NCBI RefSeq assembly: GCF_003056355.1
Contig: NZ_PYVW01000003.1
Coordinates: 62,001 to 126,000 of the forward strand
Length of the DNA stretch: 64,000 bases
From: Devosia naphthalenivorans
GTDB lineage: Bacteria; Pseudomonadota; Alphaproteobacteria; Rhizobiales; Devosiaceae
Direction of reading: 5' to 3'
Position numbers and translations under genes: made by a program. Position 1 is the stretch's first letter. Every line of letters begins with the position of its first letter. The notes beneath the pieces are model-generated. The model saw only the letters and a program-made list of their open reading frames with translations, was not told the origin of the DNA and did no database searches. Positions 1 to 64,000 of the stretch are shown here, piece after piece.

Positions 1-140
1 TGCCAGAGCCAGTCTGCGCTGCTGCCGCTCCAATGAGCCGGATAGGCGTATTCGGCGGGAACGCGCAGGAAGGCGACGCCGGTAATAGCGATGGTGACGG
101 CCAATACCAGCAGGTGGAAGCGGGTGATCAGGAGCTGCAT
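1..140 (-). CDS. DUF1648-like membrane protein, N-terminal part
   Basis: The gene starts at an ATG at 138-140 and runs off the left edge, so only about 46 residues are visible. They begin MQLLITRFHLLVLAV, a hydrophobic segment, followed by VPAEYAYPAHWSGSSADWLW. A membrane segment followed by a Pro/His/Trp-rich stretch ending in a Gly/Ser-x-Ala-Asp motif is the usual start of DUF1648 (SdpI-like) membrane proteins. The function is unknown. It reads in the same direction as rplM-rpsI but lies beyond their terminator. The family call rests on this short stretch only. Confidence 0.5.
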   Translation of the reverse strand, partial: MQLLITRFHLLVLAVTIAITGVAFLRVPAEYAYPAHWSGSSADWLW

Positions 141-199
141 GAAACTCTAGATTGGTCTTGGGGCGCCAATCGCAACCCCTTCTCATCTGTGCGGCGGAG

Positions 200-233
200 C
201 AAAAAGAAAAGGGCCAGTTTCCTGGCCCTTTGC
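200..233 (-). terminator. Rho-independent terminator of rplM-rpsI
   Basis: A perfect 10-base inverted repeat (208-217 and 222-231, loop of 4) lies 20 bases after the rpsI stop. On the minus strand it is followed by the T-rich stretch TCTTTTTG. Confidence 0.85.
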
Positions 234-252
234 AAAAATCGTGATCCAGAGC

Positions 253-735
253 TTAGCGCTTGGAGAACTGGAAGGACTTGCGGGCCTTAGCCTTGCCGTA
301 CTTCTTGCGCTCGACGACGCGGCTGTCGCGGGTGAGGAAACCACCCTTCTTGAGGACAGGACGCAGGGCTGGCTCGAAGAAGTTCAGCGCCTTGGAGATG
401 CCGTGACGGACGGCACCGGCCTGGCCGGACAGACCACCACCGGCAACAGTGACGACAACGTCGTACTGGTCGGTGCGTTCGGTCGCGACGATAGGCTGCT
501 TGACGATCAGCTGCAGAACGGGACGCGCGAAGTAGGTCGCGAATTCGCGGCCGTTCACGGTCACTGTGCCCTTGCCTGGCTTGATCCAGACGCGGGCAAC
601 GGCGTTCTTGCGCTTGCCGGTTGCGTAGGCGCGGCCCTGGGCGTCGAGCTTCTGGACGTGCACCGGAGCGGTGTTGACGGCCGGAGCGACGGTGGAGGTG
701 CCGAGGTCTTCGAGGGAGTTGATGGTTTCAGCCAT
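253..735 (-). CDS. rpsI: 30S ribosomal protein S9 (uS9)
   Basis: This 160-residue protein is a component of the small ribosomal subunit. Residues from about 38 carry the S9 core, with [15 protein letters not shown], the [17 protein letters not shown] segment and the C-terminal basic tail [18 protein letters not shown] that reaches the P site. An N-terminal extension of about 35 residues rich in Ala, Val and Thr precedes the core, as is common in alphaproteobacteria. It follows rplM with a one-base gap, the conserved bacterial pair, and is followed by a strong terminator. Confidence 0.97.
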
Positions 736-736
736 A

Positions 737-1201
737 TTACTTCACCCGCGCATTCTTGGGGTTCATCGCAGCAACGTCCAGCTTGGCTGGGTTCTGCGCT
801 TCGTGAGGATGCTCAGCGCCGGAGTAGACGCGGAGGTTCTTGAGCTGGGCACGGGTCAGCGGGCCGCCAGGCATCATGCGGCGGACAGCGTTCTCGAGTA
901 CGCGCTCGGGGAAACGACCTTCCAGCAGTTCGCGTGCGGTACGGTCCTTGATGCCGCCGGGGAAACCGGTGTGCCAGTAGAACTTGTGCTGGTCCAGCTT
1001 GCGGCCGGTCAGCTTCACCTTGTCGGCATTGATGACAACGATGTTGTCGCCCATGTCCATGTGAGGCGTGAAAGTTGGCTTGTGCTTGCCGCGCAGGCGG
1101 CTGGCAATGATCGAAGCAACGCGACCCACGACCAGCCCTTCGGCGTCGATCAGGACCCACTTCTTTTCGATCTCGCTCGGTTTTGCCGAGTAAGTGCTCA
1201 T
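737..1201 (-). CDS. rplM: 50S ribosomal protein L13 (uL13)
   Basis: This 154-residue protein has the full L13 fold. It contains [16 protein letters not shown] near the N-terminus, [17 protein letters not shown] at about 37-53, and the family signature with [13 protein letters not shown] in the C-terminal half. It is the first gene of the rplM-rpsI operon. The length matches the family and no oddity is seen. Confidence 0.97.
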
Positions 1202-1319
1202 GCTAGAATTCCCTAAAATTCTTGGGGCTTGCCAGCTTCATCGGAGGAGAAAGCGGCATGTTCGAACGGTCGTGTATGAGGGATTCTCGACCCCGTCAAG
1301 TGGCTGTATTTTATCCAGC

Positions 1320-1358
1320 AAAAACAAACACTTATCCATACGGTATTATTTTACCGTA
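1320..1358 (-). terminator. Terminator hairpin overlapping the ctaA stop codon
   Basis: A perfect 7-base inverted repeat TACGGTA/TACCGTA (1339-1345 and 1352-1358, loop of 6) includes the last sense codons and the TAA stop of ctaA. On the minus strand it is followed by a T-rich run (GTTTGTTTTTG). Confidence 0.6.
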
Positions 1359-2428
1359 ATTCCAAGTGCGTTTGTCTTCGTCATATCAGCCAGGTAGGCG
1401 CAGATGGCGGAGGCCAGGATGAAGGCGAGCCCCTGATGGCCGACGGCGAGGTCTATGTTGATCATGGACAGCAGCGTCGCGATGCCCAGCGTTACCTGGC
1501 CGACCACCAGCACGGCGATGACGCCCATCCAGCGGTGCACGCCCCCCAGCCCTGCCCCACGAATCTGGCGGAACAGCATCACGAAGGTCACGATGGTGAT
1601 GATATACGCGAGCATGCGGTGATTGAACTGCACCGTTAGGCCGTGTTCGAAGAGACTGCGCCAGGTGGGCTCGTAGGCGCCCAGCCCGTCGGGGATGAAC
1701 TTGCCTTCCATCAGCGGCCAGGTGTTGAAACCCATGCCCGCGTCGAGCCCGGCTACGAAGGCGCCGGCCGCGACCTGCAGCACCAGCAACAACAGCAGGA
1801 TGGTAACGGACGAGATATTGCCCTTGGTCACCTGCCCTTCGGTGCGATCAGGCCGCATCCGGCGGGCAACCCAGACGAGCGCCAGCAGCAGCAGCAGCGC
1901 TGCGGTCAGGTGCGCGGCAAGGCGATATTGTGAAACCGATGTCAGCTCGGTAAGGCCGGAGGAAACCATCCACCAGCCAAGTGCCCCCTGAAAGCCACCC
2001 AGCACGAACAGGCCCACCAGCGGCAGGGCCATGTCGCGCGACAGGCGGCGCTGGAACAGAAATACGAGGAAGGGAATCGCGAACGCAAAGCCGATCATGC
2101 GGCCCAGGAAGCGGTGTCCCCATTCCCACCAGAAAATGCCCTTGAAGTCCTCAAGGGTCATCCAGTGGTTGTACACTTCATACTGCGGAATGAGTTTGTA
2201 GCCCTCGAATTCGGCAATCCAGTCGGCCTGGGAAAGGGGCGGAATGATGCCAGAAACGGGCTTCCAGGTGGTGATCGACAGGCCGGACCCGGTGAGGCGC
2301 GTCATGCCGCCGACCATCACCATCACGAGCACCATAGCCGCGAGGGCATAAAGCCAGATGCGGACGGGGCGAAGCCGGTCGGTGGCGTAGCTGATCTGGC
2401 TGAGTGCGGCGTTTTGGGCGATAGTCAC
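1346..2428 (-). CDS. ctaA: Heme A synthase (Cox15/CtaA)
   Basis: This 360-residue polytopic inner-membrane protein oxidises the C8 methyl of heme O to give heme A for cytochrome c oxidase. About eight hydrophobic segments are visible. Conserved family motifs are GGMTRLTGSGLSITTWKP (about 40-57), NHWM (His88), WEWGHRFLGR (His105), AAHLTAAL (His173), FNHRMLAY (His270) and VGHQGLAF (His331). These histidines are the expected heme ligands. The length and motifs fit the alphaproteobacterial Cox15 type, which lacks the Cys pair of Gram-positive CtaA. The other cytochrome oxidase genes are not in the window. Confidence 0.95.
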   Translation of the reverse strand: MTIAQNAALSQISYATDRLRPVRIWLYALAAMVLVMVMVGGMTRLTGSGLSITTWKPVSGIIPPLSQADWIAEFEGYKLIPQYEVYNHWMTLEDFKGIFWWEWGHRFLGRMIGFAFAIPFLVFLFQRRLSRDMALPLVGLFVLGGFQGALGWWMVSSGLTELTSVSQYRLAAHLTAALLLLLALVWVARRMRPDRTEGQVTKGNISSVTILLLLLVLQVAAGAFVAGLDAGMGFNTWPLMEGKFIPDGLGAYEPTWRSLFEHGLTVQFNHRMLAYIITIVTFVMLFRQIRGAGLGGVHRWMGVIAVLVVGQVTLGIATLLSMINIDLAVGHQGLAFILASAICAYLADMTKTNALGITVK

Positions 2429-2506
2429 GGCAGTTTCCTGGTGTCGGTCGGCGACGGGGAGTGGTATGCCCGCTTACCTTATCCCGCAATAGACCCGTTG
2501 CCGCAC

Positions 2507-2710
2507 ATGACACAGCGTAACCGCAAGTTGATTGGTGTTTTCCTGATCCTGGGCTCGATCATGGCTTGGGTGTCGGTGTTCACCTCAGTTTACCTGGCTC
2601 TGCCCGCGGGCCTGCCGCCTTGGGTGCTGCTGCCTTATTTCGTGGTGGCGGGGATGGGGTGGCTGTTCCCCGCGATGTGGATTATCCGCTGGATGGCCAA
2701 GCCGGAATAG
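2507..2710 (+). CDS. DUF2842 small membrane protein
   Basis: This 67-residue protein starts at MTQRNRKLIG. A longer in-frame reading upstream was rejected because it is antisense to ctaA. It has two hydrophobic segments and ends in GMGWLFPAMWIIRWMAKPE, which matches my recollection of DUF2842, a small alphaproteobacterial membrane protein of unknown function. It stands divergently from ctaA and convergently to the deacetylase gene, with only 5 bases between stops. Confidence 0.8.
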   Translation: MTQRNRKLIGVFLILGSIMAWVSVFTSVYLALPAGLPPWVLLPYFVVAGMGWLFPAMWIIRWMAKPE

Positions 2711-2715
2711 CGCAC

Positions 2716-3756
2716 TCAGCCGGTGAGCTTGCCCATGGCCGAGAAGATCGCACCGCTAGCAAAAACATCGACATAGCGGCGGGACTGAAACAATCCGTTG
2801 AGGGAAACGCGCGGCAGAGCGTGCGGATTGGCGGCGTGGTGTGGGTAGAGCCCGCCCGGCCTTGTGGTGACGGCGGACTTGAAACCAAGCTCCCGTGCCA
2901 GGGCGAATTCGCGCTCGCCGGCCGATAGTGGACCGCCCAGCGGGTAGGAGAAATGGGCCGGCCGCTCGCCAAGCTGGGCCACAAGCACATCAGCGGATTG
3001 CTTCATTTCGCTGCGAGCATGCTCCGGGGACAGCTTCGATAATTCGTAGTGATGCACGGTGTGTGCTCCGATTGTGCACAGCGGATCTTCGGCAAAGAGG
3101 CGCACTTGCTGCCAGTCCATGATCAGATCGCGGCACTGCTTTTCGAGATCGTAGCCATAGGCAGCGGCGAAGCTGCGGACCAGCTGAACGCGATCGGCCT
3201 CCGGCATCTTGCGCATCTGCCAGTAGAGCGTGTTGAAGGCGTCGGTTTTCTCCGCCACAGTCAGCGTTTCGACGTAGTCTTTCTCGCCGTTGGTCGTCAG
3301 GGCGATCGCCTGCTGGTGGGTGATGATGTCCTCGATGGCCTGCCACCACAGCTCCCCTACCCCATCCACGAGAGCGGTGGGAACGTAGAGCGTGAACGGC
3401 GCCTCCTGCCGGTGCAGGATTGGCAGAGCGTATTCGAGATTGTCCTTATAGGCATCGTCGAAGGTCAGGACGACGAAAGGCTTGCCCTTGCCCGGCGCGG
3501 CGAGCCGCTCCAGCGCTTCATCGAGCGAAACGATATCGATACCCAGATCCCGCAGGCGCTCGATGACGTATTCGAGGAAGTCGGGTTTCACCTGAAGGAT
3601 GGCGTTGGGCGCAAAGTCCTCGGGATCATCGGGCAGGACGCGATGCAGCGTAAAGATGACACCGCGCGACTTGGACAAGGCGCGAACGAGGCCCGGCAGG
3701 CGCGAAAGCCAAAGGGCCTCGAACATGGCCCTTATGGCAGTGTATTTCAGCGACAT
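2716..3756 (-). CDS. Polysaccharide deacetylase (NodB domain)
   Basis: This 346-residue protein is a carbohydrate esterase 4-type deacetylase that would remove N- or O-acetyl groups from a polysaccharide. The NodB motif 1 is VVLTFDDAYKDN (Asp100, Asp101) and motif 2 is H-x3-H at His232 and His236 in IGAHTVHHYEL. Together these give the metal site. FSYPLGG near 270 is the next motif. No signal peptide is obvious. It lies 7 bases after the Wzz-like gene in the same direction, so it probably acts on the exopolysaccharide made by this locus, or on a precursor of it. Confidence 0.85.
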   Translation of the reverse strand: MSLKYTAIRAMFEALWLSRLPGLVRALSKSRGVIFTLHRVLPDDPEDFAPNAILQVKPDFLEYVIERLRDLGIDIVSLDEALERLAAPGKGKPFVVLTFDDAYKDNLEYALPILHRQEAPFTLYVPTALVDGVGELWWQAIEDIITHQQAIALTTNGEKDYVETLTVAEKTDAFNTLYWQMRKMPEADRVQLVRSFAAAYGYDLEKQCRDLIMDWQQVRLFAEDPLCTIGAHTVHHYELSKLSPEHARSEMKQSADVLVAQLGERPAHFSYPLGGPLSAGEREFALARELGFKSAVTTRPGGLYPHHAANPHALPRVSLNGLFQSRRYVDVFASGAIFSAMGKLTG

Positions 3757-3763
3757 GACGGCC

Positions 3764-6001
3764 TCAGGCCGCTACGCGGGCGGGAACGGCTGCGATATCG
3801 ACGTGTTTGTAGCCAAGGCCGCGCAACTGCTCACGGCAGGCGGACACTGCCCCGAAATCATCGCTGTCGCCAGCAACAAGCACTAGGCGGCTGTCCAGCC
3901 CTTCGAACATCGGCAGTGTCGAGTTGGAGCCGACTTCACCGGTCAGCACGATGACGACCTCGTAGATGTCGCTCAGGGCCTGGACGAGGGTGAGTGGCTT
4001 GTCCGAATCCGCCGGTATCGCGTCAAGCTGACCCCAGGCGATTTCGGCAAAGCTGTTGTCGGCGGATTTCTGCACCACATCGCCAAAGCTCGCCCGACCG
4101 GCGCCAAGATCGCTCAGCCCGGGCTCTTCGCCGATCCGGCCGCTGCCCGCATCCACAAGCGCGACGCTGAGGCCGCGCGACAGCGCCTCGCCGATCAGCT
4201 CTTCCGCCACTTCTTCGCAATCGGCGCTGGCGCTGTGCGCCGCCAGGACCAGCAGATGGGTGCGGCCATAGACGAGGTCTGAAGACAGTTCGGCCATTGT
4301 GGTCAATCCGGTCTCGCCCTCGATCGGCGCCACCGGAATGGGCTGAACGTGGGAGGACTGCACCGGTGCATCCGAAGCGTCGAAGTCTTCGCCCGGGATT
4401 ATATCCATCTCGTCTTGCGAGCGGGATTCAGCCAGGTCGACGACAGGCGCTAAAATCACCGGCTCGGCAAAGCTGGGTTCAGGAAGTTCTTCGGCCACGG
4501 AGGCTTCGACGGCAGGTTCTTCCCAGCGCTGATCGGGTTCGAGCTCTTCTTCGAGGAAGGGCACTTCGTCCAGTTCATCCTGCGGCCGCTCGGGCTGGCG
4601 CGCGGTGACGATGGCACGTCCGGATATCAATTCGGAGAAGGCGATCAGACCGATCTGGAGCATAATCGAAACAATGCCCACGGCCACCAACACCAGCTGG
4701 ACCTTGGGGGACGCGGGTGACACCGATGGCGCGGCAACGCTGACGACGCGCACGTCCGGCAGCGCCGAATTGGTTTCGGTGCGGGAGAAAGCTTCGTTGT
4801 AGCGCTGCAGATAGCCTTCGAGCAGGTCCCGCTGCGCCTTGGCTTCGCGCTCAAGGCCATCAAGCGTCACAGTGTCCTGCGTTGCCGTGGAGGCCGTGGT
4901 CTTGGCGTCGGACAGATTGGCCTGCAGCGAAACCTGCAGATCGGCCTCGATCTGCGCCTCGGCATCCAGGGCATCGGCGACGCGGCGGCCTTCGATGGCG
5001 ATCTGGTTATCGAGCTCGGCGATCTGGGCGTTGAGGGCGCGGATTGTCGGATGGTTCGCCAGCAGCGTGGCCGAACGCTGGGCCCTCTCGCCCTGGAGGC
5101 GTGCCTTGTCTTCGCCCAGCCGCTGGATCACAGCCGAGTTGCGCACATCAGGAACGCTCTCGATCGATTGTCCGCGCTCGAGCATGCCCCGGATCAGGGC
5201 CGCGCGAGAAGCCGCAGAGTTCTGGCGCTCCTGGGCGGCGCTGATCTGCGAGGCGATGGTGGACATCTGCTGATCGGGCAGGCTGGTATTGCTGGAGCCG
5301 ATAAAGAGGTCATTGTTGACCTTGAAATTGGCAACGGCAGTTTCCGCCTCGTTGACCACGACGCGCAGCCGTTCGATTTCGGTACCCAGCCAACCCGAGG
5401 CTGTGGCGGTGTCGGAAAGCGACAGCTCTGCGCGGCGGGTGACGTGGGCATTGGCGACGGCGTTGGCGATCTCGGCGGCGCGCTGAGGATCGGTAGAGCT
5501 GACAACGACGGAGACAATGCGGGAATCGCGCGCCTGCGAAACCGTCATGGCGTCATAGAGATTATTGAGGACGATCTCATCGATGCTGACGGGCGCGGCC
5601 TTCCTGCCCAGTATCTGGCTGAGTACGCCGAGAGGCGAAAAGCCACCATCGCCGGAACCGTTGAACTCGGACACCGAGCGCAGGTCGAGCCGGTCGATCA
5701 CCCGCAACAGGGTATCGCGCGACTTGATAAGCTCGATCTGGCTGGAAACGACACCGGCCTCGTTGCCGGACAGCGTGGGAGCCTGCTCGTTGGTGCCACG
5801 CGTATAGATATTGCCGCGCGGCTCGACGAGAATCGATGCCGTGGATTCATAGAGCCGCGGCGAGAACATCAGCAGGACGTACGCCGCCGCCACCAGAGCC
5901 AGCGTCACCAGTATGATGCGCGGCAGCCGCCGCACCACGGCCCCAAGCAGCGCCCCTATATCGATGCGCGTGTCCTGCACGGATGGCGACTCATATGACA
6001 T
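3764..6001 (-). CDS. Wzz/GumC-type polysaccharide co-polymerase with degenerate kinase-like C-terminus
   Basis: This 745-residue inner-membrane protein probably sets exopolysaccharide chain length. The start MSYESPSVQD was chosen because GAGGGAAG precedes it; an in-frame upstream ATG has no such site. Membrane segments lie at about 29-46 and 435-455. A long coiled-coil-rich periplasmic domain (about 200-400) and the Pro-rich Wzz signature near 426-433 are present. An acidic cytoplasmic linker (about 470-555) leads to a P-loop-kinase-like domain (580-745). Where BY-kinases have Walker A, this protein has AAHSASADC with no Gly-Lys-Ser/Thr. The next motif is LVDAGS, and no C-terminal Tyr cluster is present. 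It therefore looks like a Wzc/ExoP-type protein whose kinase half has lost ATP binding. Confidence 0.88.
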   Translation of the reverse strand: MSYESPSVQDTRIDIGALLGAVVRRLPRIILVTLALVAAAYVLLMFSPRLYESTASILVEPRGNIYTRGTNEQAPTLSGNEAGVVSSQIELIKSRDTLLRVIDRLDLRSVSEFNGSGDGGFSPLGVLSQILGRKAAPVSIDEIVLNNLYDAMTVSQARDSRIVSVVVSSTDPQRAAEIANAVANAHVTRRAELSLSDTATASGWLGTEIERLRVVVNEAETAVANFKVNNDLFIGSSNTSLPDQQMSTIASQISAAQERQNSAASRAALIRGMLERGQSIESVPDVRNSAVIQRLGEDKARLQGERAQRSATLLANHPTIRALNAQIAELDNQIAIEGRRVADALDAEAQIEADLQVSLQANLSDAKTTASTATQDTVTLDGLEREAKAQRDLLEGYLQRYNEAFSRTETNSALPDVRVVSVAAPSVSPASPKVQLVLVAVGIVSIMLQIGLIAFSELISGRAIVTARQPERPQDELDEVPFLEEELEPDQRWEEPAVEASVAEELPEPSFAEPVILAPVVDLAESRSQDEMDIIPGEDFDASDAPVQSSHVQPIPVAPIEGETGLTTMAELSSDLVYGRTHLLVLAAHSASADCEEVAEELIGEALSRGLSVALVDAGSGRIGEEPGLSDLGAGRASFGDVVQKSADNSFAEIAWGQLDAIPADSDKPLTLVQALSDIYEVVIVLTGEVGSNSTLPMFEGLDSRLVLVAGDSDDFGAVSACREQLRGLGYKHVDIAAVPARVAA

Positions 6002-6152
6002 CGGCTTCCCTCGATTACTTGGAAGACTTATGCCGCGGCGTGGTAAGCAATCCGTTAACCCTGTTGCGGGCGCAATAATACAACGGTCACGGAAGGGAAT
6101 TATTAACCATAGATGGAGAGACTGCACACGTTCTCAAACGCGCGGGATTTCA

Positions 6153-6704
6153 ATGCGCTGGTTTCCGATTCTCACGATCATCCTGACCTTGCCGCTGGCC
6201 GCCTGCGCGAGCACGCGCCCGGCGACCTATCTGGTCGAAACCAAGGGGCCCTACCAGCTCGATACCGGGGACACGGTTCGCGTCAGCGTCTATGGCGACC
6301 AGGACTTGAGCAACACCTATCGGGTCGATGACAGCGGCGCGATTGCGTTTCCGCTGGTCGGGCCGGTTCAGGTGCGTGGCACAACCACCAAGATGGCCGC
6401 GTCGCGGCTGGCGGGGGCTCTCGCCAATGGCTATATGCGCAGCCCAGACGTTGCCGTCGAGATCGCCGAGTATCGCCCCTTCTTCATCCAGGGTGAAGTC
6501 GGCAATTCGGGACAGTTCCCCTATGTGCACGGCATGACGGTGCGCTCCGCCATCAGCGTGGCGGGCGGCTTTTCCGACACTGCGGACCGCGACCAGGCCA
6601 TCGTCTATCGCCGCCAGGGCGAGCAGATGGTCAAGGGCAGCGTCGATCTCGACTTCCCCATTTTCCCCGGTGACACCATCGTCGTGCAGGAACGCTGGTT
6701 CTGA
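6153..6704 (+). CDS. Polysaccharide export lipoprotein (Wza/ExoF family, short)
   Basis: This 183-residue protein has a lipoprotein signal with lipobox LAAC (Cys18). A Poly_export domain follows, with YQLDTGDTVRVSVYGDQDLS and the region around VDDSGAIAFPLVGPVQV. An SLBB-like segment contains FFIQGEVGNSGQFPYVHGMTV and the end has FPGDTIVVQERWF. It should form or contact the outer-membrane exit for the polysaccharide. It is much shorter than E. coli Wza, as is usual for rhizobial-type proteins. It is divergent from the Wzz-like gene and 11 bases before the GT4 gene, so those two form an operon. The start was chosen to give the lipoprotein signal. Confidence 0.9.
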   Translation: MRWFPILTIILTLPLAACASTRPATYLVETKGPYQLDTGDTVRVSVYGDQDLSNTYRVDDSGAIAFPLVGPVQVRGTTTKMAASRLAGALANGYMRSPDVAVEIAEYRPFFIQGEVGNSGQFPYVHGMTVRSAISVAGGFSDTADRDQAIVYRRQGEQMVKGSVDLDFPIFPGDTIVVQERWF

Positions 6705-6715
6705 CGGAGTAAGCA

Positions 6716-7849
6716 ATGCCCGGCAAGCTTCGCATCCTGCAGGTCATGCGGTCGCCGGTTGGCGGGCTGTTCCGCCACGTCGCAGACCTGACGCGCGAGC
6801 TTGCTGCGCACGGGCATGAGGTGGGGCTTGTCGTCGACAGCCTCGCCAATGACGCACAAACCGAAAGCCGGCTGACCGCCCTGCTGCCGCATGCCCAATT
6901 GGGCATTCACCGCTATGCCATGCCGCGTGTGCTGGGCAAAGGCGATCTGGTTACCCCCCTGGCTGTGCGCAAGCTCGCTCGCTCGCTCGACATCGACGTA
7001 CTGCATGGCCATGGCGCCAAGGGAGGCTTTTATGCCCGCCTGGCGCGCCTGGGCGGCGGCAAGAGCGTCGCGCTTTATACGCCGCATGGCGGCGTGCTGC
7101 ATTTCAGCAAGTCGTCTGCTTCGGGACGGGTGTTTCACCTGCTTGAGCGCTGGCTGATGGTCCAGACGGCGGCAATCATCTTTGAAAGCCAATATGCCAA
7201 GACGACCTATGCCAGCCTGATCGGCGCGCCCACCTGCCCTGCCGAGGTCATCTATAATGGCCTGCAGCCGGAGGAATTCGAGCCGGTAGCACCAGGAGAG
7301 GACACTGCCGATTTCGTTTTCGTGGGCGAGTTGCGTGACCTCAAGGGCATCCACATTTTGGTGGAGGCGCTCGCCGGGGTGAGCCGCCGCGACGGAGCGG
7401 GCGCAACATTGGTGATGGCGGGCGATGGTGGCGCCAGGGATGCCCTGACCGATCAGATCAACCGGCTTGGCCTGAACGAGCGCGTGCGGCTGCTGGGCGC
7501 CCAGCCGGCGCGCCCTACATTTGCCAAGGGGCGAATTGCAGTGGTGCCGTCACTGGCGGAGTCCCTGCCCTATATCGTACTCGAGGCCGCCGCCGCGCGC
7601 TTGCCGGTGATCTCGACACGCGTGGGTGGAATTCCGGAGATATACGGGCCGACGACGCATGGTCTGGTGCCGGCAAGCGACGTGGTGGCGCTACGCACTG
7701 CGATGCAAAAGGCGCTGGATAATCCCGAGGCGGCGCAGGCGGAAATGCAGCAGAGGCTTGCGTATATTTTCGAGCACTTTGCGGTCGGGCAGATGGTCTC
7801 CCGCATTGAGGCATTATATTTTGCAGCGCTTGGTCGTTTGAAGGCTTAG
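6716..7849 (+). CDS. Glycosyltransferase family 4
   Basis: This 377-residue protein has two Rossmann domains (GT-B fold). It starts KLRILQVMRSPVGGLFRHVADL, an N-terminal acceptor domain with a Gly-rich loop, and contains HGHGAKGGFYARL at about 100. The C-terminal donor domain carries VFVGELRDLKGIHILVEAL and SLAESLPYIVLEAAAARLPVI, the E-x7-E region of retaining GT4 enzymes. It probably adds one sugar to the lipid-linked repeat unit in the cytoplasm. It is the only non-priming glycosyltransferase seen here. The sugar specificity cannot be read from the sequence. Confidence 0.9.
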   Translation: MPGKLRILQVMRSPVGGLFRHVADLTRELAAHGHEVGLVVDSLANDAQTESRLTALLPHAQLGIHRYAMPRVLGKGDLVTPLAVRKLARSLDIDVLHGHGAKGGFYARLARLGGGKSVALYTPHGGVLHFSKSSASGRVFHLLERWLMVQTAAIIFESQYAKTTYASLIGAPTCPAEVIYNGLQPEEFEPVAPGEDTADFVFVGELRDLKGIHILVEALAGVSRRDGAGATLVMAGDGGARDALTDQINRLGLNERVRLLGAQPARPTFAKGRIAVVPSLAESLPYIVLEAAAARLPVISTRVGGIPEIYGPTTHGLVPASDVVALRTAMQKALDNPEAAQAEMQQRLAYIFEHFAVGQMVSRIEALYFAALGRLKA

Positions 7850-7971
7850 CGATAGCGGGCTTTGTGCCTGGGGGCCCTTCGAGACCTTCAAGGCGTGCAA
7901 CCCTAACCCAGAATTGCTTCCTCCGGCAGGTGCTCCGGGGTCTCTCGTCGCTTGTGCCGGGGGGAGAGTGG

Positions 7972-7992
7972 CCCTCGGGTCGAGCCCGAGGG
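7972..7992. repeat. REP-like GC palindrome, copy 1
   Basis: CCCTCGGG (7972-7979), a 5-base loop and CCCGAGGG (7985-7992). The flanks GAGTGG before and GAA after are shared, in inverse orientation, with the copy at 61809-61829. This is consistent with a dispersed REP-type element. Confidence 0.65.
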
Positions 7993-8033
7993 AAGCACGG
8001 TGGGGGGTGAGAGATAGGTGGGTCGTTGGCCGG

Positions 8034-8084
8034 CTTGGATCATTGGTCGTCTTGGATCGTTGATCGCCTTGGATCGTTGATCGC
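8034..8084. repeat. Tandem repeat, three 17-base units
   Basis: CTTGGATCGTTGATCGC occurs twice exactly (8051-8067 and 8068-8084). A third copy with three mismatches lies directly before it (8034-8050). It is non-coding, about 160 bases upstream of the priming transferase gene. Confidence 0.75.
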
Positions 8085-8245
8085 CTTTGTCGTGGCGACG
8101 CGCGATGCGCTCCGCAAGATTACTTACGGAAGGCCGGTGCTTACTTTTTTGTACTTGCACTCGGCAAATCTTGAGACGTCAACTTCATCGAGTGTAAACC
8201 CCTTGGCCCGACAATGCCGGCACGATTTCGTACCGGTAACCGCCA

Positions 8246-9769
8246 ATGTTTCGCGTCGATCCCCAGCAGGCTGTCCTCGATCACGTCGCCAAGCAGACGG
8301 CAACGGGGGCGGAAGAACATGCTCTTTCCCCGGAAGCTGAAGCCATTATTGCAGCGCCGGTTGAGTCGACATTATCCGGCGCCGTCGTCGTCGGTGTTGC
8401 GCAGGCCGTCGAGGCCGCGCTACTGGCGGCGCTCGGCTATGGAATCTATAAATACTATGTGTCGCTGGGCGCACCCGAATTCTACCTGCCGGTCATTCTC
8501 TCGGCGAGCCTGCTGGCCAATGTCCTGTTCAATGCCGCCCGCACCCACCGCATAGCCGCCTATCGCACCGTGTTCGTGCAGCTCGGTCGCGTCCTTGGCG
8601 CCTGGACCATCGTGATGGCGCTGCTTGCCGTCGGCATCTTCTTTTTCAAGGCCGCCGACCTGTTCTCCCGGCTATGGCTGGCGAGCTGGTTTGTGGGCGG
8701 TGCCGTGCTGCTGGTGGCATACCGGCTGGCGCTGCGCGCGCTGGTACAGCGCTGGACCGCGCAGGGCCGGTTGCGGCGGCGCACGGCCATCGTCGGCGGG
8801 GGCAAGGACGCCGAAGCGCTGATCGAGCAGATTCGGGCCAGCGCCAGCAACGACATTGCCATGCTGGGCCTGTTCGACGACCGCTTCGATGACCGCTCGC
8901 CCGAACAGGTCTCTGGCCTGCCCAAGCTCGGCAAGGTGGCCGATCTCACCGAATTCGCGCGGCGTACGCCGGTGGATCTGGTGATCGTTTCCATGCCGCT
9001 ATCGGCTGAAAAACGCGTGCTGGACATGCTGACCCAGCTTTGGGTGCTGCCCGTCGACATCCGGCTGTCGGCGCATATGAGCAAGCTCAAGTTCACCCAC
9101 CGGGCCTATTCCTATGTGGGCGATCTGGCCGTGTTCGATATGGCCGACCGGCCGATTTCGGACTGGAACCTGGTCTTCAAATGGCTGTTCGACAAGGTCG
9201 TGGCGTTGACCGCGCTGATCCTGCTGTCGCCCATCATGATCGTCACGGCCATTGCCATCACGCTCGAGAGCCGCGGCCCGGTGTTCTTCATGCAGAACCG
9301 GCACGGCTTCAACAATGAGCTGATCAAGATCTACAAATTCCGCTCGATGCGCACGGACTCGGCCGATGCGGGCGCGGCGAAGCTGGTGACCAAGGGCGAT
9401 CCGCGCGTGACCCGGGTTGGCCGCTTCATCCGCAAGACTTCGATCGACGAATTGCCGCAGCTGTTCAACGTGCTCAAGGGTGAACTCTCCATCGTCGGAC
9501 CCCGCCCTCATGCGCTGCAGGCCAAGGCCGCAAACCAGCTCTATTATGATGCCGTGGAAGGCTATTTCGCCCGCCACCGGGTCAAGCCCGGCATGACCGG
9601 CTGGGCCCAGATCAACGGCTGGCGCGGCGAGACCGACACCATCGACAAGATCATGCAGCGCGTGAACCACGACCTCTACTACATCGATCACTGGTCGATC
9701 CTGTTCGATCTCTACATCGTGGCCATGACGCCGGTGTCGCTGGTGGCCAAGAACGAGAACGCATACTGA
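8246..9769 (+). CDS. Undecaprenyl-phosphate sugar phosphotransferase (WcaJ/ExoY family)
   Basis: This 507-residue inner-membrane enzyme should start repeat-unit synthesis by moving a sugar-1-phosphate, often glucose, from UDP-sugar to undecaprenyl phosphate. About four membrane segments lie between 45 and 165. A nucleotide-binding-like CoA_binding_3 domain follows, with [20 protein letters not shown]. After another membrane segment comes the catalytic Bac_transf domain with [33 protein letters not shown] and [15 protein letters not shown]. It is followed after two bases by the next gene. The ribosome-binding site before the chosen ATG is weak, so the N-terminus is less certain. Confidence 0.93.
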
Positions 9770-9771
9770 GC

Positions 9772-11226
9772 ATGATGAGGGATTTCAGGCTGCAGGCTGC
9801 AGGTTTTCTTGTGCTGGCTCTCTCGGGGGCCGCCGCTGCACCGGCACAGGCGAACAGTGAAATCTGCGTGGAATGCCTGGTTGTGCGGGTCGGTCCGGCG
9901 GTCGTCGTCCGGGGGCCGTTTCCCGATGAGCTGGACGCGTCGTTCTCAGTGCTGAAGCTCGCCGACGGGAGCTTTCGGGGGTTCAGCGCCAACGGGGCGA
10001 CCTATGCCATAGACGGCGCCACACTATGGGACATGGGCGGCCCGCGCCGGACGGTCCTTGAGGCAGGCGCACCGGGAAGCGTCAACGAGTGCGGGCGCTG
10101 GCTGACCTCCACGACACGGTCGGGCGGCACGCTTATCGGGATGGTGCATCAGGAGAGCATCTGCGATTACGGGCCGCAGGGGCAGACGGACAAGTCCATG
10201 GCAATCGCCATTTCCAGCGATGACGGCCTCACCTGGACCGATCTGGGAACCGTCATCACCGGCAGCGACGCGCCGCGGCCGGGCACCACATCGGGCGAGG
10301 GTGACTGCACGATGCTCGATGGGCTGGATGGCTATCTCTACGCCTATTGCCTGCGCAATTCGGACTGGCAGACCATCGTGGCGCGGGCGCCGGTGAGCGA
10401 ACCGACGGACTGGCACAAATATTTCGAGGGCGGCTGGAGCGAGGCGGGTCTGGACGGCAAGGCGACGGCCATCGGCTTCGTGGGCACCGGGGCCGGCTTT
10501 CTGCAGGAGCAAGGCTGGGTGGCTGCCGTCGCGACCGATCCGTGGTTCGGTGGGGTGCGGCTTTCGCTGTCCGAGGACAAGGTGTTGTTCGTCGACCTCG
10601 ATGAACCGCTGCTGGCGATCGATGGTTCGGATTGGAACCGGCCGGCGGATACCGATCTGATCGCCTATGGGACACTTATGAACCCCGAGACCGGGAGCAG
10701 TGCGGTCGATGCGGATTTTCTGGTGAGCTATGTCTACGTCCCGCCCGGTGAGGGGTTTGAGAGCCGTTACCTCGTCTATCACGAGGTATCGCTTACGGTG
10801 GCGGATGAGCCGCCGGCGGCGCAGGTCGGCGTGGCGCTGACCCGGTGGAGCGATCCCGAGGCGCAAAGCTATGTCACGTCTACCGGGCCATTGACCGGGG
10901 ACAGGCTCGATTTCCAGCGCGACGAGATTGTCGCCTATATGCTGACGCGCGCGCCGGAAGGTATTGCGAGCATCAAGTTCGCCGAGTGTTCCCGCGACCT
11001 GTCCGGGCATCTGGATCATTTGCTTGCCGACGAAGGCAGTTGCGCACCCGAAGGGTACGCCCGGGAGCGAACGGCAGGCTGGCTCTATGCGGCGGAGCAG
11101 CCGGGGGCCGTGCCGGTTTATCGCTGCATCCAGCCGGAGACCGGAGCCCATTTCGCGTCGAGCGCGCCCGATTGCGAGGGTCTCGGCACCCGGAAATTCC
11201 TGCTCGGCTTTGGGCTTGCACCATGA
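9772..11226 (+). CDS. Secreted protein with sialidase-like fold features and C-terminal DUF5648-like repeat
   Basis: This 484-residue protein has a clear signal peptide ending near APAQA-NSE. A BNR/Asp-box-like motif ISSDDGLTWTDLGTV lies near residue 145, which suggests a beta-propeller as in glycosidases or sugar-binding proteins. The last 40 residues (VPVYRCIQPETGAHFASSAPD and following) resemble DUF5648-type repeats. Sitting between the priming transferase and the polymerase, it may bind, trim or modify the polysaccharide outside the cytoplasm. I do not recognise a defined enzyme family, and no catalytic residues can be assigned. Confidence 0.6.
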   Translation: MMRDFRLQAAGFLVLALSGAAAAPAQANSEICVECLVVRVGPAVVVRGPFPDELDASFSVLKLADGSFRGFSANGATYAIDGATLWDMGGPRRTVLEAGAPGSVNECGRWLTSTTRSGGTLIGMVHQESICDYGPQGQTDKSMAIAISSDDGLTWTDLGTVITGSDAPRPGTTSGEGDCTMLDGLDGYLYAYCLRNSDWQTIVARAPVSEPTDWHKYFEGGWSEAGLDGKATAIGFVGTGAGFLQEQGWVAAVATDPWFGGVRLSLSEDKVLFVDLDEPLLAIDGSDWNRPADTDLIAYGTLMNPETGSSAVDADFLVSYVYVPPGEGFESRYLVYHEVSLTVADEPPAAQVGVALTRWSDPEAQSYVTSTGPLTGDRLDFQRDEIVAYMLTRAPEGIASIKFAECSRDLSGHLDHLLADEGSCAPEGYARERTAGWLYAAEQPGAVPVYRCIQPETGAHFASSAPDCEGLGTRKFLLGFGLAP

Positions 11227-12563
11227 GTACCGGCGTCGACACGCGCAGCGAGACGCGCAATATCGGGGTCAGCCTCAACGGTCTGAGAATTGCCGTCTTT
11301 TCCACCCGGAACATGGTCTTCCTGATCGCCGTGCTGGCGATGAACTTCACCCTGATGCGGCCGTCCCCGGTCGACCTGCTGTACATCACGTCCCTGCTGG
11401 TCACCCTCTTCTATCTGACGCTTTTCCAGAAGCCGGAGGTGACGCGAAGGGCGATCTACCTGATCCTGTTGCTGGGCGGATGGGCACTGTCCTACTTCAT
11501 CGCGTCGATGCCACATCTTGGCCAGGAGTTTGTCCTGTTCGAACTCATTGCCAAGAGCTTCGCCATCTCGATTGGGATGATCGGCGCCTTTGTGTCCATG
11601 AGCTGGAACCGCCGGCACTTCGAGAACTTCATGAAGTTCTACATCGCCTCCTGCGTCATTGCGTCGATGCTGGGAACCGTCGGCTTTCTGCTGCAAATGG
11701 AACTGCTGACCTGGGACGGACGGGCCAAGGGCCTCATCGACGACCCGAACATGTATGGCTCATTCCTCATTCCGGCGGTGGTTTTCTGCGCCTATTTCCT
11801 GTCGCGTTCGCAAGGCGGCAAGGTGGTGATGGTCGGCGCGCTGGGGGCGGTGCTGCTGGGCATCCTGCTCTCCTTTTCGCGAATCGCTGTTGTCGCGGCG
11901 CTGCTGTGCTTTTTCGCCTATGTTTTCTTCGTCAACCGCCAGCGTCCGCGCCGGTTGATGATGATTGTTGGCGGGCTCGTCGCCACCGGTATCGTGCTTT
12001 TTGCCTTCGCGAGCCTCACCTCGGCTGAGTTCACCGCCAAGCTCCTGGATCGGCTGACCTTCGCCAAGTCCTACGACCTTGGTGAAGAGGGACGATACCA
12101 CCGCTATATGCTGGTGCTGCCGATGATCATGCAGAATCCCATCGGGCTAGGCGTGCTCCAGCTCGAAAAGATCTTCCCGGAACCGATCCATAACATCTGG
12201 CTCAGTTCCTTCGTCAACTATGGCTGGGGCGGCGGTCTGGCCTGGGTTACGCTGGCGATCGGCAGCGTTGTCGTCTCTATCCGCAATTACCGGCGGACGA
12301 AAAACGAGATCACCATCGCATTGCTGATCTCACTGGTCGGCATCGTCATGTGCTCGTCCCTGCACGAGGGCGAACACTGGCGCCACATGTGGTTGCTCTA
12401 TGGGCTCGTGTGGGGCTTGAACGCGGCATATTTCGTCGCCACGCCGAAAGCGGCAAGCCGGACGCTTGGAACGCGCCCTACCCCACCAGCGGCGAGCGTC
12501 AAGAAGCCTGCCCGACCGCGCGTTGCCGTCCGGAATCAGGGCCAGAGCGCGCCGCCCAGATAG
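11223..12563 (+). CDS. O-antigen ligase/polymerase-like membrane protein (Wzy family)
   Basis: This 446-residue protein has about ten to twelve hydrophobic segments. The family-typical region GLIDDPNMYGSFLIPAVVF appears in the middle, with an extracytoplasmic loop GRYHRYMLVLPMIMQNPIG followed by PEPIHNIWLSSFVNYGWGGG. It probably polymerises lipid-linked repeat units in the periplasm. The start ATG overlaps the previous stop (ATGA), indicating translational coupling. A longer in-frame upstream reading lies over the previous gene and was rejected. The C-terminal tail is basic and Pro-rich. Its last 28 bases overlap the convergent phosphotransferase gene. Confidence 0.85.
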   Translation: MSTGVDTRSETRNIGVSLNGLRIAVFSTRNMVFLIAVLAMNFTLMRPSPVDLLYITSLLVTLFYLTLFQKPEVTRRAIYLILLLGGWALSYFIASMPHLGQEFVLFELIAKSFAISIGMIGAFVSMSWNRRHFENFMKFYIASCVIASMLGTVGFLLQMELLTWDGRAKGLIDDPNMYGSFLIPAVVFCAYFLSRSQGGKVVMVGALGAVLLGILLSFSRIAVVAALLCFFAYVFFVNRQRPRRLMMIVGGLVATGIVLFAFASLTSAEFTAKLLDRLTFAKSYDLGEEGRYHRYMLVLPMIMQNPIGLGVLQLEKIFPEPIHNIWLSSFVNYGWGGGLAWVTLAIGSVVVSIRNYRRTKNEITIALLISLVGIVMCSSLHEGEHWRHMWLLYGLVWGLNAAYFVATPKAASRTLGTRPTPPAASVKKPARPRVAVRNQGQSAPPR

Positions 12564-13567
12564 CGCTCGGCCAGCTTCGCGGTATCGTCGGCAAAGCCTC
12601 CCATATGGGTCTGGGCCAGCCGGGTTTCGGCATGCGAGCCGATCCACGCCAGCAGCGCCATGCGGCGCAGCATCACCATGGTGTCCATCGAAGCGATATC
12701 TGTCGCATTTAGCGCCCGGACGCTGCCGTACCCGTCAAGCCATGCGGCCTTGAGTGCCGGTATGACCGGGCTCGCTTCGTGGAACGAAATGGCGGCGGCA
12801 AAGTCGTAGGTGAACCATCCAAAGCCGCAGTCGTCGAAATCGATCAGCGTCACGCGGTCAGCATCGACCAGCAGATTGCCCAGGCGCATATCGGCATGAA
12901 TCAGCCCGAAGCGCTCCGCGCCGGTGCCGTAGTCCGCCAGATGCGTATAGATCGCTTGTTCGAGCCGTTGGAAGATCGGGGCATTGTGCCGGTCGACGCC
13001 CGGAGCAATGCGCCAGTCACCCCACAATCCGTCGGCGCGCAAAATGGTGGAGCCATCCCAGGTGGGGCGTTCGAAGGCGGACGGGCGGGACCAGCGCGTG
13101 ACGTGGCCGTGCAGGGTGGCGGCGTATTGGCCTAGAATGGTGAAAAGACCGGCCGGTTCGCCTTCCAGCGTAGGTTCTGATCCCGGGATGAACCGGAACA
13201 GCGCGGCAAGCTGCGTTTCGCCGCCCGGTGTAACGAAGCGCTGCAGCGCGCTGCCATCGCGCCCGACCAGTAGTTCCGGCACGGGAAGATCGGTATCCCG
13301 GCGAATTGCCGCGAGCCATGCGAGTTCGCTCTCGATGGCGTGGCGCGATTGATAAGCCGGCCGATGGACGCGCAGGCTGTAGCGTTCGCCCGATTGCGCC
13401 GTCACGGCGAAGGTCTGGTTTTCGGAGTGATTGATCAGGTGCGCCTGCGACCCTTCCAATCCACTCCACAACTGCAATGCCGGCTGGATATCGGCCTCGG
13501 ACAGTGGAATGGCAGCCTCCAGCATGGCACGCCGCGGGGCGTGTGCCACGGACGAGACTTCAGACAA
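12536..13567 (-). CDS. Phosphotransferase/kinase-like protein (APH family, SrkA-like)
   Basis: This 343-residue protein has a protein-kinase-like fold. The catalytic loop is LIHADMRLGNLLVD (His-x-Asp, Asn) and the metal motif is LIDFDDCGFGWFTYDFA. The N-lobe has HLINHSENQTFAVTAQSGERYSLRVHRP. These features match the APH family that includes homoserine, choline and SrkA stress-response kinases; the substrate cannot be chosen from the sequence. It is a single gene between the polysaccharide locus and the tRNA and overlaps the polymerase gene end-to-end by 28 bases. Confidence 0.85.
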   Translation of the reverse strand: MSEVSSVAHAPRRAMLEAAIPLSEADIQPALQLWSGLEGSQAHLINHSENQTFAVTAQSGERYSLRVHRPAYQSRHAIESELAWLAAIRRDTDLPVPELLVGRDGSALQRFVTPGGETQLAALFRFIPGSEPTLEGEPAGLFTILGQYAATLHGHVTRWSRPSAFERPTWDGSTILRADGLWGDWRIAPGVDRHNAPIFQRLEQAIYTHLADYGTGAERFGLIHADMRLGNLLVDADRVTLIDFDDCGFGWFTYDFAAAISFHEASPVIPALKAAWLDGYGSVRALNATDIASMDTMVMLRRMALLAWIGSHAETRLAQTHMGGFADDTAKLAERYLGGALWP

Positions 13568-13579
13568 GCGGTGGAATGA

Positions 13580-13656
13580 TGGTCGGAGCGGCCGGATTTG
13601 AACCGACGACCCTTTGTCCCCCAGACAAATGCGCTACCAGGCTGCGCTACGCCCCG
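13580..13656 (-). tRNA. tRNA-Pro (anticodon GGG)
   Basis: A 77-base cloverleaf is readable on the minus strand. The acceptor stem is CGGGGCG pairing with CGCTCCG. The D arm has GCGCAGCCTGGTAGCGC, the anticodon stem-loop is TTTGT-CTGGGGG-ACAAA and the T arm has GGTTCGAATCC. The 3' CCA is encoded (13580-13582). Loop positions 34-36 are GGG, which read CCC and CCU codons. Confidence 0.95.
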
Positions 13657-13968
13657 ACTGCGCGGAGACATAGAGAAACAGGTGATTTGGTGCAACCCTC
13701 AATTTGGTGGGCGGTGTGAACAAAGTGAGGTTTTTCGATGTAGCAGGTCACCGTGGACCGGAAAGCCCTACGCGTGTTCTGTTGACCAGAGTGCCGAGAC
13801 CATGTGCGCGCGATATTCCCGCGCAGTAACCCTTCTCTTCCCGATCATCGCGACGTCCGGTCGATTGGATTGCTTGGCGCCCGTGCAATGCACTGCGCCC
13901 ATGATCACGGTCTCAACCTGCGGGCAGTCCTATCGCTGTCCGAGGCTTTGGTGATGCTCGATTGTGCC
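13657..13968. other. 312-base intergenic region, no gene recognised
   Basis: Several short readings cross this stretch, but none has a convincing start site or family motif. It should contain the tRNA promoter and the end of the minus-strand catabolic operon. No repeat or clear terminator was found. Confidence 0.5.
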
Positions 13969-14796
13969 CTAGGCTTGGGTGCTTTGCACAGCCACCCACG
14001 TCTCTCCGCCGTCCGTAGTCATCACCCGCTTTTCCTCATCGAGCTTGAGCAGGTGCGCATGTATCGTGCGGCGCGCGGCGCCGCTTAGAGAGGGAGGGAT
14101 GTGGCTGTAGTACGATTCAAGCAGTGTTGCGATGGTGACCGGCGTGGACGACTGGGCGATAATTTCCGCTTCTCGGCGCATTCTACGCGCCAGCAGTTCC
14201 CCAGTCCTTTCGCGCGGGTTCGTCACGAGCGGCCCGTGCCCGGGTAGATACAGCGTATCGTTGCGGGTCAGCAGACGCTCGAGGCTTCGGAAATAATCGG
14301 CCATTCGCCCGTTGGGTGGAGAGACGACCGTGCTAGACCACCCCATCACCAGATCGCCGGTAAACAGCACCCCGTCCCGGTGGGCGAGGCACAGATGGTC
14401 GGGGCTGTGACCGGGCGTGTAGATGGCCTTGAGCGTGCCGATCGTTTCACCATCGCCCAACACCTGATCGAGGGGAAATGAAGCCAGGCTGGGAGCGTAG
14501 CCCCAGATCGGGGAACCAGTTGAGGCTGCGAGCGCGGGGGCCAGTGTGCAATGGTCAGGATGGCCGTGTGTCAGCACGATACGGATTATCGGCCGGGATG
14601 AAAGCTGCAGGATGCGTGACAGGTGCTCGTCGCTCTCGGGACCAGGATCAATCACGACGACCCCCTCGTCCTCCTCCACAAGATAGGTGTTGGTGCCGTG
14701 TAAGGTGCCCGGTCCAGGGTTAGGAGCCGTTATACGAAGCACCCCCGTACTCACACGAGCGGTATCAGGAGGGGTGAGGTCCGGAGAAGCTGACAC
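13969..14796 (-). CDS. MBL-fold metallo-hydrolase (LACTB2-like)
   Basis: This 275-residue protein has the metal-binding motif LTHGHPDHCTLAP (His-x-His-x-Asp-His) and further ligands in TPGHSPDHL, FTGDLVMGW and LPGHGP. The C-terminal third has the winged-helix-like region typical of LACTB2 and related hydrolases. The family includes hydrolases of thioesters, lactones and RNA. As the last gene of the acyl-CoA operon (77 bases after the hydratase gene), thioester or lactone hydrolysis is the most natural guess. The substrate is unknown. Confidence 0.85.
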   Translation of the reverse strand: MSASPDLTPPDTARVSTGVLRITAPNPGPGTLHGTNTYLVEEDEGVVVIDPGPESDEHLSRILQLSSRPIIRIVLTHGHPDHCTLAPALAASTGSPIWGYAPSLASFPLDQVLGDGETIGTLKAIYTPGHSPDHLCLAHRDGVLFTGDLVMGWSSTVVSPPNGRMADYFRSLERLLTRNDTLYLPGHGPLVTNPRERTGELLARRMRREAEIIAQSSTPVTIATLLESYYSHIPPSLSGAARRTIHAHLLKLDEEKRVMTTDGGETWVAVQSTQA

Positions 14797-14873
14797 TGAT
14801 TATCTCTTCCAAGGATTGAACTATACCCGGAACCCCAAGCAACAGGTCAAGTCCGCCAAGCGCCCACCACCAA

Positions 14874-15659
14874 TTAACGGTTCTTCCACACGGGCTTCCG
14901 CTTCTCGGCAAATGCCCGGGGGCCCTCGATGAAGTCCTCCGTGCTGGTGAGCGTGGAATGGATCGGGTAGGTCGTCCGGATTGCCTCTTCCAGCGTGGGC
15001 TTGTCCAGCGATGCAAAGATCGCCTCCTTGGCGGCGCGGACGGCTATGGGCGCCTGTTCCAAGATCTGATCGGCCCACTTTAGCGCGGCGTCGAGTGCTT
15101 GGGCGGTCGGAACGACCTCGTTGACGAATCCAAGGCGGCGCCCCTCCTCGGCCGACACCCGACGCCCCGTTAGGATGATGCCGAGCGCTTCCTTTTCGGG
15201 GATAATGCGTGGCAATCTTTGTACCCCGCCACCTGAGGCGATCATGCCGAGCTTGCCCTCGGGCAAGCCAAAATAGGTATTCTCGGTGGCGATGATGAGA
15301 TCACAAGCCAGAGCCAGCTCGAACCCTCCGCCAAGTGCCAATCCGTTGACTGCGGCAATAACCGGCTTTGTCAGGCCAAAACGCATGGCCAGTCCGCCAA
15401 AGCCGGTATGGGGCCTGGGGCCCCTTTTGCCGGCCGCCTGCGCTTTTAGGTCATTGCCGGCGGAAAAGGCGCGGTCGCCAGCGCCGGTGATGATCCCGAC
15501 CCAGAGATCGTCATTGTCGGCGAAGTCGTTCCATACCGCTTCGAGCTCATGGCTGGCTTCCCGATTAAGCGCATTCATCACCTCCGGCCGATTGATGGTG
15601 ACAATACGGATATGACCGCGATCCTCGACCTTGCTGTAGACCAATCCGTCCATATTCAA
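14874..15659 (-). CDS. Enoyl-CoA hydratase/isomerase
   Basis: This 261-residue crotonase-fold protein has the oxyanion-hole segments AFSAGNDLKAQA and NGLALGGGFELALACDLIIA. The active-site region FGLPEGKLGMIASGGGVQRLPR carries the expected Glu, and the C-terminal trimer region ends FAEKRKPVWKNR. It should hydrate an enoyl-CoA in an acyl-CoA degradation route. It lies 19 bases after the DUF35 gene in the operon started by the acyl-CoA synthetase. The last residues resemble CaiD-type hydratases, but no carnitine genes are present. Confidence 0.9.
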   Translation of the reverse strand: MNMDGLVYSKVEDRGHIRIVTINRPEVMNALNREASHELEAVWNDFADNDDLWVGIITGAGDRAFSAGNDLKAQAAGKRGPRPHTGFGGLAMRFGLTKPVIAAVNGLALGGGFELALACDLIIATENTYFGLPEGKLGMIASGGGVQRLPRIIPEKEALGIILTGRRVSAEEGRRLGFVNEVVPTAQALDAALKWADQILEQAPIAVRAAKEAIFASLDKPTLEEAIRTTYPIHSTLTSTEDFIEGPRAFAEKRKPVWKNR

Positions 15660-15678
15660 TCCTCGTGTTACGGCCCGC

Positions 15679-16107
15679 TCAGGCGCTTGGTGGTGCCCAG
15701 TGAATGAGGGTCATTTCGCCGTTCGGCCCGGCGGGCACGAAACGGCCTTCGAGTGCCATGCCGATTGCCAATTGCGATGGCTCGACGCCGACCACATTGC
15801 CGATGATCCGAACGTTTGCGGGGGTATTTAGGGCAACGAAGCCGACGGTATAGGGTACGGAGGAAAACCCCTTGGCGGTTGGGCGGCCAACGGTTGTATA
15901 GGTGTAGAGCGTCCCGCGCGGCACGACCTCTACCCACTCGACATTTGCCGACCGGCAGCTCCTGCAGGTGAGGCGCGGCGGCCAGCGGTGCGTTCCGCAG
16001 TCTTCGCATCTCTGGACCTTGAGCTTGTTCTCGCGCGTGCCCTCCCAGAAAGGTGCGAAATTCGGATCCGACAGGTCGGGGACTGGAATTTGGTCGAGAT
16101 CAAACAT
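15679..16107 (-). CDS. DUF35 Zn-ribbon/OB-fold acyl-CoA-associated protein
   Basis: This 142-residue protein has a rubredoxin-like zinc ribbon, CEDCGTHRWPPRLTCRSC (two CxxC pairs), followed by an OB fold that begins VPRGTLYTYTTVGRPTAKGF. DUF35 proteins bind acyl-CoA and pair with thiolase-like partners. The start ATG at 16105-16107 lies inside the end of the thiolase gene, giving an 8-base overlap that would couple translation and an equal ratio of both proteins. An upstream in-frame ATG was rejected because it would extend further into the thiolase gene. Confidence 0.9.
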   Translation of the reverse strand: MFDLDQIPVPDLSDPNFAPFWEGTRENKLKVQRCEDCGTHRWPPRLTCRSCRSANVEWVEVVPRGTLYTYTTVGRPTAKGFSSVPYTVGFVALNTPANVRIIGNVVGVEPSQLAIGMALEGRFVPAGPNGEMTLIHWAPPSA

Positions 16108-17242
16108 TTCGTGCTCCCAGAACGGCGAAGCTGCCATCGCCCAATTGTCCCCATCCGGTCACGGCGATGAGCCTGGCATCTTCAACCTGACGCGGGCCGC
16201 ATTCGCCCCGGAGTTGGCGAGCGGCCTCGATGACGTGATTGAGACCCGCTTGATGGGCTTCCGACAACATGCCGCCATGGGTGTTGATCGGCAATTTCCC
16301 CCCGAGGCGAATGCCGCCATCCGCGATCAGTGATGCCGCTTCGCCATGTCCGGCGAAGCCTGCCTCCTCGATCTGGTGCAGCACCTCGAAGGTGAAGCAG
16401 TCATAGATCATTGCCGCATCCATATCCTGCGGCCCGACGCCCAGCTCGTTCCAGACATCGTTGGCCGCCTGGGTGAGACCGATGTCGAGAAACGGCTCGC
16501 GGTTGGAGGTGTCATCGGGCGAAGCGCCTTGGGCTTCGGCGACCGACAGGATCTGGACGTCGCGAGACTCAGTTCGGGCGGAAACGATCACCGCGCTGGC
16601 GCCATCGGTTTCGAGGCAGCAGTCGAACAGCGTGTACGGATCGGCAATCAACCGCCCCGCCAAATAGTCTTCCATGGTCAGTTCGCGACCATACATCTGG
16701 GCGTCCGGGTTGAGGTTGGCGTGGGCCCTCGCGGCCAACGCGATCTCCCCCAGCGTACGGCGATCAAGACCATATTCATGCTTGTACCGCTGACACAGCA
16801 CCGCATAGCGCTGGGCTGGCGTGTTCATGCCGTAGACATGTTCCAGCTGGCGGCGAAAGGATTGCCCTGGCAAAAACGAAGGGCGATCGGCCTTGCGCGC
16901 ACCGGAATTGCCCTTGAGCCCTCGAAACAGCAGCACATGCTTTGCCGCGCCGCTCATGACAGCCATGGAGGCGACCCGCAATGCCGAGACGGCGCTGCAG
17001 CCGCCCATGTCCACCGTGACCCTGAATCGTGGGTTTATGCCTAGTTCGGCCTGGATCACGTCGTCGCCGATGTGCCCAGGATAAGGGATGAGACCGTCGA
17101 TCTGTGTCGGTTCGATGCCCGCATCCGCCGCGGCGGCGAGGACGGCCTCTATCGCCAGCCGTTCCGCCGAGCGATCTGCTTTCTTGCTGTATCGTGTATT
17201 TCCAACCCCGGTGATCGAGGCCTGACTGGTTCCGCCAAGCAA
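16100..17242 (-). CDS. SCP2-type thiolase-like protein
   Basis: This 380-residue thiolase-fold protein has a candidate nucleophile in VTVDMGGCSAVSALRVAS (Cys82). The second thiolase region is INTHGGMLSEAHQAG, with the His-Gly-Gly type loop. The C-terminal Cys-x-Gly motif of true thiolases is absent: the region reads VTGWGQLGDGSFAVLG. With its coupled DUF35 partner, this recalls lipid-transfer-protein-like enzymes such as Ltp2, which cleave beta-hydroxyacyl-CoA by a retro-aldol reaction. Either thiolysis or retro-aldol cleavage is possible. It is the second gene of the operon, 27 bases after the synthetase gene. Confidence 0.88.
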   Translation of the reverse strand: MLGGTSQASITGVGNTRYSKKADRSAERLAIEAVLAAAADAGIEPTQIDGLIPYPGHIGDDVIQAELGINPRFRVTVDMGGCSAVSALRVASMAVMSGAAKHVLLFRGLKGNSGARKADRPSFLPGQSFRRQLEHVYGMNTPAQRYAVLCQRYKHEYGLDRRTLGEIALAARAHANLNPDAQMYGRELTMEDYLAGRLIADPYTLFDCCLETDGASAVIVSARTESRDVQILSVAEAQGASPDDTSNREPFLDIGLTQAANDVWNELGVGPQDMDAAMIYDCFTFEVLHQIEEAGFAGHGEAASLIADGGIRLGGKLPINTHGGMLSEAHQAGLNHVIEAARQLRGECGPRQVEDARLIAVTGWGQLGDGSFAVLGARNV

Positions 17243-17269
17243 CTGATTTCCTCCCTGTTATGGCTTAGT

Positions 17270-19408
17270 TCAATTCCAGATGGCGCGCGCATCGACGATG
17301 GAAACCTGCCCGCCGGATACCATGACCGGATTGAGATCGACTTCCTGGAGCGTGTCGCCCTTGTTTTGTGCCCAGTGGGCAAAATCGGCGAGAAAGGAGA
17401 CGAGAGCCTCGCGGTTGGCCGCGGGCTGGCCGCGATAGCCATCCAGAAGCATGTTCAATCGGGTGTTTCGGGATAGTAGGTCGCGGAGCACGGCCGGTGT
17501 GGTCGGCAGGATCGTTGCGGCGACTTCGCTGTGCAATTCAGCCAGCGTTCCGCCCAGGCCCACCACCAGCACAGGGCCGAAGGATGGATCGCGCTTGATG
17601 CCGACCAGGAGTTCTACGCCGCGCTCCATTTTCTGGACCAGTACAGAAACCCTGGTCAGGTGCTTGCGAGCGGCAATTGCTCGGAACGTCTCCGCTGCGG
17701 TGCGAACGGACTGAGCGTCCTTGAGGCCCACAGCGACGCCGCCGTCATCGGATTTGTGGTTCAGATCGGGCGAACTGAGCTTGATCACTACGGGGAAGCC
17801 GATCTTCTCGGCGCAAGCCGCAATCTCGGCGGCCTCCAGCCCCTCGACCACGTCGAAGCCGGCGCAAGGCAGGCCCGCCTCGCGGAGATCCTCGAGTGCC
17901 TCGGCAACGGTCCACAGGGAGGACGTCGCGTCAGGCGCGGCATTGTGGGGCGTCGGGGACGCTTCTGACAGCAATTGCAGCAGTTCTTCGGCCTGCGCCA
18001 GATCTGCCTGGCTTTGCGCGAACTTTGCACAAGCCTCTGCGGCCCGAACTGCCAGCGGAAGGTCAGCGAAGGCCGGAATGTCGGCCTTGTCGAAGATGCT
18101 GTGGACGGAATCCGACATGCCCACCCACGCGACGAAGACGTCCTGGGGGATCACTTCAGCAGCTTTGACGATGGCCTCGGCGACGGCGTCGGCAAAGACG
18201 CCGCCGGCACCCATCGACACGAAAATTGTGTCGATATCGGCATGTTCGGCGATCGTGGTGATGGCACGAATCATCTTCTCGGGGTTGCGCCAGACGCCGC
18301 CAAGATCGGCGGGGTTGTGAACGCTCGTCTGGCCAGTTGTTTCGGCGAGAGCGGCTGCCGTCGTGGCCGAGAATTCGGGCAACTCCCAGTCGAGTGCATA
18401 GATCTGGTCGGCGCCGAGCGAGGCAGCGCCTCCGGAAACCGAAAGCATCGCGGCCCGGCGATTGGTCGATGGCTCGCCGCGACGTTGCAGTCGTTGTGCC
18501 AGCGCCCGTGCCGTGCCGAAAAACTCGACGAAACTATCCGTCTCGATGATGCCGGTCTCATGTGCAAGCCCGTTGAAGACCTCGCGCGTGCCGGCTACCC
18601 GTCCCGTATGGGAGGCAACGGCCGCCCGGCCTTTTTCGGATTTGCCGACCTGCAGCATGGTCACCGGCTTGCCTGCTATTCTCGCGGCCAGCGCTGCGCG
18701 CCGGAATGCGGGGCCATCGCCAATCCCTTCGAGGAAAAGCATGATCGAACGAACCTCCGGATCGTCGACCATGGCCTGCATCAGCGCCTCGATGCCGGTG
18801 GCGCTTTCATCGCCTGTGCTGATGAGCCAGGAAAAACCGACGCTGGAGTCACCAAACCACTGCAGCATGGCCGACAGCGTGGCGCCGCTCTGGGACAGGC
18901 AGGCGATGGTGCCCGGCGGTACGCGCCCGCCGACTGTGCCGGAGGCGAAGCTGCCGTTAAGACTGAGCGTGCCATTCATCACGCCCATAGAATTGGGCCC
19001 GATCACCCGCATGCCGGACGCCTGAGCCAGTTCGGAAATGCGATCGCGGAAAACGCGGCGTTCGTCTTCGTTGCCGCCCTCCGCCGTCACCACCACACAG
19101 GTGCTAACACCGAGCTTGGCGGCTTCTTCGAGGGTCGGGATGACGAATTTGGTCGGGGTAACGACAAAAACCAGGTCAGGCGTCGACGGCAGATCGGACA
19201 GTGATCCGTATACCGGGAGGTTGTGCAGCGTGGAGCCGGCTAGCCGGGGATTGACCGGGTAAATCTCGGCTTTTGTGCCGCCTTCGACCAGGTTTGCCAG
19301 CACTCTGGCCCCATAGTAGTTGCCGCCGTTGATGTCCGATGCGCCAGCAACAGCGATCGCTTTGGGAGCTGGAATTCCGAGATGGGGCGACGACAAATTC
19401 GACGGCAT
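17270..19408 (-). CDS. ADP-forming acyl-CoA synthetase (fused alpha and beta subunits)
   Basis: This 712-residue protein should activate a carboxylate to its CoA thioester with ATP, giving ADP, or run in reverse. Domains in order: a CoA-binding Rossmann domain (IAVAGASDINGGNYYGARVL), a succinyl-CoA-ligase-like domain with ASHTGRVAGTREVFNGL, where the His is the likely phosphohistidine, and a C-terminal ATP-grasp domain (FPVVIKLSSPDLNHKSDDGG, then LVGIKRDPSFGPVLVVGLGG). It is the first gene of the minus-strand catabolic operon. An operator-like palindrome lies 19 bases before its ATG. The acid substrate is not identifiable. Confidence 0.9.
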   Translation of the reverse strand: MPSNLSSPHLGIPAPKAIAVAGASDINGGNYYGARVLANLVEGGTKAEIYPVNPRLAGSTLHNLPVYGSLSDLPSTPDLVFVVTPTKFVIPTLEEAAKLGVSTCVVVTAEGGNEDERRVFRDRISELAQASGMRVIGPNSMGVMNGTLSLNGSFASGTVGGRVPPGTIACLSQSGATLSAMLQWFGDSSVGFSWLISTGDESATGIEALMQAMVDDPEVRSIMLFLEGIGDGPAFRRAALAARIAGKPVTMLQVGKSEKGRAAVASHTGRVAGTREVFNGLAHETGIIETDSFVEFFGTARALAQRLQRRGEPSTNRRAAMLSVSGGAASLGADQIYALDWELPEFSATTAAALAETTGQTSVHNPADLGGVWRNPEKMIRAITTIAEHADIDTIFVSMGAGGVFADAVAEAIVKAAEVIPQDVFVAWVGMSDSVHSIFDKADIPAFADLPLAVRAAEACAKFAQSQADLAQAEELLQLLSEASPTPHNAAPDATSSLWTVAEALEDLREAGLPCAGFDVVEGLEAAEIAACAEKIGFPVVIKLSSPDLNHKSDDGGVAVGLKDAQSVRTAAETFRAIAARKHLTRVSVLVQKMERGVELLVGIKRDPSFGPVLVVGLGGTLAELHSEVAATILPTTPAVLRDLLSRNTRLNMLLDGYRGQPAANREALVSFLADFAHWAQNKGDTLQEVDLNPVMVSGGQVSIVDARAIWN

Positions 19409-19426
19409 TGCAAATTCCAGAGCTTC

Positions 19427-19440
19427 TAGACAACGTTGTC
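19427..19440. promoter_or_regulatory. LacI-family operator candidate before the acyl-CoA operon
   Basis: TAGACAACGTTGTC, with the perfect inner palindrome AGACAACGTTGTCT at 19428-19441, lies just upstream of the synthetase start codon. The same 14 bases occur at 20674-20687. A central CG in an ACAACGTTGT-type palindrome is typical of LacI-family operators. Confidence 0.8.
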
Positions 19441-19522
19441 TTTGCGTTTAGTCTTTGAGCGAACGAGTGTCAATAACGTCCGCGTCGGGGTTTGCGCACC
19501 GATCCTGCTCGACGGACCGGGT

Positions 19523-20569
19523 CTATTCGGCTCCGCTACCGATCAGGGAAAAGGACTCCCCGACCACCAGGTCATGCGGAATCACTGCTCCGGAGGCTTC
19601 GGCGGTTGCATCGTGAGACGTGATGAAGTCGAGAGCCGCCCTGCCCGCCAGGTCGAAATTCATTTCCACGGTAGTGAGACGGGGTGTGCACAGCGTTGCA
19701 AGCCGCGTATTGCCAAGCCCCATAACGGAAATACGGCCCGGAATGTCGATGCCTTGGGCTCGGAGATGGTTTACCGCCCCAAATGCGATGGCGTCGGAGC
19801 CGCAAATGAGCGCGCTGAAGTCCGGGTTGCGCTCCAGCATTTCTGCGGCCCCAAGGGCCCCCGCCTCGGGTGTGGAATCGATATTGGCAATGGCGTAGTC
19901 CACTGAATACCCGGACAGGTAGCTGGTCATGGACTGCATGCGCAGCTTGGTCATTTCGTTGCGCGCCGGCCCCAGTAGAATCCCGATCTTGGTGTGGCCA
20001 TTCTCGACGATGAACCGCGCCTGCGTGAGCCCCACAGCCTCATTATCTGATGAAAAAACAGGGACTTCGATGTTTCTGGGCATGAGCGACACCACCGTGG
20101 TACCGGCGCGTTTCAGCTCTTCGATCGTTTCGGTAAGGGCCTGATGATGGGTCCACTGATCAAAGCCACCCCCGGCCATGATGATGCCGTCAACGCGGTA
20201 TTCCAGCAGCTTGCGCAGATACTTGATCTCGAGCAACGGATCGCGCTGCATGTTGCAGACGATGGCGAAGGTGGAGTGGGCAGATTCCGCCCGTTCCGTC
20301 ACCGTTTCGGCGATCATGCCATAATGGGCATCAAGCATGTCGCCGATAACGAGGCCAACAACGCCCTGTTTTCCGCCGCGCAACCGCCGGGCGACCAGAT
20401 TGGGAACGTAGCCGAGCGATTTCGCTGCGGCATGGACGTTTTCCTTGAGCTTGTCATCAACCGGATAGCCGGAATTGCGCAGGACGCGTGCAGCGGTGCT
20501 AAGCGACACGCCGGCGGCTTTGGCTACGTCGACAAGCGTCGGGTTCTTTGCGTCTCTCTCGTCCGTCAC
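19523..20569 (-). CDS. LacI-family transcriptional regulator
   Basis: This 348-residue protein has the LacI DNA-binding head TLVDVAKAAGVSLSTAARVLRNSG, the hinge region PNLVARRLRGGKQGVVGLVI and a periplasmic-binding-protein-like effector domain. It lies between two catabolic transcription units that each carry the same palindrome, so it most likely represses both in the absence of an effector, perhaps the transported acid or its CoA ester. Near its own promoter (20620-20628) a half-site TGACAACG is visible, so autoregulation is possible. The effector is unknown. Confidence 0.92.
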   Translation of the reverse strand: MTDERDAKNPTLVDVAKAAGVSLSTAARVLRNSGYPVDDKLKENVHAAAKSLGYVPNLVARRLRGGKQGVVGLVIGDMLDAHYGMIAETVTERAESAHSTFAIVCNMQRDPLLEIKYLRKLLEYRVDGIIMAGGGFDQWTHHQALTETIEELKRAGTTVVSLMPRNIEVPVFSSDNEAVGLTQARFIVENGHTKIGILLGPARNEMTKLRMQSMTSYLSGYSVDYAIANIDSTPEAGALGAAEMLERNPDFSALICGSDAIAFGAVNHLRAQGIDIPGRISVMGLGNTRLATLCTPRLTTVEMNFDLAGRAALDFITSHDATAEASGAVIPHDLVVGESFSLIGSGAE

Positions 20570-20673
20570 GGGCGTTCCTATCTATTCACTATGCATCAAG
20601 ACGGCTGTTCGCTGACCGTTTGACAACGCTTCGCAGGCTCGGTGCTGTCAACATATAGCCGCAAGAAAGGGCG

Positions 20674-20687
20674 TAGACAACGTTGTC
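20674..20687. promoter_or_regulatory. LacI-family operator candidate before the TTT operon
   Basis: TAGACAACGTTGTC, identical over 14 bases to the site at 19427-19440, lies 127 bases before the substrate-binding-protein start. It contains a 12-base perfect palindrome (20676-20687). Confidence 0.8.
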
Positions 20688-20813
20688 CTGCTTCGTTAGT
20701 CTTTTTGTCGGAGGGAGCCGGCGATGGGAGCGTCGGGGCTGCCGCCATGAGTTTAACGCGCCGAGTGGGTGCCCACTCTGCTGCATAAAAACATGCAATC
20801 TTCGGAGGAGCGA

Positions 20814-21779
20814 ATGAAACAGATTTTGCGCGCAATTGCGCTGTCAGCAGGCTTGATCGCGGGAGCATCAGCCGGCACAGCGACAGCGCAGGACTACCCG
20901 ACTGACACTATCAAGTTCATCATACCCTATGCCCCGGGTGGCGGGACAGACGCCGCTGCGGCGGTGTTTTCCGATCGGCTGTCGCAACTTCTCGGCCAAC
21001 CGATCGTCAAGGAAAACCATCCGGGCAGCAATTCGGTGATCGGCACGGCACTGCTTGCCGAAGCAAAGCCGGACGGTCACACATTGATGGTGGTGACCGC
21101 TGCCATCGCCAACAACCCGTCCCTCTATGCCAATTTGCCATATGACACTGACGAACTGGTTCCCGTATCGATCCTGACCTCGTACCCCTTTGTGCTCGGC
21201 GTGCGCAGCGACCTGCCGTTCAACAACATGCAGGAGCTGATCGACTACGCAAAGGCCAATCCTGGCGAGCTCACCGCGGGGACCTCGGGCCGTGGCTCAG
21301 CCGCACAGCTGGCCTTGGGCCTGCTGAACGAGACCGCAGGCATCGAGATCCGCGAGATTCCGTTCAAGGGCGCCGGAGAAAGCCTGAACAACGTAGCCGG
21401 CGGTTTCGTCGATATGGTGTTCTCGGGCTATGAGACCGTGCGCCCCTTCGCGGAAAGCGGAAAGATGAAGTTCTTCGCCCACACCGGCACCGAGCCGCTG
21501 GGGACCGAGCAGATTCCGCCGATTGCGGCGACAGTCGAAGGCTACGAATATTTGAACTGGCTGGCCCTGGTCGCGCCTCCCGGCACCCCCACCGAGATCA
21601 CCGGTAAGCTCAACGAGGCGCTGAGCCAGATTTTCGCGGAGCAAGAGGTGAAGGATCGGCTCGCCAGCCAGAATATCCAAGGCGTAGCCAGCACTGCCGA
21701 AGAGGCCAAGACCTACCTGACGCAGGAAATGGCTACCAGCAAAGCCATTATCGAAAGCATCGGGCTCCAGCCCCAATGA
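20814..21779 (+). CDS. Tripartite tricarboxylate transporter substrate-binding protein (TctC/Bug family)
   Basis: This 321-residue periplasmic protein binds a carboxylate for the TctAB permease. The start MKQILRAIA was chosen because TCGGAGGAG stands before it and a signal peptide follows, cleaving near ATA-QDYP. The Bug-family hallmarks IKFIIPYAPGGGTDAAAA and NHPGSNSVIGTALLAEAKPDGHTL are present. It is the first gene of a plus-strand operon with TctB, TctA, a FAH hydrolase, an aldo/keto reductase and an MFS protein. Bug proteins bind varied acids, so the ligand is open. Confidence 0.92.
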   Translation: MKQILRAIALSAGLIAGASAGTATAQDYPTDTIKFIIPYAPGGGTDAAAAVFSDRLSQLLGQPIVKENHPGSNSVIGTALLAEAKPDGHTLMVVTAAIANNPSLYANLPYDTDELVPVSILTSYPFVLGVRSDLPFNNMQELIDYAKANPGELTAGTSGRGSAAQLALGLLNETAGIEIREIPFKGAGESLNNVAGGFVDMVFSGYETVRPFAESGKMKFFAHTGTEPLGTEQIPPIAATVEGYEYLNWLALVAPPGTPTEITGKLNEALSQIFAEQEVKDRLASQNIQGVASTAEEAKTYLTQEMATSKAIIESIGLQPQ

Positions 21780-21867
21780 TCGCTACCGCCAATTCCGTGT
21801 CGAGAGCTCTGCTCCCGGCGCGGACCAGCGCCGCTGACCGCGTCCTACCTAAGCGAGGCCCTCAAAA

Positions 21868-22317
21868 GTGATTTTCAAATCCAACGGGCAGGCCGATGTC
21901 GAGGCCGGCTTATTCTTTGCCGGTTTCGGCATCCTGACCGCTGCCCTCTCACTCCAATATAGTCTCGGCACCATAGCCATGATGGGTCCGGGAATGTTCC
22001 CCCTGATCCTCGGCGTAATTCTCGCCATTCTTGGCCTTGTGATCCTGGCCAAGGGGTTCATGGGCAAAGGCGAGCAGGCCAAGCCGCTGCCGATCAAGCC
22101 CATTCTTTTGATCACGGCGTCCGTGATCGTTTTCGCGCTGCTGCTGCTGACGGTGGGACTCCTGTTTGCCATCCCCGCACAAGTCGTCGTCGCGCTGTGG
22201 GCCTCAGAGCATTTCACCTGGAAGCGCGCCTTGCTGCTCAGCGCCGGGCTGTTGGCCTTTTGCTACGGCGTGTTCGTCTATTTCCTCGGCATTTCAGTGC
22301 CACTGATTGCGATATGA
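21868..22317 (+). CDS. tctB: TctB-type small membrane subunit of tripartite transporter
   Basis: This 149-residue protein has four hydrophobic segments, the usual plan for the small TTT subunit, with SLGTIAMMGPGMFPLILGVIL after the first. It is read from GTG at 21868; no in-frame ATG gives the first segment. It is three bases from the TctA gene. The 88-base gap after the binding-protein gene holds a short inverted repeat (CGGCGC/GCGCCG at 21816-21833). Confidence 0.88.
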   Translation: MIFKSNGQADVEAGLFFAGFGILTAALSLQYSLGTIAMMGPGMFPLILGVILAILGLVILAKGFMGKGEQAKPLPIKPILLITASVIVFALLLLTVGLLFAIPAQVVVALWASEHFTWKRALLLSAGLLAFCYGVFVYFLGISVPLIAI

Positions 22318-22320
22318 CCA

Positions 22321-23829
22321 ATGGAACTATTGAGTAATCTGGACATCGGTTTCCACGCGGCACTGTCGCTGAACAACCTGGTCTTCTGCTTTATCGGGGT
22401 GCTCGTCGGAACGGCGATCGGCATGCTGCCGGGCCTGGGCCCACTGGCCACCATCGCCATGTTGCTGCCGCTCACCTATACGCTTGAGCCCGTCACGGGC
22501 CTGATCATGATTGCGGGCATCTATTATGGTGCGCAGTACGGCGGCTCGACGACCGCGATCCTCGTCAATTTGCCAGGCGAATCCTCGGCGGTTGTCTCCT
22601 GCATCGATGGGCACCAGATGGCGCGCAAGGGTCGCGCCGGTGCAGCGCTTGCCATCGCTGCGCTTGGATCGTTCTTCGCGGGCACGGTCGCAACCTTGCT
22701 GATCGCGGCATTCTCCCCGGCGCTGGCCGAAGTGGCCTTCCTTTTCGGGCCGGTCGAATACTTTGCCATGATGGTGCTGGGCCTTACCGCTGCGACGCTG
22801 CTCGCCCACGGCTCGTTCATCAAGGGCGTGGCGATGGTGCTGACGGGGCTCATCCTTGGCTTGGTTGGCGCCGATGTGAACAGCGGCACCTATCGCTTCA
22901 CCTTCGGATCTTTTTCGCTGACCGAGGGCATCGAATTCGTCGCCGTAGCGATGGGCCTGTTCGCCTTTACCGACATTGTCACCAACATGCGCAACGACCA
23001 GACGACACGCGAAGTGAAGGCCCCTTCCCTTCGCAGCCTGACGATGACCGGTAAAGAGTTCAGGCAGTCGATATTCCCCGCAATCAGGGGAACCAGCATT
23101 GGCTCGCTGCTCGGCCTGCTCCCCGGTGGGGGGGCGATGATCTCGTCCTTCGCCTCCTATGCGTTCGAGAAGCGCGTTTCCAGGCACCCGGAGGAGTTTG
23201 GGCATGGCGCCATTGCGGGTCTGGCCGGCCCTGAGGCCGCCAATAACGCTGGCGCCCAGACCTCATTCATTCCCATGCTGACGCTGGGTATTCCCAGCAA
23301 CGGAGTGATGGCCCTGATGATTGGTGCGCTCATGGTGCACAACATCTCCCCCGGCCCCTATGTCATGGTTTCCAATCCGGAAATCTTCTGGGGTCTGATC
23401 GCCTCGATGTGGATCGGCAACGCCATGCTGGTCGTGCTGAACCTGCCGCTCATTCCGCTCTGGGTGCGGCTGATCCAGGTGCATTATTGGGTGCTGTTTC
23501 CGATCATCCTGGTGGTCTGCTGCGTCGGGCTCTACAGCATCCAGAATAATACCCTCGCCATCTACTTCGCGGCCGGGTTCACACTCCTGGGCTGTCTGTT
23601 CTGGCGTATGCGGGCGGAAGCCGCACCATTGCTGCTCGGATTCATTCTCGGGCCGCTCATGGAAGAACACTTTCGGCGATCACTTCTGCTGTCCGAAGGC
23701 GACGTTTCGATCTTCTACCGCAGTCCGCTCTCCGTATTGATGCTCTCGATAGCGGCCGTCATGTGCCTGATCATCCTGCTGCCACAGATCCGTCAGGGCC
23801 GGAAGGTCGCCTTCGAGGAAGAGGCGTAG
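22321..23829 (+). CDS. tctA: TctA-type large permease subunit of tripartite transporter
   Basis: This 502-residue protein has about twelve membrane segments. It carries the TctA signatures [43 protein letters not shown] and, in the second half, [20 protein letters not shown] and [21 protein letters not shown]. It would carry the carboxylate across the inner membrane using an ion gradient, with TctB and the binding protein. The length is normal. Confidence 0.95.
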
Positions 23830-23904
23830 CGGCGACAAGACCAACCGGCGGCGTAGCGCCAAATGGCGGGCTACGCCGCGTAGAAAAATTTCAAGGGTTC
23901 TAGC

Positions 23905-24765
23905 ATGAGATTTGTGAGTTTCGACCAGGACGGCCGGCATGGGTTTGGCCTTTTATCCGGGGATACCATTGTCGAGCTGACCGGCAAGCTCTCGCCGGCA
24001 GTGGTGACATTGAAGCAGGCAATCGCTGCCGGACTGCTCGCGCAGGCTGCAGGGTGGCGAGACGAGTCAGCAGGCATTCCGGTGGATCAAGTGCAGTTGT
24101 TGCCCGTCATTCCCGACCCAGGGAAAATATTGTGCATCGGGCTCAATTACGAAGACCATCGCAGCGAAACGAAGCGGCCAGATTCGGACTATCCTACGGT
24201 CTTCACACGCTTCGCCGAGTCCCAGGCCGGCCATCGCCAGCCCCTTCTCAAACCGGCCACCTCGAACCGGTTCGACTACGAGGCTGAACTCGCCATCGTC
24301 ATCGGCAAAGCGGCTCACCAGGTCGGCGAGGAGAACGCGCTTGATCTTGTTGCAGGCTATGCCTGCTACAATGATGGCTCCGTGCGCGACTGGCAGCGGC
24401 ATACCAGCCAGTTCACCCCGGGCAAGAACTTCCCCGCGACCGGCGGTTTCGGGCCGGCGCTGGTCACACCCGATGAAGTCGGCGATTACCGGCAGCTTCC
24501 GATCCAGTTGCGCCTCAACGGCCAGGTCATGCAGGAGGCGAGCCTTTCCGACCTGATCTTTCCTATCGAGAAACTCATCGCCTATTGCTCGACCTTTACA
24601 CCACTTGCCCCTGGTGACGTCATCGTCACCGGCACGCCAGGAGGGGTCGGGGATCGCCGCGAACCTCCGGTCTATCTGCAGGACGGGGACCTGGTGGAAG
24701 TGGATATTGGCGTGGTGGGCTGCCTTTCCAATCGGGTTGTCACCGCTGAAACGCGCGCTGCATGA
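23905..24765 (+). CDS. Fumarylacetoacetate hydrolase family protein
   Basis: This 286-residue protein has the FAH fold. CIGLNYEDHRSET and FDYEAELAIVIGK carry the metal-binding acidic residues, followed by GYACYNDGSVRDWQ and the C-terminal GDVIVTGTPGGVG. The family includes hydrolases and decarboxylases of beta-diketo acids, 2-oxo acids and lactones. It is in the TTT operon (75 bases after TctA), so it probably acts on the imported acid or a later intermediate. The exact reaction is not predictable. Confidence 0.92.
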   Translation: MRFVSFDQDGRHGFGLLSGDTIVELTGKLSPAVVTLKQAIAAGLLAQAAGWRDESAGIPVDQVQLLPVIPDPGKILCIGLNYEDHRSETKRPDSDYPTVFTRFAESQAGHRQPLLKPATSNRFDYEAELAIVIGKAAHQVGEENALDLVAGYACYNDGSVRDWQRHTSQFTPGKNFPATGGFGPALVTPDEVGDYRQLPIQLRLNGQVMQEASLSDLIFPIEKLIAYCSTFTPLAPGDVIVTGTPGGVGDRREPPVYLQDGDLVEVDIGVVGCLSNRVVTAETRAA

Positions 24766-24808
24766 TGTCAGCTTGCGGCGCAGAATGTAGCTAGAGCGGC
24801 GGGAGAGA

Positions 24809-25771
24809 ATGGACCAAGTAGTTCTCGGAAGGACCGAGCTGAAAGTTAGTGTAGTGGCTCTCGGTGCCGGTGGGCCCAGTCGCCTCGGCCTGCGAAACGG
24901 GGCCACCGAGAAACAGGCGATCGATCTTCTGCGCGCTGCGGTGGATCGAGGCATATCCATCATCGATACAGCGCCGGTTTATGGCACTGAGCCCGTCGTG
25001 GGTGCGGCGCTCGCCGGCCTGCGAGATAGGGTCGTCCTATCGAGCAAGCTCCGCCCGACGGTGCCGGGCTCATCCTATGAAAGCACCGAGTTCATCGAAC
25101 CGGCCATGGTGCGCGAAAGCGTCGAGGCAAGCCTCACCGCATTGCGCACCGACAGGATCGAAATTCTGCATCTCCATGGCGTAAGGCCGCACCAATATGC
25201 GTATTGCCTCGAGCATCTGGTGCCCGAACTGCTGCTCCTGCAGGAGGAGGGCAAGATCGGCTTTCTCGGGTTAACGGAGAGCTTCGGCGTCGATACAGAG
25301 CGTGAGGTCATGCGGCAGGCCACGGAGGACGGGGTTTGGGACGTGCTCATGTTGGGGCACAACTTCATCAATCCCTCGGCCGAGCAATTGGTGTTGCCCA
25401 AGGCCCAAGCCAAGAAGCTCGGCGTCATGTGCATGTATGCTGTGCGCGGTGCCCTGGCCACAGCCGATGGCCTGCGCAAGCTGGTGGAAAAGTTGATAGC
25501 GCAAGGGGAAGTTGCGGGCGACGCGCTGGATCCGGATGAGCCGCTGGGCTTCCTGCTGGCGGATAGCGTTGCCCGCTCGTACACCGAGGCAGCTTACCGC
25601 TTCTGCCGGCATACCAGCGGCATCGATGTGGTGATGACCGGAACGGGAAGCCTCGATCATCTGGAACAGAATATCGAAGCTATCCACGCGGAGCCGCTTC
25701 CGCCGGAGATCTTGAAGCGCCTCTCGAATGTGTTTGGGCGCGTACGTACCGCCACGGGGGACCCGGTGTGA
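24809..25771 (+). CDS. Aldo/keto reductase
   Basis: This 320-residue NAD(P)-dependent oxidoreductase has a TIM-barrel fold. Catalytic tetrad residues are visible in SIIDTAPVYGTEPVVG (Asp, Tyr), LSSKLRP (Lys) and EILHLHGVRP (His). The C-terminal coenzyme region is less typical than in well-known family members. It lies 43 bases after the FAH gene and 43 bases before the MFS gene. The expected role is reduction or oxidation of an aldehyde, ketone or sugar in the same pathway. Confidence 0.88.
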   Translation: MDQVVLGRTELKVSVVALGAGGPSRLGLRNGATEKQAIDLLRAAVDRGISIIDTAPVYGTEPVVGAALAGLRDRVVLSSKLRPTVPGSSYESTEFIEPAMVRESVEASLTALRTDRIEILHLHGVRPHQYAYCLEHLVPELLLLQEEGKIGFLGLTESFGVDTEREVMRQATEDGVWDVLMLGHNFINPSAEQLVLPKAQAKKLGVMCMYAVRGALATADGLRKLVEKLIAQGEVAGDALDPDEPLGFLLADSVARSYTEAAYRFCRHTSGIDVVMTGTGSLDHLEQNIEAIHAEPLPPEILKRLSNVFGRVRTATGDPV

Positions 25772-25814
25772 AGGCGCCGCTTGCCGGTTTCTCGTCGCCG
25801 GGGAGGCATTCTCG

Positions 25815-27011
25815 ATGCGGAATGTGACGTTTCGTGTGCCGAAGCCCAGCCTATCCCTCAGCGCATTCATTTTCCACGTCGTGCTCCATCAAATCGTCAT
25901 CATGGTCGCGAGGGTGACAACCTCATACCGGGCGGTGGAGTTGGGGCTTTCGGACATCTGGATCGGCGTGGTGGGCGCAAGCTTTTCGCTGCTGCCACTA
26001 TTGCTGGCGACACAAGTGGGCACCAGGATCGACCGAAAAGGCGCGCGTGGGGCATTCCTGGTGGGTGCCGGCTGCGTCGTGATATCGGCCTTGGGTTTAT
26101 TCGCTACCGGCAACTCGATCATTGCGCTTCTGGGGTGGACGGGTCTCCTGGGTATTGGCCATCTGCTCTGCCTGCTGTCGCAGCACGCAACTGCCGCCGA
26201 TCAGCCGACCGATGCCATTCGCGAGCGCATGTTCGGTCACTACACTGCGCTCATTTCATTCGCACAGATTCTCGCCCCCCTCGTGGTTGCACTGTTCGCG
26301 GGCCCCGGAGCAGTACCCCACACGTGGCTCCTGTTCGCCGTGGCGGCGGTCGCCGGACTGATAAGCCTTGGCTGCGTTCTGCTGATGCGCCCTCCCGCAA
26401 AGCCGCAGGTTACCAGTAAACCAGCGCCGCAACTGCCGGTCCGGCACCTGCTTCGGCAAAAGGGTGTGATCCAGGCTATCCTGGCCGGCGTTGGAGTCAT
26501 ATGCGCTGTCGATTTACTGGTGATCTACCTGCCGGTGCTCGGAGCCCAGGCGATCATTCCAGCCAGCACCATCGCCGCGCTGCTGATGGTGCGCGCACTG
26601 GCTTCGCTGCTGTCGCGCCTGTGCTTCGGCTGGCTACTCTCCCGGCTTGGCCGCCGGGTCATGCTGACGGGATCGCTGCTGGCCACGGGCCTGGGGCTAA
26701 CGATACTTGGTATCCCGGCGCCGGAATGGGTGCTTGCGCTGGCCATGGTACTGATCGGGATCGGCATTGGGCTGGCCTCACCCATATCGATGTCGTGGGT
26801 CACCAGTGTCGTGCCGCCGAGGAGCCGCGGACTGGTGTTGTCGTTGCGTCTCACCGGCAATCGCCTGGCGCAGTTTTTGCGGCCAATGTCTGTCGGTATC
26901 GTTGCCGCCGGTGCCGGTGTCTCGTCCGTATTCCTGCTGCTTTCCGCAGGATTGTACGGCCTCGCCTATTCCAGCCATGCAGCCTTGCGCCCCACCGCAG
27001 ACAAGACTTGA
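25815..27011 (+). CDS. Major facilitator superfamily transporter
   Basis: This 398-residue inner-membrane protein has about twelve hydrophobic segments. Motif-A-like loops read GTRIDRKGARGAFLVG in the first half and GWLLSRLGRRVMLTG in the second. The start MRNVTFRV was chosen because an upstream in-frame ATG lies inside the reductase gene. It is the last gene of the TTT-FAH-AKR operon and may export a product or import a related compound. The substrate is unknown. Its stop is 7 bases from the convergent anti-sigma gene. Confidence 0.85.
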   Translation: MRNVTFRVPKPSLSLSAFIFHVVLHQIVIMVARVTTSYRAVELGLSDIWIGVVGASFSLLPLLLATQVGTRIDRKGARGAFLVGAGCVVISALGLFATGNSIIALLGWTGLLGIGHLLCLLSQHATAADQPTDAIRERMFGHYTALISFAQILAPLVVALFAGPGAVPHTWLLFAVAAVAGLISLGCVLLMRPPAKPQVTSKPAPQLPVRHLLRQKGVIQAILAGVGVICAVDLLVIYLPVLGAQAIIPASTIAALLMVRALASLLSRLCFGWLLSRLGRRVMLTGSLLATGLGLTILGIPAPEWVLALAMVLIGIGIGLASPISMSWVTSVVPPRSRGLVLSLRLTGNRLAQFLRPMSVGIVAAGAGVSSVFLLLSAGLYGLAYSSHAALRPTADKT

Positions 27012-27018
27012 AAGCGTA

Positions 27019-27726
27019 TTACCGTTTGGTCAGCGCTTGCATTTCGGCTGCATCAAGAATTGGCGCACTCGCGCCGATTTCCGCAAGGTAGGTGTCCAGC
27101 ACGGCAAGACCAGAAGCCGTGCGATAGCCATCGTCGCCCTGCCCGGTCGCGACGGCCATCGTGACCTGCCACTGTGTCGCTTCGCGGCAGGCGACCATGG
27201 CATAGCCAGGCAGCTCAAATTCCCGGCATAGTATGCCTGACTGATCGGTAAAGGTCGCGACGGCATGCAACTGACGCCCATCGGTCAGCGCATAGTCGGC
27301 GCCTGACGGAACCGTGTCGAGGGCCGCCTGCAATTGGGACTGGTCAAGCCCGCCAAGAATGCCGGTGGCGGGCGTCTGCAGCGCTGGAAGCACCACGACC
27401 ACTGCCGCAACGGCGGCGGTGGCGCCAACTAGCGGAAACAACCAGGCCCAGTTCCATCGAGTGGCCGCAGAGCGCTTGCGCTCCTGGCGCGTGATCATGG
27501 CCTTGACCGATGCTTCCAGTTCCGGCGACACCGGCTGCAGCAGCGGGGCAAAGCCTTGCCGAGCCAGCGCCGCGCCATCGACCAGTTGCTCCAGCCGGGC
27601 CGCCAGGGCGGGGTCACCATCGACAGCCTCGGCGACCGCCGAAAACAGCGGCTCATCCAGCATGCCATCGGCAAAGGCCATCAGAGTTTCGTCGGAATAG
27701 TGGGCCGTCATGCCTTCGTCCTTCAT
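27019..27726 (-). CDS. Membrane anti-sigma factor
   Basis: This 235-residue protein starts at an ATG overlapping the sigma-factor stop (ATGA), which indicates coupled synthesis. A cytoplasmic N-terminal part with YSDETLMAFADGMLDE (about 10-25) resembles the sigma-binding domain of anti-sigma factors but lacks the zinc HxxxCxxC motif. One membrane segment lies at about 94-114. The C-terminal periplasmic part has two cysteines (Cys167 in LCREFE and Cys180 in ACREA) that could form a disulfide or sense a signal. It should hold the neighbouring ECF sigma factor until a periplasmic signal releases it. Confidence 0.85.
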   Translation of the reverse strand: MKDEGMTAHYSDETLMAFADGMLDEPLFSAVAEAVDGDPALAARLEQLVDGAALARQGFAPLLQPVSPELEASVKAMITRQERKRSAATRWNWAWLFPLVGATAAVAAVVVVLPALQTPATGILGGLDQSQLQAALDTVPSGADYALTDGRQLHAVATFTDQSGILCREFELPGYAMVACREATQWQVTMAVATGQGDDGYRTASGLAVLDTYLAEIGASAPILDAAEMQALTKR

Positions 27727-28223
27727 AGCAATTGCCCCGCTTCGATGCCGATATCCTCGGCCAGCTTGCGGCGCGCGCGGGCCAACCGGCTCATCACCGT
27801 GCCGATCGGCAGGTCGAGCACTTCGGCGGCGTCCCGATAGGTAAGCTCCTCGACGCAAACCAGCAGCAGCAATTCGCGCTGCTCCGCCGGCAGGCGACCG
27901 ATGGCCTGCATGGTCTGCTTCAGCATCAGGCGGTTTTCGGGGATGCTGGTACCGTCAAAGGCGCCGATCTCGCTGTGCTCGACAATGTCGATCTCCTCGC
28001 CGCGCGTCCGCTGGCGGCGCAGACGGTCGATCCAGCTATTGCGCAGGATGCGGAACATCCAGGCGTCAAAGGAGACATCCAGCGTCTGGCGCTGGCTGGA
28101 AAGTGCCTTTTCACAGGCGACCTGGACCAGGTCGTCGGCTGTGTCGGCCACCTTGCACAGCGCCAGCGCATAGCGGCGCAGGCGGGGCAGCATGGGAATC
28201 AAGCTGGTTGCAATCGTGCTCAT
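27723..28223 (-). CDS. ECF-type RNA polymerase sigma factor
   Basis: This 166-residue protein has only regions 2 and 4. Region 2 includes ADTADDLVQVACEKAL and FDAWMFRILRNSWIDRLRR. Region 4 includes RLPAEQRELLLLVCVEELTYRDAAEVL and the recognition helix segment PIGTVMSRLARARRKL. It should direct RNA polymerase to the GGAATA-N15-CGTCT sites in this cluster, including one in front of itself. That site lies so close to the ATG that the message would be nearly leaderless; initiation at Met11 is an alternative. The length is normal for ECF factors. Confidence 0.95.
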   Translation of the reverse strand: MSTIATSLIPMLPRLRRYALALCKVADTADDLVQVACEKALSSQRQTLDVSFDAWMFRILRNSWIDRLRRQRTRGEEIDIVEHSEIGAFDGTSIPENRLMLKQTMQAIGRLPAEQRELLLLVCVEELTYRDAAEVLDLPIGTVMSRLARARRKLAEDIGIEAGQLL

Positions 28224-28232
28224 GCAGGGTAA

Positions 28233-28257
28233 GACGGCCCGGTGCGTGGTCTATTCC
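28233..28257 (-). promoter_or_regulatory. ECF promoter candidate for the sigma/anti-sigma operon
   Basis: On the minus strand GGAATA (-35) and CGTCT (-10) are separated by 15 bases, ending 9 bases before the sigma-factor ATG. The GGAAT...CGTC pattern is the general ECF style. The same 11 fixed bases occur in three other places in this cluster. Confidence 0.8.
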
Positions 28258-28285
28258 CCAGCCGTCGCATTTTATTCTGCAAGAT

Positions 28286-28310
28286 GGAATAGTTCCTGAC
28301 GTCACACGTC
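28286..28310 (+). promoter_or_regulatory. ECF promoter candidate for the subtilase gene
   Basis: GGAATA-N15-CGTCT on the plus strand, with GGAAT at 28286-28290 and CGTC at 28307-28310, lies about 35 bases before the protease ATG. It is back to back with the sigma-factor promoter. Confidence 0.82.
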
Positions 28311-28344
28311 TGCCTCCACGAGACAATTCACGGGAGACCTTTTC

Positions 28345-29652
28345 ATGCCGCCTTGGCCCCGCACCACAATGCGCGCTTTGCTCATAGCCATGGGGCTCGT
28401 CGCCCTGCCGCCATTGCTCTCGTCACCATGGCTCGTCGGCACTGCCTGGGCGCAGGATGATGACGACGATGACGATGACGACGACGATTACGGCTCCGAC
28501 AGTGATGACAGTGACGATGATGATGATGACGAGTGGACCGGCGGTTATGTCTTCGGCCGGCGTGCGCCAGCGCCGGTGCCGGTGCCGGTTGTCGTGCTGC
28601 CGGACCAGGCCGATGACCAGATCGTAGTGGAGCGGTTGGACGGCGCCGGGCGGCAAAGTCTCATCGCTCAAGGCTTCTCGGTGCTTGGCGAAAGCGAGGA
28701 GCGGCTGCTGCTGCAATTGCCGGACGATCTGGACGTGCCGGCGGCACTCGAAGCCGTGCGGCTCGCAGCCCCAGCGGCCCTGGCCGGGCCCAACAGCTAC
28801 TATCGCAGCCAGGCCGTGCCCGAAGGATGCGAGGGCGCCATCTGCGCCCATTGGGATGCGGTCAGCTGGCCACCTGTATCGGTCGAACCGCTGTGCCGGT
28901 TCGAACCGACCATCGGGGTGGTCGACACCGGCGTCAATCTCGAACACGACATGCTCTCCGATGCCCGGCTGACGCTCCAAACCATTGGCAGCGCCGGCAC
29001 CGAGCCGTCCGAGCTCAAACACGGTACGGCGGTCGTGGCCCTGTTTGTCGGGGATGCGGCAAGCCGCGTTCCGGGCCTGGCGCCGGCAGCCAACTTGCTG
29101 GTGGTCGATCCTTTTGGACGGGTCGGGACGGATGAGCGCAGCGATGTGTTCGCCTTGGCAGAGGCGCTGGACCGGTTGGGCGGGGCCGGCGTGGACGTCG
29201 CGAACCTGAGCCTCGCCGGACCTGACAATCCAGTTCTGGCCGCGGCGGTGCAGCGCTTGCAGGCGGCCGGCATTCCATTGGTGGCGGCTGTGGGCAATGC
29301 TGGCCCGCGAGCGGCGCCGCTGTTTCCGGCGGCTTATCCCGATGTCGTGGCGGTAACGGCGGTGGATGGACGCGCCAATATCTACCGCCGGGCGGTGCAG
29401 GGCGAACATGTAAGCTTTGCCGCGCCCGGGGTCGGGATTTCGACCGCCGCCTCCATTTCCGGCGTTCGGCCGCAGACAGGAACTTCGTTCGCTGTCCCCT
29501 TCGTCACCACCGCCCTGGCTGCGGCCATGGCCCAAGGCGCGCCGGTTGCCGACGCGCTCGATGCGCTGACCCAAACCAGCAGGGATCTAGGCGAGCCCGG
29601 CCGTGATCCAGTGTTCGGCTGGGGCCTCGTGCAGATACCGTCGCCCTGCTAG
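28345..29652 (+). CDS. Secreted S8-family serine protease with poly-Asp segment
   Basis: This 435-residue protein is a subtilisin-like protease. A signal peptide ends near AWA-QDDD. It is followed at once by an Asp-rich stretch (about 38-62) with up to eleven Asp in a row, then a Pro/Val linker. All catalytic residues are visible: Asp194 in IGVVDTGVN, His226 in KHGTAV, oxyanion Asn318 in AAVGNAG and Ser381 in GTSFAVP. The segment from about 90 to 180 may be a pro-domain. GGGAG precedes the chosen ATG. The poly-Asp tract could bind calcium or keep the protein soluble or surface-bound. It is preceded by an ECF-type promoter. Confidence 0.92.
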   Translation: MPPWPRTTMRALLIAMGLVALPPLLSSPWLVGTAWAQDDDDDDDDDDDYGSDSDDSDDDDDDEWTGGYVFGRRAPAPVPVPVVVLPDQADDQIVVERLDGAGRQSLIAQGFSVLGESEERLLLQLPDDLDVPAALEAVRLAAPAALAGPNSYYRSQAVPEGCEGAICAHWDAVSWPPVSVEPLCRFEPTIGVVDTGVNLEHDMLSDARLTLQTIGSAGTEPSELKHGTAVVALFVGDAASRVPGLAPAANLLVVDPFGRVGTDERSDVFALAEALDRLGGAGVDVANLSLAGPDNPVLAAAVQRLQAAGIPLVAAVGNAGPRAAPLFPAAYPDVVAVTAVDGRANIYRRAVQGEHVSFAAPGVGISTAASISGVRPQTGTSFAVPFVTTALAAAMAQGAPVADALDALTQTSRDLGEPGRDPVFGWGLVQIPSPC

Positions 29653-29658
29653 GGCCAA

Positions 29659-29788
29659 TCGACATTCATCTCAGGATTAGCCGAAAATGGTGGTTTTCGA
29701 GCACCGGCCCGCAGCGTACGTTTAGGTACGTGAGGACCGGAAGCGCAGAAGACTACCATTTTGCAGGCCAAGCATCAGTGAATGTCGA
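29659..29788. repeat. Long imperfect inverted repeat, MITE or RIME-like
   Basis: A 130-base palindrome between two convergent genes. The outer arms TCGACATTCA (29659-29668) and TGAATGTCGA (29779-29788) are perfect. Inner matches include AAAATGGT/ACCATTTT and an ACCGG/CCGGT block, with a GTAC...GTAC centre. The arms pair along most of about 60 bases. It fills almost the whole gap and could fold the end of either transcript. Confidence 0.75.
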
Positions 29789-29794
29789 CCGGCG

Positions 29795-30499
29795 CTAGCG
29801 GGCGGCACGGGCGAAGCGGCGATACCAGCCGGGACTGGCCAGCGTGTTGCGGAACACCGATCGCCGTTCGGCCGCTTCAACCACATTCTCGGCGCCAATC
29901 TGGGCCTCGATTTGGGTCGAGGCGCGCTCGAAGGGAATGACCTGCACCAACGGGGTGCCCTTTTCGATCTCATGCAATCCGTCCGGGCCATGGGCGAAGA
30001 ACGGAAAGTGGATCGGCGCGACATAGCTATCGGTGTCGACAATGCCGGCGACCGGCTCGAACAGCGGATTGGTGCGGTTGAGCAGCGGCACGAAAAGGCA
30101 ACTCCAGCCCTTGGGGGTGCGGATCGACCAGTAATTGTGAAACTTGCACGGGGGCAGTGCGCTGCGGGGATTGCCCGCCACCTGGTGGCTGCCATGGTTG
30201 GAAACCATGGTCTTGTCGAAATCCCAGCCCGCCGTCACCGTCTGTCCATCATTGCTGATATCGAGCCGCACGGTCGCGGCGAGCGGGATGATGTAACCCG
30301 TCATCATGGCGTCGAGGAACGGCATGCAGCGCTTGACGGTGAGGCCGGTATCGTTGGGGCTGACCTTGGCTGGATCGACCGCTGGAAGTTTGCGAAACCA
30401 GTCCGGCAAATGCGTCTTTGACAACACGGGCGGCGCGATAACGCCCTCGTCTTCCGGTGAACAAAGAAAGCGGATGATCGGCTTGGGCCGGGCAAACAT
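29795..30499 (-). CDS. DUF6065 family protein
   Basis: This 234-residue protein starts at MFARPKPIIRFLCSPEDEG. Longer in-frame readings upstream were rejected because the ECF-type promoter lies inside them. Conserved-looking segments are LPDWFRKLPA, TVKRCMPFLDAMMTGYIIPLA, CKFHNYWSIRTPKGWSCLFV, VDTDSY and PLVQVIPFERA. I recall this pattern as DUF6065, a family without assigned function. There is no signal peptide or membrane segment, so it should be cytoplasmic, unlike the other products of the cluster. Many Trp, His and Cys residues suggest an enzyme or metal protein, but this is speculation. Confidence 0.7.
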   Translation of the reverse strand: MFARPKPIIRFLCSPEDEGVIAPPVLSKTHLPDWFRKLPAVDPAKVSPNDTGLTVKRCMPFLDAMMTGYIIPLAATVRLDISNDGQTVTAGWDFDKTMVSNHGSHQVAGNPRSALPPCKFHNYWSIRTPKGWSCLFVPLLNRTNPLFEPVAGIVDTDSYVAPIHFPFFAHGPDGLHEIEKGTPLVQVIPFERASTQIEAQIGAENVVEAAERRSVFRNTLASPGWYRRFARAAR

Positions 30500-30533
30500 G
30501 GCGACATCTCCATAGCGGGTCTCGTCAGCAGCA

Positions 30534-30558
30534 GACGCACCGGCTCCGGATTTATTCC
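30534..30558 (-). promoter_or_regulatory. ECF promoter candidate for the DUF6065 gene
   Basis: On the minus strand GGAATA-N15-CGTCT, with CGTC at 30537-30534, ends about 35 bases before the DUF6065 ATG. It has the same spacing and fixed bases as the other three sites. Confidence 0.8.
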
Positions 30559-30582
30559 TTCGGCGAGGCTGAAAAATTCTGC

Positions 30583-30607
30583 GGAATAGTTTTGGTCCCC
30601 ATCCGTC
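30583..30607 (+). promoter_or_regulatory. ECF promoter candidate for the Ser/Asn-rich gene
   Basis: On the plus strand GGAATA-N15-CGTCT (GGAAT 30583-30587, CGTC 30604-30607) lies 46 bases before the ATG. It is divergent from the site at 30534-30558. Confidence 0.82.
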
Positions 30608-30653
30608 TTGCTGTGTGGAGCGGCACTGCTCCGCAAGCTGAAAGGAAAGCCCA

Positions 30654-31073
30654 ATGGGTAAAACCATCACGATAACCACACTGGCGATTGCCGGCATGAT
30701 GGCTGCCAACGCGCCTGCCCAGGCCTATGGCGTCGTCGATCCGCAGCCGCAGGCTGTCGCAGGCGAAACCATGCTCGTCGCCGATTCGCGTTGGAGCAAG
30801 CGGGTCTACGACCAGCGCAACAACACCTGGTCCGGCAGTTCAAGCAATTCGAACTCGAACTCGAACTCCAATTCGAACAGCAATTCGAGTTCCAACGGCT
30901 CGTCCAATTCGAGTTCCAATAGCTCATCCAATTCGAGTTCCAATAGCTCATCCAATTCGAACTCAAACAGCTCTTCGAATTCGAGCAGCAACTCATCGTC
31001 CAATTCGAGCAGCAATTCCTCATCGAACTCCAGCTCGAACTCATCGTCCAACTCGTCCGACGGTGACGATTGA
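30654..31073 (+). CDS. Secreted Ser/Asn-repeat protein
   Basis: This 139-residue protein has a signal peptide ending at APAQA-YGV, a short middle part (about 25-60, with SRWSKRVYDQRNNTWSG) and a tail of about 75 residues made almost only of Ser and Asn, mostly as (SSSN)n, ending SDGDD. The DNA of the tail is itself repetitive, with one 24-base unit occurring twice in a row at 30903-30950. Such tails are disordered or prion-like and may form fibres or act as a spacer. AAAGGAAAG is the ribosome-binding site. I do not recognise a family. It is likely cotranscribed with the Asp-rich peptide gene. Confidence 0.82.
   Translation: MGKTITITTLAIAGMMAANAPAQAYGVVDPQPQAVAGETMLVADSRWSKRVYDQRNNTWSGSSSNSNSNSNSNSNSNSSSNGSSNSSSNSSSNSSSNSSSNSNSNSSSNSSSNSSSNSSSNSSSNSSSNSSSNSSDGDD
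30838..31065 (+). repeat. In-frame low-complexity repeat coding Ser/Asn
   Basis: Short units built from AAC/AAT and TCG/TCC/AGC/AGT codons repeat in frame. The clearest is a perfect 24-base tandem pair at 30903-30926 and 30927-30950. Such DNA can change length by slippage without losing the frame. Confidence 0.8.
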
Positions 31074-31099
31074 GCCCTCGAACAACGAAAGGACAGACC

Positions 31100-31378
31100 A
31101 TGACCAGATATCTCAAGACCACCGCCGCCGCCCTGGCCCTGCTGATGGCCGGCACCAGCCTCAGCATGGCGCTCGAGGTCGAAACGCTGCCGGGCAAGCC
31201 AGTTGTCGCTGACAAGGTCACGATCCTTGTCGCCGATGACGATGACGATCGCCGTTCCTGGTCGCACAAGTCCGGCCCGCGCTGGTACGATGACCGTGAC
31301 GATGATGACGACGACGACCGTTGGGACGACGACGATGACGATCGCTGGGAAGACGATGACGATGGTGACGACGACTAA
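31100..31378 (+). CDS. Secreted Asp-rich acidic peptide
   Basis: This 92-residue protein starts at MTRYLKTTAAA after GAAAGGACAG. A signal peptide ends near SMA-LEV. After a short spacer with VVADKVTILVA, the C-terminal half is extremely acidic, with runs of five to seven Asp broken by Arg-Trp pairs (DDRW twice and RWYDD), and ends in GDDD. Poly-Asp with spaced aromatics suggests calcium binding or charge-based contact with a basic partner. It lies 26 bases after the Ser/Asn-rich gene and shares the poly-Asp theme with the upstream protease. The family is unknown to me. Confidence 0.82.
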   Translation: MTRYLKTTAAALALLMAGTSLSMALEVETLPGKPVVADKVTILVADDDDDRRSWSHKSGPRWYDDRDDDDDDDRWDDDDDDRWEDDDDGDDD

Positions 31379-31395
31379 TCGCCGTCTATCCAAAA

Positions 31396-31421
31396 CAGGC
31401 ACCCACTCGCGTGGGTGCCTG
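31396..31421 (+). terminator. Strong stem-loop ending the low-complexity-protein operon
   Basis: A perfect 11-base inverted repeat CAGGCACCCAC/GTGGGTGCCTG (loop TCGC) begins 18 bases after the Asp-rich gene stop. There is no T-run after it, so it may be a processing or weak termination signal. Confidence 0.6.
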
Positions 31422-31447
31422 AACCGGCCTGGACATAGGCGCCGCAA

Positions 31448-31463
31448 TGCAAGGTCACGTGCA
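31448..31463. promoter_or_regulatory. RpiR operator candidate 1 (regulator promoter)
   Basis: TGCA-N8-TGCA, extended to ATGCA...TGCAT. It lies 30 bases before an identical-pattern site, upstream of the RpiR gene. Confidence 0.7.
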
Positions 31464-31477
31464 TTGATTAATTGGCT

Positions 31478-31493
31478 TGCAAGATTACTTGCA
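31478..31493. promoter_or_regulatory. RpiR operator candidate 2 (regulator promoter)
   Basis: TGCA-N8-TGCA in the context TTGCAAG...CTTGCAT, 30 bases after candidate 1 and 31 bases before the RpiR ATG. Confidence 0.7.
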
Positions 31494-31523
31494 TAGCGTT
31501 AGTCTCCCTCGAACGGAGGGAAT

Positions 31524-32360
31524 ATGTCTGTACTTGAGCGCGTGAAGGACGTGGCCGACAGCCTGACGCCGGCAGAGCAACTGCTGATCAAGCAGGTGAT
31601 TGCGAGCCCCCGCGACATCGCCCTTGGTACAGCCAGCGATCTGGCCCACCGCATTGGCGTGCACGAAGCTACCGCATCGCGGCTCGCCAAGAAACTGGGC
31701 TATCCTAATTATGCCGGCTTTCGCGCCGCAATCCAGGAAGAATTCATCGTCCGCACCGATCCGGCAACGCGGGTGCGCAACACCTTGCAGCAGACCAGCA
31801 CGGCAGGCCTTTTGACCGACCTCGTCGGCCGGGAAATGGAAGCGCTGGCCGGGCTCGAGAGCTATGTTGATGACGGCAAGATCATCGCCGCGGCGCGCGT
31901 CCTGCTCAAGGCGCGGCGAATCTACATTTTCGCGCGTGGCAATGCCGAGGCGCTGGCCGTGCTGATCGACCGTCGCCTGCGCCGCATGGGGCGCGACACC
32001 GTGGTGTTGGAGGGCGAAGGCCGGGACCTGGCCGAACAGGTGCTGGGCATGAGTGCCAGCGATTCCATCGTCGGCTTCGCCTTTCGCCGCCAGCCGACCC
32101 ATTATGGGCCACTGATGAACCATGCCCGTAGTGTTGGTGCTGCATCGGTGGTCATTTCAGGCAGTGTCGGACCCTCGCTGGTTCCGGCCGCCGACCACCT
32201 GCTGTTTGCGCCGCGCGCTGGGTCTCAGGATGCGTTCCAGACGCTGACCGTTCCGATGGCAATCTGCAATGGCCTGGTGCTGAGCATGGCCAAGGAAGAT
32301 CCGAAGGCTTCGCTGCAGCATCTGGAAACACTGGGCCAACTGATCGATACCTTCGACTGA
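31524..32360 (+). CDS. RpiR/MurR-family transcriptional regulator
   Basis: This 278-residue protein has an N-terminal HTH_6 domain (LIKQVIASPRDIALGTASDLAHRIGVHEATASRLAKKLGY). A SIS domain that binds sugar phosphates follows, with IYIFARGNAEALAVLIDRRLRRMG and SDSIVGFAFRRQPTHYG. GGAGGG precedes the ATG. It stands directly before an ABC transporter operon with the same direction. Two matching operator pairs suggest it controls both itself and the transporter. A phosphorylated sugar or related compound is the likely effector. Confidence 0.92.
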   Translation: MSVLERVKDVADSLTPAEQLLIKQVIASPRDIALGTASDLAHRIGVHEATASRLAKKLGYPNYAGFRAAIQEEFIVRTDPATRVRNTLQQTSTAGLLTDLVGREMEALAGLESYVDDGKIIAAARVLLKARRIYIFARGNAEALAVLIDRRLRRMGRDTVVLEGEGRDLAEQVLGMSASDSIVGFAFRRQPTHYGPLMNHARSVGAASVVISGSVGPSLVPAADHLLFAPRAGSQDAFQTLTVPMAICNGLVLSMAKEDPKASLQHLETLGQLIDTFD

Positions 32361-32403
32361 AGACCGCGCCGTGCAAGCGGAGGCAACGTGCACGACCGAT
32401 TGC

Positions 32404-32419
32404 TGCAAGTTCACATGCA
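32404..32419. promoter_or_regulatory. RpiR operator candidate 3 (transporter promoter)
   Basis: TGCA-N8-TGCA. The spacer AGTTCACA resembles AGGTCACG of candidate 1. It lies 30 bases before candidate 4. Confidence 0.7.
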
Positions 32420-32433
32420 CGTCATATAGATCG

Positions 32434-32449
32434 TGCAAATGCCCATGCA
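32434..32449. promoter_or_regulatory. RpiR operator candidate 4 (transporter promoter)
   Basis: TGCA-N8-TGCA, 43 bases before the binding-protein ATG and 30 bases after candidate 3, exactly the spacing seen before the RpiR gene. Confidence 0.7.
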
Positions 32450-32491
32450 TCCAACAGGACGCATGATGTGTCTATTCCTGAGGAGGATTTG

Positions 32492-33619
32492 ATGGACAAG
32501 AAGACGCTGCTGATCTCGACCGCATTCATGGCGCTGGCGCTCCCCGCCGCCGCGCAGCCGCTGGCCGCGCTGGATGCGATGACCCCTGAAGAATTGCTGC
32601 CGCTGGCACAGGCCGAGGGCACGGTGACGGTGTACGCCTTCACCAGCCGCATCGCCGCGGTGGAAGCGGCATTCGAGGCTGCCTATCCGGGCATCGACAT
32701 GGTCAGCCACGACATGAGCTCCACCGAGCAGATCACCCGCATCAAGGCAGAAGCCAGCGCCGGCATCGCCAGCGTCGATGTCGTTTATATATCCGATGCG
32801 CCGGTGGTATTCGCCGAACTGCTCGGCCCCGGCCTCGTTACGCAATACGTGCCGCCGCGCGTGGTGCCGCTGCTCGATAACAGCGAGAAGAACCCGCTGT
32901 TGGCACAGCGCCTGTCGACCAAGGTGCTGATGTATAACGAGGAAGCCAACCCGGACGGCACGCCGGTCAGCAATCTCTGGGAGCTGACCACGGAGGACTG
33001 GACCGGCCGCGTCATCATGGTGGACCCGCTGCAGCGCGGCGATTACCTCGACCTGATGACCGAGATCGTGCTGCGTTCGGACGAGATGGCCAGCGCCTAC
33101 GAGGCGGAGTTCGGCCAGCCGATCGCGCTCGACGATGGCATCGAGAATGCCGGCCAGCAGTTCATCGTCGACCTGTTCGAGAACGACGTCATCATGGTGT
33201 CCTCGACCGACGACGTGAACGCCGCAATCGGCGCGCTTGGCCAGGACAATCCACCGGTCGGCTTCACCTCCTATTCGGATCGTCGCGACAATGAGGACGA
33301 GGGCTGGGCGCTGCAGGTGGCCAACGACGTGACGCCGGCCAATGGCATCATCTTCCCGGCGGTGCTTGCCGTATCGTCCACCTCCGCTCACCCAGCCGCC
33401 GCGCGCCTGGTCATCGACTTCCTGATGGGTGACGACAGCGAAACCGGCGGCGAAGGCTTCAAGCCGTTCTACGTGGCCGGCGACTATGCCACCCGCAGCG
33501 ATATCGCCAGCCATCCCGATGCGGTGCCGCTCGCCGATTTCTCCGCCTGGTCGATCGACCCGGCGGCCACGGCCCAGATTCGCCAGGATGTCGGCGATCT
33601 GATCCTGTCGCTGCAGTAG
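32492..33619 (+). CDS. ABC transporter substrate-binding protein (ferric/AfuA-like family)
   Basis: This 375-residue periplasmic protein starts at MDKKTLLISTA after AGGAGGA and has a signal peptide ending near AAA-QPL. The family-typical N-terminus GTVTVYAFTSRIAAVEAAFEAAYPG and the middle region KVLMYNEEANPDGTPVSNLWELTTEDWTGRV fit the COG1840 group, which contains Fe3+, phosphonate and sugar-phosphate binding proteins. The two adjacent Tyr residues that bind iron in FbpA-type proteins are not evident. An RpiR regulator and a phosphatase in the operon favour a phosphorylated organic ligand over iron. Confidence 0.88.
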   Translation: MDKKTLLISTAFMALALPAAAQPLAALDAMTPEELLPLAQAEGTVTVYAFTSRIAAVEAAFEAAYPGIDMVSHDMSSTEQITRIKAEASAGIASVDVVYISDAPVVFAELLGPGLVTQYVPPRVVPLLDNSEKNPLLAQRLSTKVLMYNEEANPDGTPVSNLWELTTEDWTGRVIMVDPLQRGDYLDLMTEIVLRSDEMASAYEAEFGQPIALDDGIENAGQQFIVDLFENDVIMVSSTDDVNAAIGALGQDNPPVGFTSYSDRRDNEDEGWALQVANDVTPANGIIFPAVLAVSSTSAHPAAARLVIDFLMGDDSETGGEGFKPFYVAGDYATRSDIASHPDAVPLADFSAWSIDPAATAQIRQDVGDLILSLQ

Positions 33620-33632
33620 ACGTCGTTGCAAC

Positions 33633-33656
33633 GGCTCCCGGCTCAGGCCGGGAGCC
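33633..33656 (+). terminator. Stem-loop after the binding-protein gene
   Basis: A perfect 10-base inverted repeat GGCTCCCGGC/GCCGGGAGCC with loop TCAG, between binding-protein and permease genes. There is no T-run. Such stems usually stabilise the upstream message or attenuate downstream genes. Confidence 0.65.
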
Positions 33657-33674
33657 AACAAGGCCCAATCCACC

Positions 33675-35420
33675 ATGTCCATCGCCCCTGCCCGCCCCAT
33701 GGCGCGACCTTTCCCGATCAACGGGCGCCTGGCGCTCAAGCTCTTCGTGCTGGCCATCCTGGGCGTGCTCGTTGCGGCGCCACTGCTGCGCATCCTCTTC
33801 GAAACGCTGGCGCCTGACGCCATCACCGCCTGGAGCGACGTTACCCATGGCAGGCTATCGAAGAACCTGCTCTGGCTGCCGCTCGGCAACACGCTGATCC
33901 TGGGCGTCGGGGTGGCCTGCGGCTGCGTGCTTATCGGGGGCTTTCTCGCTTGGCTCGTGGTCATGACCGACATGCCGTTCCGGCGTACCATCGGGCTTCT
34001 GGCCACCCTGCCCTTCATGATCCCCAGCTTTGCCACGGCGCTCGCCTGGGGTTCGCTGTTCCGCAATTCGCGGGTCGGCGGACAGACGGGCTTTCTCGAA
34101 GGCTTGGGATTGACCATTCCCGACTGGCTGGCCTGGGGCATGGTGCCGACGCTAATCGTCCTGATCGCGCACTATTATTCGTTGGCCTTCACAGTCATCG
34201 CCGCGGCGCTTGCGACGGTCAATTCCGACCTGGTCGAAGCCGCACAGATGGCTGGCGCCAAGCGCAGCCGTATCCTGCTCGGCATCGTGTTGCCCGTCGC
34301 CCTCCCCGCAGTCGTGGCCGGAGCGTCGCTGACCTTTGCCGGCGCCGTATCCAATTTCGCAGCCCCTGCCCTACTTGGCCTGCCCGTGCGCATGCAGACC
34401 ATGGCGACCCGCCTCTATGGCCTCATCGAAGTGGGCCAGACCGAGCGCGGCTATGTCGTCGCCATCCTGCTGATCCTGGTTTCGGCGCTGTTCCTGTGGC
34501 TGGGCAACAAGGTCATTTCCGGCCGCCGGTCCTATGCCACCATCACCGGCAAGGGCGGCCGGGCCAAGCGGTTCGAACTGCGCGCCGCGCGGCTGCCGCT
34601 GCTCTCGGTTGCGGGATTGATCTGCCTCCTCACCACGCTCGTCCCGGTGGCAATCCTCATCGCCTCCTCGCTGGCGCCCGCCTCCTCGGCGCTGTTCTCC
34701 AACTGGACGCTGCACTACTGGACCGGGCTCTCCGATCCCTCCATCGCACAGGGCCAGGCAGGCATCTGGTCCAATCCCTTCATCGTGTCGGCGACCGGGC
34801 TCACGGTCGGCTTGGGCATCACCGTGGCCGTCACGACGACCATCATCGGGCTCATCGTCGCCTTCGTGCTGGCCCGCGACGGCAAGGGGCCGCTGGCCGG
34901 CATCATCAACCAGGTCAGCTTCCTGCCGCTGCTGGTGCCTGGCATCGCCTTTGGCGCCGCCTATATCGCGCTGTTCGGCGCGCCGATTGGGCCCTTCCCG
35001 GCACTCTACGGCACCTTCTGGCTGCTGCTCATCGCCGGCACGGCCTATCTGCTGCCTTTTTCGGTGCAGACCGGTCGCGCCGTCATCCAGCAAGTGTCAG
35101 GCGACCTCGACGAAAGTGCCCGCATGACCGGCGCCGGCTTCCTGCGGCGGCTCACCGCCATCACCGTGCCGCTGGCCAGCCGGGGCCTCGCGGCAGGCGG
35201 GTTGATCGTCTTCGTCAAGATCATGCGCGATCTGTCGCTGGTGGTGCTGCTGTTCACCCCGACCACGCCGCTCTTGTCGGTTCTGGCCTACCGCTATGCC
35301 TCGGAAGGCTTCACCCAATTCGCCAATGCCATCACCGTCGTGATCCTCGTGATCTCGATCGCCGCGACCCTGCTTGCCAACCAGTTGCAGGCCAAGTCGC
35401 AGCCCTGGCTCAAATCGTAA
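33675..35420 (+). CDS. ABC transporter permease, two fused permease domains (FbpB/AfuB-like)
   Basis: This 581-residue protein has about twelve membrane segments in two homologous halves. The first half carries an EAA-type loop LVEAAQMAGAKRSRILLGIVLP and the second DESARMTGAGFLRRLTAITVPLA. Both should contact the ATPase. The fused layout is the rule for ferric and AfuB-type transporters. It follows the binding-protein gene after a stem-loop and is 9 bases before the ATPase gene. Confidence 0.93.
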   Translation: MSIAPARPMARPFPINGRLALKLFVLAILGVLVAAPLLRILFETLAPDAITAWSDVTHGRLSKNLLWLPLGNTLILGVGVACGCVLIGGFLAWLVVMTDMPFRRTIGLLATLPFMIPSFATALAWGSLFRNSRVGGQTGFLEGLGLTIPDWLAWGMVPTLIVLIAHYYSLAFTVIAAALATVNSDLVEAAQMAGAKRSRILLGIVLPVALPAVVAGASLTFAGAVSNFAAPALLGLPVRMQTMATRLYGLIEVGQTERGYVVAILLILVSALFLWLGNKVISGRRSYATITGKGGRAKRFELRAARLPLLSVAGLICLLTTLVPVAILIASSLAPASSALFSNWTLHYWTGLSDPSIAQGQAGIWSNPFIVSATGLTVGLGITVAVTTTIIGLIVAFVLARDGKGPLAGIINQVSFLPLLVPGIAFGAAYIALFGAPIGPFPALYGTFWLLLIAGTAYLLPFSVQTGRAVIQQVSGDLDESARMTGAGFLRRLTAITVPLASRGLAAGGLIVFVKIMRDLSLVVLLFTPTTPLLSVLAYRYASEGFTQFANAITVVILVISIAATLLANQLQAKSQPWLKS

Positions 35421-35429
35421 GTCATCATC

Positions 35430-36464
35430 ATGATCCGCATTGAAAAACTGACCAAGACTTTCGACACCTTCCAGGCCGTCGACCACATGTCCTTCGAGGT
35501 ACCGCAAGGCGCCTTTCTGGTGCTGGTCGGCCCTTCCGGCTGCGGCAAATCCACCATGCTGCGCATGCTGGCGGGGCTGGAACTGCCCAGCGGAGGAACG
35601 GTGCAGTTCGGCGACGACACCGTATCGGACGGCGACAAGGGCTGGATGATCGACCCGGCCAAACGCAATACGGGCCTCGTGTTCCAGTCCTATGCGCTCT
35701 GGCCGCACATGACCGTGGCGGGGAATGTCGACTGGCCCCTCAAGGTCGCGGGCATGAGCAAGCCGGACCGGCAGGCGCGCGTCAGCGAAGTGCTGGCCAT
35801 GCTCGGCATCGAGGCACTGGCCGCCCGCTATCCCAACGAGATTTCCGGCGGCCAGCAGCAGCGCGTCGCCATCGCCCGCATGATCGCCCCGCGACCCGCC
35901 ATCCTGCTGTTCGACGAGCCTTTGTCCAACCTTGACGCCAAGCTCCGCGTGGAGATGCGTACTGAACTGCTGCGGGTGCATCGCGCCACTGGAGCGACTT
36001 CGGTCTATGTCACCCATGACCAGGTCGAGGCCATGACCATGGCCAGCCATGTCGCCGTGCTCAATGGCGGCAAGATCGAGCAGTTCGGGACACCGGAGGA
36101 ATTGGTGCGCGACCCGGCCACGGCTTTTGTCGCCACGTTCGTTGGCACGCCACCGGCCAATCTGGTGCCCGTATCCATGCTACCGGAGCAGCACGCCAAG
36201 GGCCTGCGGGCCGACGCCCTGGCCATGTATCGGCCCGAGAATATCACGAGCAGCGCCGAGGCCTCGGCCAACAGCATGGCGTTTGAATTTGCCGAAGCCA
36301 GCCCGGTCGCGGGCCGCACCATGTTGACGGGAACGCAGGGTCCGCTACGCGTCACTGCCGTGGTCGACAATGCGCCCCGCCTGCAGATAGGCGACATGGT
36401 GCATTTTGGCCTGCCGGAAACTCCTGCCGCGATGTTCGCCCCCAATGGGGAGCGCCTGTCATGA
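35430..36464 (+). CDS. ABC transporter ATP-binding protein
   Basis: This 344-residue protein has Walker [12 protein letters not shown]-loop VFQSYALWPHMT, signature ISGGQQQRVAIARMI, Walker [13 protein letters not shown] and switch His in [12 protein letters not shown]-terminal regulatory OB-like domain (TOBE-type) starts near 240. It energises the fused permease. Its stop overlaps the phosphatase start (ATGA), suggesting coupled translation. Confidence 0.93.
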   Translation: MIRIEKLTKTFDTFQAVDHMSFEVPQGAFLVLVGPSGCGKSTMLRMLAGLELPSGGTVQFGDDTVSDGDKGWMIDPAKRNTGLVFQSYALWPHMTVAGNVDWPLKVAGMSKPDRQARVSEVLAMLGIEALAARYPNEISGGQQQRVAIARMIAPRPAILLFDEPLSNLDAKLRVEMRTELLRVHRATGATSVYVTHDQVEAMTMASHVAVLNGGKIEQFGTPEELVRDPATAFVATFVGTPPANLVPVSMLPEQHAKGLRADALAMYRPENITSSAEASANSMAFEFAEASPVAGRTMLTGTQGPLRVTAVVDNAPRLQIGDMVHFGLPETPAAMFAPNGERLS

Positions 36465-37063
36465 GGCGGCTTTTCCTTGTCCGCCACGGCGAATCCGAAT
36501 GGAACGCGGTTCGTCGCCTGCAGGGACAGGCCGATATTGCGCTGTCGTCCCAGGGCGAGGCGCAAGCGATTGCCTTGGCAGCGACAGTGGCGCAACTGGC
36601 GCCTGACCGTGTCATAACTTCGGACCTGCGCCGCGCACATCAGACCGCGTCCCTGCTGGGCTACCCAGATGCCCGGCAGGATGCCAGGCTGCGCGAGGTC
36701 AATGTTGGCGATTGGACCGGCCTTCCGATTGCCGACATCATCGCTGCGGATGCTGAGGCCTATCGAGGCTGGCGCGCCGGAACTTTTGCACCCCCCGGGG
36801 GCGAACACTGGCAGGACTTCTCCCTGCGCACGGCCAATGCTGTGCTGAGCGAGTCCGGGACGGCCAAGAGGCTACTGGTGGTCTGCCACGGCGGGGTCAT
36901 TCGGGCGCTACTTCAAACCCTGCTGGGGCTCGCACCGAAGCGCATCATCCCCGTGGGACCGGGGAGCCTGACCATCCTTGCCAACAAGCCGGCCGAGACC
37001 GAAATGCGCCTCGAAGTTTTCAACTTCGCCCCAGGCGGGCCGGTGCTTGATGCGCCGGACTGA
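36461..37063 (+). CDS. Histidine phosphatase family protein (phosphoglycerate-mutase-like)
   Basis: This 200-residue protein has the catalytic RHG motif FLVRHGESEWN (His9 phosphoacceptor), LREVNVGDWTGLP, and the second His in VVCHGGVIRALLQ. There is no signal peptide, so it is cytoplasmic. The start overlaps the ATPase stop by four bases. Small members of this family dephosphorylate sugar phosphates and similar compounds. In this operon it may remove phosphate from an imported or intracellular sugar phosphate. The true substrate is not known. Confidence 0.88.
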   Translation: MRRLFLVRHGESEWNAVRRLQGQADIALSSQGEAQAIALAATVAQLAPDRVITSDLRRAHQTASLLGYPDARQDARLREVNVGDWTGLPIADIIAADAEAYRGWRAGTFAPPGGEHWQDFSLRTANAVLSESGTAKRLLVVCHGGVIRALLQTLLGLAPKRIIPVGPGSLTILANKPAETEMRLEVFNFAPGGPVLDAPD

Positions 37064-37159
37064 CTAAGGTTTCAAATCGGGCCCAAAACGCACCGCTCAG
37101 GTCTGCCTGACTGCTGAGTTCATGCCCACACCTCAGCCGGCACCGAACTTTGGCCGTCC

Positions 37160-38227
37160 TCAATTCTCGCTCAAGCGGGTGCCGGTTTCCCTGTCGAAGA
37201 CGTAGACCTGCTGTGGAGACGTGTAGAGCGTCAGGTTGGTTTCCGCCTCGACCAGGTCGTCGCCGCTGACGGTCACGACAGTGGGCTGTCCAGCTAGGTC
37301 AACGGTGACAAACGTCTGGCCGCCCGTGGGCTCAACAATGCTGACGGGCCCGGTCAGGCCCGGCCCCTGGCCTGTGCGCTGGAAGTGCTCGGGGCGGACA
37401 CCCACGGTTACGGGCTGCCCCTCTGTCAGGCGGGACGCGGGCCGGAACTCGAATGATACGCCCGGCGCCGTTCGGGCCGCGCCACCGACGATGGTTGCCT
37501 CGAAAAAGTTCATGGCTGGTGAGCCGATGAAGCCGGCTACAAATGTATTTGCCGGCTGCCGATACAGCTCCATTGGCGACCCGGCTTGCTGGATGATGCC
37601 CTTGTTGAGCACCACGACACGATCGGCCAGCGTCATGGCCTCGACCTGGTCATGGGTCACGTAGACCGAGGTAACGCCAACCTTCTTGTGCAATTGCTTG
37701 ATCTCGGAGCGCATCTGCACCCGCAGTTTCGCATCCAGATTGGACAAGGGCTCATCGAACAGGAACACGGATGGGTCGCGAACCAATGCGCGGCCCATGG
37801 CAACGCGCTGGCGTTGACCGCCCGAGAGTTGACTTGGTTTGCGGTCGAGCAGCGGCTCAAGCTCAAGCATGGTGGCAGCGGCTCTTACACGCCGGTCGAT
37901 TTCGGCCTTTGGCTTGCCCGCCAGTTCCAGATTGAAGGCCATGTTGCGGTAGACGTTCATGTGTGGATAGAGCGCGTAGCTCTGGAACACCATGGCGATG
38001 TTGCGCTCCTTGGGCGTGAGGTCGTTGACGATCTCACCCCCGATCGAAATGTCGCCGCCCGTTATGTCCTCCAGGCCGGCGATCATGCGCAAAATCGTGG
38101 ATTTGCCGCAGCCGGAGGGACCGACAAGCGCCACAAACTCACCGTCAGTGACCTCAAGGTTGATCCCCTCGATCACGGACACGGCGCCGTAGCTCTTGGA
38201 GATGTTGCGCAGCTCAAGACCGGCCAT
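37160..38227 (-). CDS. Sugar ABC transporter ATP-binding protein (UgpC/MsmK type)
   Basis: This 355-residue protein has Walker [11 protein letters not shown], signature [16 protein letters not shown], Walker [13 protein letters not shown], switch [14 protein letters not shown] and a C-terminal TOBE/OB domain (about 240-350) typical of MalK/UgpC proteins. It is the last gene of the minus-strand sugar operon, 12 bases after the second permease gene. Proteins of this type can serve several sugar importers. The strand is convergent with the phosphatase gene upstream. Confidence 0.93.
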
Positions 38228-38239
38228 GATGAACTCCGA

Positions 38240-39115
38240 TTATTTGACGGCGCCAGCGGTCAGGCCGGCAATGATGTGTTTCTGCGCGACAAAGAACACG
38301 ATGATGGTGGGGGTGATGGTCAGCGTGATGAACGCCAGGATCAATTGCCAATCGGTGCTGAACTCGCCCCGGTAGACCATGATGCCCAGGGGCCAGGGGT
38401 ATTTGGATTCCGAATTGAGCAGGATCAGCGGCAGGATGTAGCTGTTCCAGCTTCCCACGAAGGAAATGATGCCGACCGTTGCGATGATGGGGCGACTGAG
38501 CGGCAGGGTTATGTGCCAGAAGAACCGGAAATATCCGGCCCCATCCACGAAGGCCGCGTCGAACAGTTCCAATGGCATGCCGCGGAAGTAGTTGCGGAAA
38601 AGCAGGATACTCATGCCGAGCCCAAAAGCGGCTTGAGGCAGGACGACCCCCCAATAGGTATCGAGGAGGCCCAGGTCGCGAATGCGGATAAAGAGCGGCA
38701 GGATGGCGGTGGCTGCCGGGAACATCAGCCCGATCAGGAAGTAGTTGAGCAGGTGCTGGGAGCCAAAGAACTTCACATGGGCAAAGACGAATGCCGCCAT
38801 CGCCGCCAGGGTCAGTACCAGGAAGACGGTGAGCCCGGCGATCAGGAGCGAATTGCCCATTTGAAGCCAATAGCGTTGGCTGACGAGGATGTCGGTATAG
38901 TTGGAAAACATCCAGGTTTGCGGCAACCCAAAGGCGTTGCCGCGCAAATCGCCCAGCGTCTTGAAACCGCCCAAGGCGGTGGTGACGAGCGGAACCAGCA
39001 CCACGGCTGCCACGATCAACAGCGCGGCATAGAGATAGGTCCTGGTGCGAATGCCCAGGCTGTGCCCGCTGGTGGGCGCGGAAGCGGCGTCGATGGGTGG
39101 GGCGGTGTCAGTCAT
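38240..39115 (-). CDS. Sugar ABC transporter permease (MalG type)
   Basis: This 291-residue protein has six membrane segments and the MalG-type EAA loop MPLELFDAAFVDGAGYFRFFWHITLPLSRP. It carries the sugar across the inner membrane together with the MalF-type partner. Its start overlaps the end of the partner gene by eight bases. It belongs to the carbohydrate uptake transporter-1 family. Confidence 0.93.
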   Translation of the reverse strand: MTDTAPPIDAASAPTSGHSLGIRTRTYLYAALLIVAAVVLVPLVTTALGGFKTLGDLRGNAFGLPQTWMFSNYTDILVSQRYWLQMGNSLLIAGLTVFLVLTLAAMAAFVFAHVKFFGSQHLLNYFLIGLMFPAATAILPLFIRIRDLGLLDTYWGVVLPQAAFGLGMSILLFRNYFRGMPLELFDAAFVDGAGYFRFFWHITLPLSRPIIATVGIISFVGSWNSYILPLILLNSESKYPWPLGIMVYRGEFSTDWQLILAFITLTITPTIIVFFVAQKHIIAGLTAGAVK

Positions 39116-40043
39116 TGCGCATGAATATCCGCTTGTAGCTGAACGCGAGGGTGACGCAGATCACGAACAGCACGACGCCAACCGCCGAGCCGAAGCCGAC
39201 CTGCATCCGCATTACGCCGAAACTGTAGAGGAAGGTGACCAGCGTCTGGGTTGAGTTCGAGGGCCCCCCGCCTGTCAGGGGCATGATCATGTCGAACAGT
39301 TGCAATGAACCGACCACCGCAAAGAACACCGACAACCGGACAGTCGACCCCAGCAATGGCAGGGTGACCTTCATGAATTTCTGCCAGCCGGTGGCGCCAT
39401 CGATATCGGCGGCTTCCAGCACGCTCTTGTCGATGGCTTGCAGGCCAGCGATGAACAGCATCATGTGGAAGCCGAAATACTTCCAGACGATCACGCCCAG
39501 AACAGCGTAGAACGCTACGTTCTTGTCAGCGAGCCAGAATGGCGGCTCCTGACCGAAGAACTCCGCGATGTTGGCGACCAGGCCAAACTCGCCGTCATAT
39601 ACAAAGCGCCAGATCATGCCGGCGGCAACGTCGGCGAGCACATAGGGTAAAAAGAAGATCAGGCGAAAGACCAGGGCGCCTTTGATGTGCTTGGTGACCA
39701 TTGTCGCGAGCCAAAGCGCCAGCGGGATCTGGATGCAGATCGAAGCGACGATGATCAAACCATTGTTGACCAGGGCGTTGCGGAACGCGCTTTGCCTGAA
39801 GATCAGCTCGTAGTTCTTCCAGCCCACCCATTGGTCAGGCAGCCCATAGCCGTTCCAGTTGAAGAACGAGTACCAGGCCGCCTCCCCCATCGGCAGGATG
39901 ACAAAGAGCGTAAATAGAAGGAGAGCGGGCGGCAGGAACAGGATGATGACAGGCCACTTGCCGCGCATCCCGGAGCGGCGAGCCCGGGCGCGCGTGGTAG
40001 CTGCTGGTACGCTGAGGGCCGGAGCGGGCGCAATCTGGCTCAT
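39108..40043 (-). CDS. Sugar ABC transporter permease (MalF type)
   Basis: This 311-residue protein has six membrane segments. A basic N-terminal tail is followed by ILFLPPALLLFTLFVILP, and the EAA loop reads VLEAADIDGATGWQKFMKVTLPLLG. It forms the permease pair with the following gene. The 63-base gap before it contains a stem-loop at 40077-40098. Confidence 0.93.
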   Translation of the reverse strand: MSQIAPAPALSVPAATTRARARRSGMRGKWPVIILFLPPALLLFTLFVILPMGEAAWYSFFNWNGYGLPDQWVGWKNYELIFRQSAFRNALVNNGLIIVASICIQIPLALWLATMVTKHIKGALVFRLIFFLPYVLADVAAGMIWRFVYDGEFGLVANIAEFFGQEPPFWLADKNVAFYAVLGVIVWKYFGFHMMLFIAGLQAIDKSVLEAADIDGATGWQKFMKVTLPLLGSTVRLSVFFAVVGSLQLFDMIMPLTGGGPSNSTQTLVTFLYSFGVMRMQVGFGSAVGVVLFVICVTLAFSYKRIFMRND

Positions 40044-40076
40044 GGAAACCTATCGGCTTGACGAACGAACGGAGGA

Positions 40077-40098
40077 GGCGGCCCGGGAGAGAGCCGCC
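40077..40098 (-). terminator. Stem-loop after the sugar-binding-protein gene
   Basis: Inverted repeat GGCGGC/GCCGCC with a 10-base loop, between the binding-protein and first permease genes on the minus strand. It is likely an mRNA-stabilising or attenuating structure. Confidence 0.5.
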
Positions 40099-40106
40099 CC
40101 CACAGC

Positions 40107-41399
40107 TTACATTTCCATCGAGAAGGCATCCTGGATCTGCTGGAGCGCGTCTTCAGGCGTCACGCCACCCGAGACCAGTTCCACGGACATGTCATTGACC
40201 ACGCGGCCAACGTTTGGTCCCAGATCCTGATCGAGATAGTTCTGGTGCCAGGTGGCCTTGGCCATCTGGGCAGCGCTATCGGCAAGGCTCGGGTCCTTCA
40301 CATTCGCGTCCGACCCGACAGCCGTGGGCAGAACATTGTTGCGTTCCGCCAGCAGCGGCGCGCTTTCGATGGTCATGTAGTGGATGAAGTCTTCGGTTTC
40401 GGCCGGTGCATCCTTGGTGACGACCCAACCATTGAGGCCGCCCAGATCGTCGGTGATGACACCAGCGCCGCCATCGACCAATGGGAAGGGGAAACGCCCG
40501 ATCTGGTCCTGTGCCAGGCCCTTGCCATCGGTGGCCGAGTTGGCCTGGTTGGACGCAGTTGCCATGTTCTCAAAGCCCAGCACCATGGCGGCGCGGCCAT
40601 CGGCGAAAACGGCTTGGGTATCCGGCCAGGTGGCGCCGAGATAGCCGTCCTGGAATGGCTCGAGAGCGCCAAGATCGGCCAGGTGCTGGCTGGCCTTGAC
40701 AAAGCCCTCGCCCTGGAAGCCTTCGCCGGCTTTCGCGGCTTCGAAGCCATCCTTGCCCAGCTCGCGCATGGCCAGATAGCTCCAGTAGAAATGGATCGGC
40801 CATTTGTCGCCACCACCACCAGCGATTGGCGTCAGTCCCGCGTCCTTGAGCTTTTGCACCGCGGCGAGGAAATCATCCCAGGTCTGGATCGAAGTGGCAT
40901 CGACGCCCGCTTCTTCGAACATCGCCTTGTTGTAGAAGAAGGACACGAGGCCCGATTGCACCGGGGCAGCCCATACCTTGCCGTCGATGCTCAAGCCATC
41001 GATTGCGGCAGGACTGACTGCGTTGCGCCACGCGCCGCCGTCAGCATCAATTGCAGCGGTCAGATCGCGGATAGCACCGGTTTCGGACTGCGCCTTCAAT
41101 ACGCCGCCGCCCCAGGAATAGAACATGGAAGGCGCTTCACTGGACTGCAGCAGCGTCGGCAGCTTGGCCTTGAAAGCTTCGTTTTCCAGGAACTGGAACT
41201 CGATATCGACGCCCGGATTGGCTTCCTCGTAGGACGCAGCGATGTCCTCCCAGGTGGCGAGGCGGTCGGGGTTGGCTTCCAGATGAAGCCATTTGATGGT
41301 CGTCTGGGCATTCGCCGGCACACTTGCAGCCAGCAACGCCAGAGCGCTGAGGGCAAAAAGCCCCCGCTGCCGCGCAAGGCGGCCAAAATTGATGAACAT
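40107..41399 (-). CDS. Sugar ABC transporter substrate-binding protein (family 1)
   Basis: This 430-residue periplasmic protein has a signal peptide ending near NANA-QTT (ASVPANA). The family-1 pattern begins TIKWLHLEANPDRLATWEDIAASYEEANPG. The sugar-binding cleft region includes KVWAAPVQSGLVSFFYNKAMFEEAGVD. It is preceded by GGAGGAGAAG. The ligand is probably a sugar that is processed by the ThuA, Gfo/Idh/MocA and enolase-superfamily proteins encoded just upstream. The specific sugar cannot be read. Confidence 0.92.
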   Translation of the reverse strand: MFINFGRLARQRGLFALSALALLAASVPANAQTTIKWLHLEANPDRLATWEDIAASYEEANPGVDIEFQFLENEAFKAKLPTLLQSSEAPSMFYSWGGGVLKAQSETGAIRDLTAAIDADGGAWRNAVSPAAIDGLSIDGKVWAAPVQSGLVSFFYNKAMFEEAGVDATSIQTWDDFLAAVQKLKDAGLTPIAGGGGDKWPIHFYWSYLAMRELGKDGFEAAKAGEGFQGEGFVKASQHLADLGALEPFQDGYLGATWPDTQAVFADGRAAMVLGFENMATASNQANSATDGKGLAQDQIGRFPFPLVDGGAGVITDDLGGLNGWVVTKDAPAETEDFIHYMTIESAPLLAERNNVLPTAVGSDANVKDPSLADSAAQMAKATWHQNYLDQDLGPNVGRVVNDMSVELVSGGVTPEDALQQIQDAFSMEM

Positions 41400-41496
41400 G
41401 AGCTTCTCCTCCCGGGTTCTACGCCCCGTAGTTCATGAGCCTGCGTCCTTGATGCACGTAAGTCAAGACTAAAGCATACGTAAAGGCGGGGCACAT

Positions 41497-42138
41497 TCAG
41501 CGCGCCGCCCAGTTCATCCCGCGCCGCAAGATCGTCTTCATCTGAGGCACCTCGAACTCGCTCGCCACATGGCCCAGCGAGGAATAAAACACCCGTCCCT
41601 GACCGTGCTGGCGCTTCCAGACCACCGGCATGACGACGCCGTCGATCCAGGGAGCATGATCGCCGTTGAACGTGGTCGTCGCCAGCACCTGATTGCTGGG
41701 ATCGGCGTGCATGTAGTACTGCTCCGAGCGATAGGGGAACCGCTCTATTCCGGCCATCACGGGATCGTCGCTCGCGGTGACATCCACGTGGTAGTCGATG
41801 ATGTTGCCGGGATGGGCGACCCACTGGCCGCCCACCATGAACTGGTACTCCACGGCATCGCGGAACGCATCTGCCATGCCACCATGATAGCCGGCCAGCC
41901 CCACGCCACCGCGGACAGCCTCCTCCAGATTGCTGACCTCATCCTTTTCGATCTTGCTCATGGTGAAAATCGGCACGATCAGGCTGTAATCCCTGATGGC
42001 GGGGTCCGCGAATGCCCGCGTCGTATTCTCCAGCCGGACGTCGAAGCCGTCCTCCTCGAGAAATGCCTGGATGATTTCCGCGCCCTGACGCGGCTCATGG
42101 CCTTCCCAGCCTCCCCAAACGATAAGTGCCTGGCGCAT
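41497..42138 (-). CDS. thuA: ThuA-domain protein
   Basis: This 213-residue protein has the ThuA fold, a class I amidotransferase-like domain. It begins MRQALIVWGGWEGHEPRQGAEII and contains GLAGYHGGMADAFRD, EYQFMVGGQWVAHPG and GRVFYSSLGHVASEFEVP. ThuA proteins act with ThuB, a Gfo/Idh/MocA dehydrogenase, in 3-keto-disaccharide metabolism of rhizobia. Here the next upstream gene is a Gfo/Idh/MocA protein, so a similar two-step conversion is likely. The start at 42138 was chosen because longer readings overlap that gene. Confidence 0.88.
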   Translation of the reverse strand: MRQALIVWGGWEGHEPRQGAEIIQAFLEEDGFDVRLENTTRAFADPAIRDYSLIVPIFTMSKIEKDEVSNLEEAVRGGVGLAGYHGGMADAFRDAVEYQFMVGGQWVAHPGNIIDYHVDVTASDDPVMAGIERFPYRSEQYYMHADPSNQVLATTTFNGDHAPWIDGVVMPVVWKRQHGQGRVFYSSLGHVASEFEVPQMKTILRRGMNWAAR

Positions 42139-42179
42139 TGGTTTTCCTGTTGTTTTGCGTTGCAAATCGGCTTGGCTGT

Positions 42180-43277
42180 TCAAGCCAATTGGCCGTTCGA
42201 CAAGGATGTCGAGAGCGGCTCCGGCCGGTCGAGCGTGGTGGACATGGAGACGGCTTTGCCGGTTTCGGCGGATGTGCCAAACGCTTCCATGACCTCGAGG
42301 ACATGCAAGGCCAGCTCGCCATTGCAGCGATGCGCCCGACCAGTCACCAGCGCGGCGGCCATATCGGCCAGCCCGATCGAGCGGAAATTGCCATCCCAGT
42401 ATGGCTGGTCCGTTGCGACGTTCTTCCACTCGCCGCCCTTTTCGAGCAGCTCCACCTGGCCGCCGAAATGGTTCGGGTCGGGAACGATCAGCGAGCCATC
42501 CGTTCCGTAGATCTCGAGCGGCAGATGCCTGTGGCCCGCCACGTCGAAGCTCATGCTGACCTGCACCACGGCACCGCTGGCGAAAATCAGCGTGCCGGCA
42601 ACATGGGTGGGCACATGAACCGGAATGACCTCGCCAGCCCGTTCCTTGGCCGTGATCGTGCGGGTCTGGCGCAGCATCGTCGCGACGCCCAGCACTTGCT
42701 TGACCGGGCCCAGCAGGTTGACCAGATCGGTGATGTAGTAAGGTCCCATGTCCAGCATGGGGCCGCCCCCCTGGTCATAGTAAAAGCCCGGGTTCGGGTG
42801 CCAGCGCTCATGGCCGGGACACATGAAATAGGCGGTGCCGCCCACTATTTGCCCCAGCGCGCCACTATCAACGACGTGGCGGGCGGTCTGGTGAGAGCCG
42901 CCCAGGAAAGTATCAGGCGCCGAACCGACCCGCAGCCCTTTTTGGGCAGCTGCGTCGACCAGCCGCTTGCCTTCGGCAAAGGCTATCCCCAGCGGCTTCT
43001 CGGAGTAGACATGCTTGCCCGCCTCGATGGCACGCAAGCCCACCTCGACGTGTGCGCGCGGAATGGTCAGGTTCAAAATGATGTCGATCGAAGGATCGCC
43101 AAAGATATCATCGAGCGCGACCGCACGCAGTCCGAACTCCTGCCCGCGAGCCTTGCTGACGTCCGGGTTCAGGTCGGCGACCGCCCTTATATCCAGCACG
43201 GGAAAATTCTGTGCAGCCTTGAGATATGCCGCCGAGATATTGCCCAGGCCAACAATGCCGATACCCACTTTATCCAT
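42180..43277 (-). CDS. Gfo/Idh/MocA-family oxidoreductase
   Basis: This 365-residue protein has an N-terminal NAD(P)-binding Rossmann domain (KVGIGIVGLGNISAAYL), the family EKP motif in HVYSEKPLGIAF and the C-terminal substrate domain with GGGPMLDMGPYYITDLVNLLGP, where the His/Asp pair of many members is represented by Asp-Met-Gly. It should oxidise a hydroxyl of a sugar or inositol-like compound. It lies between the enolase-superfamily gene and thuA. The pairing with ThuA recalls rhizobial ThuA/ThuB. Confidence 0.9.
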   Translation of the reverse strand: MDKVGIGIVGLGNISAAYLKAAQNFPVLDIRAVADLNPDVSKARGQEFGLRAVALDDIFGDPSIDIILNLTIPRAHVEVGLRAIEAGKHVYSEKPLGIAFAEGKRLVDAAAQKGLRVGSAPDTFLGGSHQTARHVVDSGALGQIVGGTAYFMCPGHERWHPNPGFYYDQGGGPMLDMGPYYITDLVNLLGPVKQVLGVATMLRQTRTITAKERAGEVIPVHVPTHVAGTLIFASGAVVQVSMSFDVAGHRHLPLEIYGTDGSLIVPDPNHFGGQVELLEKGGEWKNVATDQPYWDGNFRSIGLADMAAALVTGRAHRCNGELALHVLEVMEAFGTSAETGKAVSMSTTLDRPEPLSTSLSNGQLA

Positions 43278-43345
43278 GATGTACTTCCTCTAAATCTTGT
43301 CACCTGAGGCGCAGGTCCCCTGCCCGCGCCTGTTGGAATGAGCGG

Positions 43346-44521
43346 TTACCAGTTGGCGATGCTGCCATCGGGCAAAATGGCGCTCAGCGCGGGGATGATC
43401 TCGGGGGCATAAGGGTGACGGCTGGCCGCCGCCTCGTCGATCTCGATCCCAAGCCCTGGAGCGGTTGGCACGGCCCAGCCGCCATTCACCAGATCGAGCG
43501 GGAAAGTGGCGCAAATCTCGCGGAACCAGGGCGCCAGGCCCACCGCTTCTTCCTGGATCACGAAATTGGGGGTGGCGACAGCAAACTGCAGGGCCGCAGC
43601 GCCCGCGACCGGGCCCATCGGATTGTGCGGCATCACCCCCATGGAGGCCGCCTCGGCAATAGCGGCAATACGCCGGCCGCCGCTGATCCCTCCGCAATGA
43701 GCAAGATCGGGCTGCACATAGGTGACAGCACGCAACCGGGCCAGTTCGGCATATTCCTGCGGGGTCAGCAAGCGCTCGCCGGTCGCCAGCGGACAAGCAA
43801 CCGTTTTGGCCAGTTGCGCCAGCGCTTCCGGGTCGCCCGGCTGGATGGGTTCTTCGATAAACATCGGCCGTATCGGAGCGATGACATCGATAAACGCCTT
43901 GGCCGCCTGCGCCGAGTCTGGCCGGCCATGAAAATCACTCATGATATCAACGCTGTCCCCGACCCGCTCGCGCACGGCGACGGCAAGCTTTTCGGTTTGG
44001 CGCAAGGCCGGCAGGGAGGCGTCATAGCCGGTATATGGGACGAGACCGAGCTTGATGGCCGAATACCCCATCTCGACGGTTTCCTGCACGGCGTCACAGA
44101 AGCCTTCGACGTCGCCGGCAGCGATCGCCCGATCCTGGCGCCCTTGCAGCAGATGGGTATAGACCCGCGCATGGTCGCGAACCTGCCCGCCCAGCAATTG
44201 CCAGACCGGCACGCCAAGCGCCTTTCCCTTGATGTCCCACAAAGCCTGCTCGATGCCCGACAATGCGGTCAAGCCAATGACACCCAACGGCCAGAAGCTG
44301 AACCGACGCATCTTCTGCACGAGGTGTTCGACGCGATGAGGATCCTCGCCGATGACGAAACCGCCGAGATCCTCTATTGCACCAAGGACCGATTTCGTCT
44401 TCCATTCCAGCGTGGCTTCGCCCCAGCCATGCAGTCCAGGCTGGTCGGTCTGCACCTTGACGAAAATCCAGTTGCGATGGATGGCGTTGACGACACAGGT
44501 ATCTATGGAAACGATCTTCAT
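43346..44521 (-). CDS. Mandelate racemase/muconate lactonizing enzyme family, galactonate-dehydratase-like
   Basis: This 391-residue protein starts at MKIVSIDTCVV and belongs to the enolase superfamily. The first metal site is in DIMSDFHGRPD (Asp, His), followed by MFIEEPIQPGD and LATGERLL, and the catalytic His is in MGVMPHNPMGPVAG. Asp-Phe-His and Pro-His-Asn-Pro-x-Gly-Pro match D-galactonate dehydratase-like enzymes. It would dehydrate a sugar acid to a 2-keto-3-deoxy acid. The gene is the first of the minus-strand sugar operon and is divergent from a FadR/GntR regulator of the type that controls sugar-acid genes. The stereochemistry of the substrate is open. Confidence 0.88.
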   Translation of the reverse strand: MKIVSIDTCVVNAIHRNWIFVKVQTDQPGLHGWGEATLEWKTKSVLGAIEDLGGFVIGEDPHRVEHLVQKMRRFSFWPLGVIGLTALSGIEQALWDIKGKALGVPVWQLLGGQVRDHARVYTHLLQGRQDRAIAAGDVEGFCDAVQETVEMGYSAIKLGLVPYTGYDASLPALRQTEKLAVAVRERVGDSVDIMSDFHGRPDSAQAAKAFIDVIAPIRPMFIEEPIQPGDPEALAQLAKTVACPLATGERLLTPQEYAELARLRAVTYVQPDLAHCGGISGGRRIAAIAEAASMGVMPHNPMGPVAGAAALQFAVATPNFVIQEEAVGLAPWFREICATFPLDLVNGGWAVPTAPGLGIEIDEAAASRHPYAPEIIPALSAILPDGSIANW

Positions 44522-44709
44522 GCTTGCCAGACCAGAAACGCCACGACAGCGGCATGCGAACGCGACTCCAGACGAACGGCTATCCCGTCCACGCAACTCA
44601 TCGGCAAGGCAGTGTCCTCCAGCGCGTCATGTTTCAACGACATGATCGGCGCACATGAACACATTGCACAATTCTAGATCAGATGTAAGAACCAAAAAGA
44701 GTTTGCGTG

Positions 44710-45480
44710 ATGCTGACGGCGGAAAATAAGACGGCGCTGCTGATGGTCCCCGGCTTCGGTGACGCACTGCCGACGGGCGCGGCCAAGCTGGCAGTGGACA
44801 CGCTGGGACGCCGAATAGCCAACGACGCCTATCTGCCCGGACAAGTCATGCCGACTGAATCGGAGCTGGCCGGCTCGCTTGGCGTCAGTCGCGCGACGAT
44901 CCGTGACGCTATCAAAGTGCTCTCAGGCAAGGGCCTGGTGCGAACCGCAAGGCGATACGGCACCCGGGTTCGCCCGATCGATGAGTGGAACCTGCTTGAT
45001 GCCGACGTCGTCTCCTGGCACGAGCCTGTGCATCCTCGCCTCGTGCGCATCTTTGCCGAAACCACCGAACTGCGCATAATCCTGGAGCCTGCCGCGGCAG
45101 AACTGGCGGCCGAGCGTGCAACGCCGGAGCAGATCGAAACAATCGTCGAAGCCGCGATGGCGCTTCACCCCGAGCAGGACGATACCCAGACGATGTTTGC
45201 TGCCGACTGCCGGTTTCACGCCACTATTCTGGAGGCGACGGGCAACGGCATGCTCCGCCAGATGCGTCCCCTCATCGTGACGATGCTGCGCGTATCCTAT
45301 GAATACGGGGTGCTTCGGCAAGCATCCGAGCCGGTATCGCGCGATGGGCATATACGCGTGGCGGAAGCCATTCAGCGGCGTGATGGCAGCTTAGCCAGCA
45401 AGGAGATGGCTCGCATGCTCGAGCTCAACCGGCGTGACGCCATCGGCGCCACTGCAAACCGTTCGCCGCTCACCAGGTGA
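44710..45480 (+). CDS. GntR-family regulator, FadR subfamily
   Basis: This 256-residue protein has an N-terminal winged helix (MPTESELAGSLGVSRATIRDAIKVLSGKGLVRTARRYGTRV) and a C-terminal all-helical FCD domain with a metal or ligand site (FAADCRFHATILEATGN). The linker WNLLDADVVSWHEP resembles galactonate-type repressors. It is divergent from the galactonate-dehydratase-like gene, 188 bases apart, and probably represses the sugar operon. A GTG precedes the chosen ATG directly and could also serve. It overlaps the convergent oxidoreductase gene by 11 bases. Confidence 0.9.
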   Translation: MLTAENKTALLMVPGFGDALPTGAAKLAVDTLGRRIANDAYLPGQVMPTESELAGSLGVSRATIRDAIKVLSGKGLVRTARRYGTRVRPIDEWNLLDADVVSWHEPVHPRLVRIFAETTELRIILEPAAAELAAERATPEQIETIVEAAMALHPEQDDTQTMFAADCRFHATILEATGNGMLRQMRPLIVTMLRVSYEYGVLRQASEPVSRDGHIRVAEAIQRRDGSLASKEMARMLELNRRDAIGATANRSPLTR

Positions 45481-46135
45481 TCAATGGTGAGCGGTGCAGC
45501 CAGGTATCGCTCTTGACCTGATCGATGACGAAGCTGGCGACGTCGCCGCGCGCAATGGTTCCGCCTTGAAACTCCGACAGGTTTTCGAGCACGCGAGACG
45601 CACCGCGTTCTGGCTTGCCATTGAGGACCGAGGGACGCACCAGGACCCAATCCAGACCACTCTCCCGAACGATGGTTTCCTGCCGGTTCTTGTCGGCATA
45701 AACCCTGCGCAGCAGCAGCGGGAAGATCAGGCGATCAAAGACAAAACCGCCATGCCCGACGCTGTCTCCGGCGCCCATGCCGGTGATAGCCACCAGCCGG
45801 GAAACCTGCTCGGCCTTCATGGCGCTGACCAGGGCCCGCGTAGCCGTCGACAGCAGCGTGACCTCCTTGAAAGGGCTCGCCGGCGTACCCAACGCACTGA
45901 TCACCGCATCCTGCCCCTTGAGTGCCTGACGCAAGGCGGCTTCGTCACGGGCGTCGCCAATGGCGAGCTTCGTGCCAACCAGCTCCCGGCCCTTTTCAGC
46001 GGAACGCACCAGGGCGGTGACTTTGTATCCCTGGGCGATTGCCTTATCGACGATCAGCCGGCCGGTGGCGCCAGTGGCGCCGAGCACCAGGATTTTGGTC
46101 GGGTGATTTTGGCTTCGGATGGCAGAGGTGCTCAT
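45470..46135 (-). CDS. NAD(P)H-binding protein (atypical SDR)
   Basis: This 221-residue protein starts at MSTSAIRSQN. It has the Rossmann motif KILVLGATGATGRLIVDKAI, DARDEAALRQALKGQDAVISALG and LVAITGMGAGDS. This pattern fits the NmrA-like or BVR-B-like atypical SDR family, often regulators or flavin reductases rather than classical dehydrogenases, as the Tyr-x3-Lys pair is not seen. It is divergent from the LysR gene at 46274, which may regulate it. Confidence 0.82.
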   Translation of the reverse strand: MSTSAIRSQNHPTKILVLGATGATGRLIVDKAIAQGYKVTALVRSAEKGRELVGTKLAIGDARDEAALRQALKGQDAVISALGTPASPFKEVTLLSTATRALVSAMKAEQVSRLVAITGMGAGDSVGHGGFVFDRLIFPLLLRRVYADKNRQETIVRESGLDWVLVRPSVLNGKPERGASRVLENLSEFQGGTIARGDVASFVIDQVKSDTWLHRSPLITW

Positions 46136-46273
46136 GATCGTTCTCCATTGGCACCGGCTACGAGGATGGTCATTGGGGTCACTCCGGTTAGTGAGAAGGC
46201 ACCCTGAACTTAGTGATCCACACAGCATCCAACAGGCGCTATATCTGGACCCGATGTCTCACAGGTGGAACAC

Positions 46274-47167
46274 ATGGATCTCCTCGCCCTCGCGGATTTC
46301 AATCTGGTTGCTCGCCACGGCGGGTTCGGCAAAGCGGCAAGAGCGGCCGGGCGACCCAAGGCGACATTGTCCCGCCGGGTGAGCGAGCTGGAAGCCAGCC
46401 TGCAGTTGCGCCTGTTCGAACGGGGTGGCCGGGCTATGAAGCTCACGGAAGAAGGGCGCGCCTTGTTCGAGCGAACGGGAGCCTTGCTAACCGAACTCGA
46501 TGAGGCAGCAGCGGCGATTGCCTCGGGCGGCGAAAATCCGCGCGGCCGGCTGCGGATCAGCGCGCCCTTGCTATTCTCCCAGACGGCGATGGGAAAACTG
46601 GCCGCCGAGTTCGCGATGAAATATCCGCAAATCCGGCTCGAGGTGACAACCGAGGATCGCACCGTCGACATGATCGAGGAGGCTTATGATTTGGTGATCC
46701 GCGTCAATCCGAGCCCTGATGAAACTCTGGTCGGACGCGCAGTTCTCAGTGATCGGCTGGTGGCGGTCGCGAGCCCGACCCTGGTGCGTCCCACGGATGG
46801 CGCGCCGGTTCCGGCGGTTGTCCGGGTGTCCGGCGATAGGGCAACGGCCTGGAGCCTGCGTTCGGCAGCAGGATCGATCAGCCTGGCGGTCGATCCGATC
46901 CTCCAGCTCTCATCGCTGCCCATGGTGCGCGATGCAGTAAGGGCGGGCGTCGGCGCCGGGCTGCTGCCGATATCGCTCGTCAGCCATGACCTGGCCGCCG
47001 GGCGCCTCGTGCATTGGGGCGATATCGACGCCCCGGACATCAGGATATGGGCCCTCTATCCGTCTCGCCGCCTGCTGAGCGCCCGGGTGTCTGTCTTCCT
47101 CGAACATTTGCGACTGGCCTTCCCGAAGGGTACGCCGGACGAGCTGGCGGCCTATGTCGCATGGTGA
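46274..47167 (+). CDS. LysR-family transcriptional regulator
   Basis: This 297-residue protein has the N-terminal HTH (LALADFNLVARHGGFGKAARAAGRPKATLSRRVSELEASL) and a LysR substrate domain from about 90. The ATG at 46274 has AGGTGG six bases before it and is preferred to an upstream GTG. It is divergent from the atypical SDR gene, the usual LysR arrangement, so that gene is the likely target. The effector is unknown. Confidence 0.9.
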   Translation: MDLLALADFNLVARHGGFGKAARAAGRPKATLSRRVSELEASLQLRLFERGGRAMKLTEEGRALFERTGALLTELDEAAAAIASGGENPRGRLRISAPLLFSQTAMGKLAAEFAMKYPQIRLEVTTEDRTVDMIEEAYDLVIRVNPSPDETLVGRAVLSDRLVAVASPTLVRPTDGAPVPAVVRVSGDRATAWSLRSAAGSISLAVDPILQLSSLPMVRDAVRAGVGAGLLPISLVSHDLAAGRLVHWGDIDAPDIRIWALYPSRRLLSARVSVFLEHLRLAFPKGTPDELAAYVAW

Positions 47168-47254
47168 TGGCCACGCGGGGAAATTCCCGCACAAGCCAGG
47201 CGGCCGCTGCACGCATGACAACGACCGCCTGGAGTTCGGCTATAGAGAGGCCGT

Positions 47255-47794
47255 CTAGCTGCGAGGCGGCAGAAATTCACTGTGAAAGCGGGCGGCATTG
47301 GCCATCATGATAGCGGCCCGCTCGGCCAGGATTTCCGGCGTGGGCGGAGTCGGTGCCGTGGTGCGGGTGGGCAGCACTTCACCAACAAGCTTGAAGAATT
47401 CCTCCTGGCCTGCCGGCAGGCAGATGCAGAGGAAACGGGCCGGAGTGGCCGACACCACGCGAAAGCCATGCGGGGCATTTGCCGGGATGTTGATGGACTG
47501 TCCGGGTCCGACGTGATGGACCTCGCCGCGGAAGGTAATTTCCAACTCGCCTTCAAGGATGTGGAAAATCTCCTCGAAATCATGGCGGTGCGGCGGCGGA
47601 CCGCCGGCGGGCACCAACATGTCGATCATCGTATAACGACCGCCCGTCTGCTCACCGGAGATCAGGATCGTGTAGGTGCCAGGCCCCACGCCCAGATGGG
47701 TAAGGCCTGGATCATCGGCATGGACGATGGTGGCGGTGCGGCTGAGATCATCGGCTGGAAATGTGGTCGGTTCGGTCGCTTGGCTGTTGCTCAT
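47255..47794 (-). CDS. Cupin-domain protein
   Basis: This 179-residue protein has a single cupin barrel. The metal-binding motif region PPPHRHDFEEIFHILEGELEITF has the two His and a Glu, and the second His is in NIPANAPHGFRVVS. Stand-alone cupins of this kind act as dioxygenases, isomerases or ligand-binding proteins. It is a single minus-strand gene with 217 non-coding bases between it and the gene at 48012. Function unknown. Confidence 0.85.
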   Translation of the reverse strand: MSNSQATEPTTFPADDLSRTATIVHADDPGLTHLGVGPGTYTILISGEQTGGRYTMIDMLVPAGGPPPHRHDFEEIFHILEGELEITFRGEVHHVGPGQSINIPANAPHGFRVVSATPARFLCICLPAGQEEFFKLVGEVLPTRTTAPTPPTPEILAERAAIMMANAARFHSEFLPPRS

Positions 47795-48011
47795 GTGGGT
47801 TCTCCTGAGGACATGAACAAGATAGATCGTCCTGCCAACGAGCGGCAGACGACGGATTTAGACAAAGCGTCTCACTGATGGAACACTCGGCTACCATTGA
47901 CCTGGGCGTTGAGCTTGGTGGCTTCCGGCGCGGTGAAGCCGAGGGCGGCAGTACAGCAGTTCTCGCGAACGCTGTTCTGGCCGCCCCGTGCTGGCCGCAA
48001 CGAATTTTCGT

Positions 48012-48611
48012 TCAGCTGAACTTGACCAGGTCCTTGAAGATCAGTTGGCCCCAGCTATTTCCGTGCGCCTGTACAAGCAATCCACCTTCCGAAAGCCCGC
48101 CGAGCGTGATCGGCGCGAAACCGAGCCTTTCCGCAAGCGTGCCGACCTCCGCTGCGGCGCCGTCGTCATCGCTCGCCAGGAACACCACTCTCCTGCCACC
48201 ATGTACGGCCGGGTCCTGTTCAAGGACGGCAGCGACCAGATGGTTGAAGCCCTTGACCACTTTACTGTCAGCGAAGGCCTGCGCGACGACCTTGGCGGAA
48301 GGCTGTCCGCCCAATTCCTCAAGCGGCACGCCGTAGGCATTGGTCACATCGACGATGGTCTTTCCCTCCCAGGTGGGGAGAACCTTCGCAACATCTGGAT
48401 GGGAGCCGTATCGGACAGCCAAAAAGATGATGTCCGCCTTGACCGCTTCGGCCAGCGTCTTGGGAATGATCGTGGGTCCAATCGCGGCCGCAACGGATGC
48501 AAAGCTTTCCGGGCCGCGCGTGGTTGCGACCGATACTTCGATGCCTTTGCGGGCAAACGCCTTGGCCAATGTCTGGCCGATTTCGCCGAAGCCGATAATT
48601 GCGTAGCTCAT
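48012..48611 (-). CDS. NADPH-dependent F420 reductase-like oxidoreductase
   Basis: This 199-residue protein has the N-terminal Rossmann motif YAIIGFGEIGQTLAKAFARKGIEV and a body typical of the F420_oxidored family (ADIIFLAVRYG, VDVTNAYG, KVVKGFNHL). In organisms without F420 these proteins are probably NAD(P)-dependent reductases of unknown substrate. It lies 77 bases after the SDR gene in the same direction, so they may be cotranscribed. Confidence 0.85.
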   Translation of the reverse strand: MSYAIIGFGEIGQTLAKAFARKGIEVSVATTRGPESFASVAAAIGPTIIPKTLAEAVKADIIFLAVRYGSHPDVAKVLPTWEGKTIVDVTNAYGVPLEELGGQPSAKVVAQAFADSKVVKGFNHLVAAVLEQDPAVHGGRRVVFLASDDDGAAAEVGTLAERLGFAPITLGGLSEGGLLVQAHGNSWGQLIFKDLVKFS

Positions 48612-48688
48612 ATGAATTCTCCTTTGGTTGATCGAACCCTATGGCGCCCCGGACAGTCGAATGGAGCGTCGGTTTGGGGCGTAGTGCG

Positions 48689-49423
48689 TCAGAGTTGTGC
48701 CAGGCCGCCGTCGACTGCGACTTCGCTGGCGGTCATGAAGCTGCTGTCCGGCGAGGCGAGGAAGGCAGCCACGGCCCCGATTTCCGCCGGATCTGCCATG
48801 CGCTGGAGCGGAGTCATCGCGCCATAGGCCTTCTGCCCCTCCTCGCCCAGCGCCTCCTTGGCGAGTTCGGTCGCCGTGGCACCAGGCGACAACACGTTTA
48901 CCCGAATGCCGGTGCCCTTCAGGTCCTCCGCCCAGGTCCGCGCGAGATTGCGCACTGCCGCCTTGCTCGCACTGTAGGCGCTCATTGCGGGGGCGCCCGT
49001 GGTGCCGGCGCTCGATCCGGTCAGGATGATCGAGCCGCCCTTACCCATCAGCGGCAGCGCCTTCTGGATGGTGAAGATCGTACCCTTCACATTGGTGCCG
49101 AAGGTTTCGTCGATGTGCTCGGCGGTGATCTCGCCCAGCGCGAGCTGGCTTCCCGCGCCGGCATTGGCGAAGACGATATCGAGAGTTCCCCGCTGGGCCT
49201 TCACCGCCGCGTAGAGGCGGTCGAGGTCGGCCTCGTCGGAAACCGAGCCTTTCACCGCGCGGGCACTGGGTCCGAGTTCGGCCACGGCGTCGTCGAGCGC
49301 TTCCTGCCGGCGGCCGAAGATGAAGACGAAGGCGCCCTCCTCGATGAAGCGCTTTGCCGCGGCGCGGCCGATGCCGGTAGCGCCGCCGGTGATCACGGCG
49401 GTCTTGCCATTCAGTCTGGTCAT
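48689..49423 (-). CDS. Short-chain dehydrogenase/reductase
   Basis: This 244-residue classical SDR has the cofactor motif TGGATGIG, the NAG motif VFANAGAG, and the catalytic Ser in ILTGSSAG with Tyr-x3-Lys in SAYSASKAAV. The C-terminus SSFMTASEVAVDGGLAQL is typical. The ATG at 49423 is preferred to an upstream TTG. It is divergent from the LysR gene at 49594, which may control it. The residue after the second cofactor strand is FGRR, suggesting NADPH preference. Confidence 0.92.
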   Translation of the reverse strand: MTRLNGKTAVITGGATGIGRAAAKRFIEEGAFVFIFGRRQEALDDAVAELGPSARAVKGSVSDEADLDRLYAAVKAQRGTLDIVFANAGAGSQLALGEITAEHIDETFGTNVKGTIFTIQKALPLMGKGGSIILTGSSAGTTGAPAMSAYSASKAAVRNLARTWAEDLKGTGIRVNVLSPGATATELAKEALGEEGQKAYGAMTPLQRMADPAEIGAVAAFLASPDSSFMTASEVAVDGGLAQL

Positions 49424-49593
49424 AATGTGCAACCTGCTTGTTGATGGACAGGACCTGTCGTCGCGTCCGGTTCAGAGCTAGGTGCGATCACTGCCCAGCT
49501 TCAGTGGGAAACTCCACACAGGGGTGGTGCGAAAACGCACCACACTCACATCGGATCTCATGATAGCCTGCGTGATTGGCGGAGGAACCGGCC

Positions 49594-50502
49594 GTGATCG
49601 ACTGGGACGATGTGCGCTTTTTTCTGGCCGTCGCGCGAAGTGGATCGGTGCGATCCGCAGCTGATGGGCTCAAGGTCAATCACACCACCGTACTGCGCCG
49701 GATTTCGCAGCTCGAGGCACGGTTGGGCGCACGTCTGTTCGAGAAGAAGCCGGCCGGCTACCAGCTCACAGGGTCGGGTCACGACGTTCTGGCGCTGGCC
49801 GAAGAAATGGAATTATCCTCCAGCCGGCTCGAAGGCCTCGTCTGGGGACGGGACGAAGGCGTTGGTGGCCCCTTGGTTGTCGCGATGGCCCAGACGATAG
49901 CCACGCACCTGCTGATGCCCGACTTTGCCGAATTCTGCCGGCGCCATCCCGAGATCGAGTTGACCATCCTCTCCTCGGAAGCCAAGGTGAACCTGACCAA
50001 CCGCGAGGCCGACGTGGCGCTTCGCGTTGTGCTCGACCGGAGCGCGCTGCCGCTTAACCTGCATGGCTTGCAGGGGCCGGAACTGCGCATCGGCGCCTAT
50101 CTGTCCAAATCATTGCTCGAGCAATGGTCCGCAGGCTCGCTGCATCACGCGCGCTGGGTGACCAAGGGCACTGAACAGGTTCCTGAGTGGGCCCGCTGCG
50201 GCGAAATCCCGATCGAGGGCCATTTCCGGGCGCCGGAAACGGGCACCCACCTTGCGGCCCTTCGCCAGGGACTGGGCGTGGGTTTGCTGCCCCGCTTCGT
50301 GGGGGACGCGGAGCCGGGTCTGGTGCGTGCGCCCGGTACGCTCAACGGATCGCACGGCGCCTTGTGGATTCTCTCCCAAGGCGAAACCCGACGAACCAAA
50401 CGCGTGCGGCTCTTCATCGACTTCGTCTCTCAGCGCCTGGCTGAATACGCACCACGCCTGCTGGGACCGCCGCCCGAAGCCGCGCCGACACTCGAACTTT
50501 GA
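49594..50502 (+). CDS. LysR-family transcriptional regulator
   Basis: This 302-residue protein is read from GTG because GGAGG lies eight bases before it; the upstream TTG has no such site. The HTH is DDVRFFLAVARSGSVRSAADGLKVNHTTVLRRISQLEARLG. The effector domain begins near 85. It is divergent from the SDR gene and convergent with tex. It is not a likely AmpR for the class C beta-lactamase, because tex lies between them. Confidence 0.9.
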   Translation: MIDWDDVRFFLAVARSGSVRSAADGLKVNHTTVLRRISQLEARLGARLFEKKPAGYQLTGSGHDVLALAEEMELSSSRLEGLVWGRDEGVGGPLVVAMAQTIATHLLMPDFAEFCRRHPEIELTILSSEAKVNLTNREADVALRVVLDRSALPLNLHGLQGPELRIGAYLSKSLLEQWSAGSLHHARWVTKGTEQVPEWARCGEIPIEGHFRAPETGTHLAALRQGLGVGLLPRFVGDAEPGLVRAPGTLNGSHGALWILSQGETRRTKRVRLFIDFVSQRLAEYAPRLLGPPPEAAPTLEL

Positions 50503-50538
50503 TCGGCAAGGAGTGACGGAAGGGTGGCCGTATCTCAC

Positions 50539-52836
<2,298 letters not shown>

Positions 52837-53156
52837 GAGTCTGCTTTTTGGTTCGGCTGGCGCGACCATAGTCGCATTGGCCGGGCGGTCACACCCACCC
52901 GTGCTGATTTCCTCAACTGTGAGCAATAAGGCGCTCGCCCCTGTCGGGGTCGCGATCCGGCTGCCGAAGGATAGCTTTGACCTTGGCCGTCCGTGTCGGC
53001 CAGCACCGGGTAGGAAGCGATCCCTGAACCTTTCGTAAACCATGCAACTGCCGACCAGTGGATCTGGAACTGATCGGTCCATGTGCCGCCACAATGGAAT
53101 TGCCTCTCCCCAGGTGCTGTTCAGCATCGCCGACAAGTTTTGAGAGGACCAAACCA
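52837..53156. other. 320-base intergenic region between divergent tex and beta-lactamase genes
   Basis: No gene was recognised. It should hold the two divergent promoters. The beta-lactamase ribosome-binding site (GAGAGGA at about 53143-53149) is visible. No AmpR-type T-N11-A operator could be picked out with confidence. Confidence 0.5.
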
Positions 53157-54311
53157 TTGAAGTGCACGACGAGACTTACCCTGACCGCGGCCACGACCTG
53201 TTTGTTTCCAATCGCAACGGTCCTGGCCGCCGATCCGGCGGCAGTGGCCGACATCGTTGACCGCCAGATCAAACCGCTGATGGAAGAATACGACATTCCG
53301 GGAATGGCGGTGGCGGTAACCGTCGATGGTGAAGAGTACTTCTTCAACCATGGAGTTGCGTCGCTGGATGCACAGACGCCCGTTACCGAGGACACCGTGT
53401 TCGAGATAGGCTCCGTGAGCAAAATCTTCACGTCGATGCTGGGAACGCACGCCGATACGGTTGGAAAATTGTCCCTCAACGATCACCCCGGCGAGTATCT
53501 TCCGGAGCTGGACGGCAGTCCGTTGGATCGCGCGACCCTGCTTAACTTCGCCACCTATACGGCTGGCAATCTGCCATTGCAGTTCCCCGACACCGTTGGA
53601 AGCGATGCAGAGGTCTCGTCCTACTATGCTCAATTTGAACCGGACACCGCTCCGGGTGCGCACCGGCGCTACTCCAATCCAAGCATTGGTCTGTTTGGGC
53701 ACATCACAGCGCTGGCGATGGAAGGCGAGTTCGCTGATCTGATCCAGGAGACGCTCTTTGACCCGCTGGGCCTTGAAAGCAGCTTTATCGAAGTACCGGA
53801 AGAGGCAATGGAGCGATACGCCTGGGGGTACAACAGCGAGAACGAGCCAATCAGGGTCAATCCGGGGGTTCTCGATGGCGAGGCCTATGGCGTCAAATCG
53901 AGCGCTGCCGATCTGATCCGTCTCGTCCAGGCCCATATTCAGCCCGAAGGTCTTGACGAGACAATGCGTCGAACCATCGAAGGCACTCAGATCGGTTACT
54001 TCAAGATCGGGGAAATGGTGCAGGGACTGGGATGGGAGCAATATCCCTACCCGATCGCGCTCGACCGGCTGTTGGCCGGAAATTCGGCGACCATGGCAAT
54101 GGAGGTCAATGCTGCCACAGAGCTGACGCCGCCGCTGGTCCCCTCCGAGCCGAGGCTGTTCAATAAAACAGGATCAACGGGCGGGTTCGGTGCATATGTG
54201 GCCTTTGTGCCAGAGGCAAATGTCGGCGTAGTGATGCTCGCGAACAAGAACTACCCCAACCCGGCTCGCGTGACGGCGGGACACGCAATTCTTGCGGAGC
54301 TGACCGACTAG
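53157..54311 (+). CDS. ampC: Class C (AmpC-type) beta-lactamase
   Basis: This 384-residue periplasmic serine hydrolase inactivates beta-lactam antibiotics, mainly cephalosporins. It is read from a TTG codon with GAGAGGA before it, which gives a signal peptide ending near VLA-ADPAAV. An in-frame ATG further upstream would add residues with no signal sequence. Motifs: SVSK (Ser86-Lys89), YSN (Tyr172-Asn174) and KTG (337-339). The C-terminal GGFGAYVAFVPEANVGVVML and LANKNYPNPARV are close to the E. coli AmpC ending. The length fits class C. No ampR gene is adjacent. A penicillin-binding esterase is possible but less likely, given all motifs. Confidence 0.92.
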   Translation: MKCTTRLTLTAATTCLFPIATVLAADPAAVADIVDRQIKPLMEEYDIPGMAVAVTVDGEEYFFNHGVASLDAQTPVTEDTVFEIGSVSKIFTSMLGTHADTVGKLSLNDHPGEYLPELDGSPLDRATLLNFATYTAGNLPLQFPDTVGSDAEVSSYYAQFEPDTAPGAHRRYSNPSIGLFGHITALAMEGEFADLIQETLFDPLGLESSFIEVPEEAMERYAWGYNSENEPIRVNPGVLDGEAYGVKSSAADLIRLVQAHIQPEGLDETMRRTIEGTQIGYFKIGEMVQGLGWEQYPYPIALDRLLAGNSATMAMEVNAATELTPPLVPSEPRLFNKTGSTGGFGAYVAFVPEANVGVVMLANKNYPNPARVTAGHAILAELTD

Positions 54312-54357
54312 ACCCTCACCTCGCAGTTGAAGTCGCTGACTGCACCATTGCCAACGG

Positions 54358-54400
54358 AAGGCGGCGGGCCAAAATTCCGCCCGCTGCCTTTTGATATTTT
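54358..54400 (+). terminator. Rho-independent terminator of the beta-lactamase gene
   Basis: An 11-base stem (54358-54368 and 54380-54390, one G-T pair) is followed by TTTTGATATTTT. The downstream cyclase gene on the other strand ends directly beside it. Confidence 0.8.
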
Positions 54401-56497
54401 CTAGGCCGCAGCGGAGCCGAGTGGCTTAGCCCTGAAATGCGGTAATCTGCCCCCGCAGGCGGCGTAGAATGATGACAAACCGGGTTCAACCTGCTCGGCA
54501 GTTGCGGTGCAGATGGCAAGTTCGGCTTCGGCCGTCTCGCCACGCGCCCAGGCGGCGAGCAGCCTTTCGTGGTGTGCGGCCAAGGTCTTGAACGCTGGGG
54601 ACTGTGCCAGTTCCGCTGTGCCAACCAGAAGGACGACGGGTTCGGGTTCGCTTAGCCCCTTGAGGGCGACGGAACCGCCGGCGAGGAAGGCCAGTTCCGG
54701 CGCGGCGGCCTGGGTCTCAGCCGTGACGAGAATGTCGTAGCAGACTGTTTTGCATGCCGCTTCGAGACGGCTGGCGATGTTCACGGTGTCGCCGATGCAG
54801 GAATAATTGAAGCGCTCCTCAAACCCCACATTGCCCACCAGCGCGGGTCCCGTCGCGATACCGATGCCGATGGCGATTGGTTCGGCTGCCGTGGCTGCTG
54901 CGTTCAGCTGCTGCAGGGCCGCGCGCATGTCGAGCGCTGCTTCGCACGCCAGCAGCGCGTGGCGCGGCACATCGGCCGGTGCGTTCCAGAAGGCCATGAC
55001 CGCGTCGCCCATGAACTTGTCGATGGTGCCGCAACGCCGGATGATCGCAGCACCCAGCGCGGCAAACAGCCGATTGAGGATGTCGACGAGCTCGGCTGGT
55101 GCCGTGCGCTCGCTGAGGGAGGTGAAATTGCGCACATCGGAAAACATGACGCTCACCTCGCGCATGTCGCCGCCCAGCCGCAGCAGGCTGGCGTCATCTT
55201 CGAGACGCGTCAGCAGCGATGGGGCGATATAGTGGGCGAAGGCACGCCGGATGCGGCGCTTGTCCGCGTCGGTCACCGCAAACTGGAAGAACGCCATGGC
55301 GGCATAGCAAACCAGCACGGCAAAGAGCGTGAAGCTGGGGTCCAGCAGCACGCCATATTGGGTGAACGCCAGCCAGCTCGCGGCCGTGGCAGCAGCGGCA
55401 ATCGCCAACGAGAACATCAGCCCCACAACAGGCCCCGTCAGCAGCAGCACCAGCACCACGGCCATGCCGCTGCTGCCGATCACCAGCAGTTCAAGCCCGC
55501 CAACCCAATCGGCGCGGTGCAGGAACGTCCCGGTCAGCATCTGCTCCAGCGCCTGCAGGTGGATGGAGACGCCCGGAACAGCTTCGCCCAGTGAACTGGC
55601 GCGGATATCGAGCAGCCCGGAGGCCGAGGCACCCACGAGAACGATATGGCCGGCCAGCCGGGGGGCAAGCGCCGCGTAGCCATCCGCCAGCAAATCCCTG
55701 GCCGGAATGTAGGTCGCCTGAGGCAGTGGGCGGTAATAGAGCCACATTTCCCCATCTGGGCCGGTGGGCACGGTGAAATCGCCGACACGCACGCCCTCGA
55801 CCGTGCCGGCGTCCGCAGTGTCACCGAGTACGACGAGCGTTGATGCCCCTTGCGCCAGACGCAGCGCTTCGAGCGACAGGGTCGGTACCGGCGCCGTGCC
55901 GTTGGACCACAGCAGCGGCAGGCGCCGGGCCACCCCTGCCCCGTCGCGGTCCAGACTGGCGACGCCCAGACCGCTTGCTGCGTCGAGCAGCACAGGCAGC
56001 GGCGCCGCCACGCCGTCCAGTTGCGGCAGATTGGACAAGGGGTCGGCGCCCGTCATCGCAAATCCGGCTTTAGGGGCCGGGGCTGTCCCGCCCAGAACAG
56101 TGCGGCTGAGGGCCAGCACGCTCGGGACCTCCCCAAGCGCTGCCGCGAATTGCCGGTCATGGTCCGGGCCGCCGACGGGCGAAAGACGGTCGGGCTCAGT
56201 GAACAAGACGTCGAAGGCAACGACGGCAGCGCCGAGTTCATCCAGGCGCCTCGCGATATCCGCCATGGTTTGCCGAGACCATGGCCATTGGCCAAGTGCC
56301 GCCAGCGAAGCCTCATCGATATCGATGATCCGCAGCGGCAGGTCAGCCGGCGCCTGGCGCGGTTTGAGCTGCTGGAAAACGTCGAAATTGGTTTCGCGCA
56401 CCACCCGTACCGCGTAAGGGTCGGTAGCCCGCAGCGCAATCAGGCCGGCGACCACTGCGGCGCCGAACAGGATTGCCCCCAGGCGCCGCTTCCACAT
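54401..56497 (-). CDS. CHASE2-domain class III adenylate/guanylate cyclase
   Basis: This 698-residue membrane protein makes cyclic nucleotide in response to an extracytoplasmic signal. A membrane segment (about 7-22) is followed by a CHASE2 sensor (about 45-320, with LPLRIIDIDEASLAALGQWPWSR). A cluster of about three membrane segments (about 340-420) comes next, then the cyclase domain (about 440-640). The metal aspartates are in VMFSDVRNFTSLSE and KFMGDAVMAFW, and the transition-state pair is in GDTVNIASRLE. It lies beside the AraC gene, 4 bases downstream in the same direction, and may be cotranscribed. The signal is unknown. Confidence 0.93.
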   Translation of the reverse strand: MWKRRLGAILFGAAVVAGLIALRATDPYAVRVVRETNFDVFQQLKPRQAPADLPLRIIDIDEASLAALGQWPWSRQTMADIARRLDELGAAVVAFDVLFTEPDRLSPVGGPDHDRQFAAALGEVPSVLALSRTVLGGTAPAPKAGFAMTGADPLSNLPQLDGVAAPLPVLLDAASGLGVASLDRDGAGVARRLPLLWSNGTAPVPTLSLEALRLAQGASTLVVLGDTADAGTVEGVRVGDFTVPTGPDGEMWLYYRPLPQATYIPARDLLADGYAALAPRLAGHIVLVGASASGLLDIRASSLGEAVPGVSIHLQALEQMLTGTFLHRADWVGGLELLVIGSSGMAVVLVLLLTGPVVGLMFSLAIAAAATAASWLAFTQYGVLLDPSFTLFAVLVCYAAMAFFQFAVTDADKRRIRRAFAHYIAPSLLTRLEDDASLLRLGGDMREVSVMFSDVRNFTSLSERTAPAELVDILNRLFAALGAAIIRRCGTIDKFMGDAVMAFWNAPADVPRHALLACEAALDMRAALQQLNAAATAAEPIAIGIGIATGPALVGNVGFEERFNYSCIGDTVNIASRLEAACKTVCYDILVTAETQAAAPELAFLAGGSVALKGLSEPEPVVLLVGTAELAQSPAFKTLAAHHERLLAAWARGETAEAELAICTATAEQVEPGLSSFYAACGGRLPHFRAKPLGSAAA

Positions 56498-56501
56498 CGG
56501 C

Positions 56502-57464
56502 CTAGTTCATGGCTCCGGCCATTTGGGCCCGCACCGGCATAGGTGAATGGGCACGGCCGCGCACATCGCGCCGGAAGTCGCTGGGCGACATGCCGGAGAT
56601 CTTGCGGAAAGATTTGTTGAAGGCGCTCAGCGAGCCGAAGCCGCTGTCCATCGCCACTTGCAGCACGTTGATATCATCGAGCATCAGCATCGCCTGGGCA
56701 TAGGAGAGCCGCATCAGGTTGACGTAGTCGTTGAGCGTCATGCCCGTCGATTTTTTGAACACGTTCATCGCGTATTTCGGATGAACCGAAGCGGCCGAGG
56801 CGATGTCGGTCGAATCGATGTCCTCGCGGAAATTCTCGGCGATGAACTCGCAGATGCGCACCACGATGGGCGAGGAATGGTGGTCCAGCCCGTCGACCGC
56901 GTTGGCGACGCTGGCGGGGCCCAGCAGCAATTCATAGGGGTCGAATCGCACTCGCTCGATGCGCAGCAGCAATTCGTCCACCGCCATGCCGGCTTTCATC
57001 GGATCGCCGGAGCGGGCGTAATTGTTCCATCGGGCAAAATTCAGCGCGTCGGAAGCATCCGTCGCGCGGGTAACAAGCGTCGCTCCCTGCATCAGCTTGC
57101 TTTGCACATCCTGCGGCAGGCGCAGCCGAAAGAAATGCACCAGCGGCAAATGCCCGCCCGCATAGACCAGGTCGTCGGAGCGATCATCGAGACAGTGCGG
57201 CAGGCCGCCCCAGAACAGCGCCAGCTCCCCTGCCCTGAACTTCACCGAATGCCCGCTCATCCGGTAGCTGGCCCAGCCCTGAACGATATAATTCACCTCC
57301 ACCTGCGCGTGCCAATGGGACGCGCGCATCACCAGCGGCGACGCGTGGAACATGCGCAGTTCCGTCGGAAGCCGCTCCACCCCATTGGTTGCAGGTTCGT
57401 AGTAGACCCGGTCTGCCATCTTACTTTCCGCCAAGTCGGCATGCTCCTTTAGGTGGGCAGCCAT
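56502..57464 (-). CDS. AraC-family transcriptional regulator
   Basis: This 320-residue protein has an N-terminal cupin-like sugar-binding domain (RASHWHAQVEVNYIVQGWASYRM) and a C-terminal double HTH (STDIASAASVHPKYAMNVFKKSTG, then NVLQVAMDSGFGSLSAFNKSFRKISG). The first Met at 57464 is used, but Met16 (57419) has a better upstream context (GGAAAG). It is divergent from a sugar ABC operon, 62 bases apart, and is most likely its activator. The stop is close to the cyclase gene start (4 bases), so both may be on one message. Confidence 0.92.
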   Translation of the reverse strand: MAAHLKEHADLAESKMADRVYYEPATNGVERLPTELRMFHASPLVMRASHWHAQVEVNYIVQGWASYRMSGHSVKFRAGELALFWGGLPHCLDDRSDDLVYAGGHLPLVHFFRLRLPQDVQSKLMQGATLVTRATDASDALNFARWNNYARSGDPMKAGMAVDELLLRIERVRFDPYELLLGPASVANAVDGLDHHSSPIVVRICEFIAENFREDIDSTDIASAASVHPKYAMNVFKKSTGMTLNDYVNLMRLSYAQAMLMLDDINVLQVAMDSGFGSLSAFNKSFRKISGMSPSDFRRDVRGRAHSPMPVRAQMAGAMN

Positions 57465-57526
57465 GCAACATTGAGCTAGCTTAGAAAGCGCTCAACGTAA
57501 GAGCAAACGAAAAGGGAGGACTACCA

Positions 57527-58801
57527 ATGAACCGCATTGCTTCGCGGCGAGGCCTTATGCTCGGCGCCGTCTTGGCCGGCGTCAGCTTTCTGAGTGTCGC
57601 GGCGGCTTCGGCCGGCGATGTCACGGTTTGGGTCTGGGACCCGAATTTCAACGGCGCCGCCATGAAGGAAGCCGCCAGCCGCTACGCCGCCATCAATCCC
57701 GAGGCCAACATCATCGTTGATGACACGGCCAGCCAGGACGACATCCGCGCCAAGCTGCAGACCCAGCTGCTCGCCGGCAGCACCGATGGCCTGCCCGATA
57801 TCGTGCTGATCCAGGATGACGTGGCCCAGAAATACCTGCAGTCCTTCCCCGGCGCGTTCGAGCCCCTGTCCGACACCATCGATATGTCGGCCTTTGCCGA
57901 ATACAAGGTCGCCGCCGCAACGCTCGACGGGAAATCCTATTCGCTGCCCTTCGACTCCGGCGTCACCGGCCTCTTCTACCGCGCCGATTATTTCGAGGAA
58001 GCCGGCTTCACCGCCGAAGATCTCAACAACATCACCTGGGACCGTCTGATCGAAATCGGCACCGAAGTGAAGGCCAAGACGGGCCACCTGCTGCTCGATC
58101 TGGACCTGGCCGATTCCGGCCTCATCCGCATGATGATGCAGCAGTCCGGCGCCTGGTATTTCAACGAGGACGGCAGCCTCAACATCGTCGACAACGCCCC
58201 CCTCAAGAAGGCGCTCGAAACCTACGCCAAATTCTACCAGGCCGATCTGGTGAAACCGGTGTCCGGCTGGGCCGAATATACCGGCGCGTTCACCTCGGGC
58301 GAAGTTGCCTCGGTTCCGGTCGGCGTCTGGATCACCGGCACCATCAAGGCCAATGCCGATCAGTCCGGCCTCTGGGCCGTTGCGCCCATCCCGCGCCTCG
58401 ACATCGAAGGCTCGGTCAACGCGTCCAACCAGGGCGGCTCGAGCTGGTACGTGCTGGCCTCGTCCGACAACAAGGAAGAAGCCGTCGATTTCCTCAAGAC
58501 CGTCTGGGGCAGCGACGTCGACTTCTACCAGAAAATCCTGGTCGACCAGGGCGCTGTTGGTTCGCTTCTCGCCGCGCGTGAAGGCGAAGCCTACAAGGCA
58601 ACCGACGAGTTCTTCGGCGGCGCTCCCGTGTGGCAGGACTTCTCGACCTGGCTGAGCCAGATTCCAAGCGTGGATTACGGCATCTTCACCGCCGAAGTGG
58701 ACTCCGCCGTCCAGGCGCAGCTGCCCACGATCATCGATGGTGGCGATCTCGACGCGGCCCTCCAGGCGATCCACGACCAGGCCCAGCAGCAGATGCAGTA
58801 A
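57527..58801 (+). CDS. Sugar ABC transporter substrate-binding protein (LacE-like)
   Basis: This 424-residue periplasmic protein has a twin-Arg-like N-terminus (SRRGLMLG) and a hydrophobic signal ending near ASA-GDV. The family-1 pattern begins VTVWVWDPNFNGAAMKEAASRYAAINPEA. Binding-cleft segments include LPFDSGVTGLFYRADYFEEAGF and NQGGSSWYVLASS. AGGGAGGA precedes the ATG. It is the first gene of an AraC-controlled uptake operon. The sugar is unknown; similar proteins bind lactose or arabinosides. Confidence 0.92.
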   Translation: MNRIASRRGLMLGAVLAGVSFLSVAAASAGDVTVWVWDPNFNGAAMKEAASRYAAINPEANIIVDDTASQDDIRAKLQTQLLAGSTDGLPDIVLIQDDVAQKYLQSFPGAFEPLSDTIDMSAFAEYKVAAATLDGKSYSLPFDSGVTGLFYRADYFEEAGFTAEDLNNITWDRLIEIGTEVKAKTGHLLLDLDLADSGLIRMMMQQSGAWYFNEDGSLNIVDNAPLKKALETYAKFYQADLVKPVSGWAEYTGAFTSGEVASVPVGVWITGTIKANADQSGLWAVAPIPRLDIEGSVNASNQGGSSWYVLASSDNKEEAVDFLKTVWGSDVDFYQKILVDQGAVGSLLAAREGEAYKATDEFFGGAPVWQDFSTWLSQIPSVDYGIFTAEVDSAVQAQLPTIIDGGDLDAALQAIHDQAQQQMQ

Positions 58802-58810
58802 ACTGCACGA

Positions 58811-58836
58811 ACGAAGCGGGTTACGGCCCGCTTCGT
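58811..58836 (+). terminator. Stem-loop after the sugar-binding-protein gene
   Basis: A perfect 10-base inverted repeat ACGAAGCGGG/CCCGCTTCGT with a 6-base loop starts 9 bases after the binding-protein stop. TTTCG follows. It is probably an attenuator or stabiliser that keeps binding protein in excess. Confidence 0.75.
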
Positions 58837-58899
58837 TTCGCCGGGCTCGTGGAGGCGATACCGGCCACACCAGCGACGCTGCACCAGGGAGGGTGAATA

Positions 58900-59793
58900 T
58901 TGGCACAGGCGCGACTTGATCGCAGGGAACAGCTGACCGGCTGGGCATTCATCGCCCCGGCCCTGATCTTGCTGGGCCTCTTCATGATCTATCCCATCAT
59001 CTGGTCGCTCTGGATGAGCTTCCAGGTCGGCAAGGGGATGAACCTCAGCTTTGGCGGCCTCGCCAATATAGAGCGGTTGACCAAAGACCCGGTGTTCCTG
59101 CGCGCGCTGGGCAACACCTTCACCTTCTTCATCATCCAGGTGCCGATCATGATCGTGCTGGCGCTGCTGTTCGCAGTGGCGCTGAACGATTCGACCCTGC
59201 GCTTCCGCGGCCTGTTCCGCACCGCGATCTTCCTGCCCTGCGTTACCTCGCTGATCGCGTATTCCACCATCTTCAAATCGATGTTCGCCACCGACGGGAT
59301 CATCAATCAGGGCCTGATGGCGCTCCATATCATAGGCTCGCCGATTGCCTGGTTCAGCGATCCGTTCTGGGCCAAGGTGGTCATCATCCTCGCCATCACC
59401 TGGCGCTGGACCGGCTACAACATGATCTTCTACCTGGCGGCGCTGCAGAACGTGGACCGCTCGATCTATGAAGCCGCCCGCATCGATGGGGTGCCCGCCT
59501 GGGCGCGGTTCACCCACATCACCATCCCCATGCTCAAGCCAGTGATCCTGTTCACCACCGTTATCTCCACCATCGGTACGCTGCAGCTGTTCGACGAGGT
59601 CTACAATTTCACCGCCGGCACCGGTGGCCCATCGGATTCGACGCTGACCCTGTCGCTCTACATCTACAACCTAACCTTCAAGTTCATGCCAAGCTTCGGC
59701 TATTCGGCCACCGTGTCGTGGGTCATCGTCGTGCTGGTCGGCATACTGAGCTTCCTGCAGTTCCTTGTTGCACGTGACCGGAGGCGGCCATGA
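58900..59793 (+). CDS. Sugar ABC transporter permease (MalF/LacF type)
   Basis: This 297-residue protein has six membrane segments and the EAA loop IYEAARIDGVPAWARFTHITIPMLKP. It is read from TTG at 58900 after GGGAGGGT; no ATG is placed to keep the N-terminal basic start and first membrane segment. Its stop overlaps the partner permease start (ATGA). Confidence 0.92.
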   Translation: MAQARLDRREQLTGWAFIAPALILLGLFMIYPIIWSLWMSFQVGKGMNLSFGGLANIERLTKDPVFLRALGNTFTFFIIQVPIMIVLALLFAVALNDSTLRFRGLFRTAIFLPCVTSLIAYSTIFKSMFATDGIINQGLMALHIIGSPIAWFSDPFWAKVVIILAITWRWTGYNMIFYLAALQNVDRSIYEAARIDGVPAWARFTHITIPMLKPVILFTTVISTIGTLQLFDEVYNFTAGTGGPSDSTLTLSLYIYNLTFKFMPSFGYSATVSWVIVVLVGILSFLQFLVARDRRRP

Positions 59794-60674
59794 CCGACAC
59801 TTCATTGCCCGCAGCGGCAAACGCCACCTCCGCCGCAAAAATTCGCTCCGGGGCTCCGGCTAACCCCCTTGCCCTGATCCGCCGCGCCCTCGTCTACCTG
59901 CTGCTATCGATTGCGGCGTTCGTGTCGGTCTTTCCGTTCTTCTGGATGATCGTGGGCGCCACCAACAAGTCCGCCGATATCATCCGCGGGAAAAACGGCT
60001 TCGGCACCGAGCTGTTCAACAACGCCGCGACCTTTTTCACCCAGGTCGATGCGTTGCGCGTATTCTGGAACTCGGCCTTCATCGCGGTCGTCGGAACGGC
60101 GCTGACACTGGTGATCTCGTCGCTTGCCGGTTACGGTTTCGAGATGTTCCGCTCCAGGGTGCGCGAACGTCTTTTCGCGCTGCTGCTGTTGCTGCTGTCC
60201 ATCCCGTTCGCCGCGCTGATGGTGCCGCTGTTCGTAATGTTTTCGCAGGCCAAGCTGGTCAACACCTATACCGCGGTGATCCTGCCCACGGTCGCGTCCA
60301 TCTTCATCATCTTCTACTTCCGCCAGGCGACCAAGGCCTTCCCCAGCGAGTTGCGCGATGCCGCCAAGATCGACGGGCTCAAGGAATGGCAGATTTTCTT
60401 CTTCGTCTACATGCCGGTGATGCGCTCCACCTATGCGGCGGCGACCATCATCATCTTCATGGCGAACTGGAACAATTATCTCTGGCCGCTCATCGTGCTG
60501 CAGACCGCCGAGAACAAGACCATCACGCTGATCGTCTCGGCGCTGACTTCGGCCTATACGCCCGATTACGGCATGACCCTGTTCGCCACGGTTCTGGCCA
60601 CCCTGCCCACCCTCATCATTTTCTTCCTGCTCCAGCGCCGCTTCGTCGAAGGCATGCTGGGCGCGGTTAAATAA
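59790..60674 (+). CDS. Sugar ABC transporter permease (MalG/LacG type)
   Basis: This 294-residue protein has six membrane segments after an Ala-rich N-terminal tail. The EAA loop reads FPSELRDAAKIDGLKEWQIFFFVYMPVMR. It pairs with the previous permease, to which it is translationally coupled by a 4-base overlap, and is 12 bases before the ATPase gene. Confidence 0.93.
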   Translation: MTDTSLPAAANATSAAKIRSGAPANPLALIRRALVYLLLSIAAFVSVFPFFWMIVGATNKSADIIRGKNGFGTELFNNAATFFTQVDALRVFWNSAFIAVVGTALTLVISSLAGYGFEMFRSRVRERLFALLLLLLSIPFAALMVPLFVMFSQAKLVNTYTAVILPTVASIFIIFYFRQATKAFPSELRDAAKIDGLKEWQIFFFVYMPVMRSTYAAATIIIFMANWNNYLWPLIVLQTAENKTITLIVSALTSAYTPDYGMTLFATVLATLPTLIIFFLLQRRFVEGMLGAVK

Positions 60675-60686
60675 GGTGCATACAGC

Positions 60687-61766
60687 ATGAGCAGCCTCAA
60701 ACTATCGGCCGTGCGTAAGTCCTATGGCCATGTCGAAGTCATCAAGGGTGTGGACCTCGAGATCAAATCCAAGGAATTCGTGGTGTTCGTCGGCCCCTCC
60801 GGCTGCGGCAAGTCCACCCTGCTGCGGATGATCGCGGGCCTGGAACACATTACCTCCGGCGATCTCGAAATCGGCGGGACTCGGATGAACGATGTCGATC
60901 CATCCAAGCGTGGCATCGCCATGGTGTTCCAGAGCTACGCGCTCTACCCGCACATGACGGTACGCGAGAACATGGGCTTCGCCCTGCGCTTCGCCGGTAT
61001 CGCCAAGGACCAGATCGCCCGCCAGGTCGGTGAGGCTGCCCGCATCCTGGCGCTGGAGCCCCTGCTGGACCGTCTTCCCAAAGAGTTGTCAGGCGGCCAG
61101 CGCCAGCGCGTCGCCATCGGCCGCGCCATCGTGCGCAACCCCGAGGTCTTCCTGTTCGACGAGCCGCTCTCCAATCTTGACGCCGAACTGCGCGTCCACA
61201 TGCGCATCGAGATCGCGCGCCTGCACAAGGAGCTGCAAACCACAGTCGTCTACGTCACCCACGATCAGGTCGAGGCGATGACGCTGGCCGACACCATCGT
61301 CGTGCTGCGCGATGGCGTGATCGAACAGGTCGGCAGCCCGCTCGACCTTTACGACGATCCGGCCAACCAGTTCGTCGCCGGCTTCATCGGCTCGCCCAAA
61401 ATGAATTTCCTTGCGGCCACCATCGTGGAGAAATCAGCGGGTTCCGTAACCGTCGAGTTACGCAATCATGCGGGCGCTCGCCTCAATCTCCCCGTGGCCG
61501 GCGGCTCCGTGGGCGAGGAAGTTGCCCTGGGCGTGCGAGCCGAGCATTTCGGCGAGCCCGGTAGCGGCAATGCCGACATTCGCCTCAATGTCGACGTGGC
61601 CGAACATCTGGGTTCCACCAGCTACGTCTACGCCAATGCCGGGGGCGAATCCCTCATCATCGAGCGCGAAGAATCCCGCCACGAAATCGGCCGGGAACAC
61701 ATCACCGTCTCGATCTCCCCCGAGCGGGCCTACCTTTTCGACAGCAAGGGCCAGCGCATCCGCTGA
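60687..61766 (+). CDS. Sugar ABC transporter ATP-binding protein (UgpC/MsmK type)
   Basis: This 359-residue protein has Walker [11 protein letters not shown], signature [16 protein letters not shown], Walker [13 protein letters not shown], switch [14 protein letters not shown] and a C-terminal regulatory domain from about 240. It completes the AraC-linked sugar importer. It is a close relative of the ATPase at 37160 but in a different operon. The following gap holds two GC palindromes. Confidence 0.94.
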
Positions 61767-61808
61767 CTGCATTCAGGGTGACCTTCCAGGCCGCCCCCAT
61801 CCGGCGTT

Positions 61809-61829
61809 CCCTCGGGCTTGACCCGAGGG
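61809..61829. repeat. REP-like GC palindrome, copy 2
   Basis: CCCTCGGG-CTTGA-CCCGAGGG. Read on the other strand it repeats the 7972-7992 element with matching flanks (GAGTGG before, GAA after). Confidence 0.7.
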
Positions 61830-61860
61830 CCACTCGCCACAGGTGCCGCGCTGATAGAAG

Positions 61861-61881
61861 CCCTTGGGTCAGGCCCGAGGG
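61861..61881. repeat. REP-like GC palindrome, copy 3
   Basis: CCCTTGGG-TCAGG-CCCGAGGG, followed by AAAGCGCGGTG, similar to AAGCACGGTG after copy 1. With copy 2 it forms an inverted pair 31 bases apart, between the ATPase gene and the fused oxidoreductase gene. Confidence 0.65.
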
Positions 61882-61943
61882 AAAGCGCGGTGTGTTGAAC
61901 AAATCAAACGCCCCATCACACGGGGAATCTCAAGGACCAAACT

Positions 61944-63950
61944 ATGACTGACCAAAAAATCCGCTGGGGCATTATCGGGCCAGGCAGCATCGCCAAGGCT
62001 TTCCAGGGCGGCGTCGCCGGCTCGCAGCATGGCGTGCTGGCCGCTATCGCCACCCGCGACCCTAACAAGCCCAACCTTGCCACCGATTTCCCCGGCGCCC
62101 GCATCGTTCACGGCTATGACGCCCTGCTCGCAGACCCCGAGATCGACGCCGTCTATATCGCCGTGCCGCACACGGGCCACGCCGAATGGGCGATCAAGGC
62201 CGCCGAAGCCGGCAAGCACGTGCTGGTCGAAAAGCCGCTGGCGCTGTCATCCTTCGAAATGGACGCCGTGTTCCACGCTCATCGCAAGGCCGGCACCTTC
62301 GCGGGCGAAGCCTTCATGTATCGCCTCCATCCGCAGACAGCCAAACTGGGCGAGTTGATCCGCTCTGGCGCCATCGGCGAAGTGCGGATGATCCAATCGA
62401 GCTTCGGCTTCTCCATGGGCAAATTCCAGCCCCAGCATCGCCTGTTCGCCTCCAGCCTTGCCGGCGGCGGCATCCTCGATGTGGGCGGCTATCCCGTTTC
62501 CATGGCCCGCTTCATCGCCGGCCAGGCCATGGGCAAGCCCTTTGCCGATCCGGTGAAAGTCGCTGGCACCGCCAAGCTCAATGCCGAAGGCACCGACGAC
62601 TGGGCCGCAGCGGTCCTCACCTTCGAGAACGGCATCGTCGCGCAGGTCTCCTGTGCCGTGATGGCGAACCTCGATAACGTGTTGCGCATCCACGGCTCCG
62701 AAGGCCGCATCGAAGTGCCCGATTTCTGGTTCGCAGGCGGCGACCGCACCAAGGGCGTAGGCCGCATCGACATCATCAAAAAGGGACACACCGAAACGAT
62801 CAGCGTAGGCGAAGAGCGCCACGTCTATTCCTTCGAGGTCGACGCCGCGGCGCAAGCGATCTTTGCCAAGCGAAACGAGCTGGCCGCACCCGGCATGAGC
62901 TGGGCCGACAGCCTGGGCAATGCCCGCGTTCTCGACGCCTGGCGCAAGGATGCCGGCATCGAATACTCGGTCGAAAAATCTTCCGTGCGCGTCAACACAC
63001 TCGACAATCGCAAGCTCGGACCAAACCAGGGCGTCATCCCGAAGCGCTCCATCCCCGGCCTCGACAAGCAAGCCTCGGCCGTCGCCCTGGGCTTTGAAGA
63101 TTTCCGCAGCTTCGCTTCGGGCGCGATTCTGCTCGACGCGTACTGGGAGAAGGGCGGCAATATCTTCGACACCGCCTTCGTCTATGGCGCCGGCTATACC
63201 GAAAAACTGTTCGGCGAATGGCACACCAATCGGGGCACCCGCGAAGGTTCGGTCCTGATCGGCAAGGGCGCGCATAGCCCACTGGTCTACCCCGACGTGA
63301 TCGCCAAGCAGCTGACCCAGTCGCTCGACCGGCTCCAGACCGATTATGTCGACGTCTACTTCATGCACCGCGACAATCTCGAAGTGCCCGTGGGCGAGTT
63401 CGTCGATGCCATGGACGCCGAGGTGAAGAATGGCCGCGTTCGCGGACCATTCGGTGGCTCGAACTGGACCAAGGAGCGGTTCGACGAAGCCGTCGCTTAC
63501 GCCGAACGCACCGGCAAGACCAAGCCCATGGCGCTGAGCAACAACTTCGCACTCAGCGAAATGCTGGTGCCGATCTGGGATGGCTGCGTGACTGCGTCCA
63601 CCGACGACTGGAAGCGATGGCTCAATGACCGCCAGGTCACCAATTTCTCCTGGTCCAGCCAGGGCCGCGGCTTCTTCACCGACCGCGCCGGTCGCGACAA
63701 GACCGACAATGAGGAACTGGTCCGCTGCTGGTACAACGACAAGAACTTCGCCCGTCGCGATCGCGCAATCGAACTGGCCCAGAAGCTCGGCTACAGCCCC
63801 ATCCACGTCGCCCTGGCCTTCGTGCTGGCCCAGCCGTTCCCGTCCATTCCACTGATTGGACCGCGGACGCTTGGGGAGTTGGATGACAGCCTCAAGGCCT
63901 TCGAGATCAAGCTGACACCCGAGCAGGTGAAGTGGCTGGATAACGGCTAG
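61944..63950 (+). CDS. Fused Gfo/Idh/MocA dehydrogenase and aldo/keto reductase
   Basis: This 668-residue protein joins two oxidoreductases. Residues 1-340 are a Gfo/Idh/MocA protein with the Rossmann motif WGIIGPGSIA and the family motif EKP (96-98). After a short linker, residues from about 350 to 668 form an aldo/keto reductase whose catalytic tetrad is visible: Asp409 and Tyr414 in FDTAFVYGAG, Lys441 in IGKGAH and His475 in YFMHRD. The reading frame is continuous with no sign of a sequencing join. It follows the AraC-linked sugar ABC operon, so it may process the imported sugar in two redox steps or recycle cofactor. Confidence 0.93.
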   Translation: MTDQKIRWGIIGPGSIAKAFQGGVAGSQHGVLAAIATRDPNKPNLATDFPGARIVHGYDALLADPEIDAVYIAVPHTGHAEWAIKAAEAGKHVLVEKPLALSSFEMDAVFHAHRKAGTFAGEAFMYRLHPQTAKLGELIRSGAIGEVRMIQSSFGFSMGKFQPQHRLFASSLAGGGILDVGGYPVSMARFIAGQAMGKPFADPVKVAGTAKLNAEGTDDWAAAVLTFENGIVAQVSCAVMANLDNVLRIHGSEGRIEVPDFWFAGGDRTKGVGRIDIIKKGHTETISVGEERHVYSFEVDAAAQAIFAKRNELAAPGMSWADSLGNARVLDAWRKDAGIEYSVEKSSVRVNTLDNRKLGPNQGVIPKRSIPGLDKQASAVALGFEDFRSFASGAILLDAYWEKGGNIFDTAFVYGAGYTEKLFGEWHTNRGTREGSVLIGKGAHSPLVYPDVIAKQLTQSLDRLQTDYVDVYFMHRDNLEVPVGEFVDAMDAEVKNGRVRGPFGGSNWTKERFDEAVAYAERTGKTKPMALSNNFALSEMLVPIWDGCVTASTDDWKRWLNDRQVTNFSWSSQGRGFFTDRAGRDKTDNEELVRCWYNDKNFARRDRAIELAQKLGYSPIHVALAFVLAQPFPSIPLIGPRTLGELDDSLKAFEIKLTPEQVKWLDNG

Positions 63951-63966
63951 GCCGCGGGGCACCTAA

Positions 63967-63988
63967 CCTCCCCCTGCAAGGGGGGAGG
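63967..63988. repeat. GC palindrome at window end
   Basis: CCTCCCCC (63967-63974) and GGGGGAGG (63981-63988) with a 6-base loop lie 16 bases after the fused gene. It could be a terminator stem or another dispersed element. Confidence 0.5.
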
Positions 63989-64000
63989 AACCGCCGGTGC

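Follow-up and report, generated by a model that had tools for sequence, protein, structure and literature searches.

The locus lies within a 64-kb window, the whole stretch of Devosia naphthalenivorans DNA that was analysed, and combines an ECF sigma factor and its anti-sigma factor, a divergently transcribed S8 subtilase, a DUF6065-like protein, a protein with Ser/Asn repeats (SN-repeat protein) and an Asp-rich peptide, together with four copies of a candidate promoter motif, GGAATA-N15-CGTCT (Table 1).

Table 1. Genes and candidate promoters of the locus, in window coordinates
Feature	Position	Strand	Evidence and remarks
Anti-sigma factor, EcfR6-like	27019..27726	-	33% identity to EcfR6 of S. 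meliloti, 253 aligned positions
ECF sigma factor, RpoE6-like	27723..28223	-	Sigma70_r2/r4_2 (Pfam); 57% identity to RpoE6
Promoter of sigma/anti-sigma operon	28232..28257	-	Exact match; CGTCT ends 8 bases before sigma ATG; also in G029
Promoter of S8 protease gene	28286..28311	+	Exact match; CGTCT ends 33 bases before start codon
S8 subtilase	28345..29652	+	PF00082, E 1.6e-24; signal-like N-terminus, D11 tract, D/H/S catalytic motifs
DUF6065-like protein	29795..30499	-	PF19541, 19.8 bits; dUTPase-like predicted fold; no signal-like N-terminus
Promoter of DUF6065-like gene	30533..30558	-	Exact match; CGTCT ends 33 bases before start codon
Promoter of SN-repeat/Asp-rich operon	30583..30608	+	Exact match; CGTCT ends 45 bases before SN start codon
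SN-repeat protein	30654..31073	+	Signal-like N-terminus, linker, (SSSN/SNSN)n tetrads, acidic end; from sequence and homologues
Asp-rich peptide	31100..31378	+	Signal-like N-terminus; apparently co-operonic with SN gene

An exact scan of the window recovered only these four copies of the motif, and, as the preliminary description had proposed, they precede all four transcription units in the correct orientation; the locations given there stand, whereas the starts of the minus-strand sites and the ends of the plus-strand sites were one base off. Across 100 dinucleotide-preserving shuffles of the window the mean was 0.01 matches and no shuffle reached four. The genome-wide scan suggested earlier as a check returned five exact matches in 4.49 Mb, four of them at the locus. 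The fifth starts on the third base of what is probably the start codon of a permease-like ORF, which we take to be TRAP-type, and near-identical copies of this fifth match are present, among the matches listed, in more than 10 same-genus genomes that lack the locus. A second Devosia genome (G029, a single contig) likewise has four exact matches, all at the orthologous locus and with identical gene order, which bears out the expectation that the gene set would be conserved in relatives. Taken together, the shuffles, the whole-genome count and the same-genus scan rule out a chance motif. Allowing up to two mismatches yields 13 matches in the window where 10 are expected on average, and therefore the exact set alone is meaningful.

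On a broader scale, the relaxed pattern GGAATA-N14-16-CGT gives 298 matches across 80 loci versus 9 for the reversed pattern. A GGAATA-type site is found upstream of the S8 gene at 51 of 59 loci, of the DUF6065-like gene at 74 of 80 and of the SN gene at 71 of 75, and precedes the sigma gene at merely 10 of 58. The promoter of rpoE6 itself in Sinorhizobium meliloti is described as RpoD/RpoH-like (PMC6180224), which, taken together with this last count, argues that autoregulation of the sigma through the motif is not general. The short distance between the CGTCT box and the sigma ATG in Devosia suggests that the sigma operon has a very short leader or none.

The target-gene promoters agree with the published ECF26 consensus of GGAATA at -35 and GT at -10 (PMC6180224), and the divergent orientation of the S8 gene relative to the sigma operon is that of RpoE6-type ECF26 regulons. 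In S. meliloti, over-expression of RpoE6 is reported to raise the anti-sigma gene, the divergent serine protease gene SMa0142, SMa0146 and SMa0148, with log FC values of 6.5 for SMa0148 and 4.7 for SMa0142 (PMC6180224, Table 1). The mapped SMa0142 promoter is located in front of the S. meliloti S8 gene, and the mapped SMa0148 promoter directly upstream of the DUF6065-like gene, which was identified here, by sequence comparison, as SMa0148; an SN-repeat gene adjoins it and is probably SMa0146. The S8 and DUF6065-like proteins of the two organisms are 44% and 69% identical, respectively (57% and 33% for the sigma and anti-sigma). Thus the S. meliloti RpoE6/EcfR6 regulon already unites a sigma/anti-sigma pair, a divergent S8 protease with an Asp run, a DUF6065-like protein, an SN-repeat gene and GGAATA-type promoters, contrary to the initial statement that no described system combines these parts. 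It differs in including the glyoxylase-family target SMa0139, while the Devosia version adds the Asp-rich peptide after the SN gene, carries the exact motif before the sigma gene, and shows CGTCT in place of the CGTT that is seen in the mapped promoters of SMa0142, SMa0148 and ecfR6. The sites, the gene set and its conservation make it very likely that the locus is the Devosia counterpart of this RpoE6/EcfR6-type ECF26 regulon, in which activation of the targets would follow the pattern of the S. meliloti homologues. Its description as a self-contained ECF regulon is upheld, given a conserved arrangement, a motif in line with the ECF26 consensus and sites that are almost confined to the locus. 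The RpoE1/RpoE4 sulfite response of S. meliloti also belongs to ECF26 (Bastiat et al. 2012, PMC3511301), but it controls the sulfite dehydrogenase SorT, and S8, DUF6065 and SN genes do not figure in the passages that describe it; the same source reports, as preliminary data not shown, that sulfite-generating compounds do not induce rpoE6.

The sigma factor itself can be assigned by resemblance to group ECF26. When RpoE6 was searched against the Devosia genome, the sigma at the locus was the best match (E 2e-51; next paralogue, 4e-29), and among the NCBIfam matches listed (25 of 94) the superfamily model TIGR02937 alone scored above its cut-off. The anti-sigma, encoded downstream as in RpoE6-type ECF26 regulons, appears to have the corresponding layout, with an N-terminal sigma-binding part (ASD), one apparent transmembrane helix and a presumed periplasmic domain; it has no match in Pfam and only weak, below-cut-off matches in NCBIfam. 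Its presumed periplasmic domain contains Cys168 and Cys181, a pair kept in 70 of 71 homologues. An EcfR6 search of two Sinorhizobium genomes gave a single match in each, the EcfR6 homologue, with EcfR1 and EcfR4 not among the matches, and a regular-expression scan of four further loci that encode ECF sigmas in the Devosia genome (L217-L220) detected no comparable anti-sigma. By extension from the family, the membrane-anchored anti-sigma would keep the sigma inactive at rest, and a signal from outside the inner membrane would free it. Given the near-invariance of the Cys pair in the sensor domain, a thiol/disulfide signal is our first guess. The free sigma would then transcribe four units from GGAATA-N15-CGTCT, namely its own operon, the S8 gene, the DUF6065-like gene and the SN-repeat/Asp-rich operon, provided that the Devosia promoters behave as those of S. 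meliloti.

The S8 subtilase, whose counterpart SMa0142 is listed in a peptidase screen (PMC8175422), is present at every one of the 58 sigma-bearing loci among the 80, and 60 of its 62 homologues that could be tested have the Asp tract. Within the genus, S8 and DUF6065-like genes co-occur in an identical set of five genomes out of 61. The co-regulation and apparent co-export of the subtilase with the SN-repeat and Asp-rich proteins would fit a protease that processes or degrades them, or one that clips the anti-sigma as feedback, and its constant presence at sigma-bearing loci favours a tie to the sigma/anti-sigma pair. However, sigma and S8 genes often occur together where SN/DUF6065 is missing, so that the repeats cannot be a general S8 substrate: a subtilase match was obtained in 24 genomes of 101 relatives, of which 18 lack an SN-linked DUF6065, and, conversely, two genomes have the SN/DUF6065 pair without a close sigma. 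The earlier proposal that the protease processes the acidic and Ser/Asn-rich proteins is thereby left unsupported, a protease dedicated to the repeats is rejected, and we consider processing or anti-sigma clipping by the subtilase distinctly unlikely.

The SN-repeat protein is probably exported or secreted, judging from the hydrophobic N-termini recognized by eye in its homologues. The repeat is simple, and one homologous gene (L098) has just 8 distinct tetrad 12-mers out of 19, features that could point to a DNA microsatellite devoid of meaning at the protein level. Against this, six of seven genes measured combine a constant peptide with 12-mers that are all distinct in their longest uniform tetrad run (window 7/7, G029 11/11, G055 6/6, L077 5/5, L089 3/3, L110 6/6), and the repeat is conserved across several alphaproteobacterial genera; a microsatellite, being contradicted by the codon variation, is rejected as wholly improbable. 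None of the papers containing the repeat strings concerned such proteins, as judged by title. Counterparts of the Asp-rich peptide occur at five other loci (G029, L063, L114, L121 and L126).

The DUF6065-like protein scores 19.8 bits against PF19541, under the 26.6-bit gathering cut-off, and has no other Pfam match; it is termed DUF6065-like on this account, even though many of its close homologues carry the Pfam DUF6065 label. Structure modelling predicts a dUTPase-like fold; a first AlphaFold job, on 17 close sequences, was uninformative (pLDDT 48). In hhalign comparisons the match to dUTPases is weak (probability 6.7-6.9%), with the alignment in register of motifs 3 and 4. Motif 5 (RGxGGFGSTG), with the C-terminal GGFGSTG of dUTPases, is missing from the DUF6065-like sequence and from the aligned C-termini of SN-linked DUF6065 proteins, but is present in a separate canonical dUTPase of the same genome, on account of which the DUF6065-like protein was rejected as the cell's dUTPase. 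A sequence search of solved structures gave nothing convincing, and a literature search on DUF6065 found no papers.

The SN-repeat and DUF6065-like genes form a pair, so far unstudied, that is found together in nearly every genome examined. The SN gene accompanies the DUF6065-like gene at 77 of 80 loci (within 1 kb at 76, and 3.1 kb away at one), and in the other three genomes it adjoins an RpoE6-like sigma elsewhere. All seven DUF6065-like genes in an order draw had an SN partner, as against none of three of a distant type (33-35%). The sigma gene is absent at 22 of the 80 loci; an RpoE6 homologue (58-77%) was found elsewhere in 16 of 21 such genomes searched, and no close one in the remaining five, which have the pair without an adjacent sigma. 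Two genomes, L082 (Dongia) and L093, have an apparent SN-DUF6065 operon that lacks GGAATA-type sites, and no RpoE6-like sigma above 44% identity. These patterns, along with the highly conserved residues present in the DUF6065-like protein, raise the tentative possibility that the latter is a cytosolic modifier or chaperone dedicated to the SN protein, such that the pair, rather than the protease, is the core of the system and the sigma its scheduler. On the other side, direct signs of modification or binding were not seen, and we know of no peptide-modifying protein with a dUTPase fold. Further, canonical DUF6065 genes had mixed neighbours (10 neighbours at 10 loci scanned) and no SN neighbour at any of 30 loci; therefore the fold has another use too.

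As for physiological role, the mapped RpoE6 regulon of the plant symbiont Sinorhizobium is an orphan response. The envelope or surface response suggested in the preliminary description is disfavoured by the deletion study of Lang et al. (2018, PMC6180224), whose authors state that it excludes any significant contribution of the S. meliloti ECF sigmas to survival under envelope-disrupting agents. The likeliest role, though a doubtful one and little more than a guess, is that a cationic, metal or reactive agent beyond the inner membrane is bound or warded off by the exported disordered chains, acidic and rich in Ser/Asn, with the DUF6065-like protein serving the SN protein and the protease clearing damaged or spent chains. 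As a small and clean version of the RpoE6 gene set, the Devosia locus draws attention to the Cys pair of the anti-sigma, the SN protein and its partner with the predicted dUTPase-like fold.

The pair may also be compared with Sec-exported RiPPs of the bufferin type, small exported proteins with Sec-type signal peptides and a modifying enzyme, whose clusters include sigma genes (PMC12452194). The described bufferins rely on an MNIO/DUF692 enzyme, and most precursors bear Cys motifs (PMC12452194), whereas Devosia has a predicted dUTPase-like fold and a Ser/Asn repeat; a canonical MNIO (DUF692) RiPP was rejected, given that the partner matches nothing in Pfam except, below cut-off, PF19541 and that its model is dUTPase-like. 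It is conceivable, if rather unlikely, that the pair represents a two-gene system not described before: a cytosolic protein of dUTPase fold would escort an exported (SSSN)n chain or modify it (e.g. by adding a nucleotide-derived group). Such a system would be akin in function to these RiPPs, though with enzyme fold and repeat substrate both new, and would usually be controlled by an ECF26 sigma whose anti-sigma carries a disulfide switch. If the two are enzyme and substrate, the peptide modification would be of a new kind, and it would account for an orphan response also encoded on many rhizobial plasmids.

The motif GGAATA-N15-CGTCT, which the preliminary description had placed before four transcription units of a putative ECF sigma regulon, is found exactly four times in the window (table below), against a mean of 0.01 in shuffled sequence and with four reached in 0 of 100 shuffles. 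The four sites are thereby borne out. The degenerate form with up to two mismatches is uninformative, because it yields 13 matches in the window versus an expected mean of 10. Across the organism's own genome (4,488,200 bases, 55 contigs) the exact motif has five matches, four of them at the locus. The fifth starts on the final base of what is probably the initiation codon of a permease-like ORF (MEYWILFGV...), and near-identical copies of it are present, among the matches listed, in more than 10 same-genus genomes that lack the locus. The same-genus genome G029, which is a single contig, has four matches, all of them within the orthologous locus. The promoter set is tied to the locus, and the gene set is conserved. 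The gaps from the CGTCT box to the start codon are 8, 33, 33 and 45 bases for the four units; by inspection, purine-rich stretches that are possible ribosome sites lie 5' of the ATGs, excepting that of the sigma gene, whose transcript would be nearly leaderless.

Genes and exact motif matches at the locus
Feature	Coordinates	Strand	Basis
Anti-sigma gene	27019-27726	-	
ECF sigma gene	27723-28223	-	Pfam, sigma regions 2 and 4
GGAATA-N15-CGTCT site	28232-28257	-	exact scan
GGAATA-N15-CGTCT site	28286-28311	+	exact scan
S8 subtilase gene	28345-29652	+	Pfam, Peptidase_S8
DUF6065-like gene	29795-30499	-	Pfam, DUF6065, 19.8 bits (below the 26.6-bit cut-off)
GGAATA-N15-CGTCT site	30533-30558	-	exact scan
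GGAATA-N15-CGTCT site	30583-30608	+	exact scan
Ser/Asn tetrad-repeat (SN) gene	30654-31073	+	
Asp-rich peptide gene	31100-31378	+	

The Pfam search gave no match for the anti-sigma, SN-repeat and Asp-rich products. The closest named homologues, such as P0015 of Devosia riboflavina (81%), point to a Devosia as the source organism. The earlier view that no described system combines these parts does not stand, given the RpoE6 system of S. meliloti, which has S8, DUF6065-like and SN genes together with GGAATA promoters. In the report on that system (PMC6180224), RpoE6 belongs to group ECF26, and its gene points away from that of the serine protease SMa0142, a divergent layout that the authors consider widely conserved in ECF26. 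Over-expression of RpoE6 raised SMa0139, SMa0142, SMa0146, SMa0148 and the anti-sigma gene ecfR6, with about 40 genes up in total; the promoter consensus of the group has GGAATA at -35 and GT at -10. When the published mapped promoters were placed on pSymA (NC_003037.1, locus L059), that of SMa0142 fell directly 5' of the S8 gene and that of SMa0148 immediately before the DUF6065-like gene; the record being unannotated there, we identify SMa0148 by position as that gene. Between the anti-sigma gene and DUF6065 on the plus strand of this locus lies an SN-repeat gene, preceded by a GGAATA-N15-CGT site at 8313, which from gene order is probably SMa0146. The SN gene of strain LMB1 (NZ_CP141214.1) was missed, the annotated "hypothetical protein" WP_324764754.1 (L060:7925-8317) being an opposite-strand reading, and SN-repeat genes may often be mis-annotated. 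Of six matches to an RpoE6 query in the Devosia genome, the locus sigma is the best (57%, E 2e-51; runner-up 41%, 4e-29). We infer that it drives the Devosia promoters, the experimental case being that of the homologous S. meliloti genes. A single cluster in Rhizobium leguminosarum 248 holds S8, sigma, anti-sigma, DUF6065 and SN protein; the one fetched Paracoccus locus has sigma, anti-sigma and S8 only.

Conservation of the gene set, on which the regulon reading partly depended, is seen within the genus, where S8 and DUF6065 co-occur in the same five of 61 genomes (G000, G029, G039, G047, G055). Among 101 relatives, S8 matches (E <= 1e-15) occur in 24 and DUF6065 matches (E <= 1e-10) in seven, one of which (G072) is of the distant type; SN-linked DUF6065 is absent from 18 of the 24 S8 genomes, some of whose weaker matches may be other subtilases. 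A sigma gene shares the locus in nine of 11 fetched non-Devosia S8 loci (G088, G083, G095, G069, G093, G098, G068 at about 2.5 kb from S8, and both of G064); neither of the two G062 loci showed one. Plasmid records matched S8 in 130 cases and DUF6065 in 104, the majority from Sinorhizobium. A fifth Devosia copy, that of G039 (L039, 1525-8308), has frame breaks splitting sigma, DUF6065-like and S8 genes and about 3 kb between SN gene and S8; it may be decaying, or the assembly may carry indel errors.

A genome-collection scan with the DUF6065-like alignment gave 144 relatives, and distant members are under-represented because only the best 80 were kept. Of these 80 loci, 58 contain a sigma gene, 58 an anti-sigma gene and 59 an S8 gene, and a rule based on composition identifies an SN-repeat ORF in 75; a looser look adds L071 and, with a stop, L080, giving 77, of which 76 have SN within 1 kb of DUF6065 (3.1 kb in L074). 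For the remaining three (L092, L127, L133), the first two of which stop close to the match, the same genome holds an SN gene next to an RpoE6-like sigma at another place (L231, L230, L224). When four perfect tetrads are required, which is a stricter criterion, SN is found in 69 of the 80 loci, in 0 of 30 canonical DUF6065, 0 of 24 dUTPase and 0 of 10 other S8 control loci, and in five of 38 sigma or anti-sigma loci, namely L231, L230 and L224 and the Sinorhizobium EcfR6 loci L222 and L223; one SN gene (L074) turned up in the 873,441 bases of these contigs that lie over 2 kb away from DUF6065. In an order-wide draw of 297 genomes chosen blind to SN, SN adjoins DUF6065 in 7/7 of SN type (at least 58% identity, own genome counted) versus 0/3 of the distant type (33-35%), with G525 counted through the letter-for-letter identical record L069, where the ORF was found; each of the six SN-type genomes searched carries S8, as does the own genome.

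GGAATA-N14-16-CGT lies upstream of DUF6065 in 74 of these best 80 loci, SN in 71 of 75, S8 in 51 of 59 and sigma in 10 of 58. Its spacer is usually 15 bases long, and over all 80 loci the pattern totals 298 against nine for its reverse. No sigma was seen in 22 loci. Except for L075, where the contig starts shortly before the anti-sigma gene, their genomes were searched for RpoE6, and 16 of 21 have a 58-77% homologue elsewhere; none was found in L064 (which has a piece of S8), L116, L141, L082 and L093. The fetched loci of L082 and L093 yielded no GGAATA-type promoter, and each has SN followed by DUF6065 on one strand (75 bases apart in L082). This retention of the pair without an RpoE6-like sigma is the strongest sign that SN and DUF6065 may be directly linked in function.

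The envelope role first suggested meets contrary evidence in S. meliloti, whose ECF sigmas, according to Lang et al. (PMC6180224), had no significant role in survival of envelope-disrupting agents. PMC3511301 reports, as preliminary and there unpublished data, that sulfite-generating compounds do not induce RpoE6, in which it differs from the related RpoE1 and RpoE4. The likeliest trigger, though a doubtful one, might be an attack outside the membrane by a thiol-reactive, cationic or metal agent, which exported acidic and Ser/Asn-rich chains would meet; the likeness to bufferins (PMC12452194) concerns a possible way of working, not family membership. Cys168 and Cys181 of the anti-sigma, conserved in 70 of 71 homologues and both beyond its apparent transmembrane segment, suggest a disulfide. 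At least six Asp in 12 residues ahead of the catalytic motif occur in 60 of 62 testable S8 proteins (73 counted, 11 not testable with the motif used). Exported-looking Asp-rich peptides also occur in G029 and the loci L063, L114, L121 and L126; in every case a GGAATA-type site lies 5' of the peptide or operon. Those of the rhizobial loci L114:4732-5016, L126:3344-3565 and L121 near 4760-5014 have such promoters of their own and lie several kb away from SN, which marks the peptide as a probable recurrent regulon member.

In SN proteins the N-terminus is hydrophobic and the linker varies; the tetrads have Ser as second and Asn as fourth residue, and DDDD commonly stands at the end. Along the longest uniform run, every 12-mer encoding the same peptide differs in six of seven genes measured (window 7/7, G029 11/11, G055 6/6, L077 5/5, L089 3/3, L110 6/6), the exception being L098 (8/19 distinct). 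The DUF6065-like family probably has phage members, because A0A6J7WVY4, an uncharacterised BFVD entry from uncultured tailed phages, matches its model at 30% identity. SN-repeat proteins of Bauldia (L068, L069, L106) carry an additional tail, LGFGAGxxDGVxGPxTRAAIxRFQ, which we take to resemble a peptidoglycan-binding repeat; if it is one, these proteins would be tied to the cell wall.
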